A stretch of 64,000 nucleotides of DNA from assembly GCF_026151205.1 (NCBI RefSeq), contig NC_087073.1:20612837-20676836 (forward strand), in the 5' to 3' direction. The notes below the pieces were generated by a model. It was not told where the DNA came from. It searched no databases and saw nothing but the letters and a program-made list of their open reading frames with translations. A program made the position numbers and the translations under genes. The stretch comes from Bolinopsis microptera (Eukaryota; Ctenophora; Tentaculata; Lobata; Bolinopsidae). Positions within the stretch are counted from its first letter, which is position 1; the number at the start of each line of letters is the position of its first letter. Of this stretch, positions 1 to 64,000 are shown piece by piece.

Positions 1-664
1 TAGGGATATTCCAAGGGATATTAGGGATATTCCAAGGTAAGAGATATTAGGGATATTCGAAGGGATATTAGGGATATTCCAAGGTAAGAGATATTAGGGA
101 TATTCTAAGGGATATTAGGGATATTCCAAGGTAAGAGATATTAGGGATATTCTAAGGGATATTAGGGATATTCCAAGGTAAGAGATATTAGGGATATTCT
201 AAGGGATATTAGGGATATTCCAAGGGATATTAGGGATATTCCAAGGGATATTAGGGATATTCCAAGGGATATTCCAAGGGATATTAGGGATATTCCAAGG
301 AATATTAGGGATATTCCAAGGTAAGGGATATTAGGGATATTCCAAGGGATATTAGGGATATTCTAAGGGATATTAGGGATATTCCAAGGGATATTAGGGA
401 TATTCCAAGGGATATTAGGGATATTCCAAGGGATATTAGGGATATTCCAAGGGATATTAGGGATATTCCAAGGTAAGAGATATTAGGGATATTCGAAGGG
501 ATATTAGGGATATTCCAAGGTAAGAGATATTAGGGATATTCTAAGGGATATTAGGGATATTCCAAGGTAAGAGATATTAGGGATATTCTAAGGGACATTA
601 GGGATATTCCAAGGGATATTAGGGATATTCCAAGGGATATTAGGGATATTCTAAGGGATATTAT
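1..664. repeat. 21-bp satellite with TTAGGG motif
   Basis: Tandem array of a unit close to TTAGGGATATTCCAAGGGATA, with a second unit type in which AAGGTAAGAGATA replaces AAGGGATA. The array is cut by the window's left edge and fades near 660. The units contain the vertebrate-type telomere hexamer TTAGGG, but never in direct hexamer tandem, so this is an interstitial satellite rather than a telomere. Confidence 0.95.
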
Positions 665-1511
665 GGATAATCATAAATCATATTACAATTTACATATTAC
701 ATAAAATGCTTATATTACACAATCTTTAATCTTAATATACTTCAGTACCTCGATTTAGAAATTATTGACGCGCCATAAAATCGATTTGGCAGAGTGACAG
801 TCAACGATGGTAAAAACCCCGATCTGTACCAATAATTTGACCACAACTAAATGGTTGCAGTCTAAGTTATTAACTCAACATGACCTTTTTTGACAGAGCT
901 GCTTCCTGAGAAGCAGTCACTGCTGTCATAATAGCGGTTATAAACTTAAACTTGTAGCCGTGGGAGAGGCTGGGAGATGGTTCCAGCGCTCTCTGGGGTA
1001 AAATAAGGATCATTTACAGAGCTCGTAGCTCGCATAAAATATATATAATATATGAGGTCACCCTGCTTATACAAGAAATGAATGGAAACTAGTTCATCAC
1101 CGTACAGATTGTCTGGCTTTGATAAATAGATTAGATATTTTTGCGTTTTGATTGACCCAGCAAGAACTGCTGACACTCACACATCACACATCACACATCA
1201 CACATCACAAATCACACTTGAGGTGAACGTTACAGAAACCATCTTATAATATCGACTTGCAATAAAAGTGAGAAATGAATAATATTGACTGCTGCATATT
1301 AAATAAACATAATATGAAATGACTTATGAGGAAGAGATAGCAACTGGCTCACCAAGTCGTGACCATCAGTCCAATAGCTTATTAAAACTTTAACAGTTTT
1401 GTGACGAGATGAATTGGATGTAGTTTTGCCATTTCGTCAGGAAAAGTTTAAAGATGGAATTATAAGAAATTTCAAGGGTTGAACTTCTACAAATAGTGAG
1501 ATTAATATTAC

Positions 1512-1649
1512 CCCTTGATCTGGACTCTGTATTGTTACTCTGCAGATTGTCCTGAAGGATTGTTACATCCTCCAATTTAAGCCGTACCAGATCCACCACC
1601 CCTCCAATCCCCTCCTTCTCTCCACTTATAAACCGCACAGACGACACTA
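1512..1649 (-). CDS. possible exon of an unidentified gene
   Basis: On the - strand a stretch of about 138 bp is open in one frame between a possible acceptor (..CTGCAAG) and a possible donor (GTAATA). It reads VSSVRFISGEKEGIGGVV and continues with a Leu/Asp/Asn-rich hydrophilic segment. Composition looks like protein, but the splice sites are weak and no family is recognised. The leading two bases mean the preceding exon would have to end in phase 1. It lies downstream of the C2-domain gene on the same strand and could belong to it, but nothing connects the two. Confidence 0.25.
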
Positions 1650-1743
1650 CTTGCAGGGTTTCAATAGTGGTCACTAGATTGTATTAAATAGTTGCTCCCC
1701 AGATATTACATGCAGGTTAATACCTCTAATAGTACAGTAATGG

Positions 1744-1882
1744 GTAGTACCTAGAGAGCAGCCTGGGTGGGTCCAGTGAGTGGGCACTAATATTGGGCAG
1801 GCTACTTACCTTGTAGTACCTAGAGAGCAGGCTGGGTGGGTCCAGTGAGTGGGCACTAATATTGGGCAGGCTACTTACCTTG
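1744..1882. repeat. 69-bp tandem duplication
   Basis: Two nearly identical 69-bp copies in direct orientation, each starting GTAGTACCTAGAGAGCAG and ending CTACTTACCTT. There is one visible base difference, so the duplication is recent. Confidence 0.95.
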
Positions 1883-2210
1883 TACGGTATTTAACTGGCG
1901 GCTTGTAAGTTGAATCATCAAGTAGACAGTAGTCGTAGTTTAGTGGTGTATAGCAAGGTGGTTATGTAAATCTGACTATCAAAAGCATGCAATCATATTA
2001 TAATTTACAGCGAAACAGTTGCACATATACTGCACAATCTGTACTGAAAGGATCATTAAGCTGACAGCTACTTCCCATTACATCATAGTGCTGGGAGGTA
2101 TTAAAAACGGCGCACTCTTCATTTGTAAAATATTCAGCTATTTCAGTAGGTTACAGTGTTATAGCACCCGGTTTGTTGGCATATTGCTAATTGAGCGGGT
2201 AGAGATAGAG

Positions 2211-2400
<190 letters not shown>

Positions 2401-4499
2401 CACTGGTATAATAAGATGATAGCAGGACAAGCTGTGACCATTTAGCACTCCCTAGAGAACACCCCAAAATAACTCAGCCGCTCCAAGTAATGTCGCCCTC
2501 TCACTTACTTCCCGCCCACTCTCACCCTCCCCATTACTCCCACCTTTACAACCCTACCCTTCTAATTATTGTACAGGAAAATGTGGCTCGGTGAGATGGC
2601 TATCTACAAGAACTGTTTGTGATAGGATCCTCATTCTCAAAGTTCAACTTGACACCAGAAAATAATAATATGTACCAGAACTCAAAAGCAAAAGCTACTC
2701 TCCATCAGCAGCAGCCATTCAGCCAACAATAATTATTATTTCGTGCCAGAATCAGTGAAGATCACGATTAGATAATATACCGTCACTGATACAAGTAGTG
2801 ATTACTATTATCACAAGTTATAAGTTATTGTGAAGAAACCACGTGTGGTCACATGCAACATGGAATGTTAACTAACTTGTTGCACGGTTAACGTGGAGAG
2901 GCAGCTCATTGTTTTCAGACCGCCGTATCAGGTATTCAGAATTAAATAAGCCCATCATTCAAAATGTTTGTTAGCGGAATTGTTACTATTTTTAGCCGTA
3001 AAGTGTTTATTGATTAACTGATATAAGTTTTAAAAGTAAGTGATTTAAGTTTATTATATATACGCATATATTAGGGTTCTAAATTAAAGAGATCTCCAAA
3101 AACTATTTTACATTATTCTATAAAAGATGATAGATCACTTACTTTATAGTATTGCAATAACTATTATACTATTATACTAAGCTAAGGTACCAGAAACTAC
3201 ACTCAATTAAAGTGTTGATGAGATATATCAACGGGGTATTCCCTTAGGAATTATACATAGTTCGCACATAATATAAATACTTTTGTAACTATATATTTGT
3301 AGCTATATATTTTGGGCTATGTAAGCTGTAATATAACTTCCCAGTTATGATGCTCACTTAACTGTCTGTTTCAATAGTTTTATGAACGCGTTCATTAAAC
3401 ACTTTAATAGTTTGACTCTTGATACCGTTCGAACGGTAGGCCTGGCCAATCACAATATATTTGGCCACCTTCCTTGTAAACTGTAAGCTATTTAGTATGC
3501 TGCCATATTTAAACGTTAATTCGGGCCATACTTGATGTATTTGAGTATCTGTCAAGGCGAGAAAGACAAATAAAGGACGAAGCTAGCAACAGAAAGCAAC
3601 AAGTTATTGAATCTAAAAGTCTCCTGATCCTCCAACTTAATCAGCGAACAGCAAACAGACAGATCAGATCAGCTTGTAATTTAAATGTCAGGGGGAGGTT
3701 TTTGAGGAAGTCACCACCAATATAACGCAGACATCCAATACAACAGTTTTAGCACGGAGAGCAGTAAATTAAAAGCTCCAGCTCCGTTCCAATTAGTTAT
3801 ACTGTCTTGGGGAAGTCACGTTTATAATGAGAATTGTAACAGTCTGAGATTGGGGGGTTATAAAATGAATAATTAGTTCACGTCCACAATCATCACTTTG
3901 TTTTCTCTAAAGCTCCACAAATGAATAATGTAATGGATAGTAAGCTTGACAATGGTAACTGCTCATGATGTCTTATATAGCTAAATAGCTTTAGTGTGTG
4001 TGTGTATAAGATGGTGATGACGTGATGACGTCATGACATACAACCTCTTTAATGATAATGACGCAACAACACAAAACAAGTCAACTATTAAAATAGGCAG
4101 TTGCAAGCGGGGATAATGCAGGTTTGTTGAAACATATAACGAGAAGGTTGAGACAGATGCTTTCAAATATATCATGACGTGATGAGCAATGAATGGGAGT
4201 TTTCTGACTTGGTAAAAGCTTTTAACAGGTCATCTTAATAGATTACAATGGCAAATAGGTTGGATAATAGCTGGATAATAGCTGGCTCATAGCCATCTAA
4301 CAACACATAAGAATGGTAAATACATTCCATCCATTCATCATCATAATTAGTAGGGTTAAATTTTATAATTACCACAGTTCAGTTCTTTCAATCTTAAGAT
4401 GATCATGATATTGTTCACTGATATATAATAATGTTTCTAGAGTTCAAAATGTTTGATATTTCCGTATAATATAATGCGAAAGGGAAACTGCTCTTTCCA

Positions 4500-4582
4500 G
4501 GAAAATGTTCAACGTTTCAATGTAACAACATCATATCCATGTTCTCAAATTATTTGTTATAACATAGCAGTGTTGAAAGTAT
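4500..4582 (+). repeat. dispersed repeat, copy 1
   Basis: This segment (..CGTTTCAATGTAAC..TCTCAAATTATT..GTGTTGAAAGTATT) recurs with scattered substitutions at 47,765-47,848 in a myosin intron. It is a diverged interspersed repeat of unknown class. Confidence 0.75.
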
Positions 4583-5218
4583 TAAAGACACAAAGATGAT
4601 CTTATTCATTATTGTAGTGCACCTACTAAAGTAACGAATATATGCTGACCGGATGTAACCTGAGGGGGGCTCGCCACACCTCACAGCTGTACGCATACCC
4701 ACCACCTTTTTATATTGTACAGTAAACACAGCACTCCATTTACACTGCTAACCAGAGGTCGGACAAAGCAGGTCACCTGTACAGGACTACCTCGTACAAT
4801 GTGTGTTGTACAATTAATCAAACAACTTTAACATCCCTTACTTTCCATCATACAGTCGTTGAATTAATCAACAATATGGTCAAAACGTGCGATGAAACTT
4901 AGGCCCGGATCCACTGAGGTTCTGTGTAACTATACGACATACGTGTGGACTGAGATCAGGGGTTGTATATTCTGTTCAGTTCATATTTTATGGGACCAGT
5001 ATCCAGCATTATGGAGTACCATGATTATGTTATGTCTACAGTACATCTGGTATTCAGTAAGTTCTGTAGAAGTTGTTAAACCTGGACTACAAGAGTTGTT
5101 ATACCGAACACACGGTAGAGAATCCTAATTCATTGTGACAAATTACACCCTCTAACACCGAGCTTGAGAAGATGCTCAGAGAAGCAAGATACGGATCTAC
5201 CCCCGTCCTGACTCTCTG

Positions 5219-5740
5219 TACGTGCGGGACTGTCTGTACGTGCGGGACTGTCTGTACGTGCGGGACTGTCTGTACGTGCGGGACTGTCTGTACGTGCGGG
5301 ACTGTCTGTACGTGCGGGACTGTCTGTACGTGCGGGACTGTCTGTACGTGCGGGACTGTCTGTACGTGCGGGACTGTCTGTACGTGCGGGACTGTCTGTA
5401 CGTGCGGGACTGTCTGTACGTGCGGGACTGTCTGTACGTGCGGGACTGTCTGTACGTGCGGGACTGTCTGTACGTGCGGGACTGTCTGTACGTGCGGGAC
5501 TGTCTGTACGTGCGGGACTGTCTGTACGTGCGGGACTGTCTGTACGTGCGGGACTGTCTGTACGTGCGGGACTGTCTGTACGTGCGGGACTGTCTGTACG
5601 TGCGGGACTGTCTGTACGTGCGGGACTGTCTGTACGTGCGGGACTGTCTGTACGTGCGGGACTGTCTGTACGTGCGGGACTGTCTGTACGTGCGGGACTG
5701 TCTGTACGTGCGGGACTGTCTGTACGTGCGGGACTGTCAG
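5219..5740. repeat. 18-bp minisatellite, about 29 units
   Basis: Near-perfect tandem copies of CTGTACGTGCGGGACTGT. Because 18 is divisible by 3 and the unit contains no stop, three frames stay open across the array (VRDCLY, CTCGTV and, on the - strand, TVPHVQ repeats). There is no start or splice context and no recognisable flanking protein, so I do not call a gene. One further variant stretch of the same unit lies at 6421-6450, on the far side of an inserted element. Confidence 0.95.
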
Positions 5741-5743
5741 TAC

Positions 5744-6420
5744 ACCCCTGCAGATTTCGTCGATTTCAGGTGCCGTCGGCACCATAAAAATTAAAAGCAA
5801 ACATAAATTTTTTCCCCTAAAATCGAACGCTTTCTGCGCAAAAAATTGACCTCAACAGAAAAAATTAAACATGGCTTCAAATCCAAATTTGAACCAGAGA
5901 TTTTTCACTTCCTCTCGATAAACTTAATTTTCAACCCAAAATAAAGTCTCAAAGGGGTAAATTACTCAGGTCAGGATTGTAGGCATAGCAATGATTATGC
6001 CAAACCATACATTTTTGTAAATTCATTAAACTATCAATTTAGCCTAAAACACCCTATTTCGCAAAATTTTTCCGGGGGGCTGCGCCCCCCTAGCCCCCGC
6101 CAATGTGGTCCGCCCCTTACCTGGACCCCGCTGGGAGCGCGCCCCCAGACCCCTGCCACAGCTTGCAGCTTCGCTCGCCGACAGCCCCCCCCCCCCCCCA
6201 AAGAAAAATCCTGGCTACGTGCCTGAGCAAAATATAGGTTAAGGGCTTTTCAGATGATTTGGCTCCTCAACAGATACCGACGTACATAACGGTCAATATG
6301 TAGTTTAGGTTTACCTGGCCCGTAGGTTACGAATGTGCCCGAGGAGGAAAAAAAAAGCAAACTTAAGAAAATTTCTCGGGAACTTAAAAGTTCACCTCAA
6401 AACGAAATCTGCACCTATGT
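5744..6420. mobile_element. 677-bp non-autonomous element, 8-bp TSD
   Basis: The direct repeat GTCAGTAC flanks this block on both sides (5736-5743 and 6421-6428). The ends are imperfect inverted repeats sharing TGCAGATTTCGT. The interior has no coding capacity; it carries a C/G-rich hairpin near 6075-6105 and a C-run near 6183-6199. The 8-bp duplication suggests a hAT-like mobiliser, but no transposase is present. Confidence 0.75.
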
Positions 6421-6643
6421 GTCAGTACGTGCGGGACTGTCAGTACGTGGGCCTTAGTTCGGGGGCTGAGCTATTAGTATTGTTACTGCTTAGTTTATAA
6501 GACCAATCACTATGGACTATGTAGAATCTATATTATATTAATATGTCTTACAGTGGAGCCTCGTACAGCTGGTATCAAAATGTTTTCGGCAGAATTGCCT
6601 ATGGAGTATGGAGTATATCTGTCTGAATATATTCATTGCCTAG

Positions 6644-6724
6644 ATCGATCCAAATGTAGTCTTGAACGAGTTTCGTGACAGCGCCTGTCTCCATCTCTAT
6701 GACAAACGTAACTTATCATCTAAG
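6644..6724 (+). CDS. possible 27-codon exon, unidentified
   Basis: The stretch from a TAG acceptor to a GTAAGA donor is open in phase 0 and reads IDPNVVLNEFRDSACL followed by HLYDKRNLSSK. The protein-like composition and good donor make it exon-like, but 27 open codons can arise by chance and no partner exon could be confirmed. Confidence 0.22.
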
Positions 6725-6941
6725 GTAAGACCCAGCTTGACACTTGACCCTCACACAATATCACACTCACGTGTAAGAGGTTGTGGTTGTACCTGTAACT
6801 AAGAAAGTTGTGAACGTTTATTAAAAGGGCCAAATATTTGAAGCTTCTCTCTCAGTAATTAATGAATGGATCAGACAGCTAATATCAAGAGTCAGTAGAG
6901 CGTGCAGATACATGAACATTACTCACTACACACGGGTTCTG

Positions 6942-7060
6942 AAGAACATAACCCGTGTTCTGAACAATACAAAACACTTGATCTGAAGAACATAACCCGT
7001 GTTCTGAACAATACAAAACACTCGATCTGAAGAACATACCACGTGTTCTGAAGAACATTA
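6942..7060. repeat. 44-bp tandem repeat, about 2.5 copies
   Basis: Units contain CTGAAGAACATAACCCGTG then TTCTGAACAATACAAAACAC. They are adjacent and in direct orientation with a few substitutions. Confidence 0.85.
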
Positions 7061-8550
7061 CATGGTACGGGGAACTGAGTGTCCGTTATTGTTCTAGCGA
7101 CTACAGAACTGAAGAACTAGTGGCGAACTACTTAAAGACCCACTACTACAGTGTCATTGTGTTCTAGAGTAGCAGACTTGTTAATGTGCCTCCTCTCCGA
7201 TACGGTGAGATTCTGGTACATGGATAATAAAGGAGGTAGAACATTCAGTCCAGTCCAGTCCAGTGATCAATGAAATTAAGCATCAAGTTACTGGAGTACT
7301 CATGGTTTAGTTATTTAGCTAGACAACCAAACTCCAAACTAGTTGTACTGTGGAATGTGCCATAACTAAACTGTGGAACTGTATCTAGATTTAACCGTAC
7401 CACCTATCACGTGACTAAGGTAGGACACCTACCACCTGTCCCAGTGTCCCAGTGTCCCACCTCGGTCACGTAATAACAAGAACAATGTTATCTTGTTCAC
7501 ATGTCCCTTCACAGCAACTCCCGCGCAAACTTCATACCTACACTATAAATTGTTCCAGGAGCAGCTAAGTAGTGGTGTGTACAGCACAAGTTGGCAGATA
7601 CAGGATCCAGCAATGTTATTAAAGCACGTACCTACGAGATTATTTAATGTCGTAGGTACGTCGTGCACTATTATAATAATAATAATAATTTCTATTTGCT
7701 AAGTCATTTAATATGCATTTTGTGTTTGTTTCTCCCGTTTTTCTTCCCTTGCATTGCAAGCCCTGTCTCTTGTAAAAACAACCACTTTTGTAGATACACA
7801 CAGTCTCTACGTCTTTATCCTCTGGTCCCTAGGGTCAGCTGACTCCGGGCCAGAGGAAAATTACCGATTGCCAAGGTTTGATGCCTAGGCAGTCGAGACC
7901 TCTTATTGAGACCCGATATAATAATACTAATAATAACTATAAATTTATACATCGCTTTATAGCCAAAGAGAACTCAAAATCTAAAGATTCAGTTAAGTCA
8001 TCTAAAGAGCTAAAGCGACTCATGAGCAATGAACATGTACATAGTAAGTAGTAGTATATATTAAATAACTCAATGCACTGTCGAGGATTAGAGCAACAAA
8101 ACTCGTACCAATAATACACCATGCCATTGTACAATGATAGATCAGGTGATCAGAGTTAATGGTCATAGTACCATTATACAATATACATATAATGTACATG
8201 TAGTTGTTAGTACCTTATTACCACAGTACATTTACATGTAAGTACAATTAGTACCACACGGGCAAGCTGCAGGACTACACCCATTCCTTTACCTGCAGCT
8301 GGACGTGGTGGTAAAAATAGCATTTGAAGCTTGATGTAATGAATCGCAACATGACAATACATGTTATGTAAGATATTATCTTGCGGATACGATAAAATTG
8401 GTTCTTGACAGGTCAATCCGACGAAGAACTCAAGGATAGCCTTGAGAAATATTATAGATTGTAGATTGTAGATTGTATCAATAATAAGAAGTGAACGATG
8501 GCACGGTATAACTTCAACCATTGTGGAGGGTTAATATTTGCAGCGATATT

Positions 8551-8730
8551 ATACATTTATCACATGCCTTCTCATGCGATATCAAAACTTTCGCCCACGA
8601 GGCTTGCCGAGTTAGCGAAAGTTTCGATATTTCCCGAGGCTTGCCGAGGGTTATATCGACATTTTCAATCACGAGGCTTGCCGAGTTTTGAAAATGTTGA
8701 TATCGCATGAGAAGGCATGTGATTAATGTT
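8551..8730. mobile_element. palindromic multi-hairpin element
   Basis: The ends form a long inverted repeat (TCACATGCCTTCTCATGCGA against TCGCATGAGAAGGCATGTGA). Inside are three smaller hairpins, each with CGAGGCTTGCCGAG at its tip. There is no coding capacity and I found no clear target duplication. The design (palindromic ends around several internal hairpins) is MITE-like. Confidence 0.7.
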
Positions 8731-8743
8731 TTATCACACTTTC

Positions 8744-9490
8744 TTTGGAGCCAAATTTGGCCGGGAAAGCAGAATTTGATCAAACGTTAGTTATAAATCT
8801 CACCAAAGCAAAACTAGACATGTCGAACTTATTTATGTTTATAATGTCCAAGCTATATATAGCTCTCGATAAGTTAGTATTTCAGATATCGAAGATACAA
8901 TACGTAAAATTAGGATCTCACGTTCCCACATTTATGACACAGTGAATGCTGTATGCCGCGCCCAATTTGCTTTCTATTGATACGTAGTGCATGCGATATT
9001 AATGTGTTTTCCGCCTATGGGTCTTGTACTTATGTGTCTAGAATATTCCGCCGCGAGCGCGTTTGATACGTAATTACATCCTGCAAATCAATTGATGTGA
9101 GGTGATTCTAATACTTTATTTCTATTAGATATTTTTAGAGTCATTAAAACTGTAGATGCAGTATAATGTATAGAACATCCGTTTAAGTGTTGATTATACA
9201 TCACAGTCCTTATCGTATAATCTGTATCTGCGATAAGGTGAAAGAATTTCCTGGTTCTTGTATTTGAATAGAGCTGTGGGGTCATAATTAGTGTCTATTT
9301 ATCAGTCCACATTATACACTGCACACCCTAATTTACATCAACAATATTATCGTCCGTCTTGATTCTTGATTGTCTGTTATTTCAGAATGATTTAATCAAT
9401 GCAACTTGTAATCGTTGACTTAGAATTTTATCAAGTATTCTGCTTAGTTCTTAGTCAGTATACATCTTTACTTGCCATTATTTGCCATTA
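8744..9490 (+). repeat. 747-bp tandem duplication, copy 1
   Basis: Begins TTTGGAGCCAAATTTGGCC and is followed immediately by a second copy. The copies differ by a few substitutions and short indels. No gene is recognised in the unit. It includes the palindrome GCCAAATTTGGC, which also occurs near 12,975. Confidence 0.95.
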
Positions 9491-10241
9491 TTTGGAGCCA
9501 AATTTGGCCTGGAAAGCAGAATTTGATCAAACGTTAGTTATAAATCTCACCAAAGCAAAACTAGACATGTCGAACTTATTTATGTTTATAATGTCCAAGC
9601 TATATATAGCTCTCGATAAGTTAGTATTTCAGATATTAAAGATACAATACGTGAAATTAGAATCTCGCGTTTCACATTTATGACACAGTGAATGCTGTGT
9701 GCCGCGCTGAATTTGCTTTGTACTGCTACCTAGTGCATGCGATATTAATATAATGTGTTTTCCGCCTATGGGTCTTGTACTTATGTGTCTAGAATATTCC
9801 GCCGCGAGCGCGTTTGATACGTAATTACATCCTGCAAATCAATTGATGTGAGGTGATTCTAATACTTTATTTCTATTAGATATTTTTAGAGTCATTAAAA
9901 CTGTAGATGCAGAATAATGTATAGAACATCCGTTTAAGTGTTGATTATACATCACAGTCCTTATCGTATAATCTGTATCTGCGATAAGGTGAAAGAATTT
10001 CCTGGTTCTTGTATTTGAATATAGCTGTGGGGTCATAATTAGTGTCTATTTATCAGTCCACATTATACACTGCACACCCTAATTTACATCAACAATATTA
10101 TCGTCCGTCTTGATTCTTGATTGTCTGTTATTTCAGAATGATTTAATCAATGCAACTTGTAATCGTTGACTTAGAATTTTATCAAGTATTCTGCTTAGTT
10201 CTTAGTCAGTATTCATCTTTACTTGCCATTATTTGCCATTA
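9491..10241 (+). repeat. 747-bp tandem duplication, copy 2
   Basis: Direct, adjacent copy of 8744-9490. It ends in the same TTGCCATTATTTGCCATTAT motif that ends copy 1, and that short repeat may have mediated the duplication. Confidence 0.95.
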
Positions 10242-10863
10242 TCTGCTTCGAGCTAGAAATTATCTGAACTGGAAATTATCAGAACATTTGTAATATTCAA
10301 ATGTATCTCTTCAACATTTTAGAACGCAGTACTCCACCAGCCTATAACCACCCTGGTCATGGCCAGGTAGTTCACCCGTACTGTTACCAATATTGAATTG
10401 GTCTAATGAATGGCAGCACATTAATCATCGGACCTGTTTGCCACAGTGCCCAGACTAATTTATAACCAGATTAGCTGATTAAGTTACGTCATTCGTCCCT
10501 TGATATATTTATATAAATAATATATTTTATAGGATGTTTTTATTGCACTTATTTGCACTAACTAAAATTCAGTTAAAACTAGTCCTGGGATAGAATTTCC
10601 GCTCTTTATTGTACAGAATCTACATATAAGTCTCTTTAATCTTTATCAGTCTGTTTTTAGATCAGCCACGAATTTCGCAAGCTAATCTAGGCGAAACCGG
10701 TTTGGAAAAGCCAAGTATAATTTCTGCACAATTTCTATATGGAATATGGCTCAAAGAAGGGATCAGAGGGGGTTAAAATTCAGGTCTGAAATGGCTGAAA
10801 TCTGGCTTTGTTTTGTGTGTTTTCTTCCTTCGAATAGATCAAACATCGTTTCTGTGTTTACTA

Positions 10864-12377
10864 CAGGGTGGCCCATAAGTGACTACCCACACGCAACCTC
10901 TTAATAACTCACGTAATTCGTCTCCAAATTGCACCAAAATTTCAGAGATTATAGATATGGGTCAAACTTAGATTTCCTGTAAGTTTCGTAAGCCACGCCC
11001 AATTACAGCGGGCGTGGCGTGACACTCCCTCTTTTTCACTATTGTCTTCATAAAATGAGAACGCTTTAAGCTAAGAACTCAAAATTTTTTGCACACATTT
11101 GGCTTGATAATTGAAAACTTTTCCAAAAGTTTCAAGTTCATTGGTTAAAATATGGCTGAGTTATGACCATTTTAAAATCCATCGGATATGTGATCCGAGC
11201 ACTCAGTCAGTGATATTTGCACTCAATTAGTGATCTCGTCACCCAATCTGATCAAGAGTAAGGCGTTAGCGTGTATTAATGAGGTTCATTAGGCTTTGAT
11301 TGGATACCGATGATGTCTTTGCTAGAAAGGAAAACACAAATTTTTAGGATAAATCAATAAATGAAATCAACTAATAAAAATTCCCACACAAAAACAATTC
11401 AATAATTTCAATTAAGATGTTCAAGGAAATCTATCCTCGATTGGAAATCACGGTCCAAAAGTTTGTGTTCCTTTGTGATTCGGTAGGCCCGGTTAGAAAG
11501 GTCTAGCTTTATGATTCGCTGAAGGGTTGTTCTGCTGAGTGCTGAGGTCTAAGGCAGGAGCTCGTTTCCGGGTGCCAATCTTAGGTGTGTCCATCACGTC
11601 ACCAACAACCATCGTGATGTTTTCTACAGTCCTCGCAGTTCGTCTTCTGCCGACTCTTCGCCGATCGTGTGCAGAAAACGTAAACTTGATCTTGTGATGA
11701 ATGTCAAAGCAGCTTTTCCGGCAAGGGGGTGGTCGGTTGAATTTCATCTGAAATTGTCGTTTAATCTGAGGGTAGAACTCCCCATTTTCTTTCTTCAGGT
11801 AGACGAACAATCGTTGTTCTGCAGTAAAGGGAGGATAGTGAACCATTTTTATTGATTGTAAGGAACCTGTGACTAGCAGGGCTAACAAGCCCTGAAATGG
11901 TGACACCACCATAAATTCGTGTGATAGCGTTTTAGGTGCTGTCAGCTGTATAGGCCGGCCCATAAGCAGGCTGCAACCAATCAAGCGGTGCATGTGAGCC
12001 AAACAGGCCATTAACCAAGTGACGAGATCACTGACTGAGTGCTCGGATCACGTATCCGATGGATTTTAAAATGGTCATAACTTAGCCATATTTTAACCAA
12101 TGAACTTGAAACTTTGGGAAAGGTTTTCAATTATCAAGCCAAATGTGTGCAAAAAATTTGGAGTTCTTAGCTCAAAGCGTTCTCATTTTATGAAGACAAT
12201 AGTGAAAAAGAGGGAGTGTCACGTCACGCCCACTGTAATTGGGCGTGGCTTACGAAACTTTCAGGAAATCTAAGTTTGACCCATATCTATAATCTCTGAA
12301 ATTTTGGTGCAATTTGGAGACGAATTACGTGAGTTATTAAGAGGTTGCGTGTGGGTAGTCACTTATGGGCCACCCTG
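10864..12377. mobile_element. mariner-like (IS630/Tc1) element, TA TSD
   Basis: The element starts CAGGGTGGCCCATAAGTG and ends with its inverse complement. It is flanked by TA on each side (10862-10863 and 12378-12379), the target duplication of IS630/Tc1/mariner elements. The terminal inverted repeats are about 365-380 bp and nearly identical. The interior carries a - strand ORF with only the DNA-binding part of a transposase, so this copy cannot move by itself. Confidence 0.88.
11493..11846 (-). pseudogene. truncated mariner-type transposase, HTH region only
   Basis: The ORF is 117 codons when started at the methionine before VHYPPFTAEQRLFVYL; the frame stays open upstream to 12,011. Residues 6-50 resemble the N-terminal helix-turn-helix (DUF4817-like, pattern FTxEQRxFV) found in mariner/IS630-type transposases. 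GRRRTARTVENI and then IGTRKRAPALDLS resemble the linker and second helix-turn-helix. The ORF stops just after this, and no DDE/DDD catalytic domain follows. It is a decayed or deleted transposase gene inside the element at 10,864-12,377. Family assignment is from memory of the motif pattern. Confidence 0.7.
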
Positions 12378-12837
12378 TACTTTTTGTGAGGGTGACTGTA
12401 GTTTGTTCTAACACTTCCTTTTTAATTTCGAGTAAGCGATTAAGGAAATTAATTATCCTGATTGATTGTATCGCTGACAAGTACCAAAACTTTGTGCAAC
12501 TTTCAAGTCTGCTTGTAAACTTTGATCTCGTTTTCAATAACCTTAAGTCACTTAAAGCTCGTACAAGCCAGGGAGTTTTTACTTTGTTTCATCATCCGAA
12601 GCCTAATTAGGTTTTGAACTATGAAGTGCAGTAAAAAAGCAACAGCTTAAAAAAGTTTTACAACAAAAAATTGTATTTTGCTTAACACATGTCAAACGCA
12701 AGGAAATGTTTTTAATACAGGGTATAAATATATATTTTTCCTATACGGGGAAAGTTTATCTGATCATTGCATTTACGGTCATAGACTACTTCAGGTTGTT
12801 GATTTAAATCTCTATTTAAATCAGTACCTCACAGTAG

Positions 12838-12957
12838 TAGAACAGTTGTTGAGAGGGGGTTCCTTGTTCCTATGGGAATATCGGACTCTCTCTGAGCAAC
12901 TGATTGATATTTCATGCCCCCGGGTGAGAGCCAGTGCTCCCCATCGGGGCATGTAAT
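12838..12957. repeat. tandem hairpins beside a CCAAATTTGG unit
   Basis: Two successive hairpins: stem CAGTTG/CAACTG with inner GAGAG/CTCTC, then stem TGATATT.CATGCCCC against GGGGCATGTAATATCA. They are followed by a segment around GCCAAATTTGGC that matches, in inverse orientation, the sequence just right of the 8.6 kb palindromic element. This suggests a related family. Confidence 0.5.
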
Positions 12958-13552
12958 ATCAATTCTGCTTTCCTGCCAAATTTGGCTCGAAAGTGTGATA
13001 ATAACATTTGCAGCGATAAGTGCTACAGTAATCAGTATCATTACTTTTCTGAGAATGACAAAAATAGCATTTGCGGACGTATACTGCAGGATAGATTGCA
13101 AGAGAGAAATCTGAGAATTTAAATTAGTCGTGATAATGGACTCAATAAATGCTTAGCTTTTTACAGCGATAATTTTAGAATTGGAAAACTCATAATTTGA
13201 ATTTTGAAATTTGTAGTTGGTTAATTTTCGTGAATCTAGTAGTTATGAATTGAAAATTCACACGACGAATATTGAAGAAGAAGAAGATAAAGGGACAAAA
13301 TATGAGAAGTCGGCGATATTAACACCACGACAATACCACGGGGATGTCGACTGTATATAATATCTAGATACGATATCTAGATAATATCTAGATACGAGAT
13401 ACAATAAGATTACAAATAGCACCAGGTACTCATATACTGGAGATATCAGGGTTGTTACCCTGTACAGGGCACGTGGTCTGGAATGTACAATACAATTAAA
13501 GGAACTTGGCCCGGTATCCAACACTCAATACAATAACAGATCGTCTGAATCT

Positions 13553-13578
13553 GTCACGTGACGTGCTGGTCACGTGAC
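13553..13578. promoter_or_regulatory. two GTCACGTGAC E-box palindromes
   Basis: Perfect 10-bp palindromes at 13,553-13,562 and 13,569-13,578 (16 bp apart) contain the CACGTG core bound by bHLH-ZIP factors (USF, Myc/Max, MiT/TFE type). No nearby transcription start was identified, so function is inferred only. Confidence 0.4.
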
Positions 13579-14571
13579 GATGTTAGTTGAAGGTGTACTA
13601 AGGGTCTGTAGATTGTCAACAGGTTTGGATTTTTTCAAAATCTGGATTTGTTCAAATTAAGGTTGCACAGAATGGTGTAGAGAGATATTGATCACAAGCC
13701 ACATTTTTGACAAAGTAATTTGTACTGACGTTTCAACGTTTGACAGGGTATTTCAGAGGTGACATAGTATTTCACACCATGCCACCTAATATGGACATGA
13801 CTTAAATAAATAATACCAGGTACCTGGTAGACAGCGCGCCTAAATTGAACAGTGTCTACCAATCTAACTTGCTTGATTATGATAGGTAATTTAGCATATT
13901 CACAGATAGAGTGCACAGGCAGAGTAATGCTATCCTCTCGTGGGCTATCTTGGCCCTGCCTCTCTTAAAGAAAAGAAAGAAAAAATAAGATTGAGCGCAC
14001 ATATCACTGTGGTCTGTGAATAATGTCACATTATATTGATTACTTCATAAACGACCATAAACGCTGGCTTTTAGGCTTCATAGATTTAAGCATTAAAACC
14101 CATGAATAAAATATACGCTTATATCTTTAATATGCTGTGTGTTCCGCAGATACTGTAGCTATTTATAGACATACATGCCTCTAAAAGGCAGTGGAGAAGC
14201 TGTCATGTAACTGCAGGAAATTAAAGGTAAAGTGGCTACTTTACAGTTGTGCCGGGCTCCGTAAAAAGGGCGGTAACAGTGACGCGTACTATATGCGAAT
14301 ATATGGCCAGTAATTATAGTACCTTATAGTACCTTCCCTCCAGGGTAATTTAGGTAAAGTTGGGTAATCCAATCTGCAGTGATTCGGTGCAGCTGCTATT
14401 GAAGGAAGATGGAAAATAAGGAGAGAGATCCAATACAATCATTGTATAACTACAATCACAAACGCCAGTTACTGTAGCGGACATAGAAACACGATTAGTG
14501 TAAAATGTAAATCATATATAATACGCGCGGTCTAGTAAAACTACTTTCTGTACTAGAGTTGGGGAGCTTAC

Positions 14572-20070
<5,499 letters not shown>

Positions 20071-21391
20071 TTCATCCAGTTAACATGATTGTTCTCATTA
20101 TGTAAATTTAGCATTCATTCCTCCTGGAATATCAGATTCAGCAAGTTATCAATTGGTGTATTATAACATCGAATTATTAAACAATTCACATTGTACAGCA
20201 TACAACCAATTTATATGCTAAAAAAGTTTACATTACATAGTGAAGGAAATATGCGCTAGATAAGAGATTGCAGGGATTTTATGAACGTGTGTAATCAAAT
20301 ATCATATTTAATGACTTCATTTGACGAGTGCACATGGAATATTGTGTAGTTAAAGTGGAAGGTAATGAAAGGGAATATGAGGGAATTCAACTATTATACT
20401 GGCTCAAGAAACAATAAAACATAATTTGCAACTGAAAACAAAATGAAAATAAATAGCTCAAACAATGACGAAATCTAATAATCAAACTAGGGACTGCTAG
20501 CATGCAGAAAATTGTTAATTTCCTGCAGGTCAGCAAAAATTAAGCTCTAAATATATGTTGGTAAATTGTTTATCATGCTTCTACTGGCCCAGAAAACAAT
20601 AAACATATTTTGCAACTTGAGACAAATAATGATTCTGATAAGATAACATCGACATGATGCAGCTGCAAGTCAGCAAAAACCAACAGCTCCATATATAAAT
20701 AGTTTCATCATATATCGCTGCACAAAAGCATAAGAGATCACAAGCATATGTGATATGACTATCTTACTTATAATTCAGAGAATCCTCTTTGTACAATGTA
20801 CACTGTACAATGTACGACCGCCCACGTGCAAATTAGGTAAAAAGCAGAAGGTTGCAAAGTAACCATGGTAACAAAGGTTGTTACACGCACGTGCACATGC
20901 AAAGATTGTTAAAACGGCTTTTTTTATTGGTTTTGTCGATATTACCTTGTGTTTACGAGCAACATCTTAATCGGCTGTATCTTCGGTTGTGTAGGATATT
21001 TTTTGACTCTATTTAAACTTACTAACAAAAAATACTATTAGCTTCCTCCCTGTGACCACGGGTTTTCTAGTATATATATAAGCTTAAGTCATCACAGAAA
21101 ACCGTTTCAATGCTAGACCATTTTTCAAGAGGTGTGAACATATTTAAACCTAGTTACATAACATGTAGGCTTTGTCGCACTTGATGATGAAAAGCTCTAT
21201 AATTAAGCAATAATCAGGGTATTGTGTGTTCAACAAATTTAAGGGAGAACTCAGGAGGATCAGTGCAGAAGACCCTTGTTCATCATGTTAGTATGCAAAT
21301 AACATACTTGGTAATCAAACATTGTTCAAATTAGACAGATTTAGCAGGTAATAGCAATATAGTAATAGTACCAGATGTTTACAGTATGCAC
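20071..21391. other. upstream region of the C2 gene
   Basis: No coding exon recognised. It contains the X-box at 20,859 and a TGTACAATGTACA-type palindrome near 20,792-20,814. Confidence 0.45.
20859..20872. promoter_or_regulatory. RFX X-box-like palindrome GTAACCATGGTAAC
   Basis: Near-perfect inverted half-sites, about 790 bp upstream of the predicted start of the - strand C2 gene, a plausible promoter position. Confidence 0.5.
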
Positions 21392-21395
21392 TGAA

Positions 21396-21519
21396 CACAG
21401 GAGGACTATAGTATGCTGCTATGTTAGCAGCAGTTAGCAGCAGTGAGCAGCAGTGAGCAGCAGTGATCAGCAGTTAGCAGCAGTTAGCAGCAGTTTCTTT
21501 GCACTATAGTCCTCCTGTG
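21396..21519. mobile_element. 124-bp MITE with CAGCAG-rich core
   Basis: Terminal inverted repeats CACAGGAGGACTATAGT (17 bp), flanked by the direct repeat TGAA on both sides (21,392-21,395 and 21,520-21,523). The core is a short tandem array of AGCAGTTAGC/AGCAGTGAGC. Confidence 0.7.
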
Positions 21520-21523
21520 TGAA

Positions 21524-22662
21524 GGGGTATCGTATCCTGAGAAGTTTTTTGAACTTTTAACAGGTACCCTTCCTCATTTAACCCTCAATTAAGTTTCCTA
21601 TCATTCGGCTGAGTCGACCAAGGAGATCGCATACATCCAATGGATCCTTAGCTACTCGCTAGACTAGGTGTTGTCACTCTTATATATTGTGATGATAAAG
21701 CTCTGTTTTAAGCATTTACAACTTTTGGAAAGCTGTGCTCCAGTGAGCAAATTGTTCAGTTTGTATATGATATACAGGGTAACAAAATATTGATTGGAAG
21801 AATGTACTCTCATAGTGAAATGTCAAAAACATTATAAATGTGTTGGAGGCGCTATCGACTAAGTGTCCTAAGCCCCTTGTGTCTTCATGGCTTAATAGAT
21901 AGATTGTCATCTGGACAAAAGATCATTAAGTAAAGGTGCATTTTCTTATTTTTTGGTTTACTTTTAAATTGATTTTTATTATACATTTTTAGACGTTAGC
22001 AGTGCTCCTAAACCAATCAACCAATCAATCATGACCTAGTAGAAAAAGGTAATTTGCGCAAGTTAAGCACGCTTTAGAATTTATAATATAAGACTAGAGA
22101 GTCAACCAAACTGACAAAGGAAACCTTATGAATTTCCACTCCAATAACAAAAGGTAACTAAATTCAAGGAAAACGAAAGTCAAAAGCGTAATTAGTTGTT
22201 AATACGATTAGCTCTAGCAAATTATAAATCATTATAATGTATGTTACAACCACAAAGTGTCAGTAGTGACTGAAGAATCAGTACAGATCATGATATGAAG
22301 CCTAATCAGCAAAAGTAGACATTATGGTTACTATTATGGTTACTATTATGGTCGTAGATAAGGTAGATTTTGGGGACCCAAAATATAACTTGTAACTTTT
22401 ACTCAAACCTTAGTGATCATGGGATTGACACTCGTTATACACTAACTACTAAGGATTTTGAATGCACCTCCCTAAACGTATTTTTGACTGTAGAAAATAA
22501 ATATTTGTAAACACTAAAATTAAATAAGTTCTAAAATTTAAAATGATTAAATTGCGCTGTTTGATTTTATTTAAACAATTACGTTGTCATAAATCAACCA
22601 TTTACAAATTATCCGCGGTTAAAATTTAAAAAGTATTCAAACGTTTTTTGTTTATTTGGCAC
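21524..22662. other. no gene seen
   Basis: AT-rich; a short triplicate of ATTATGGTTACT near 22,322-22,352; nothing else recognised. Confidence 0.5.
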
Positions 22663-22670
22663 GCCAATCC

Positions 22671-22777
22671 TTGTCATACGTTGTATGACCCGCCGCGCAC
22701 GAAGTGCGCGGCTCCCCTGTATCGTCAGGACGATATAGTGAAACGACCGTCGGGTCGCAACGTCAAACGTGATACAA
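22671..22777 (+). mobile_element. hairpin-string MITE, copy 1 (8-bp TSD)
   Basis: Starts TTGTCATACGTTGTATGAC and ends GTGATACAA, flanked by GCCAATCC at 22,663-22,670 and 22,778-22,785. Composed of consecutive hairpins: GTCATAC/GTATGAC, GCCGCGCAC/GTGCGCGGC, TATCGTC/GACGATA and GACC.GGGTC. Non-coding. Confidence 0.88.
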
Positions 22778-22849
22778 GCCAATCCCTATCTGTGCGCGGT
22801 ACTCTTTTCAAGGATTATGCATAAAGCTTAAAGACGGCGTAATAAAAAT

Positions 22850-22952
22850 TTGTCATACGTTGTATGACCCGCCGCGCACGAAGTGCGCGGCTCCCCCTGT
22901 AGCGTCGAAGACGCTACAGTGAAGCGACCGTGGGGGTCACCACGTGATACAA
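22850..22952 (+). mobile_element. hairpin-string MITE, copy 2 (8-bp TSD)
   Basis: Same family and orientation as copy 1, flanked by ATAAAAAT at 22,842-22,849 and 22,953-22,960. The third hairpin has compensatory changes (TAGCGTC/GACGCTA), so pairing is retained while sequence differs. Confidence 0.88.
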
Positions 22953-23223
22953 ATAAAAATCAATATGTTATAAAATCCCCGAAAATGGGAATTTTCTTTT
23001 TTGCCGCGGCCGCAGCCAACGGTTTTGTATATTTTGAAACAAATATTTGAAACAAATTATATATATTTGAAACAAATATTTTCCGAATATCACCTGCATT
23101 AGTTTGTAGTTGTTTATTTAAAACATTCCAAAAATAATTTGTTGATAAGAAAGTCTTTTCTCAAAAATCTTTTATTATTATTAATTATTAAAAATGAAAT
23201 TTTTACGCGGATGTTACTATACT

Positions 23224-23325
23224 TTGTATCACGTTGTGACACCCACGGTCGTCTCACCCTTTATCGTCCTGACGATACAGGGGAGCCGCGCACTCGTGCG
23301 GGGCGGGTCATACAACGTATGACAA
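23224..23325 (-). mobile_element. hairpin-string MITE, copy 3 (inverted, 8-bp TSD)
   Basis: Inverse orientation, flanked by ACTATACT at 23,216-23,223 and 23,326-23,333. More diverged in the second and third hairpins than the other copies. Confidence 0.86.
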
Positions 23326-23623
23326 ACTATACTCTTCTAAATTTTTTCTAAATAGCGCGCGCCGCTTTTCTTTCGAAATATTAGCTCGAAGCAAGTGCTC
23401 GAATTAAATGCTACGAAGTAACACGCGCTTAGTCCAATATAAGTAGCAACGGACAATTCGAAATGGTGTCTTTCTTAAATCCTATTACTGTGTATACCAC
23501 GAGACATATTTATATTTTACATATAATCCTGGTTACCTAAATGATTTGGGAACGTGAATATGCTATGGAATTTTTTGTCAAAAAAGATCGCATTTTGTAC
23601 CCCAAATTATATCATGGTATTCG

Positions 23624-23727
23624 TTGTCATACTTTGTATGACCCGCCGCGCACGAGTGCGCGGCTCCCCCTGTATCGTAGAAACTGTACGATAGTGAAAC
23701 GACCGTGGGGGTCACAACGTGATACAA
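23624..23727 (+). mobile_element. hairpin-string MITE, copy 4 (8-bp TSD)
   Basis: Flanked by GGTATTCG (23,616-23,623) and GGTATTTG (23,728-23,735), one mismatch. Same hairpin order as copies 1 and 2. Confidence 0.85.
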
Positions 23728-23811
23728 GGTATTTGGGGATTTTTTTCATTTCTTTAAAATAAAACCCAATATGTGAAAAAATCAATAAAATGAAATATGA
23801 ACTTTGAAAAA

Positions 23812-24009
23812 TTACAAGTCAATTTCTTTCTGATTTTCTGGTTTAGGTACGTTTCTCTTTCCAGTGTATTCCCAGGTGTAGGCACTTCTAAAAAGCTGTT
23901 TCATCTTATAAACAGTTTCTCCGGCGCCTTCTAAAGTAATTTTTATCCTCCACCACTTTTGAAATTTCACTGCCGTGGCAAATGAAATTGTAGCAGAGCT
24001 TGCTGACTT
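23812..24009 (-). CDS. possible terminal exon, unidentified protein
   Basis: On the - strand, after a possible CGTTAG acceptor, 65 codons run to TAA. The C-terminus reads TVYKMKQLFRSAYTWEY then TGKRNVPKPENQKEIDL. Composition is strongly protein-like (Trp pair, charged C-terminus). The codon before the segment is a stop, so it is either a terminal exon or part of a broken gene. No upstream exon could be joined, because a LINE remnant and a foldback element lie upstream. The family is not recognised. Confidence 0.4.
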   Translation of the reverse strand, partial: KSASSATISFATAVKFQKWWRIKITLEGAGETVYKMKQLFRSAYTWEYTGKRNVPKPENQKEIDL

Positions 24010-24489
24010 CTAACGAAACGTGTCCAACCGTCATGAATCATGTTTATAACTTACTATTATATATTGATAGTAAATCGACAAAGTCGTTAATTAAAGAAAA
24101 TACGTTAAAATAATTTAAGGGAAATAATGATGGTGACGTAAATTTTGGTAGTCCAAAAATATGGTGTTTTTTTGGAAAACCACCGACATTCTTACCTTTT
24201 GAATATGTCTTGTAAGGTAATTTAAAAATATAAACTGAAGACTGTCTCAGAGTTCTTGACATCCAGAGGAAGTTTGTTCCAGTACATATGGTCTAACTCT
24301 CTCCAGAAGAAAAGAACTGTGGATATTCTTAATATGAATACCACTCTTACAACATTTACTGTTTGACATCAAGTTTAGACCGGATCTGCTCATTCCAAAC
24401 CCGTCTCCTAGATTTGTTTATGTAAATTTTGTAGATATTTTACTGTACTATTTTATATTGTATACAATTTTACGGACGAAATGATCCCA

Positions 24490-24604
24490 GGGGGGACTCC
24501 CAACCCACCGCTTCGGCGGGTAGTTGATGCACTGATCACAAGCAAGAGCCACTTTGGTCTACTTGCTGTGAGGTGTCTCAGCTACATGGGTTGGGGGTCC
24601 CCCC
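24490..24604. mobile_element. palindromic MITE-like insert
   Basis: Inverted ends GGGGGGACTCCCAACCCA and TGGGTTGGGGGTCCCCCC around a short non-coding core. I found no convincing target duplication. Confidence 0.6.
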
Positions 24605-24858
24605 TTTTTTCTTTTTTTCCAAACCCGTATCATAATCTGCCAGACTTCCAATAATTTTGAAAGCTTTGATAAGATCACCACGTTATGCCGCTCTGCTAGC
24701 GTTGTTTAATTGATGAGTTCCAGTCAACTTCTGTGTACCTCCTCAATTAGATGGGTAAACTGCCTCTGGATGCTTTCCAGCTCCAAGATAATCCCAAACT
24801 TCCATGAGCTGCAACTGGATTCCAAAATTGATTACAATACTCTAAATATGGTCTTATC

Positions 24859-25489
24859 GGCAATTTGGTAATCGGGCTGGGCACACTTGGGGCACACTTG
24901 GGGCAGATACAGTTGGGGACCAGCTGGGGCACATTTGGGACAAAAATGACTAAGGTAAACAATCTTCTGGTGTAATAATAAGTAACAATGAATACGTAAT
25001 TTAATTAAAATCAATCTAATTCCTGAATACCAATACTTTAAACAACTAATACATTAATAAAATTATACATTCTATCTAATACTGTCTTTTCGGTTTGCCC
25101 AAGTGTGTTAAGTTTACAAAAACTGTGCTTCAGGTCATTTTTTGCCTCAACTGTGCCCCAAGTGTGCTCCAGCTGGTCCCCAGCTGTATCTGCCCCAAGT
25201 GTGTCCCAAGTGTGCCTCAAGTAACTTTGTGCCCCAATTGTGCCCCAAGTGTGCCCCAAGTGTGTTTAGTTTACAAAAACTGTGCTTCAGGTCACTTTTT
25301 TGCCTCGACTGTGCCCCAAGTGTGCCCCAAGTGTGCCCCAGCTGTGCCCCAACTGCTTCTGCCCCAAGTGTGCCCCAAGTAACTTTTTGCCCCAACTGTG
25401 CCCCAAGTGTGCCCCAGGAAATACAATTTTGTGCCCCAACTGTGCCCCAAGTGTGCCCCAAGTGTGCCTAGCCCGATTACCAAATTGCC
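24859..25489. mobile_element. foldback element with GTGCCCCAAGT arms, 8-bp TSD
   Basis: Ends GGCAATTTGGTAATCGGGCT and its inverse complement, flanked by GTCTTATC at 24,851-24,858 and 25,490-25,497. The right part is built of tandem GTGCCCCAA-type units and the left of a few inverse copies. The insertion splits the LINE remnant's reading frame. Open frames (CPKCAPSVPQ repeats) come from the tandem unit. Confidence 0.88.
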
Positions 25490-25800
25490 GTCTTATCAAT
25501 GCTTTGTGGATGGCTTTCATCACTGATTTCTCCCTAATAATCAAATTTCTAACAATCCAATTTCTAACTTGATCGAGGTTTAAATGAGGAGAGATGCCTG
25601 CCAAAAGATCAATAATTTTCTTAGGATACCCCTTCAGCTGTACATCTACATTGTAGTGTACTGTAAACATAGTACTATTGAATATTTACTATCATCTTGT
25701 TAGTTTTGGATACTGAAGCTTTGATCTGTTCATTCCAAAGCAAGGAGTTATGGACTATTAGTCTTTTTCCAGTACAAAAAAGCGTCAGATATAGGTTAAA

Positions 25801-28226
25801 GGAAGATAGAGGGTGTAAATTATATCGAAAAGAAGAAGCAACAAGTTTAATATTTACATAAAAATCCTTGTGTTGCCAAGAGAAAGGGAATAAATATCTC
25901 TTGAATATTTTTTAATTAAAGGTTTTTATTTATTAATTTAATTTATAATTTATGTAAATAAGTTATTTTTATGACAACTATGTTAAAGTTTGTTTGTTTT
26001 TTAATGACGAAGGCTGTTAATTGTTCACAGTTCTGATAATGAAGAAATTAGGAAGAATATTTTAAAACTAACTTAATGATGTTTATGTCGACATAAACTA
26101 TTCTTAACCTAATCTAATCTAAATTGATGATTAAATGCATAGTCATAACTGAACATTTAGTATAGGATTGAACAATATGAAATCCATCAATTCTCAATAG
26201 ACAATTAATACAAACAGTTAAACAAACATAAATTTTATTTAAGTATGTCCGTGCCCACTTGAGTATGTTGTTCCTCGCTTGACGGGGACGGTTTTTAATT
26301 AAATAAATTACTGTGAAAAACCAATCAATCCTGAGTCTACACTTTGTGGCCTCTCTTTCTATGAATAGTAGGGCTTGTTAATGAATATTTTCCATTTATC
26401 AACTAGACTAGGTAACTGTTGTAACATGAAGGAGCTAATAGTATTCTTTGATAGTCAGTTCTAACAGATTGAAAAACATTGTGCTCTGTTTGGTTGCCTT
26501 CCTGAACAGTCTTTTTTAGATCACTTTTGTTTCTCTAACAATTTGTTTTTCTATGTTAAAGTGTATCCGGCAGTCGGTGTGAAGTTCTTCTTTCAAGGCC
26601 GATCTGATCCTAGGGCAGCCGATACAGTCTGACTGAACTTTTTCTATTTTTAGTGTTGTTTTCTTATGGTTATAATTCTGTCCGTCCAATTGTCTTTCTT
26701 TTTTTGCGAGCTGGAAAAGAATTGTTATAAGCTATAATATATTTACAATTATATGATAAATTTAATTATTTGTTACTATTTGTTATTAAAGCGGGATTCT
26801 AGTATATTATAACAATTAATTAATTAATTGAGATTTCAAATTTCAAAAAATTCCATTCAGGAACCTCTCTAGAACAACACACTTAAATAAATAAATAAAT
26901 TCTAACATTAATTACACGCTTAGACATTAAAATATACCCAACAAAGATGTACATTTAAGTCATTCAAGCGAAACTTAGTGTTGAAATACCAAGATTATGG
27001 ACTTTCTTAATCAGTTCAGATTTTATGGACAACTTGCAGCCACGTCAATGCCTAAATGAGCGAGAGCCATACAATTGAACAACAAGCTGCATCGAAATAG
27101 TAACATTTTGATTTAATCACTCAGGTTCATGTCTCAGATCAGTTACTTGGATCTCACTAAAACAATGTTTTGAGCAGCCGGTATTCTAATACTCTTTGGT
27201 CATGGCAGTGGACACTGTAAAACTATACACTAAGGTTTGTATTTTTACGTTTTTTACATAAAATGGCTGATGCTCTCAACTAATTGGTATTTGCGCTTTA
27301 ATTCTTTTGAAGCAGATTATAAGGCTAAAACCGCGCGGGCTAAAGGCACTGCTAAAAATTATGTTTTTGTGTGGAAACTGTTAAATTCGATTCCTTATAA
27401 TTCCAGGTTCACGAAGCTAAACATTTAATATAAAAACCCAATTATATATACAAACATTTGCCCATAATTCTCCTCTAATCTAAGAGCTATTGATTCACTT
27501 AATGCCATCGTGGAGTAGGTGGTCTCCTGCACCTTTTCCGCCTCGACATAGTAGTATTGATTCACGCAATGAATAGATATTCATACTGTATTATATAATT
27601 TGAGTGATCAAATCAAGATATTGCATTTCTAAACTAGGTATTCTTTGTTTGCTCTCCACTTTACAATGTAAAAGAAGCTGCAGTGATCATGGAGCAAAAG
27701 TCTTCAGAAGATTAATAAACAAGGAAACTAAAACTGTACGGCATTAAAGACAACAATTCGAGCTGAAAATGTACAAGTATTGGATGAAACCAGCAGCTAC
27801 TCAGCATATATATTATAGTCTGCACAACAGGCAACAGCACAGCACGCCAGGATCAAATCAATTGCTTCCAATATCACGACCATAATTGGAAAGTTGGAAC
27901 TAACAGTAAATAACTATAGTTTCACAGAACAATACCACAATGGGCCTGGTGGCTGGTGGAGTGTGGGTCTGGATATCCAGGTTGGGTAATGATATTGTAC
28001 ATGACAGATTAGCACGTGCCTCCCCGGTACAATTAGCTGCACAAGATGGCATAATAAGTTCTATTCTCCACTCCCACTACGCCCTGACCACACTGCTTGC
28101 TCACTCTTCAAATCGCCCTGCGCATTCCTTGTCCTGTGTGTGGTTTGCTTTGTCCATTTTCTGTCTTGTCAGTTTGAAAATGGTGTTTTAATTGACGTTT
28201 TATTGGTCGTGGTTTGAGTTCTCACG
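25801..28226. other. mostly non-coding, upstream of MYO5
   Basis: Apart from one possible - strand exon (26,516-26,710) no gene is supported. A - strand open stretch near 27,425-27,557 (VEAEKVQETTYSTMALSES) looks protein-like but lacks convincing splice sites. Confidence 0.4.
26516..26710 (-). CDS. possible terminal exon, unidentified protein
   Basis: Acceptor TTCTTTTCCAG is followed by 64 codons to TAA, reading LAKKERQLDGQNYN, then KIEKVQSDCIGCPRIRSALK and EELHTDCRIHFNIEKQIV. Charged, Cys-containing and protein-like. The family is not recognised. It may be a genuine last exon of a - strand gene or a transposon fragment. Confidence 0.38.
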   Translation of the reverse strand, partial: LAKKERQLDGQNYNHKKTTLKIEKVQSDCIGCPRIRSALKEELHTDCRIHFNIEKQIVRETKVI

Positions 28227-28292
28227 ATGTTTCGAAACTTTTGGCAGACGTACCACACCAAGCCTGCTACTAAGAGTGAAGAAGTTGGTCCT
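28227..28292 (+). CDS. MYO5: MYO5 exon 1
   Basis: 22 codons, [12 protein letters not shown]...EEVGP, donor GTGAGT, phase 0. An inverted CCAAT motif (ATTGG, 28,202-28,206) lies just upstream; no TATA box is evident. Confidence 0.75.
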
Positions 28293-31200
28293 GTGAGTGA
28301 TTCTATTTCCGCAGCTTGCTGTAACTGAAAGCACAGACATTTCGTTAATCTTGTTATCGTCAATCATGACTAATTAATGACTAATTAAGTCTGCATTATT
28401 CCTTGTGTAATTGTCCTGTGGAAGTTTGCAGTGTTAAATATAGAATGTATCTAGGTATGGATCAATGAGCCAGCAAGGAATATTAAATGAGTGGAACTGG
28501 TACTAAAATCATATTACTACAGAAATGATGTTGACTCGCTTGGCTAACATTTCAAGGTCCCCATTTCACGCTTCCGCCATTCAGCCAACCGAGCTACATA
28601 TTAACATATAATATCTGTTATAATCAAACCACTGCTGTTTTTAAGATACTGAATTGTGCAACTGGTTTACCGTCACGATCTTGATAAATTGTGTTAATTG
28701 CAGCCCTGCCCATGTTTCATACTCCACACGCCGCCCACCGGACCATTAAAATACTCCAGATCATATTTCATCCCCGTACCAGTGTACTACCAGCCATTTC
28801 TCGAATGTAATTTAGAGTGTATAAGTAGGCATTCAAGTACATCTACAATGTTGATATCTTGTCATTACTCGTAATCATAATGTTCATGTATTATGTATGA
28901 ATATTATTATCAATTATGGGATTATGGCGCCCGAATATATTCGCGCACACACCAGACTTATCACTCTGTATAATTTCCTGACCAGAGACCAACTATTCCT
29001 GCACAGGAATCCTCACAACAACAGCTCGACTGTAGACTATTATCTGAACAACTACAAGTTAACTGCCACTTAATTGCAGTTCTTCACCTGGTCATTAGGT
29101 GACCTCAATTATAGCAAGATAACTAACATCAGCTGATATTACTCCCTGTGTTACACCTGAATCTCTTACCCTACTGTATTTTCAGGGGTCCCGTGTCTGG
29201 TTGGGTGATAAGGAGGAGGTATGGAAGGGAGGGGTGGTCGTTTCTTATGCTCCTGGTGAGAACATCGTGGTGTCCGACCCTGAAACTGGCAAGGTAAGTT
29301 GTTTATGAACAGTTTTATATTGATAGTTTTGTATTTATGTTAATATATAATAACAAAAATTTTAAATCATAAAGCAAGAAATAAACAAAGAAGGTTTGAT
29401 ATTTTTAACTGGTGTATGTTATAAATTAGTCCATTAAAGACACTCCCCGGGCCGTTCATTCAATCAGTATTCCCAGCATAAGCTTGTTTTTATTGAAATT
29501 GTATTATTGTGACAGCCATTAAACTAAATATGGATATAACCTAAATAAACCTGCCGTCAAATATGTCAGAAATGTCTGAAACTCAGCTGTTTGTTTGACT
29601 TGTGAGCACTGATTGGTACAGTGTGTACAGAGACACGCCACCCGTAACACCACCACGTCCTCATCATAGTTGAGATGCTTGAAACTTCAGCGTAACTTAG
29701 GAATTTGCCGTGCACTATCCTGCCTGCAAGTTGCAACACGGGTTACACCGCATTTGACACTAATTTGAGTCCTAAACATGAATAAGTCGTACAGTTATTA
29801 AGCCATATTACCGTGGACACCGTCGTTATGTGAATATCTTGAAACTTAGCAGTGGAAAGGAAATTAGGGGGGCAGTTACCTGCGACACACATATAATCGT
29901 GCTTTATTGCTTTGAGGAGGAGGAGGAGGAGGATTGTAAGCGTTGGTATTGGATGATTGCACATTGTAGGACATGCAGGAGCCAGTCCAATGATAATCCT
30001 GTACATTGTGGCTCTCATTTCCGGATACATACCTGTACTCACTGTATATCTGGAGAGAGAAGTGCCCAATGTTACAATGTAACATGTAACTTACTTGTCA
30101 TAGTTACACAGGTTTAGGAGAATATTACATGTTATAGTGAGTGGCAGAAGTTAAGGAGAATTTTTCAATTTCATACTTTTTAATTTAATGTACCGAAAAA
30201 TCATCCCAAGATTGTTTGTGCCAAATTTCCTCAATTGAGAAGTCAGTTACTCTGCATCAGAACTTATCCGCGAATAAATCCTATGTAAAATAAGCAATAT
30301 CCGTGTTTTTTAGATCATAGTTTCTAAAGAAAAATCTGCATATTTTCAGAGGAATTCGGCCAAATCAATTGAATTGTCGGGCAATTATTTATTAGCCACA
30401 AGGTATTGTTTTGAAGAAAATGGCATTGTTTTAAGGAAATTTACGTTCCTTTGGTCAGTAATAATTCCAAGAAGAATCAAACTTCAAAACAATTTAGCTA
30501 CAGCATTGTAAAAGTGTACGTGTCATATTATATCCCGCATATATTATATCGGGGGGGGGGGGGGGGGGGGGGGGGGGGTGTCACGTCCGTCTATGTCCGC
30601 TTGTCTCATAGAATCCAAAAAGGACTGGACAGGACAGGACAGGACATAGGCGGACATAGGTGGACATAGGCGGACATAGGCGGACATAGACGGACTTTGG
30701 CGGACATAGACGGACATATACGGACTTTGGCTGACATTAGCGGACATTAATGGACACCTAAATTGCTAAATAAAATGTTCAATTTTTGCTGTTATATTCC
30801 CTATATTTCGTTAAATAGGTACTGTGCCTACTGTGTACCCTGTGTAATTGTTTCAAAGATATGTTGACGACACAAATAGAGATCTGGATTTAGCGACCGG
30901 ATTTAGTGACTGGATTTAGTTAAATATTGGGAATATTGGTGAGATCTTTATTCTTTAGACCTCTTATATTATTCGGACATAAAATCTGGACACAAAGATC
31001 TCTCTGATGTTTGAGTGCTGAATCGGTTCTGCTTTCGATTCGTTAGCTGGGTAAATTGATAACACCTTCAGTGATAATAATTTCATCGCAAGATTCATAA
31101 ATCTTCTTTTGCTTACTGTGCATTGTGGCTTGTGCAACCCATGGAGTTTGATCAAACAAATTAATGCAGATCATGATCATGCCGTAAAGTTTACGTTTTT

Positions 31201-34200
31201 CGTAATACGTCAGTTCAGTTAATAACTTTATCGGGTTTATCCTTCTCTTGTTGATTGCTTGATCTTGAATTACTTCACCACTTGTCCTCGCTTGCTCATT
31301 CATTTGGCAATCCCGGGATCCGTGCCCTACGGCGTTAGACTCTACGGCAGCTCCGTGCAAAACGACTACAGGATACTACAGCGTGAAAATACAGTAATCT
31401 AACTCTAAGGCGGCAACAAAGACTTTTTCTATTTTCGTAAAATAGATCTAATATTATAATTAACTAACTTTCATTCAGGAAGTCCACAAGAATAATCCAT
31501 CCACAGAAGAAAGTTTAAGAAAGAAGAAGTCGAGATGAATTTATAACAAACAGAAACTTCATTCTCTTCAGCTTTAGTGTGATTAATAAGTCGTTTGCTT
31601 TGTACAAAATTTTAGAAGTTGCGAAAAATTCTCATAATGTTTGTCTGCTAATGTCCACCAATGTCCGCTAATGTCCACCAACGTCCGTCTGTGTCCACCA
31701 ATGTCCTTCCGAGTCCGCCAATGTCCGTCCGGGTCCGCAAATGTCCGTACGAGTCCGCCAATGTCCGTCCGAGTCCGCCAATGTCCCAAAAAACACGTCC
31801 GTTGTCTCATAGAATCCAAAAAGGACAGGACATAGGCGGACATAGACGGACGTGACACCCCCCCCCTATATCCCGCATATATATGTCCCGCTTTATGCTT
31901 TCCGGACAAACAAAGACCTAATCGCGTCCATTGTAATTAATTGTAATGAATGTCATGTCATTTGTGGATACTTACCATCTGATATTTGTAGGGGTCATGA
32001 GTTAATAAGTTTAGAAATACCTTGTAGATCAACCAATGTTTAGTCAGAGTGTTCGAGGAAAGGTTAATTGGTGGGGGTATAAGTGTCTGACACTATGGGG
32101 CCTTCAGTGCTGGGTTCAAGGACAATATTCAATACAACTAAATACTTTAACATGATTATTCTTAAAATGACAAATAAACAGATCACTGCAACTGTTAAAA
32201 CTGAGAGCATGGTGTAGACTATAGACTATAGGGTGATAGATCGGACACATATGGTCTGAGTGACCAGCATATTTGCTTCTTTGAATGGTCGCTACTACAA
32301 GCAGGATCATCTGAGCTCTCAACAGTAAAAACAAATTTGTCTCATCTGAACAAAAGCCAATTCTAATGGATAGAATTAGTTCTCCAGTGTACTGAGATTT
32401 CTTCATTATTATATTGCAAATGATAGAGACAACACTAGACCGTAGTACTATTTTGCAGTTACTCGTAATCCAGTATAATACAATGTAGTATGTACTCACC
32501 ATCAACAAAGGGACTTTAGAATGTTTAGATAGTAAGTATCCTGTACCGTATTATTGTAACTTCTCTTGTTTATGTTTCTTGTCACAGATCATCTAAATGC
32601 TAATGTAGTCCCAGTTACACTTCCAGTAAAGGTTACATGTACCCAAATAAAGGTGATAGTTGATGGCAGCCCCTCCAGCCCCGCCTCCACTACTACCTGT
32701 TTGATGGCCCCTCAACTGTTTACAAACATTTCCTTTACAGATAGAGCTCGCCCCCTGCCAATCAATGATATTAGCACCAATCATTCTGTGTAATTCTGTG
32801 GTATAACACTCCCAACCACAGTACACATTGTTTATACTTTTATAAGTTAGAAACCAATTCAATTATATAATGGTGGTTAGGTATTCGTATGCAGCGAGGC
32901 ATATTAAGGGTCACTAATATTAATTTATCCTCATAATATTTAGATTATGATTCGTCCCCCGCGCCCCATATATCAGACATCTGTCCACTAAGACATATGT
33001 CCAGATCCCTGATCACGTGACCCTGACCACGTGACCTTGACCACGTCTACACAGTGGAGGGATATTGAGTAGAGTCCAGTAATACACGTCACATATTATC
33101 CTGGTGTGTATGATTATGAAATTGTAAAGCAGGCTGCCTGTAACTGTTGTGTACGTGATGTATAACAAATGTTATAATACCCACCTTTGTCTGGAGATGG
33201 TATTATCCTGAGGAGATCTGGACTCCAGAGCAGGTATAAAATTTCCCCTCTTCCGGAGTGAGAAATGTTCTAATCTGGTCAGGAGAAGTGTTCTACCAAT
33301 GTCGGACTGGAGGAGCGAGCCATTAGCGGAACAATTTCTCGCGGTGAGTTATTTTTCCAGTAAGCTGTGTCTCGTGGTGTGCCTCATTATGTTATTTTGT
33401 AATTAGTAAGGGTGTGTGGGTGTTTACTGGTTCCTCCAGTTAATTAGTAGTAAAGTAAATGAGTAATGGCTAATGACTCTGTTCAAATACATTTTTGAGA
33501 CTATGATCTTACATATTTGAAAGATGCCTGGTACCGTTCGGTTATAGATCTGCTATTAAGATGGTAAAATTGGTGGCTGTTCGGGCTGTGCTCAGCCGTG
33601 AGTTGCACGAGATCTGCAACTTTTTAATCGCTTGTATATTTGTGCCAAGTCGTATCTCTAGGTAAAGAAGTGGTTTTATTATGTCATCATGGAGACGTTA
33701 AGTACATTGGCCAGGAGAAAACACATTGTTCAATTGTTGTAAACTAATCACATGACCAAAATTAATTACGTTTATAAATCGGATATAATATGTAATTGGG
33801 ATGGGAAAAATTTAACCTGGTTATAGCCAGTCCAAATGCATTAAGAGAAACAAAGAAATGAACAAATCTTACCCTAATCCCACTCCACTGTTAGTAAAGA
33901 CACATACTATATTTCCTGAGAACCTGCTCGGTTTCAAGAGCCCTGTACGTGTTATTATCATCCATAATCGAGTTACAAAACAATAGTTCAACATAACACT
34001 ATTAGTTATGGACTTCTAATCGTGATGTGGACGGAATATTTAACTATACATTAATTGGTTTAATGCAATCCCAATCATATGACGAGGCTGTGTTTTTAAT
34101 GAAACACTCATGTTAGCCAGGATAACTCACATAAAACACACGTTGTAGCAAAACATCTGTACTCCAATTCAAGGACTGAGAGACCTGAGAGTAGCACTGG

Positions 34201-37200
34201 TAACAGTGTACGGGTGGTGACGCGAGCCTGTTATTATTAGCTATGTAATCTAGTTAGAATATATTAGTTCAGTATGAAGTGCAGGATACGTACACTATAC
34301 TTATCTCATATAGCCTGTACTTGTCTTACTTTTGATGTAAGCTGTAATTGAAGTTTAACAGAGCTCACAGATTTAGTAACGAAGCCGTATTTTCCAAACT
34401 TTACAACTGACATACCCACATACTCTTACAACGCCTGTAATATCATGTAATAACGCCTAGTTGTGGGGAGGTTGTCACTATTACACCGTTACATGAGCTA
34501 AGTGTTTACAACGTTAAATCAGAGTGATTTGTCACTGATAATGTGGCCCTATCTATCTCCCACACTTACAATACGTTACAAAACTAATCACTATACTCTA
34601 ATGTTCAATTTCCCACTTTAAAGAAGAAACCCCCAGTTTAACCAGTATTACCCCCTGCAGGAGCTACACATCGTGTTGAAGGAGGGTAAGAGCATGATGC
34701 CGCCCCTCAGGAACCCAGATATCCTGACAATGGAGAACAACCTGACTACAATGTCTTACCTCCACGAGCCTGCCGTCCTGCATTCTCTTTATCAGAGATT
34801 TACTATCAGCAATAATATCTACACTTATTGTGGTTAGTTGCTGTGGAAACTGTGTGAACTTAGTTTGAGAAAACAAGTTGATCTCACTGTGTTTTACTAT
34901 TTACTTCACAGCGCATCGTGACGTGGTCATGTGTTACCAGACTACTAGTCAGAACTACTGTAAAACTAAAACTATTTTGCGCATTTCTCATGTGGTAGTA
35001 AACTGAAAACTTTAGAACTTTTGTCCAGGACTGAATGAGTGAAGTGTGTGCAGTGTATGTTTGTGTGTGCAGTGTGTGCAGTGTATGTTTGTACTTTGTA
35101 TGTTTGTGTGTTTGTATGTTTGTGTGTGTTTGTGTATGTTTGTGTGGACTGTGAAAGTACATTTGTGCAGGTTTGTTCGTCCGATAGTGTGAGGTAATTG
35201 CAGTATCTCAATAATATGTCCGACAGCTAGGAACCTGTGATCCCTAACAAGCACCATGGTTAAGTCAGACAGCTAAGAGTCTGCCTTACTAACAAGCACT
35301 GTTAGCTATAAACCACAATAATATGTACGAGAAGTTACTCTGACCTGCCTATTAAGTTACAGCCTGTATTGGTCAGATAACCATGTGTGTTTGTTGTTGT
35401 TGTATGTACAAGTAACGAGTATAATTGTAGTATGTACAACTAACCACACTGTTCGTTAGGCTCAACCACTAATATAAGCAGGTACATCTGCTTCTACAAA
35501 GGCAGGTTGTTAGACAAACTGGGGATGGTTTGCGACGTCACAAATTATGAAGGAGTAGACGCTTTGTGCATATTTTAGGCGCGGTTTTGTGCATATTATT
35601 ATACCCATAGAGCCGTGTCTTGTTATTATACACATAGTTTTTACACATTGAATAATCCAATGTAAGGACTGTACTACAGTACACTGTACACATCAGCCAT
35701 CAGGATCAGTAGAATGAGTAAAATATTTGTAGTACACCACGTACAGGACGAACACATATTTGTAGTACAGGTAATAGGAGAAATGGTGTGGACTGTGCCC
35801 TCATGTGAATTGTGAGTAAACACCTGGAATGAGTACTCACGTATTCCGATCGTTCTCAAGTATTCCGATCGTTACTAACCGGCTTGGAAACACAACTCAG
35901 AACTTTAGGTTTACTGTGAGTATCGGGCAGAAGTAGAAAGTAGTACGAGTTGGAAAATTGGGGATTAGATCCCCAAATAAGGTTACTGTAATAATAAGAT
36001 TAAGCGCTAGGGAGATCACAAATTATTCAATTTGTTTGGATATCATTTCACTTTCGCGATGTTGGCCCAAAACGAGCGGGGAAATAATATAGCACAAGCT
36101 GTCCCGAAACTCTTTAAAAGGCATTGTGTGTTAATTTAACACCTCACAGCCCACGTACTAATTACGTACTAATTGCTGGCCTTTAAATCGGAGCTATTCT
36201 TTCAACAGTAATTCTGTCTGTTATTTTTTATACCAACCATAATGTCTTTTTTTTAACAATTTTAGATTGAAGAACGTCCATGTCATCTCAAAAATTAGGC
36301 CGTTGAAAGATGGCCTTACAATTTAGAGCCGACTTATTGTACGTAGGGTACTTAATAATATTAAGTTGGCACGAGTGACGCCAAACAATCGCAATCTATA
36401 CCTTGTTCTTAAAAGCTCTATTTTTCCGGACAAGAATATACAATTAATATTCATCTGTTTCATAAAGCTAAACATCCACTTCATTGCAATATTTCTCCAA
36501 ACGCCCCTTGTGGATGCGGGATCCTTACATCTGAGGTTCTACAATAGCATCAAAGTAAGTTGTCCCTCAGAAGACAAAATATTCGTTTATTTCAATGGGC
36601 GTCACTGAAATACCTCTTCAGATAAAAGATGGTAAACGCCGGATCTTAGTTTCTACAATTAAAGAATGTTAGAATGTAGTCCTTTTGTTGCGAGTGTTGA
36701 TTCAAGTTCCCAGAGTTTACACTCAATACTTACCCACCACCGCAGGTCTAATGAGGCATTGTGTACACTCACATGTACTGCTGTGTGTGTGTGTACTGTG
36801 TGTGTGTGTACTGTGTGTGTGTACTGTGTGTGTGTACTGTGTGTGTACTGTGACACTGTGTATGGTACACTCACTACACTTACTTTACTCTTCCTGTGTA
36901 CATTGTACATTGTACTGTGTATAAGAATTGCGCATTGTATAATGTATAAGGGCTTTTAGGGTGCTGCTTGTATTTTAGTACTAGGCTCACGTCTTATAAC
37001 ATGATTATATAGACAAAGGGATACAAATTGTAATAGATATGGTTGGCTGTTGGTATCAGTACAGGTGTTATATCACTATCTAGTATAGATATCAAGAATA
37101 GGCCGTTATTTTGAAGTGAGAGGAGTAGTACGATACAATGTGCTCATCACTTATCAGCCTACAGCACCAACTTTACTAAGTTTAAGATCGAATGACGAAT

Positions 37201-40200
37201 AACATTCATTTATTTTGTTATGTACAGTGAAGATTCACACCCAATCCTCCAGACTGGCTCGTCACACTCATCACTTACTGTCTGTTTTCACGAATCTAAG
37301 CATTAACCATGTCTGACGGAATTAATGACTTCACACAATAACATGATTTAACACCACTAACAATTCTCTCTCTCTCTCCAGGAATTGTGCTGGTAGCAGT
37401 TAACCCTTACTGCGATGTGCAACTTTACGGTAACGAGATGATATGGGCCTACAAGGGCCAACAGATCGGGCAGCTAGATCCTCATATCTACGCTATCAGT
37501 GAGGACGCATACAGTGAGATGAAAACGTTAGTTTTATTTTAGATTTATCAGTATTGCGTGGACTGTCCTCAAAAGTTCATGTTTTCATTAATGATTTTGT
37601 TATCTATTGGAAACTTTTATTGCTATTCGGAAATCCTGTGATTTTCACAAAATTTAAATTTGTGAAACATCTCGAGCAAGCCAAAGTGTGACACGATACG
37701 CAACATTTTCACTGTGAACTGTTTCTACTTTCTAGCATATCCGGAAAATCTGTTATTTGAGTCTGACATCCTGACACAATTAACCGCGGGTTGGACTGAT
37801 GTCCAACTCTCCTGGGAATATCACTTACATATCAGTTACACACGCCGCTCTGTCTGAGTGTCTGATGTCTGAAAATCCCTTCCTCCTCCTCTGCTTTACT
37901 TTTATGGGATAATCCAGGACTGATTTACCTGAAATTAACCTAATACTGATTCAAACAATTACGTGGAGGCTAATTAAACCCGGCCAGTGTACGAGAGTTC
38001 CGCCCTACAAATTTTAGTTCTACATATAATTAACCTCGTTAGTCGCCGCGAGCCTACTTAGTCCGCAAATGGGTAAATACACACAGTTAAGTGTATTTAC
38101 CATCCTCCTTTCAGAGATACGTTGAGACCAAAATTGGCTGAGAAGCGTGTGTATGCTAAGCTTTCATAGGCTACATGTGGAAAACTTGCGGTTATTGGGG
38201 AAATGAACAAAGTTCGAACAATTTCCGAGAAAACTGGTAGAGCAATGAAATCGTGATGAATATGGAAATGTAGCGTATCTTGTAATGGTAACCTGCAGAG
38301 TGCAGAGGATCCTGCAAAATACTGATAACGAATATAGAGTCATCGAATACTCCGTTCCTGATAGCGTAAAGGACAAACCAGTAGAATATCCAATCTAGCA
38401 TGTTAAAAGAACACAATTTCTAGAAAAATATTATCTCAACATATAACCCCACTGAACTGATTTAATAATTAAATAATTACCCACTAATTAAATAATTACC
38501 CACTAATTACAGGATGGGACGGAACCAGAGTATTATAGTGTCCGGAGAGAGTGGAGCAGGTAAAACTGTGAGTGCTAAGTACGCAATGAGATACTTTGCT
38601 ACAGTGGCTGGTAACGAGAAGGAGACTGCTATTGAAAGGAGGATATTATCTACTAATCCTATTATGGAGGTTACAACTTTGTTTTTATTAATTTACCAAC
38701 TATCAAGATCGATCGTTACTTTTGGTCGTATAATATGTGATTGTCTAAGATAATCACAAATCTCTGAATATCTAATCTTCATATTCGACAAAGTTTTTCT
38801 TTTTATCATTTTTTCAAGGAGGATCTAACACTGGCTCCCACCAATAAATCAAATCATCCCACATGGCCACATTCAGAAAGTTTAAAATTTCCTCCAAGTA
38901 CCTTTTTTGGTGCCCCTTACAACATCTGGCCGTAACATCTAATATTGCATGTTAACCTGCAACTATTTGCAAGAATGAAGCAATCATTTTATGGGTTTCG
39001 GACGGTTCTTGATTAGTTCTAAAGTTCTAATATCGTCACCTACAAATAGAAAGGGCCTATGTCGACATAGGCCCCTTTAAAAAGATATACCAGCGCGAAT
39101 ATCTGTGGAACCATACCTACCATATCCCAAAATATTAAGTCGATTGGGTGAAAATTCAAAATCTCGACTTTTTAAAGTAGGGCCTATATTAACATGGACC
39201 TTTTTCAATAAACTGAGCGGCTACTAATTTAGATAGATTAAAAAGGCACATGTCGACATATGCCCTTATAAATTGTTGAAACGTGATGTTCTTAAAACGT
39301 AGAAAGGGCCTAAGTCAACATATGCCCTTTTAAATAGGTCAAAACCCTGCTTTGTAATAGCAGAGTTAGGGCCTATGTAAAGAAACCTAGCCAGTGAAAG
39401 TGCCAGTCAACCGACCGAACTTTGCACTAACCAATTAAAGCGACATTAAAAACTGTTTGAAACATGTGATCCGGTATTATTTCAGTGATATCGACACGCT
39501 GTAATTATTTCGCGCAATAATTAAGTTCCAGAAGGCCATGGAAGAGTCTTAAGCCGCGCGACACGTTATCATCCATTTCATTTTATGCACGTAATTGTTG
39601 AGTTGTTGTTTTGTGATACGTTATGCGATTTCTGTTGCAACTTGAATCTATTATTATACCAACCCGATTTCTCTGCTTGTTCAGTTTAAATCGCCAGGTG
39701 AACGTGATTGAACACGTGAGTTTTGTCCGTCGTATTATAGCAATCTGTAATAATTGTAATCCTGTGATAAGAATTTTGGCTCTGATCAAGTATAACTTAA
39801 CTGCCTACGCCGGGACAGGGACAGCGAAACGTCAAAGAGGTGCAACTGAAGATGTGCCCGACAATTATTTATCTAGGTCGTTTTGTTTAATTTCTAACGT
39901 AAAATAAGAACATCACAAAATACAACCTTTTTAATTGCCTCCCTTAGACCGAATAGTCATGTCATCAGCAAAACGGAATACCTAGTCTGAATCAATATAT
40001 TGCTAGTAAATAACCCGTATTTTGTGTCATATTATAGCGAAATGTTTAATCCTTAATTCCTTTCTGTTGTGAATTTCTGTTCTGAACCAGAATAAATTAC
40101 CTGTCATGACAGTGTATATACTAAAGCAGTTATTCAATCACGTATCGTGATACAACTGTCCAGTATCCGCTCTGATCCAGAATAACTTACCTGTCATGAC

Positions 40201-43200
40201 AGTCTATAACAGTTATTCAATCACGCGCTACGATTAAATGAGCTTTCGGTTTCATTTTGTGCAGGGTATAAACTTCTGTCTCAACGTATTATACTGTTAA
40301 CTGTTAGCTGTGCTCTCTGTGGGGCATGAAATATCGATTTTGTTCTAACGCCACTTTACCTTTCGATGTAGATTCAAAAGCGGCTGCACATTGTCACATT
40401 GCTGGTTTATTGACTAACATTTCTTAGCTTGGTACTTTCTTTTAGTATATTTTCTCAGTATAATTTTTGAAATAACGAGATGTGTGTTATAAGGAAATAA
40501 TACATGCAATACTAAATACATTACCATCCATTTAGCTAGATGACTCATTCTGTAAAGCTTCGAAAGAGGAAGGGCCGGGGCGGTACGTTATCAGTAGAGG
40601 TTAGTTTTTCACGACTTGTATAATAATAATTATATAACTAGAATCATAGTAGTTGCATAGTTCTATTTAATAATTATTTTATTACTGCACCTGCAGCTAT
40701 GAGGTAGATAGAGGTAATAAGAGAGAGGTCAGCTTTTTAACGTTAGGCAGATCGTCAGATCGTCAGATCGTCTTTATCTCAGTATTGATATTTCCCAGGA
40801 TACAATGTGGTGTCCTGGGTTGCAGGTTCTTGCAAACCCCTTTCAAGACAAGTTATACTACAAGGCTACCATTGTAAAAAGAGTGAGGGTAAGCTGCTTT
40901 ACTTTTATAATTATTGCAAACATATCAATTTTTGCTAGTTTTGAGATTCTTTTTTAGGATCAGCGAGCCTAACTTAGACTAGTTGGCACAGATTGTTTAA
41001 AATCATAAACATTTCTCACTAATTTCAGGAAGGCGTCTTCAGTCTACAGTTCGAGTCTGAAAATAAGTCCCGCAATGTTTCTGCGAAATTCATGAAGCTT
41101 CTTATACTTGGAGTGGGTAAGTGTAAATTTAAAATGACACTAATACATTTTATGCCCCGTCTGATGTTGAATATGTGGTAAAATAACTAGTATAGCGGTA
41201 TACCGTCACCTCTTCCACATGTAACTGTTAATTATTACTTTGACGCAATGATTCAGATTAGACTCAGATAGCTGTTAGTAATGGTATACTCAATACTTAT
41301 CATGATATGAAGTCTAATCTGAATTAAACTGTCAAATTTTTATGTTATACATTGAATTTATCGAATAATTCCTTCAGACGATGCAGAGGAAACTGTCGTA
41401 GCAGCTGGATCTGAGGACACTGTCGTAGCAGCTGGATCTGAGGACACTGTCGTAGCAGCTGGATCTGAGGACACTGTCGTAGCAGCTGGATCTGAGGACA
41501 CTGTCGTAGCAGCTGGATCTGAGGACACTGTCGTAGCAGCTGGATCTGAGGACATGGTCGTAGCAGCTGTATCTGAGGACACTGTCGTAGCAGCTGGATC
41601 TGAGGACACTGTCGTAGCAGCTGGATCTGAGGACACTGTCGTAGCAGCTGGATCTGAGGACACTGTCGTAGCAGCTGGATCTGAGGACATGGTCGTAGCC
41701 GCTGGATCTGAGGACATGGTCGTAGCAGCTGGATCTGAGGACATGGTCGTAGCAGCTGGATCTGAGGACACTGTCGTAGCAGCTGGATCTGAGGACACTG
41801 TCGTAGCAGCTGGATCTGAGGACATGGTCGTAGCAGCTGGATCTGAGGACACTGTCGTAGCAGCTGGATCTGAGGACATGGTCGTAGCAGCTGGATCTGA
41901 GGACACTGTCGTAGCAGCTGGATCTGAGGACACTGTCGTAGCAGCTGGATCTGAGGACATGGTCGTAGCAGCTGGATCTGAGGACACTGTCGTAGCAGCT
42001 GGATCTGAGGACATGGTCGTAGCAGCTGGATCTGAGGACATGGTCGTAGCAGCTGGATCTGAGGACACTGTCGTAGCAGCTGGATCTGAGGACATGGTCG
42101 TAGCAGCTGGATCTGAGGACACTGTCGTAGCAGCTGGATCTGAGGACATGGTCGTAGCAGCTGGATCTGAGGACATGGTCGTAGCAGCTGGATCTGAGGA
42201 CACTGTCGTAGCAGCTGGATCTGAGGACATGGTCGTAGCAGCTGGATCTGAGGACACTGTCGTAGCAGCTGGATCTGAGGACATGGTCGTAGCAGCTGGA
42301 TCTGAGGACATGGTCGTAGCAGCTGGATCTGAGGACATGGTCGTAGCAGCTGGATCTGAGGACACTGACTCGGCTATGTATAAACTCCTATACAAATCGA
42401 AAATGTTGATGAAAGCACAGCTGATATCAAGAAAGCAGGGAGAGCCTGTACATGGACATCCACTAAAAAAGGGCCATGGAAAGTTTTTGATCAAACTAGT
42501 TCACCTAAGAGAAGCATTTAAAAGCTGGACTGCGTATGATGAGGACAAACATGTATCAGGGAGTTATATTGCATGGCCAATGAATAGTGCTGTTAAAATA
42601 GCAAATTGGGGGCAAAGACCGCCTAAGGTAACTAATACGGATAGACAAGACACTCGAAACTATGATGTTGAGGTGAATGTGTTTTGGAGCGAGTTGCAGA
42701 TCGCACGAGGCAGAGTTGAAAATGAAATCCGAAACTCTGAGTTCTACACTAACGTTTTTATCTCGCATATATACCCAGAAAACGTGGACATGAAAACATA
42801 GAGCAGCTTCAATGTTTAAAAGTGGACAACACAATTTCATGGCCATCGAAAGAACTTGAACTAAGAATGGATGGGATACCACGGAAATCACGAAAGAGAA
42901 AAAGTGATTCAGTGAAGATGAAGCGTGACGCTAATCGGCAAAAGAAACGAATGAAAATGAAAAGCAAAGAAATAAAAACATGCAGTTGTGTAGCCAAATG
43001 TTATGAAAAGATAGATCAAGAGTTACAAATACGCCTCAGGGAATATCATTATGAACTATCAGAGAATACAGCAGCCGGCGATAACTTCTTATCGAAATAT
43101 ATAAGTAGAAGAACAAAGAAGTTGCATAGAATAGCAGCTGGTGACAAGCGGAAGTTCACCTTGATATATAAACTCCCAACAACATCTGAACTTCCAACAA

Positions 43201-46200
43201 CATCGGAAGATAACACAGCTGTGGTGTGTAAGGTGATGTTCTTAGAAACATTCGGCATCACTGCCAAAAAATCAAGAATCATAGTTTTTAAAAAATATGA
43301 TAGAAACAGTTCTCTTTCCCACGGATTGGTTGGGAAACCCTCCAATCGCGGGACGGTTCCTGCAGTATTGAGAGCGGCAATTGAAGATCACCTGAATACC
43401 TTGCCAACTGTACCTTCACATTACCGAAGAATGTACTCTCATAAGAGGTATTTCGAGGCATCGCTAACGCTAGCCAAGCTGTTTAAACTGTTTAAAGAAA
43501 AGCATCCTGGCGTGAAAATAGGTCTAACTAGCTACAGTAACATACTTAATTCATTGAACATTGGTTTTTATAAACCTAAGAATGATCAATGCGACCAGTG
43601 TACTTCCTACAAGAATAGCTCGAAAGAAGAAATTGATCTACTACTGTACATCGAACACATTGAGAGGAAAGACATGTGTAGAAATTGTAAGGATGCTGAC
43701 AAAATCAAGGCAAAGGCATGCGACAATTTCGGAGCCTACACCATCGATATGGAAGCTGTAAATTCGTGTCCAAAGGCCGCGTCAGGTGAGTTTTACTATA
43801 TCACCAAGCTTGCTTGTTATAACTTATCATGTTATAACCTTGGGACTGATGAGAAGACTTGCTTCATGTGGGATCAGACACAAGCAAACCGTGGTCCAGA
43901 TGAAATCGGATCGTGTCTCCTATACATTCTGAGAAATCTGCCTGAGAACATTACGGATGTCGTCATTTGGGCAGATTCATGCGGTGGTCAAAACCGCAAT
44001 AAGGAAAATGCAGCAGCAATACTGCACTTCCTTAATGTGGAAGTATCCAACACAGCGCTCCATGTGAAGACTGTGCACCTGAAGTACTTTGAACGTGGAC
44101 ATAACGAATCTGAAGTTGATACCATACATCACATGATAGAAGCAAGTAAGAAGAACCAAGAAATATATTTACCGGACCGGTATAAGGAGATAGCAAGATC
44201 TGCCAGCACAAAAAACCCTATAAAGGTTTTTTCACTGGCATCATATGAGTATCCAGTATATGACGTCCACGCCCTTTGCAAGTCCACCATCATTAACCGC
44301 AATCGATACCGGTTTATTGATCATGAGGGCAAACCGAAGGTTAACGAAGCGTCATGGCTAAGTGCAAAGCGGCTCTCGTTTGCAAAAGGCAGTCGGGCAA
44401 TGACTATCAGCACATTACCCGACCCGGAGAGAACAGATGATGATAAAGTCATTCTCACCGACAGAAAGGTAGGTTGTGTCATTTAGTTATGTATGGTTAT
44501 TATGGCGCGTGATAATATATCAATGAACTTTTTACAAAGCTATACTCGCACTAATGATCATGACATCTTGGCAGTACCTGTACATTTATTCTATTGCAGG
44601 TATACGTAAGCAGCCGTGCTTCAGTAAGATCGGAGGTGGTGGATAAACCTCAACTCACAATCCTCTGCGACGATTCGACAGAGATACCTGTTTCCGAGAG
44701 GGTTATGCTTGGTCTTATTGATCTATGTGAGAAGAGGCTGATACCACAGGGGTATCATGCATTCTACAAGAGTATCACTACTATAGAAAGTGACAAGAGC
44801 GATACTGACTAAAACACATTCCATATTTCTACATTTGCAGCATTTTTATTTTACTATTTTCAATTTCATGGGACAATTATTTTATGCAATATTCATCTTA
44901 GGATGAATGTAGACACAAATTACACTTATTGAAATATTATACACCTTTTAAATTATTGGAATATTAATACAATTTAATTCTATTCATCTATTTATACTAA
45001 TAATGGGATTTAAATAAATCGTGTTCACTGGTTATTGAAAATACAGCAACCTGTTATGAAATCAATAATGTGGCAAACTGAAATTAAACATAGACCATTT
45101 AAACCCATTACGGATGCATAAAATGCCTACTTCAAACGATATTAATCTACATGAGCCTCTATTCCAAGTGTTTGTCAGGAATAAACTTGAAAAGTTAAAA
45201 GGACTTATGTACACATAAGCCCTGTACCGATTCTCACATGTAAGATATTTCAATCAATTAAAAGGGCCTATGTATTGAATATTTTTTTAAAAGGGCCTAT
45301 GTCAAACTTAAATCAATTATACCAATTAGTCAAAAAGAGCCAAGAACATTTTTATATTGTAGAACAGTCAATCTTTCCATTTAAGATGCATAGAAATCAA
45401 ATTCAAATGCTTATCCTAGATCAAATTTCGAGAAATCGGTTTTTATGCATTATCTCAAAACAACTTTTTTTGACATAGGCCCTTTCTATATATAGGTGAC
45501 GATATGTTCAATATTTACCAACCTGACTACTCGCCAGCATAACCTGCCACTACTACCCTAAACTATAAGATTATCCAACGTTTTAGGCTAATCACGCTAG
45601 CAGTCTAATCATAGATTATCCCTCTGATTTTATAGAAGCAACGATCGACCAGGTTGTTGGTATGTCATTTGAACCGTTTAGCTATGACGAGGTGCCGGCC
45701 GGCATCAACAAATCATCCTGACATTAAGAGAGAGTGACGCAAGGCATACACCCGGTCTAACCCCCCATTTTTGGGATAAACCGTCCCACATTGCTGCAGA
45801 TAACGGTCATAGATCAGACAAGGCTGGTCGGTCGGAGGTCGGTCGGAGGTCGGTCGGGCGCCGGTCGGCGGTAGGTGAACGCCGGTCGGAGGTCGGTCGG
45901 AGGTTGGTCGGAGGTTGGTCGGAGGTTGGTCGGAGGTCGATCGGGCGCCGGTCGGGCCTCCGACCGACCTCCGACCGACCTCCGACCGACCTCCGACCGG
46001 CGCCCAACCGACCTCCGACCGGCGCCCGAACGACCTCCGACCGGCGCCCGAACGACCTCCGAAAAACTTGACTTAGAAAATTTTCGGTCAGACTCATTCT
46101 CGATACGTACCTTCTGTATCGAGAGCTCCCGCTTCCGAGCTCGTGTTGCAAAGGGGAGGCCTGCCTTCCGAGATCACATTACCAGGGGGAGCCTCGAGTC

Positions 46201-49200
46201 CAAAATTGTCTCATAGAATGGTCGCCCGACCTACCTCCAACCGACCTCCGACCGACCTCCGACCGGCGCCCGACCGACCTCCGACCGGCGCCCGACCGAC
46301 CTCCGACCGACCTCCGACCGACCTCCGACCGACCTCCGACCGACCTCCAACCGACCTCCGACCGACCTCCGACCGACCTCCGACCGACCTCCGACCGGCG
46401 CCCGACCGACCTCCGACCGACCTCCGACCGACCTCCGACCGACCTCCGACCGACCTCCGACCGACCTCCGACCGACCTCCGACCGACCTCCGATCGACCT
46501 CCGACCGGCGCTCGACCGGCGCCCGACCGGCGCCCGATCGACCTCCGACCAACCTCCGACCAACCTCCGACCAACCTCCGACCGACCTCCGACCGGCGTT
46601 CACCTACCGCCGACCGGCGCCCGACCGACCTCCGACCGACCTCCGACCGACCTCCGACCGACCAGCCTTGTCTGATCTATGACCCAGATAACACTTACTG
46701 TGCCGTAAAAAGCTGTAAAATTAGAACCTCCGATAAGGCGAAATTGTTAGACTAATTAATTAGTCATAGTAAGAGGTGCTTGTAAAATAGAGTTGTGGGA
46801 TTGTTACGGAAATTGATCCTGTAAATTTGATTACGTACGCCTAACTTCAGAAGTTAGTAACTTCTAATTATTTTCAGGCGTTAGGCAATGCTAAGACCAT
46901 TAGGAACGATAATTCCTCGAGATTTGGAAAGTACGTGGAACTTGAGTTTGACAAGCAGACCAATATATCTGGAGCTCACATCTGTACTTATCTTTTGGAG
47001 AAAAGCAGGGTTGTTTTTCAGGTTGGTTCATCATCTTTTCCATTATTTCAAATCTAATACTTAAATTCATTTTTAAAAATAACATTGAAATATGTTCATT
47101 TTGAACACGCCATAATATATATTTCTCAAGTTGACCCAGCCTTGCACCTGTGGTTGCAAAATAGTTCAAACATCAAATTAAGCAACCCTCGTGATCATAA
47201 TCCACATTCCACATACAAATATACGTTACATAGTAATATGTAGCCACTGGGCAATGAACCGCTTGAGCGGCGAATATGCAATCTAATAAAATGTGACAAC
47301 CAGTAACTCAGTTAATGGATCACTAAATAATCTAATATATCTGAACTGGTTGTGGTTGTTCAGTTTCACAAAATAATATTCTCATATTCTACTGAATATT
47401 AACCACCCACTTGTCTCCACACATTAGCCCTCCCATTTATCCAGTGCTTCATTTATACGGGTTTGCGAATTAAGTGGGTGAGTCAGTGAGTGGGCGTGGG
47501 GTGCCATATGTTTTGGTTATTTTCTGAAAATTACAATACAATCAGTGTTAAACCCATAATTTTCATTTAACCATAACTCCGCTTCCGAAACACCGATTTA
47601 CAAAATTCAAAGAAAATTCTGAACTTTTCTTGGAAGGTAGAAATTATGTAAAATCTGGATTGGAGTATTGTTTATGACTTTATGAGTCGCATTGTTGTAA
47701 TGTATTCTGTGTAAAATTATCTTTATCCCGGTTACTGCGACAAGTAAAAATGCTCTTATTAGGAAAAGGATTTTACTCGACGTTTCAATGTAACTACATC
47801 GTATTCATGATCTCAAATTATTCGTTATATAGTAGTGTTGAAAGTATTGAAAGTATTAGAAATTATGGTCATTAGTGCTTCAAGACAGACTGAGTAGTAG
47901 CATGTGACGAATTTTGCTAAACTTTTAAATGATCATGAAGTTGAATTCAAAAGTAACATTTCATGCTTGGTCACCTTCCAAAGTTAACGCACACTTCATT
48001 GATTCTGAATGTTAATAATGTATATCCTCATATTTCACATTTCATTGGACATGAATGAAAACAATGTACAAAATGTGTACATTATACATGTCTACAATCT
48101 ACATTTGCCACAACCTACATCAGTCGCCGAGTCGCCACCGTAAGCAAACTATGTAAGGTATACAGTGTAAGGTATACAGTGTTTAATGCTATGTTTAACC
48201 AATAGCTGGATGTGTACTCATAAAGAACCCCTTATTCTTTACAGTACATTTCACTGTCCTTAGCTCCCGCCAATTTTACCACCGTCACCTGTATAACATC
48301 TCCTAACAATGATAATCTCCATATTATTCACGTGTGTGTTTGGAGGTAGATTAGAGGTGGAGTTTAGTAAACTGACGGTGTGTATTGTACAATCCTTAGA
48401 GATGAGTTAACATTTGGGCGTGTGAGGTTAAATAAGCTACTTATAAGATCTGCACACGATATAATGAGTTAATAACCAATTCTAAATCTCCCTTTCGTCA
48501 ATCGTATGTGATGAATCATCACTGATGATCAATGTACAAATTGATTTCAGAGTAAGAAGATTGTTCCAACCATATTGTAACCCAAGTAACCACATTTCAG
48601 ACAGGACAGTAGCCATGTCGACTATGTAATATAGACATTACAACATTTTTTTGATCGGTCACATACTTCCTAAACTGTCTGTTACAATGCTTATATTTTC
48701 AGGCAAATAACGAGCGAAACTACCACATATTCTACCAGCTGTGTGCTGTACGAGATATCCCTGAAATGAAACACCTACATCTCAGTACGTCATTAACTAT
48801 ACTAAATCTAGTTCCTTTTAATGTATACAACCCTGTGGTTTCCTTGAATACGACAATGTGAATAATTCCACTGAGTCGGCGGACCGATTCTCAGAATTCA
48901 CAGACCGGCTTTTTTCCCTTCAGAACATCCCGATGAGTTCAGATTCACAAGTCAGGGTAAAGCCCCTGTGATAGATAATATGGACGACAGTGAAACATTC
49001 TACGAGATGAGTGAGGGACTGTTTAACCTCGGAATAACAGAGGAACAGCAGCTTTTCTTATTTAGTGTCCTCGCTGCTGTACTGCACATGGGCGATATTC
49101 AATTCAATGAAGAGAGAAATGACAGTTGCTCAATAAGCGTAAGTACTATGTGTTCTAAATGAGCTTTCGATGCAAGCCTCATCCATTTTACACTGCTATG

Positions 49201-52200
49201 TAATTACCAAATCGTCTTTGACTTTTCTGGAGTTGTTGGCGAAGTTCAATGAAATTGCCAGAGTAAAAGTGCTATCTACATAATTGGAACGCGCTAAGAC
49301 TTTTCTAAGCGTCAACGTTACTGCAGTCTACACAAAATTTTAGCGCGCGCTTCTGCAGAATCTGATTTTGCTGCGCGTTGTAAGTTTAACGTCATCGATC
49401 TCACTAACTGCCACATATAATAACTTCCTGGATACTTTTTTTCTCTATCTTCCTTCTTAGTCTACAGAGACTCCCAGTCAAAATTTTAAACTTAACATAA
49501 TTACTCCTAGTTTTCTGTTTTGGTAGAGAATTGCCGGTTCTGATTTTAAAATTGGCGCCAAATAAAGCACTGTTCAGTGTGCCACATGTTCACTTAATGT
49601 GGTTACTACGTACTACATATTACTCTTTTTGAAGATGCCGCTCTCGGCTCTTTGTTAAAACAAATTATGCACATCATGAATCCTATAACTAAATATTTCA
49701 GAATGATGATAAAAGTTTGTTAATAGCAGCAAAACTGATGGGTTTAGAGGTGGCGCAACTTCAGAAATGGCTCTGCCACAAGGTAAATACAATATTTCCT
49801 GTTCAGAAAACTAGTTTTATCTATATCTAGTAAAGTTATATTACCGATGTGGATGGATTTGGTAATCAAAACTACACAAATTTTAATCCTCAGACGTTGA
49901 AAGCAAGAAATGAGACCTTAGTCATGACTTTGAAGAAAAAAGATGCTTTCGCTGGCATGGAAGCATTTGTGAAACACATCTATGCTTCTCTCTTCCTTTG
50001 GATTGTTAAACTTCTTAACGCTGCTCTCTCTAACGGAAAGAAAGATGCTGTCAATTTTATCGGAATCCTGGATATTTACGGGTTTGTTCGCTGTTTATCA
50101 GTTTGACATATTATTGACTGTCAATTTATAAAATTTATTTGATTAATTGACTTAAAAGGTGTTTCAATCTTTTAGTCTTTAGAATGTACAGAGGACTGAG
50201 TGACAGATTATTGCAATATTTCATATTCAGATTTGAAATGTTTGAGGAGAACTCCTTCGAGCAGTTTTGCATCAACTACGCGAACGAAAAACTGCAACAA
50301 CAGTTCAACCAGCATGTTTTCAAACTGGAGCAAGCAGAATATATAAAGGAGCAAATCAAATGGAGCTTTATTGATTTTACTGATAATCAGCCCTGTATTG
50401 ATCTAATTGAAAAGAAGTTAGGAATCATTGATCTGTTGGATGAGCAGTGTAGAGTAAGTATTTAGTGCAGTAGTATAGTATATAGTATATAGTATATAGT
50501 ATATAGTATATAGTATATATGTAGTATAGTGTAGTAGCACTTTCTAGAGAATAGTTGACATTCTGAATGTTGCATGTGATATATTTTCCAGTTAGATTGC
50601 AAGTTCGAGATTCGTACCAGTTACCTTTCGGCCTATTAGATTGAAATGTGTGAATAAAAATGTATTTCTTTCAGATGAACCGTGGTACAGATGAGAACTG
50701 GGTACAGATTTTATACAAAGAATTGACAGATAGCGAACATTTTCAGAAACCTAAAACAGGTGAACGTAAACTCTAATATATACTAATTTTATCATTGAAT
50801 TATACTTGTGTGTTCTAAGCAAGTAATGATGATATTTTATAGCCCATTTTACAGACAGACTCGCCCTTTCAGGTACTGATCAGTTTGTGATAGTGCACTA
50901 CGCTGACAAAGTATCGTATCTTTGTCACGGTTTTATTGCTAAAAACCTGGACTCTGTTAATGAGTCCCATATTAACCTCTTGAAGAACAGCTCAGTAAGT
51001 TGATTTAATTAATAGCTTACTTCTTTATCTTATTATTTAGGATTAAGTTAGTACTTAATGGGTAACTCCTAGAATCTAGCTCAATTCGTAACAACTTGTT
51101 AAGAATTTAGTAATAATAGAATGGCAGTTCTTGAATTATTACCATAATAGCTGTTACTTTAAATGTAGAAATGGAATGGCAGTTCTTCTTCGAACAGTAT
51201 TTGCTCTTTTCTGTCTTGGCTCAAACTTCTATAGCTGCTTACAACAATTTTAATAATTACCGCTGACGAAAATGTAATCTAACATAACTTTCAGTTTCAA
51301 TTCTTTACGGACGTTTTAAATGCCAAAATAGATTTGGATAAGAGAAACGCAAAGAAGGTTCCTATATGTCGTGATTTATGTGCATGTGATTCATGTTAAT
51401 TGTTTAAATGTGCCCATTATTGTGGTTATAATTCACTAATTTATGCATGGATCCCAATTAACGCTGAAGTGATCAGTACATTCCCGCTTATAATCACGAG
51501 CTAAAAAAATGAAGCTGATTATTTACAGATTTATAATTTCTTTGCATGTAAATGTTGATCCCTATTGTAATCTAGATCATGTTGCCTTAGCACCCAATTA
51601 TCAAGTTCGTATTGTCAGAGATGGGAGTTAAAAAGTTAAAACTGTAAAATATAATCACCTGTTGAAACAGCCACGGAAATTCCCAAATTTTCAACCTCCT
51701 CTTTCGTGATATTTATTTTCAGATTTTGTCGTAAATGTATATATAAATTTGTATTTTCATGTCTATGTTACAACCAATAATTGAGAAAATAGAGAAATAA
51801 CAACACCATTGTCCCCATAACAGTTGGAACTAGCGAACGAGGCACTGGGAGGTTCGGACCTCGGCAGCATTACATCCCCTAAAAGGGTGGCCACAAAGTC
51901 CCTGTCTCGCCGCGGCACAACACAAACCCTTTCTAAAACCAGGACTGTTGGAGCTCAGTTCAAATCATCCCTTAATCTTCTCATGGACGCTTTAACCACT
52001 ACTGTGCCCCATTTCATCAGATGTATTAAACCCAACGATGATAAGGAACCTTTTGGGTGAGTAACGGTCAAAAATTTAAGGCTGTTGATTTATTCGTCTA
52101 AACTCACTTTAAATATCGCACTACGACACAATTTCCAATAAATTTAGGCAAAGATTCTCGAATGTTATCTCCGATAATATCTTATCACTGGATTACCCAG

Positions 52201-55200
52201 GTTTGTACCAACACGAGTTGTACAGCAGCTACGAGCCTGTGGTGTTATAGAAACAGTCCGTATCTCCGCTGCTGGATACCCCTCTCGGTGGAGCTACAAG
52301 GAGTTTGAGTCCAGGTATAGTCTCCTGGTCCACTCTCGGAGGGTACGCAAGGGGGAGACTATGGATAATTGTAGGGTTGTCATCAGCTCCATTGTCAGTG
52401 ACAAGGACAAGTATCAGTTCGGAAAGACTAAGATTTTCTTCAGAGCCGGTCAAGTGGCGTACTTTGAGAAGCTCAGGTCAGAGAGGCTGTTCAGTGCGTG
52501 TGTCATGGTGCAGGCCCGAGTGCGGGGCTGGCTGGCTGCCAAACGGTACAATTCAGTCAGAGTAGCCACTATCGCAGTGCAGTGTATGGTGAGGAGAACC
52601 CTGGCCAGAAGGAAGGTACAGAAAATGAGAGAAAACAGAGCAAGTATTGTGATACAGAAACATGTCCGAGGCTGGGTACAGAGGATTAAATACAGGAGAC
52701 TCCTCGTGTCTATCCTCTTCATACAGTCTGCTCATCGTGCTCAAGTCGCTTATAAGAACTTCCTCACTGTTAAATATGAACACAATGCTAAAATTATTCA
52801 GGTTTGTTTAAGTTCACGACATCAATTATTTTCTAAATATTTTAAACCCATTTAAGAATTGAAAAACTTGAGTTAAGATTATAAATCTGAATTTCTCATT
52901 TCTTTGAATATGTAAGATATTCTTTGATGACGGATTAATCCAGAAACACGTGCGTGGATGGTTGGCACGCTGCGCGTACAAACAGCACATGCGGAAGATT
53001 ATCCAGATCCAGAGCTGTGTCAGACGGCACCTTGCCAAGAAGAAACTCAAAGCACTCAAGGTCGGTGTATGCTAAATTTACAAATTTAGAATGATAAAAA
53101 TAAAAATACTTGAAAATATTATGGTCTTAAAAACTTTTAAGTCGTTAGTTCTTACTCCTTAACAACTTAATTGTAGCTTGATGATGTACAGAGCGAGCTA
53201 GATTCACCTTCGGACACACAAACAGACTCACAAACAAACAGATTTCCTACTTCATACAATGACAAACTTGACGGTCACATAAAAGTTTTTAAAGACAAAC
53301 AAATACTGTTGTCCCAAATATCGCAAAGTAGTCTTGGGTCAGATTCAGATTACAGTTCAGAAACATTATCACGCCCGAGCACATGTGATCAAATTGTTCA
53401 GACAGACATGGATTTGCTTTTACCCTTTCTGCATGGATCAAGTGTATGTCTTGTCCTAAAATCGGAGGCCTATAGATGTGGATACTGGTGGGGAGGTGAA
53501 ACACATTTGTTTACTTTAATAGTAAGCACATGTTCAGCGGGTTGAGGAGGTGAAACACATTTGTTTACATTTTTAGGGTAAGCACATGTTCAGCGGGTTG
53601 AAGAGATGATACACATTTTGTATTATGGAAGGCTTGTAACACTTGTAACGCTTTCTTGTTACCCCCCTTTGAAGGCCCCGAATTATTTTCTGAACGAAAG
53701 CTCAAAAATAACCGAGAAATCGACCTTCTTATTAACTCATTTTGATGACTGTTTCTGACCTAAAATTGCACGAAAAATCGATTTAGCTAGGTTTCAGAAC
53801 CTATAAACACTTCCTTATCCCTCAAAATTGATGTTTTATAGTTGATACGAGCAACAAGCAACATATGTTTTGATCCTTCGGTTCTACTCATGACCTAGGC
53901 AGTTAAGCTGAACCCGACAGATCGAGGCAATCCTCACCTTAACTGATCAAACTGGTACTAACACAATTTTCAGATATAAATGTTCTTTGCGATATGTTTA
54001 TTGCAGCTTTGCAACTTGAGTGAAGACCAGAGTACGAAAACACACAGCAGGTAAGCAACTCACTTTTGGTGACTGTTCCTCACGAACATTCTGATCCTGT
54101 AACAATTTAGTATACGGTAGCTTAGAAGTGAAACCCACTTATTGTAGTACCAACTATGGTCATACGAGACTAAGGAATAATATACATAAATAAGTTACAT
54201 AATAAATTACCATATATAACAAACATATCGAACAGGTACTATCACAATTTCCAGAGCAGGTACTACTACTATCACAATTTCCAGAGCGTAATTTTCACAA
54301 TTTCCAGAGCATAACAAAGTCAAAAGAAACACAACGAAGGTAGGTTACCAACACCACAATATAACAATTATACTAACAACTGAATTAAATTTATTCTGAC
54401 GACGGGCAGCCCTGATGTGCTCCGTCATCCTCAACGAGCGACCACTAATTGTAATAGAGGTGTTATGTCATGTGACACCGATCCGTCCAATCACAAACAG
54501 GACGAGTCAGCAGATCGATATCGTGTGTTTACTTTCCTTATCTTTATTTGACCCTCTGTTCACATTGTTATCTCTACCACATCTCGGCTCGGCAAGGTCC
54601 ACGTGCAATATCTGCACCGCGGTAAACACGCCATGATTACGTCATAAACTTGAAATAGTGTGATTGTTGTACTTATATAACCGTGCCCATTGCCCACGTA
54701 CAATACAAACTGTTGGGGGGGGGGGGGGGGGGATTGTAGGAACTTATCGTCCAGTCATGAACAGAATATTAACATAATTTTCTAGTTATTTAAGCAGACC
54801 TGGTCATTTTTAAAAAAATCACTGTCCACTTCCCTCAAAAAAACAGGGTTCAAATTAACAAGTTGGGCACACACGAATGCGATGTTGCTCAGATAAGGCA
54901 ACATCTTCGCCACAACTTTGTTTCCCAAAATCTTGTACCGCTTCAGATAGCCAATTGAGCGTTCCACGTGGATGCGGGCGATGCTGACTTTTCTGCTGGC
55001 TGCTACTTCTTCCGGCGTGAACTGAGTCTTGCCCCACATCCCCGCTGGGATGTTTAGTGTAACTCCTGAAATTTAATTCGCTTTTTATGCCGCTTATTCT
55101 TAACTAACCGGACGTTGATTCATCACTCTACACTTAATAGCGTACAGCAAAGCTCTAACCCATGATCCGAAACCACTGAACCATTTCAACAGCGCACCTA

Positions 55201-58200
55201 TTACCTGTTATCTATTTTATCAATACTTGAACTTCCGTGTTATCTCATCTAAAATAAACACCCCGCACACAAAATGAATTCCATTGACTTTGAGGGCAAG
55301 TGCTGCATTTAAAATTACACAAACTCTTATTACAATTGTGAAAAGGATTCCAAGTTTACATATTTAAAACGGCAATGACTAATTACACAGCACAAATTGA
55401 AATTTTGAGTGTCTAACCTGGTAAAAATGAACTGCACCATGGTGAACTAGTACTTCAACTCTGTCAGGTATAACCATGCTTGGCCTCCCGTATACTGCCT
55501 CCTCCTGGAACATACAGTTCTTGTCAGTGAAGTCGTGTCCTAGATTCTGTTTTTAAACACTTACTGTCAAAGTTAAACAAAGCAGCACTCATGGATATAT
55601 GCATTATTCCTTTGCTTCCAGTTGGTGTAAACTTAAAGCACAGTTCATCATTTGGATCTCACTCAGTTCACAATCGCGACCTCATATTAGAGTAAATGTT
55701 TTTAATAATACGCAATTGGACAACTAAACCGAAACATGCTATAACTAAACAATCCTTCCTGATTGAACAGTTTTTTTTTTTTTTTTTTTTTTTTAGTAAA
55801 ACAAAATTTAAATTTTATTGCCATTACAATGAATAATGATATCATAATAAATATAAGTAGACATCCGATAATAAACTTGTTACATCCAGTACAACCCAAG
55901 ATGTCAGCCGACGCGACTTACAAAAATAAAGAAAGCTAGCATGTTATGTTCATTGTTCATAGTTTTTCTAACGAGCATGCTTAGCACTTAGGCTGTACGG
56001 AAATAGCTTTAATTCTACGTCATATTAAAAACTTTACACCATTTTTTGAGATACAAAAATAAATTTTAAAATAAATAACTCTTTTGCTGCTTAGGCGCGG
56101 CACCGCGCTTGACCCACATGCTATACAGTGTGTAGCAACACATCGCTGAAAACAGAAGCTGAATGAGCTATAACAGTTAGCATCATATCACAGTCAGTTG
56201 GAGGAGCGACCAACACACTATCAAGATCGGTTGTTTATCTTAACCCCCCCCCCTCCAACAGTTTGTATTGTACGTGGGCAATGGGCACGGTTATATAAGT
56301 ACAACAATCACACTATTTCAAGTTCATGACGTAATCATGGCGTGTTTACCGCGGTGCAGATATTGCACGCTGACCTTGCCGAGCCGAGATGTGGTAGAGA
56401 TAACAATGTGAACAGAGGGTCAAATAAAGATAAGGAAAGTAAACACACGATATCGATCTGCTGACTCGTCCTGTTTGTGATTGGACGGATCGGTGTCACA
56501 TGACATAACACCTCTATTACAAGTGGTCGCTCGTTGAGGATGACGGAGCATATCAGGGCTGCCCGTCGTCAGAATAAATTTAATTCAGTTGTTAGTATAA
56601 TTGTTATATTGTGGTGTTGGTAACCTACCTTCGTTGTGTTTCTTTTGACTTTGTTATCATGCTGTGCCCTGGAAATTGTGATAGTACCTGTCCGATTTGT
56701 TAAGGAGACGATCTCCCAGCTCCCTAGCTGTTCATATGTTGCAGGATCAGAATGTTTGTGAGGAACAGTCACCAAAAGTGAGTTGCTTACCTGCTGTGTG
56801 TTTTCTTACTCTGGTCTTCACTCAAGTTGCAAAGCTGCAATAAACGTATCGCAAAGAACATTTATATCTGAAAATTGTGTTAGTACCAGTTTGATCAGTT
56901 AAGGTGAGGATTGCCTCGATCTGTCGGGTTCAGCTTAACTGCCTAGGTCATGAGTAGAACCGAAGGATCAAAACATATGTTGCTTGTTGCTCGTATCAAC
57001 TATAAAACATCAATTTTGAGGGATAAGGAAGTGTTTATAGGTTCTGAAACCTAGCTAAATCGATTTTTCGTGCAATTTTAGGTCAGAAACAGTCATCAAA
57101 ATGAGTTAATAAGAAGGTCGATTTCTCGGTTATTTTTGAGCTTTCGTTCAGAAAATAATTCGAGGCCTTCAAAGGGGGGTAACAAGAAAGCGTTACAAGT
57201 GTTACAAGCCTTCCATAATACAAAATGTGTATCATCTCTTCAACCCGCTGAACATGTGCTTACCCTAAAAATGTAAACAAATGTGTTTCACCTCCTCAAC
57301 CCGCTGAACATGTGCTTACTATTAAAGTAAACAAATGTGTTTCACCTCCCCACCAGTATCCACATCTATAGCTATGCTACTTAAAACTTCGGCTCAAAAC
57401 TCAAACATTGAAAAGAACTTTTAGAATTCTAACATCATTCTCAAACTGTTATTCTTTCCACTTTCCAGGTTGAAGCGAGATCAATTGGGCACTTCAAGAA
57501 ACTCAACGTCAAACTGGAAAAGAGGATATTTGAAATGCAGGTAAATCTGGTGCTGGTTAACCAGGCTTTTAACATTAAATTGTCGCTTCTCATATTAAAA
57601 TCACGCCAAGATCAGATTATGATTAACTAATTCCCAGACTGTTACCAAGGTAACCACACCAGAGAAGGTTAGCGAGAGTTTCCCTTTATTTCTTTAACTG
57701 ACCCAGTTTATCAAGCATACCTCCTTATAAGTACCTTTCCGTGGCACTCCTTTATAACATTTCCTCGCCGTCTTATTTGTCTAGTTTCAACATCTGTTGT
57801 CTTGACACAGAACGGCCCTGGCCCGTTGCCATCCTCTTCAAGATTTAGATACCACCACCTTTTGTTAACTTTTAAACAGCTGTTTTCTTGAAACTCTATC
57901 GTAAAACTATCACCTCTACTCGGTGATATTCACATCTCACATGCTCTAACTTGAAGATGGCTAACAGTTCCACATTATAGTTCCACATGGAGCGTGAACA
58001 CTGAACAGGTGGTGTCACTAACTACTACTAGTCTACCAGTGATCAGTTACCAGATTTACTTACTTGTCACCCATACAGTGCAGGTTTCAATGTTTCGTAA
58101 CTTAAAGGGCACTCTAGTTTCAGTGTTTCTCAACTTTGAGGGTACATCATTTACACCATTTGTTTGTAGTTTACCTTAAATATTATACTGGATTTGTTAA

Positions 58201-61200
58201 TGTCACAAGGCCCACGCTATTTACCAGCGTTTAGATATCTTTTAGAAACAACTTACCAACTCTGTCCTGCATATATCATCATAATAACAAAGTAAAACTG
58301 CAAGCATTTGGTTTATTAAACAGTCTAATTAATGAGACGCCAAGAGAGTTGGGGTTTTCCACCTTTTGTTTCGCTGCCTAAGACTGTCTCTAACCATTCT
58401 CATACATATTAGCGCGCATCTACCTCGCTAACTCTAACCTACAGAGTACTGGTCATGTTTACTGCATTCTAACTTTCTGAACCACCTGGCTCTGTTTTTA
58501 TCATGATCTTTAATTAGAGTGACCCTGTCTCTTACGACAGCTCTGTCACATATTTGGTTGACATTATTCTGAATTTGTTCCCTCTAATAAATTACAAACC
58601 AGAAATCTTCAAAGTTTTTAAATATGGAAATTGTCGATATACTGATAATATTCGTCCTGTGAATTTCATGATCATTAAATGTAGACCATAAAAATGAAGC
58701 TAATTGATCCAACTAATTAACTAATTGACCCAACTAATTAAACAACGTAATACTCTCAGATGAAGAGTAAGGATATGGTAAAGGAACGAAATTCCGTCCT
58801 GGAGGAAACCAAGCAGAACCTCGAGGAACTTGCAGCTGTTAAGAAGAAACTCGGCGAGGAATCGAGGTATAAAAAGTGGGGAAAGTCTTGTTACAAGACT
58901 GGATTAAGTTTAAGTATCAAATAGTGGTTTTATTGAAAGTTACGTTTTTATCATCACCTAAGTATGTAGAATGAACGTAACTTATTAGTACGTACTAGTT
59001 AGAACTATGTTCTCGTTTAATTGTAAGTATTTTGCAGATCAAGAGAAGAGCTTGAGAAGGAACTGTCCACCACCACAGACGAGTTGAAGGATATTCGACA
59101 GAACTATCTGGCTATGAAACTTGAAATAGCAAGGAGAACTCGAGAGGAAGAGGTTGGTTGTTACTACCATGGTTCATATTTTTATTTTTCGTATTAAGTT
59201 GACATTCTGATGGTATTCAAGAGTAATTGCTACCATTGACATAATATAAGGTTTGGCGTTGAATTAATATAAACGTTTTAAGTGCTCGATAATGTAACAG
59301 AAACAGACCTGGATGTGCGATCAGATTGTTGTTCTTCTTAACAGAAAAAATAACGACTTACAGACACATCAGATATAATTTAGCGACAGACAAAACTCTT
59401 TTCAATTCATCTTTCATTTTTCAATCAAACTTGTGAAATGTGAATGGTCCTTAATTTATTACATCGGAGACAGTTTTTTGAATTACGTTTTTGAATATGG
59501 TACACATTCAATGAGGCAAAGCATTGACATTTTTTAACAAACACTTGAAATTTAGCAATGAACATGTTTTACATTACATGGGTCAATTGGTACATTATAT
59601 TTTGATATGATTCTAAGTTTGTTGTTAAAAGAGTTTTTCATCTATGACTAAAACACTTCAAGTGAACACCAAAATATCAGAAGAAAACTTTGTTAAATTG
59701 CATATTTCGCAAATGAGCATAAACTGATGACTTTCTCAAAGGATATTGAAGAGTTGAAGGCTCGAATACAAGAACTAGAGACTGAAGTCAAGCAATCCAA
59801 GGAGGAGACTGTGTCCGAGAGGAACAATGGAGAAGGTTTGTTGATTGTTCCGCAGCAAACGTTTACAAGGCAAAATATGTATATGGCGGTTTTTCTTATA
59901 AGCAATTACCCGTTTATTAAACTTCGTTTTCCCCACATTTTTAAAAATATCTTCAAAAATGGGACCGTTATTGAAATGCCTCATTGCCCAGAGAGGTACG
60001 CGGCACTAGAACGCAGTATGAACGCCCAGATAGAAGTAGAGAGAGAGCACCACCAGAACATGCTGATAGAGAACGGTAACCTTCAGAGACAGCTCCAGGA
60101 ACTTCAGGTACTCTTCCTCAACTGTATTCTGTGGTTTTACCCTCGTAAACCCTACTGTACCTCATTTTGTACCTCATATTGTACCTCATATTGTACCTCA
60201 CTTGAATGTGCGTCACTCCTACCGCATGTTTTCCATGCATCCGTCTCATATTTCCGTCGCACTATGTTGTAAGATATAAAAACCTTTGCCTTCGGGCTCA
60301 ACATCAAAAAAGTGCCATCCCATTTACCTGTATAAACTATACAGTATACATATTTGCATGAAGTCTCAAGTCTGAAGATTTATCTGTCTATACGAGCAAG
60401 CTCATTGCCCTCAGCTATCACTATCACAATGTTTCGAGGATTCTAGAACTAATCCAGATTTGTCAGTACACGGCCTAGTTTATACATCAGTGCACCAACT
60501 GTGCCGCTACTGACACTCGTATAGTTTTGTCATATTGCACAACAATATGATATTTTGATGTTGTAGTCCCTACTCGTCGTGAGTAGTTGAGATCTCTAGT
60601 GCACGGACTCTATATTATTTACACATTACTCTATTGTTGGTTATTTGACTGATGATTCCTTTACTTTTGCCGCTATTTTCTTGTGATCATGGAAGGTGAA
60701 TCTTCTAGCTCGGTAAGTTTGCGTTACTTTTGCATGGTGTGACGTTTATGTGAACTCAGTGCAGTAAACTGATAGATATAATCTTTTTGGTTATTCCTCG
60801 CGGATTTCGAAGGATGCTGGATGGGAATTTGGTAATCTAGCTAGGCACACCTGGGGCACACCTGGGGCACAAAATTGAAATTCCTTGGGCACAGTGTGCC
60901 TAGCTAGATTACCAACTGCCCGAAAGATACCTCTGTGACATATGCATATGCTTGGTTACCAATACTTGGTAACTTGTGATAGCTGAGATTTTAGCTGGTT
61001 ACAGTTAGTGAGTTAGTTACCAATATAGTTACTAGGATAGTAACCTAGTGCGTGTTTCCAAGGAGTTGACGCACGGACAATGGCAAGACTCATCAGATGA
61101 CCGGGATGATTTGAGTAGTGTGATGAGTGATGTTCCGCCGGACAGTGGGGTCCTCTCCTCTGGCATCACCTCCCCAGCTGTAGGGTTCCCACCACATGAC

Positions 61201-64000
61201 CCCAGGGCTAGGGTAGCTGACTTAGAGAATATCAGAGAGAAGTTAGAGGAGCAACTTGCCACTGCCAATAAGGTAGCGATATTGTGTGTTGCTATGGTGA
61301 TGTGTGCTGGTTGCTATGGTGATGTGTGCTAGTTTTTCTATGGCGATGTGTGCTAGTTTTGCTATGGTGATGTGTGCTGTTTGCTATGGTGATGTGAGTT
61401 AGTTCCTATGGTAAAGCCTGCTAGTTGCTATGGTGATGTTTGCTAGTTGCCATGGTGAAGTCTGCTAGTTGCTATGGTGATATTTGCTAGTTGCTCGGAT
61501 TGTAATTACATTGATATTTACACCGAGTTACGCTCTTGTCATGAGTTCCCACTTTGCGTTATAAATTGGTTATGCTAATCAGCTGATACTCCTCTAATAA
61601 CAGCTATCTAATGGAATGTAACAGCTATCTAATGGAATGTCGTTTGTAAAATTGTTAAACTGCCCACTTCAATATTGTTAACGGGGTTTACCGAGCAATC
61701 TCCAGCATTACTTGTGGACTATCAACCATTAGTTCTAATCAGTTCGCATGGTTGTTAAATTTTACATATTATTAGTTTTACAATCACGTTTTTTATTCAA
61801 ATTAAAGCTGAGCCTAGCAAAATGTTTCGGTATTTATTCTATCAATATTTTTTTTCATAGCACAGTTGTTATTGATTATGATTAATATCATCTTAAGATA
61901 TGACATCTTATAACGCTATCATTGGCTGTGATCAGCAGTATTATTATAAAATTAAAGCACCCCATTTTCCCAAAACAGTGCATGAACTGGACTCTATCTC
62001 TCTGACACGCGCATGTGTAATGTTGAAAACTCACTATTCTGATTCGTATCTAAATTCCAAAAACAACATTCCATTCCATACAATCTGTAAACAAATTTGG
62101 TGGAGGTGTGCAACTGGAGAGAGCCGCGTGAAGGAGAGACAGAAGCCAGGACTGTTGCAGCAGCGCATAGGACAGCCATTATTTCAGGATAAACGGTATA
62201 AAGAGCAGGGAGTCCAAGCAGCTGTGTTAGCTAAAGATTCCCCCGCCCAATGCACGGTAGAGATGAAAGAAAGCATCTCCCAGTACACCAGACTCACTCA
62301 ATCAGACGCGTCGACTCAGGCCTCACGCGTGAGACATCACGTTGCCACGCAACACTACCCCGAGGCCCGTGACAACCACACTGAAACATGTTATTTGTTT
62401 GAGAACGAGATGATGGACGCGAGTGATGACAGTGCGATCGACGTGGACTCTGATCACGGACTTAGTTTCTCAGAGGTAGCGATCCAGCACGAACAAGACA
62501 CTGTCTCCAAACAATCCCAGATACAGCCTGAAACACAAGACAACGACGCTCAAGCGGAGATAGAAGATCCTGAACTACCAGCTCTACAAGATCACATCTC
62601 AGAACTTGAGACACAACGCCGAGATATAGACAAGATACTGTCTCAATTCTACATTCCAGTCCAGTACACAGACTTCAACCCAGATGTGGATATGTTACGA
62701 AACTATCTGAACAACATGATATCTGTAGAGGGAACAAGAAACGTGGCCCTTTATCCAGGAGATGAGAAGTTAGCTGAGGATAACGGGTATATGACGGCCG
62801 CTAACAACAGCCCAGTATCCATGATGACACGAAGTGACACTGCCTGCAATGATGATGAGACTGACAACTTCTCCAGTTTCGAGACTGAGTCCCTAGGTCG
62901 GAATATTACCTCCGAGAAGATGGGCCAGGAGGAACTCAGGATTAAGCTTGACCTTGCGTACAAGGTAGGAGCGCCGCGTTGTGCGAATTTGGCTCCGTTT
63001 CATTCAAGTCGCCAGATCCAATATTTGATGGTTTTCGTTAAATGCATTCGATGTATAGCCATATAACCGTCCAGTTTACATACATTTGCATCTTAAAAAC
63101 GCTTTGATTGGCATGCTACAATCCTTTTCCTTCGCTGAAGCCGTGTTGTGCGAATGTAAAAAGCAGGATTTCCTGAGAATGTCCATGTTTGCTGAAGGCG
63201 ATGTTACTTAATTGTTTTTTCCTCATCTTTTGATATCATATCTCAATTTACACGTTGAACAATACCTTGTTACTATTAAATGTTTTTGCCAACAAAAAAA
63301 GGTCATTAATCTGCAAACGTTGCTTTTTCAATGTTCCTTCTCCTGGCTATATCTACGTGTGAGGTCCCTACTAAACCAAACATCTCCCCAGACTATAGCA
63401 GAGCTGAAGGAGACAGGAGCTTCAACTGGAGCGCCTATTGTGGTGAATGGTGGTGATAAGATCTTCCCTGTGGATGTAAGTTATTGTTACCCATTACCCA
63501 GTACAAATCATGTTCATTTTCATGTAATTTTTACCTACTACTCAATATAGATCTTGCTTAACACTTAGATAAACTAAGCCTAAGTTAAAGTAATAAGTTA
63601 CTCATTCCCTTCAGGAAAACGAAAGAGCGCGACTTGAGGAGATAATAATAGAGAATGTTGAGCTGAAGGAAAACCTCGACAGAATGACAGACGATTTGAT
63701 GGATGCTATAGACGAGCAGACCTTGATGAGAACGAAATACGAGCAGATGGAACTAAAGTTATCTAATGTTAAGGATTCTCTTTTGAGAGAAATCGTCAAT
63801 ACTCGGAATCCTAGGGTACACATTTCATCATTTTTGATTTTGCGAATTCGCTCAGATATGCTCTCTGACAAGTTTGGAGTGACGTAGTTGACTCTGCCGT
63901 CCTGCTACAGGATAAATGTTAAAATACGGATGATTTAAAACCATCTTCCATGACGGATTGTTATTTCAGCAAGCACAAGACAAGATTAGATCTCATCTAG
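28227..64000 (+). CDS. MYO5: class V myosin heavy chain (partial, 28 exons)
   Basis: Actin-based motor that carries vesicles and organelles. Joined exons give about 1,625 residues before the right edge. Order: SH3-like N-terminus (exons 1-2), motor with P-loop GESGAGKT (38,544-38,567), switch [10 protein letters not shown] (46,905-46,931), switch II DIYGFE split by intron 10, relay and lever segments, actin-binding FIRCIKPND (exon 15), then six IQ motifs (exons 16-17, pattern IQxxxRGxxxR), the calmodulin/light-chain number typical of class V. Exons 19-23, 25 and 27 are heptad-rich coiled coil, with Ser/Asp/Pro-rich breaks in exons 18, 24 and 25. The start [12 protein letters not shown] is the first ATG of exon 1 and precedes the class V pattern RVW..D..EVW. 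All exon phases agree. The globular tail and stop lie beyond the window. The [14 protein letters not shown] segment after the IQs is characteristic of class V rather than other myosins. Confidence 0.96.
29186..29293 (+). CDS. MYO5: MYO5 exon 2 (SH3-like domain)
   Basis: 36 codons starting [16 protein letters not shown] and ending DPETGK; acceptor TTTTCAG, donor GTAAGT. Matches the class V N-terminal pattern RVWxxDxxEVWxxA. Confidence 0.93.
30551..31866. mobile_element. foldback element with GGACATAGGC arms
   Basis: Inverted ends: a G-run then TGTCACGTCCGTCTATGTCC on the left, its inverse on the right. Flanked by TATATC (30,545-30,550 and 31,867-31,872) within a longer shared TATATCCCGCATATAT. 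Both arms are tandem decamers such as GGACATAGGC/GGACATTGGC. Core 30,770-31,620 is AT-rich and non-coding. Sits in MYO5 intron 2. Confidence 0.85.
33235..33343 (+). promoter_or_regulatory. MYO5: candidate alternative promoter and first exon of MYO5
   Basis: TATAAAA at 33,235-33,241 is followed 58 bp later by an ATG (33,299). It opens a 15-codon frame, [15 protein letters not shown], ending at a strong donor GTGAGT (33,344) in phase 0, which joins exon 3 in frame. Three CACGTG/CACGTC motifs lie at 33,014-33,047. If used, the protein would lack the SH3-like domain. Transcription is not shown by sequence. Confidence 0.45.
34661..34832 (+). CDS. MYO5: MYO5 exon 3 (motor)
   Basis: Reads ..[14 protein letters not shown] and [17 protein letters not shown], a near-universal myosin V segment, through IYTYCG. 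Donor GTTAGT, exits in phase 1. Confidence 0.95.
34833..37381 (+). other. MYO5 intron 3
   Basis: 2.5 kb with a TG-rich repeat at about 35,040-35,155 (GTGTATGTTTGTGTG units) and a GTGTGTACT minisatellite at 36,778-36,852. No element ends seen. Confidence 0.65.
37382..37526 (+). CDS. MYO5: MYO5 exon 4 (motor)
   Basis: IVLVAVNPY followed by [16 protein letters not shown]. Acceptor after a long CT tract; donor GTTAGT, exits in phase 2. Confidence 0.95.
38513..38669 (+). CDS. MYO5: MYO5 exon 5 (P-loop)
   Basis: [20 protein letters not shown] carries the ATP-binding P-loop; it ends ILSTNPIME. The donor is GTTACA, weaker than its neighbours, and intron 5 behind it is the 8.2 kb intron holding two transposons. 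Confidence 0.95.
39049..39380. repeat. left subterminal palindrome cluster
   Basis: Five variants of AGGGCCTATGTCGACATAGGCCC in about 330 bp, some complete palindromes and some half-sites. Likely transposase binding sites by analogy with other DNA transposons. Confidence 0.7.
40081..40232 (+). repeat. tandem duplication inside the transposon
   Basis: Two diverged copies of a block with ACCTGTCATGACAGT and AGTTATTCAATCACG, upstream of the transposon gene. Possibly part of its promoter. Confidence 0.7.
40540..40599 (+). CDS. transposon gene exon 1
   Basis: 20 codons, [20 protein letters not shown], basic; donor GTTAGT, phase 0. Confidence 0.65.
40540..44812 (+). CDS. transposase-like gene, five exons, frame-broken
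   Basis: Exons: 40,540-40,599, 40,799-40,888, 41,029-41,116, 41,378-44,468 (with a frame change) and 44,600-44,812. The protein starts [15 protein letters not shown]. Exons 2-3 encode a Tudor/SH3-like segment ([23 protein letters not shown]). Then follow about 32 VVAAGSED(T/M) repeats and a domain of unknown function, and from 42,822 a 554-codon open frame. That frame has a Cys cluster CSCVAKC, a second Cys cluster (CDQC..CRNC), and an RNase H-like triad pattern: D309 (TIDMEAV), D385 ([11 protein letters not shown]) and the acidic GHNESEVD at 426-433. The WxDxCxGQNRN pattern recalls an uncharacterised family (I believe DUF7869) widespread in animal repeats. The frame breaks between about 42,752 and 42,801, so this copy may be inactive. 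Confidence 0.75.
40799..40888 (+). CDS. transposon gene exon 2
   Basis: 30 codons including [17 protein letters not shown]; acceptor TTTCCCAG, donor GTAAGC, phase 0. First half of the Tudor-like segment. Confidence 0.7.
41029..41116 (+). CDS. transposon gene exon 3
   Basis: [20 protein letters not shown]..; acceptor AATTTCAG, donor GTAAGT, exits in phase 1 and joins exon 4 as Asp. Confidence 0.7.
41378..42801 (+). CDS. transposon gene exon 4, first frame
   Basis: Repeat region followed by about 145 codons: [20 protein letters not shown], then [20 protein letters not shown] and [12 protein letters not shown], ending at TAG 42,799-42,801. The other frame is open from about 42,753 onward into the 554-codon frame, so a one-base indel or a missed intron separates them. 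Confidence 0.7.
41388..42366 (+). repeat. 30-bp coding minisatellite, about 32 units
   Basis: Unit GTCGTAGCAGCTGGATCTGA plus GGACACT or GGACATG, encoding [10 protein letters not shown]. The T and M variants alternate irregularly. In frame with flanking exon sequence, so it is translated if the gene is expressed. The reverse strand is open too. Confidence 0.97.
42822..44468 (+). CDS. transposon gene exon 4, second frame (DDE/D-like)
   Basis: Starts [20 protein letters not shown] if translated separately; the frame is open about 70 bp further upstream. A lysine/arginine-rich stretch ([15 protein letters not shown]) looks like a nuclear signal. Contains both Cys clusters and the acidic triad described for the whole gene. 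Ends at donor GTAGGT (44,469). Confidence 0.78.
44600..44812 (+). CDS. transposon gene last exon
   Basis: Acceptor TATTGCAG, 70 codons plus [41 protein letters not shown]. Acidic C-terminus. Confidence 0.72.
   Translation, partial: VYVSSRASVRSEVVDKPQLTILCDDSTEIPVSERVMLGLIDLCEKRLIPQGYHAFYKSITTIESDKSDTD
45186..45490. repeat. right subterminal palindrome cluster
   Basis: Four variants of the same AGGGCCTATGT motif, including an imperfect palindrome near 45,198-45,223, mirroring the left cluster. Confidence 0.65.
45636..45721 (+). CDS. possible terminal exon fragment
   Basis: After a TTTATAG acceptor: [20 protein letters not shown] then AGINKSS and TGA. Protein-like but short. It lies between the transposon and the foldback element and does not fit MYO5. 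Probably a fragment of another mobile element or chance. Confidence 0.2.
45805..46684. mobile_element. foldback element with CGACCTCCGACC arms, 8-bp TSD
   Basis: Perfect terminal inverted repeat GGTCATAGATCAGACAAGGC and onward, flanked by CAGATAAC at 45,797-45,804 and 46,685-46,692. The arms are tandem GGTCGGAGGTCGGTCGG-type units, with inverse copies on the right and some GGCGCC variants. A unique core lies at about 46,060-46,220. High GC against an AT-rich background. Open frames ([22 protein letters not shown]) reflect the repeat only. Confidence 0.93.
46878..47021 (+). CDS. MYO5: MYO5 exon 6 (switch I)
   Basis: [19 protein letters not shown] contains switch I; ends [10 protein letters not shown]. 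Acceptor ATTTTCAG, donor GTTGGT, phase 0. Confidence 0.96.
47765..47848 (+). repeat. dispersed repeat, copy 2
   Basis: Diverged copy of 4500-4582, same orientation, in MYO5 intron 6. The rest of this 1.7 kb intron shows nothing recognisable. Confidence 0.7.
48703..48784 (+). CDS. MYO5: MYO5 exon 7
   Basis: [20 protein letters not shown], the myosin V '[12 protein letters not shown]' segment. Donor GTACGT, exits in phase 1. Confidence 0.96.
48924..49138 (+). CDS. MYO5: MYO5 exon 8
   Basis: [40 protein letters not shown]. Acceptor TCCCTTCAG, donor GTAAGT, phase 0 exit. Confidence 0.95.
49702..49782 (+). CDS. MYO5: MYO5 exon 9
   Basis: [25 protein letters not shown], 27 codons; acceptor ATTTCAG, donor GTAAAT. 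Confidence 0.93.
49894..50081 (+). CDS. MYO5: MYO5 exon 10
   Basis: [30 protein letters not shown]; donor GTTTGT splits the glycine of switch II. Confidence 0.94.
50231..50453 (+). CDS. MYO5: MYO5 exon 11 (relay)
   Basis: [54 protein letters not shown], classic motor core. Donor GTAAGT. Confidence 0.97.
50469..50520. repeat. TATAG microsatellite
   Basis: Short TATAG/TAGTA tandem tract in MYO5 intron 11. Confidence 0.85.
50675..50759 (+). CDS. MYO5: MYO5 exon 12
   Basis: [26 protein letters not shown]; donor GTGAAC, exits in phase 1. Confidence 0.9.
50873..50994 (+). CDS. MYO5: MYO5 exon 13
   Basis: [30 protein letters not shown] second acceptor 18 bp upstream (exon start 50,855) is also in frame and would add DRLALS; the chosen start matches family spacing better. 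Donor GTAAGT. Confidence 0.92.
51295..51357 (+). CDS. MYO5: MYO5 exon 14
   Basis: 21 codons [20 protein letters not shown].; acceptor TTTCAG, donor GTTCCT (weak). Short loop-2 lead-in. Confidence 0.8.
51824..52056 (+). CDS. MYO5: MYO5 exon 15 (loop 2, actin binding)
   Basis: Ser/Thr/Arg-rich loop 2 ([19 protein letters not shown]) then [20 protein letters not shown] and [11 protein letters not shown], the myosin signature. Donor GTGAGT, phase 2 exit. Confidence 0.96.
52201..52801 (+). CDS. MYO5: MYO5 exon 16 (converter, IQ1-IQ4, start of IQ5)
   Basis: [40 protein letters not shown], then IQ1 ([14 protein letters not shown]), IQ2 ([14 protein letters not shown]), IQ3 ([14 protein letters not shown]), IQ4 ([14 protein letters not shown]) and NAKIIQ of IQ5. 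601 bp, the second longest exon. Donor GTTTGT. Confidence 0.97.
52944..53060 (+). CDS. MYO5: MYO5 exon 17 (rest of IQ5, IQ6)
   Basis: [15 protein letters not shown] completes IQ5; [20 protein letters not shown] is IQ6. Acceptor AATCCAG; donor GTCGGT, phase 0 at both ends. Confidence 0.93.
53177..53443 (+). CDS. MYO5: MYO5 exon 18 (extra linker, LC8-motif-like)
   Basis: 89 codons, phase 0-0, between IQ6 and the coiled coil. In the myosin V sequences I know, IQ6 runs straight into the EARS segment encoded by exon 19, so this exon is an insertion or cassette. It is rich in Ser, Asp, Gln and Thr and contains two dynein light chain-like motifs: DTQTD (codons 13-17) and IVQTD (codons 73-77). Acceptor TTGTAG, donor GTATGT. 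A transposon arm begins 26 bp after the exon. Confidence 0.65.
54782..55065 (-). pseudogene. PIF/Harbinger-type (DDE_Tnp_4) transposase C-terminal remnant
   Basis: After a possible acceptor (AATTTCAG) the frame reads [20 protein letters not shown], then [18 protein letters not shown] and ends near NDQVCLNN. The order LNIP..F..EEV..SR..ARIHVER.IG..K.+.IL..VCA.L.N is typical of the end of DDE_Tnp_4 transposases, including the last catalytic acidic region (HVER). No N-terminal or earlier catalytic part was found, so the gene is broken or 5' deleted. It lies between the arms of the 3.9 kb element and probably belongs to it. Confidence 0.68.
55771..55793. repeat. poly(T) tract
   Basis: About 23 T on the + strand inside the 3.9 kb element; may mark the tail of a - strand retroposed sequence. 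Confidence 0.6.
57469..57540 (+). CDS. MYO5: MYO5 exon 19 (coiled-coil start)
   Basis: [20 protein letters not shown], the class V segment directly after the IQ region in other animals. Acceptor CTTTCCAG, donor GTAAAT, phase 0. Confidence 0.94.
57541..58759 (+). other. MYO5 intron 19
   Basis: 1.2 kb with no recognised element apart from the palindrome at 57,641. Confidence 0.6.
57641..57654. promoter_or_regulatory. X-box-like palindrome GTTACCAAGGTAAC
   Basis: Perfect inverted half-sites GTTACC/GGTAAC separated by AA, in MYO5 intron 19. RFX-type site by pattern only. Confidence 0.35.
58760..58866 (+). CDS. MYO5: MYO5 exon 20 (coiled coil)
   Basis: [28 protein letters not shown], heptad-rich; donor GTATAA, phase 2 exit. 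Confidence 0.9.
59038..59152 (+). CDS. MYO5: MYO5 exon 21 (coiled coil)
   Basis: [27 protein letters not shown]; acceptor TTTTGCAG, donor GTTGGT. Confidence 0.9.
59742..59835 (+). CDS. MYO5: MYO5 exon 22 (coiled coil)
   Basis: [24 protein letters not shown]. Acceptor is the less common AAG (CTTTCTCAAAG); donor GTTTGT, phase 1 exit. Confidence 0.85.
59992..60107 (+). CDS. MYO5: MYO5 exon 23 (coiled coil)
   Basis: [29 protein letters not shown]; acceptor TTGCCCAG, donor GTACTC, phase 0 exit. Confidence 0.88.
60689..60712 (+). CDS. MYO5: possible alternative first exon of MYO5 tail
   Basis: ATG opens MEGESSSS and meets a strong donor GTAAGT in phase 0, compatible with exon 24. It would make a tail-only product, as known from internal promoters in some myosin V genes. 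Only 8 codons, so this is weak. Confidence 0.25.
60824..60920. mobile_element. 97-bp miniature foldback, relative of 24,859 element
   Basis: Ends TTGGTAATCTAGCTAGGCAC and inverse, with GCACACCTGGGG units inside. These match the ends and arm units of the 631-bp foldback. Possible imperfect target duplication CGAAGGAT/CGAAAGAT (60,808-60,815 and 60,921-60,928). Confidence 0.72.
61063..61272 (+). CDS. MYO5: MYO5 exon 24
   Basis: [41 protein letters not shown] Ser/Asp/Pro hinge, then coiled coil. Acceptor is AAG (TGTTTCCAAG); the nearby TAG acceptor at 61,049 gives a stop in the required phase. Donor GTAGCG. Confidence 0.82.
61290..61495 (+). repeat. about 22-bp minisatellite GCTATGGTGATGTGTGCTAG
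   Basis: About nine imperfect units in MYO5 intron 24. Several contain GTTGCTATGGTGAT, close to an RFX X-box. Confidence 0.85.
62188..62964 (+). CDS. MYO5: MYO5 exon 25 (long tail exon)
   Basis: 259 codons from acceptor [29 protein letters not shown], a long acidic, Ser/Gln-rich low-complexity stretch, then [20 protein letters not shown] coiled coil and [17 protein letters not shown]. The frame is open upstream to about 61,900, so the exon start is the weakest of the boundaries. Donor GTAGGA. Confidence 0.8.
63392..63475 (+). CDS. MYO5: MYO5 exon 26
   Basis: [25 protein letters not shown], 28 codons; acceptor CTCCCCAG, donor GTAAGT. Confidence 0.85.
63615..63815 (+). CDS. MYO5: MYO5 exon 27 (coiled coil)
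   Basis: [36 protein letters not shown]; acceptor CCCTTCAG, donor GTACAC. Confidence 0.88.
63970..64000 (+). CDS. MYO5: MYO5 exon 28 (cut by window edge)
   Basis: [10 protein letters not shown] after acceptor TTATTTCAG, open to the last base. Phase agrees with exon 27. Confidence 0.75.

Follow-up and report, generated by a model that had tools for sequence, protein, structure and literature searches.

What kind of element interrupts a class V myosin gene of Bolinopsis microptera, and what does the gene inside it encode? The window, the whole stretch of DNA that was analysed, is 64 kb of contig NC_087073.1. The element proper occupies positions 39034-45501 (6,468 bp) of the window and lies in the intron between two adjacent class V myosin motor exons. 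These exons match contiguous positions of Myosin_head (83-136 and 136-168), and the solved structures that match them best are myosin Va and Vc. This is congruent with the myosin V intron proposed in the first-pass annotation, and the boundaries given there (39028..45505) are refined here. The features of the locus are as follows.

38499..38678, forward strand, motor exon of myosin V with the P-loop, on the 5' side of the host intron, from Myosin_head and structure matches
39030..39033, unstranded, left target-site duplication ATAT, from the sequence and an empty-site repeat
39034..39063, forward strand, left terminal inverted repeat CGTCACCTACAAATAGAAAGGGCCTATGTC, 30 bp, an end also found in the C5 copy
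39034..39380, unstranded, left subterminal region with direct and inverted AAAGGGCCTATGT copies (candidate transposase-binding sites)
40540..40599, forward strand, predicted exon 1, basic N-terminus (20 protein letters), GT donor in phase 0
40799..40888, forward strand, predicted exon 2, first half of the Tudor-like domain
41029..41116, forward strand, predicted exon 3, remaining half of the Tudor-like domain, donor in phase 1
41378..44468, forward strand, predicted exon 4, repeat array and transposase core, frameshifted at 42785 in the window copy
41386..42367, forward strand, tandem array of a 27-nt unit, 36 units of VVAAGSED[T/M]
42785..42786, forward strand, point at which 25 nt present in the C5 copy are missing, causing the frameshift
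42753..44486, forward strand, open frame of the putative transposase core, 577 codons, DUF7869-related, with a D-D-D triad
44600..44812, forward strand, predicted exon 5, C-terminus, ending in SDTD and a stop
45198..45501, unstranded, right subterminal region with more AAAGGGCCTATGT copies
45472..45501, reverse strand, right terminal inverted repeat, 30 bp
45502..45505, unstranded, right target-site duplication ATAT
46869..46973, forward strand, following motor exon of myosin V, on the 3' side of the element, from Myosin_head and structure matches

The inverted ends reported earlier are present as 34-nt arms (39030-39063 and 45472-45505) that match at 94%. The arms include the 4-bp ATAT flanks, and the terminal inverted repeats are 30 bp long once these are removed. 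In the subterminal regions, described earlier as palindrome-rich, one motif recurs. This motif, AAAGGGCCTATGT, has 12 matches with two or fewer mismatches in the window, against 1.52 expected, and all 12 are inside the two end regions of the element. The 4-bp ATAT duplication is seen from an empty-site repeat and two filled sites, and the natural target repeat has about 1,900 copies. Of the 11 copies with both ends, six are flanked by ATAT left and right. The flanks are unlike in the other five (for example TTTT/AAAT at C1:7442624). A second family also has a 4-bp target-site duplication, in a satellite.

A check for another genomic copy with matching ends finds a sister copy on another contig (C5:5512295-5518986), whose ends are identical in place to those of the window copy. 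Outside the repeat array, the two copies differ by three bases and two indels, which points to recent movement of the element. Short copies with the element's ends are also present in the genome. By these comparisons, the element is evidently a mobile, recently moved terminal-inverted-repeat DNA transposon with several copies.

The element is predicted to contain one five-exon gene, in which a basic start, a Tudor-like domain, the array, the core and a C-terminus are joined. Basic N-termini are also present in three other families. The first-pass annotation had proposed a spliced five-exon gene with the repeats and the core in separate exons. The joining of the Tudor-like segment, array and core is retained, but the splice junction between repeats and core is not. 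In the C5 copy, the repeat and core frames form a single frame of 1,123 codons, and the complete spliced frame of 1,260 residues is open. The spliced frame of the window copy ends at codon 554 of 1,180 because 25 nt are missing at 42785. By eye, the C-terminus encoded by exon 5 is similar to the end of the frame of the relative L063.

The core is DUF7869-related and carries a conserved, putatively catalytic D-D-D triad, in agreement with the earlier guess of DUF7869 and a DDE/D-like core. The Pfam cut-off for DUF7869 (PF25273) is 26 bits. The window core (20.2 bits, E=4.7e-4) and the C5 core (19.8 bits, E=6.6e-4) both score below it, so the window core is called related to the family and not a member. 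Among the relatives, L064 (34.8 bits) and L066 (33.5 bits) are over the cut-off and L068 (18.3 bits) and L069 (23.6 bits) are under it. Seven of the 15 rows of alignment A3 have a DUF7869 match at E<=5. In L004 core numbering, the triad D471/D547/D595 is conserved in 9/10, 9/9 and 8/8 covered rows, and E602 in only 5/8. The two Cys clusters reported earlier are retained in part. Cys 218 and Cys 222 are conserved in 7/7 covered rows each, and residues 422 and 419 in 10/10 and 6/10, but the CRNC cluster is not conserved (3 and 1 of 10 rows). AlphaFold2 models the core poorly (mean pLDDT 53). The strand-helix order of the model around D2/D3 is compatible with an RNase H-like fold, and no transposase or RNase H structural relative was found with this low-confidence model.

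The Tudor-like segment of the first-pass annotation is upheld by profile, predicted fold and recurrence. A four-family profile matches the PDB chains of the 53BP1 Tudor domain (E=2.4e-6), SGF29 (2e-4) and TDRD3 (5e-4), and its 56 matches at E<=1 include a few non-Tudor chains, which start at E=0.011. The predicted structure of one relative is a Tudor/Agenet barrel (SH3-like), for which Foldseek gives no match at E<=0.001. The single Tudor-like sequences are all under Pfam cut-offs, where the top match is DUF4537 (unknown function) for the window gene and S1 for L063. The assignment to Tudor is made because of the four-family profile and the predicted fold. The layout of Tudor-like domain, array and core is repeated in relatives down to ~20% core identity. 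In the C11 relative, no Tudor-like segment is recognised. A third pair of relatives has a dN/dS of 0.58, a value counted against the best explanation.

Exons 1-3 could be a captured fragment of an unrelated host gene, joined by chance and outside the transposase transcript. The gene model is derived from sequence alone, and the domain is divided by introns in two families (the intron inside it is in phase 0 in the window gene and phase 1 in the C10 relative), which leaves some room for such a join. It is nevertheless very improbable, as order and orientation are alike in four families, the intron phase before the array is alike in two, and the frame stays open through every junction in C5 and, in C10, between the Tudor segment and the array. 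Exons 1-3 are also identical in both full copies of the window family, and in a relative the C4 and C1 copies have identical domains. There is a greater chance, appreciable but short of even, that the domain is a barrel for DNA contact, dimerisation or binding within the transposase, and neither reads histone or arginine methylation nor guides the element to chromatin. Scored at five positions that we take to form the methyl-lysine pocket of 53BP1, the window family retains the pocket in part (2/5, Tyr and Phe). SH3-like barrels are known in recombinases, and residues 1-84 of the core model match integrase C-terminal domains, SPT5 KOW and Tudor at low confidence. Against this, the best profile matches, 53BP1 and SGF29, are methyl-lysine readers, and one relative (the C10/C6 family) retains most of the pocket, with 4/5 positions kept and Phe replacing Tyr.

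The array may be functionless, a neutral in-frame minisatellite that spread in an unconstrained loop, a reading that falls just below even probability. The array had been described as about 32 copies of a 10-residue VVAAGSED repeat; the window copy instead contains 36 units of nine residues (27 nt). Unit number is 36 versus 44 between near-identical copies, and 23 versus 2 in two ~98% identical copies of a relative; the latter is evidence against a precise linker length. Unit sequence also varies from family to family. These shifts favour neutrality, but all five families examined upstream have an open-frame array before the core (units of 9, 9, 10, 21 and 10 residues), and Lys/Arg is nearly absent in three of the four arrays measured (12.5% in L063). 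The whole could also be an ordinary Sola-type transposon whose layout is already in curated repeat libraries and merely undescribed in the open papers searched, which is unlikely. The Sola superfamily of DNA transposons was reportedly described by Bao et al. in 2009. Its features, in the part of the source available, are a 4-bp target duplication, a D-D-D triad, a size of 2-9 kb and terminal inverted repeats of 11-1124 bp (PMC10741241). The element likewise has a 4-bp duplication, a D-D-D triad, 6,468 bp and 30-bp repeats. An N-terminal Tudor-like domain and a tandem-repeat linker are absent from the Sola features described in that part, a comparison by description only (PMC10741241). A 2025 survey, in its available part, also names a Gypsy retrotransposon as the first reported transposable element with a Tudor domain, to its authors' knowledge (PMC12477816).

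The reading preferred here is that the element is probably a recently moved Sola-like, DUF7869-related terminal-inverted-repeat transposon. Its one gene would encode a modular transposase with a basic N-terminus, a Tudor-like domain, a variable repeat linker, a zinc-binding, DUF7869-related D-D-D core and a tail. The ends, ATAT duplication, copies, gene structure, Tudor homology, recurrent layout, frameshifted window copy and open C5 copy are all evident from sequence. The core would bind the subterminal AAAGGGCCTATGT motifs, cut at CGTCACC and join the ends to ATAT with a 4-nt stagger, and short copies may be mobilised in trans. The Tudor-like domain, on a repeat tether that would grow and shrink, may dock the complex on chromatin or a nuclear protein ligand, which would bias the place or time of insertion. 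The domain may guide the element to chromatin, as the first-pass annotation suggested. That this is an animal cut-and-paste lineage steered by a Tudor-type reader is a tentative and on balance doubtful proposal; in it, the reader would sit on a hypervariable tether whose unit is replaced from family to family, and the two would form a rapidly evolving targeting arm attached to a conserved DDD transposase. A Tudor-type DNA transposon that has a recent copy with an open frame, short copies and about 1,900 target repeats makes chromatin guidance of a cut-and-paste element directly testable. The natural array series, from 2 to 44 units with five different units, is a handle on the role of a repetitive tether in a recombinase.

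Among known systems, DUF7869 is described as a family of unknown function and was not found by name in the literature searched; the similar core of this element suggests a concrete likely role for it, as a transposase core. The Tudor domains of 53BP1, TDRD3 and PHF1 resemble the domain in sequence profile and predicted barrel fold, but the window family differs in its incomplete methyl-lysine pocket. Most known cases of a chromatin-reader module on an integrase come from retrotransposons. Chromodomain-bearing Gypsy elements likewise fuse a chromatin-reader-type module to a recombinase, but they are another element class with another module, and their targeting is demonstrated whereas here it is proposed. 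The available part of the 2025 survey also places such modules mostly on retrotransposons, and besides its brown-algal Gypsy element no other Tudor-bearing transposable element was found in print (PMC12477816). That element, Gypsy-10_Ec32, likewise bears a Tudor domain on its own protein. It is an LTR retrotransposon with a C-terminal domain (PMC12477816, available part), whereas the element described here is a DNA transposon with an N-terminal domain and a repeat linker.

The mobile element of the first-pass annotation is real and lies, as had been claimed, in an intron of a gene identified from sequence as a class V myosin. On the Myosin_head profile the two flanking exons fall next to each other (83-136 and 136-168), their best solved matches are myosin Va and Vc, and the element sits between them on the same strand as the host gene. 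The inverted ends are also borne out. The outermost four bases at either end read ATAT; other copies identify this as the target duplication, and the limits of the element proper are set accordingly. The exon model is built from open frames and splice signals.

Features of the window copy, on the strand of the host gene, and of its full sister copy
39030-39063 and 45472-45505, inverted ends, 34 nt, 94%
39034-45501, element proper, 6,468 bp
40540-40599, exon 1
40799-40888, exon 2
41029-41116, exon 3
41378-44468, exon 4
44600-44812, exon 5
C5:5512295-5518986, sister copy on contig C5, both ends present

The motif AAAGGGCCTATGT, counted in both orientations with up to 2 mismatches, has 12 sites in the whole window, and every one of them falls in an end region of the element, left or right (1.52 expected; 12 reached by 0 of 100 shuffles). 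Just downstream of the element (45826-46663) are arrays of the 11-bp GGTCGGTCGGA, followed by its reverse complement. The stretch at 53470-57371 is a second, fold-back-like or long-inverted-repeat element, with inverted repeats of 635 nt (99%) separated by 2,632 nt and with nested inverted arms.

In the assembly-wide search (264.65 Mb, 232 contigs), copy counts are lower bounds. The core is present in at least three near-identical copies, in the window, on C5 and on C152. Other genomic copies with intact ends are found, namely the C5 copy and at least nine shorter two-ended copies (377-775 bp) dispersed across chromosomes; there are one-ended copies besides. With the array excluded, 3 substitutions and 2 indels (17 and 25 nt) separate the window copy from the C5 copy; the two are therefore the product of recent movement. 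The C152 copy is a 3' part that starts at window position 42786 and has 1 mismatch in 2,720 to the window. Its start (783 in L005, the C152 locus) is at most 1 base from the point of the 25-nt deletion in the window copy. Directly adjoining it are gag-like and pol-like open frames (L005 4387-8946, by eye) that look like a Gypsy-type retroelement.

The terminus scan covered 34 sources, and 35 of 48 pattern matches were kept after 13 without subterminal sequence were dropped by eye. ATAT, which makes up 1.0% of window tetramers, abuts 22 of the 35 kept termini, which are partly non-independent (most copies contribute two, two on C7 look like a single duplicated event, and one is from the relative L063). 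The other 13 abut ATGT (3), ACAT (3), ATAC (1), AATT (2), ATTT (2), TTTT (1) and CTAT (1). Among the 11 two-ended copies, six have ATAT on both sides and five have unlike flanks. The copies at C12 and C4:10695434 interrupt a different repeat, in opposite orientations, with the layout TCGTTCAC-ATAT-element-ATAT-TACGTAAT. The uninterrupted host repeat has 969 and 950 matches with up to 2 mismatches (100 places itemised), and the reversed control pattern has 1 and 0. One ATAT is present in the empty site and two in the filled site; the duplication is therefore 4 bp. The repeat with TCGTTCACATATTACGTAAT occurs about 1,900 times genome-wide (e.g. C1:4290138), and the element's family is inserted in it in both orientations. 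A second family, with core identity of 20-21%, has a copy on C6 within a 33-bp satellite. Around this insertion the 17-mer GGAAC-ATAT-ACCCGACC occurs 77 times, and the filled place is flanked on both sides by ATAT.

The proposed five-exon gene stands in its layout, with GT-AG at all four predicted introns, and the corresponding exons of the C5 copy join into a single 1,260-residue frame. Exon 5 is supported by the likeness of its peptide, by eye, to the end of the L063 frame. The window copy does not keep an intact frame. It lacks 25 nt at 42785 relative to C5, and its spliced frame therefore stops at codon 554 of 1,180. The window copy is probably not a source of active protein.

The VVAAGSED repeat is present, with a unit of nine residues (27 nt, VVAAGSED[T/M]) in 36 copies rather than the 10 residues and about 32 copies first described. 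The C5 copy has 44 units. In relatives, where units were counted by pattern matching with mismatches allowed, the array has the same position and a different unit: GGNRSEADE in L063 (23 units; core pieces 45 and 53% identical), a 10-residue PSEPSISAAT-type unit in the C4 relative (42 units), the 21-residue STVAAPLSAPPPGIDNSTEVQ in the C10 relative (23 units) and the 10-residue VEQEVEDVQR in the C11 relative (5 units). The C6 copy of the C10 relative has 2 units and is otherwise about 98% identical. The position is therefore kept, and unit and number turn over fast. Between the array and the zinc cluster, a module of about 70 residues ('VHG...IAWP') appears by eye to be present in two copies in the window family and three in the C10 family, upstream in L064. 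This region corresponds to about residues 1-200 of the L004 core, the numbering reference, of which residues 1-84 have low-confidence matches to SH3-like barrels.

The methyl pocket of 53BP1 is formed by Trp, Tyr, Phe, Asp and Tyr. At the aligned positions the C10 relative has Trp, Phe, Phe, Asp and His, and the window family has Pro, Tyr, Phe, Ser and Asn. On this alignment, a methyl pocket is plausible in the C10 relative and doubtful in the window family.

The suggested DUF7869 assignment holds for two relatives, L064 and L066 (1.6e-8 and 4e-8, over the cut-off); the window core itself is related to DUF7869 by a match under the cut-off (E=4.7e-4). The DDE/D-like core is supported by three Asp conserved in 9/10, 9/9 and 8/8 of covering rows, the lone exception at the first being a fragment that falls short of the motif. 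The Asp are spaced by 76 and 48 residues, and the second lies in W[AC]D...QN. The strands and helices predicted around the second and the third Asp follow an order compatible with an RNase H fold; the core model is poor (mean pLDDT 53), and no structural match supporting the fold was found for it. Between copies of two relatives, dN/dS is 0.25 (12 and 12 changes) and 0.18 (6 and 4 changes), as would be expected of a protein selected while moving; a third pair has 0.58. Inserted DNA whose repetitive frames are of the 'LCNVYATSM' type interrupts the L063 core exactly at its CGGQN motif. A Myb/SANT-like segment (E=2.9e-6) precedes the core motif in L075, a C13 relative with 36% identity.

Beyond the ends, duplication, recent movement, short copies and gene layout established for the element, a mechanism may be proposed. 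The core would bind the subterminal motifs and palindromes, cut at the CGTCACC ends and join these to ATAT with a 4-nt stagger, and the short copies would be mobilised in trans. Tethered by the repeats, the Tudor-like domain and the basic N-terminus might anchor the complex to a chromatin or nuclear ligand; this docking is the most novel and least supported step.

Sola elements have a DDD transposase, 4-bp duplications, lengths of mostly 2-9 kb and inverted repeats of 11-1124 bp (PMC10741241). The element agrees with the marks compared, on the level of this description, and is filed as Sola-like, short of a proven Sola member. The literature search for Tudor domains with transposases, which left most subscription papers, preprints and Repbase outside its scope, found a sole report, of a brown-algal Gypsy retrotransposon described as the first transposable element with a Tudor domain to its authors' knowledge (PMC12477816). 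Judged by this search, a DNA transposon that combines a Tudor-type module with a repeat tether would be a new form of a known type of element. The brown-algal element is a retrotransposon, whereas the window element is a DNA transposon that carries both.
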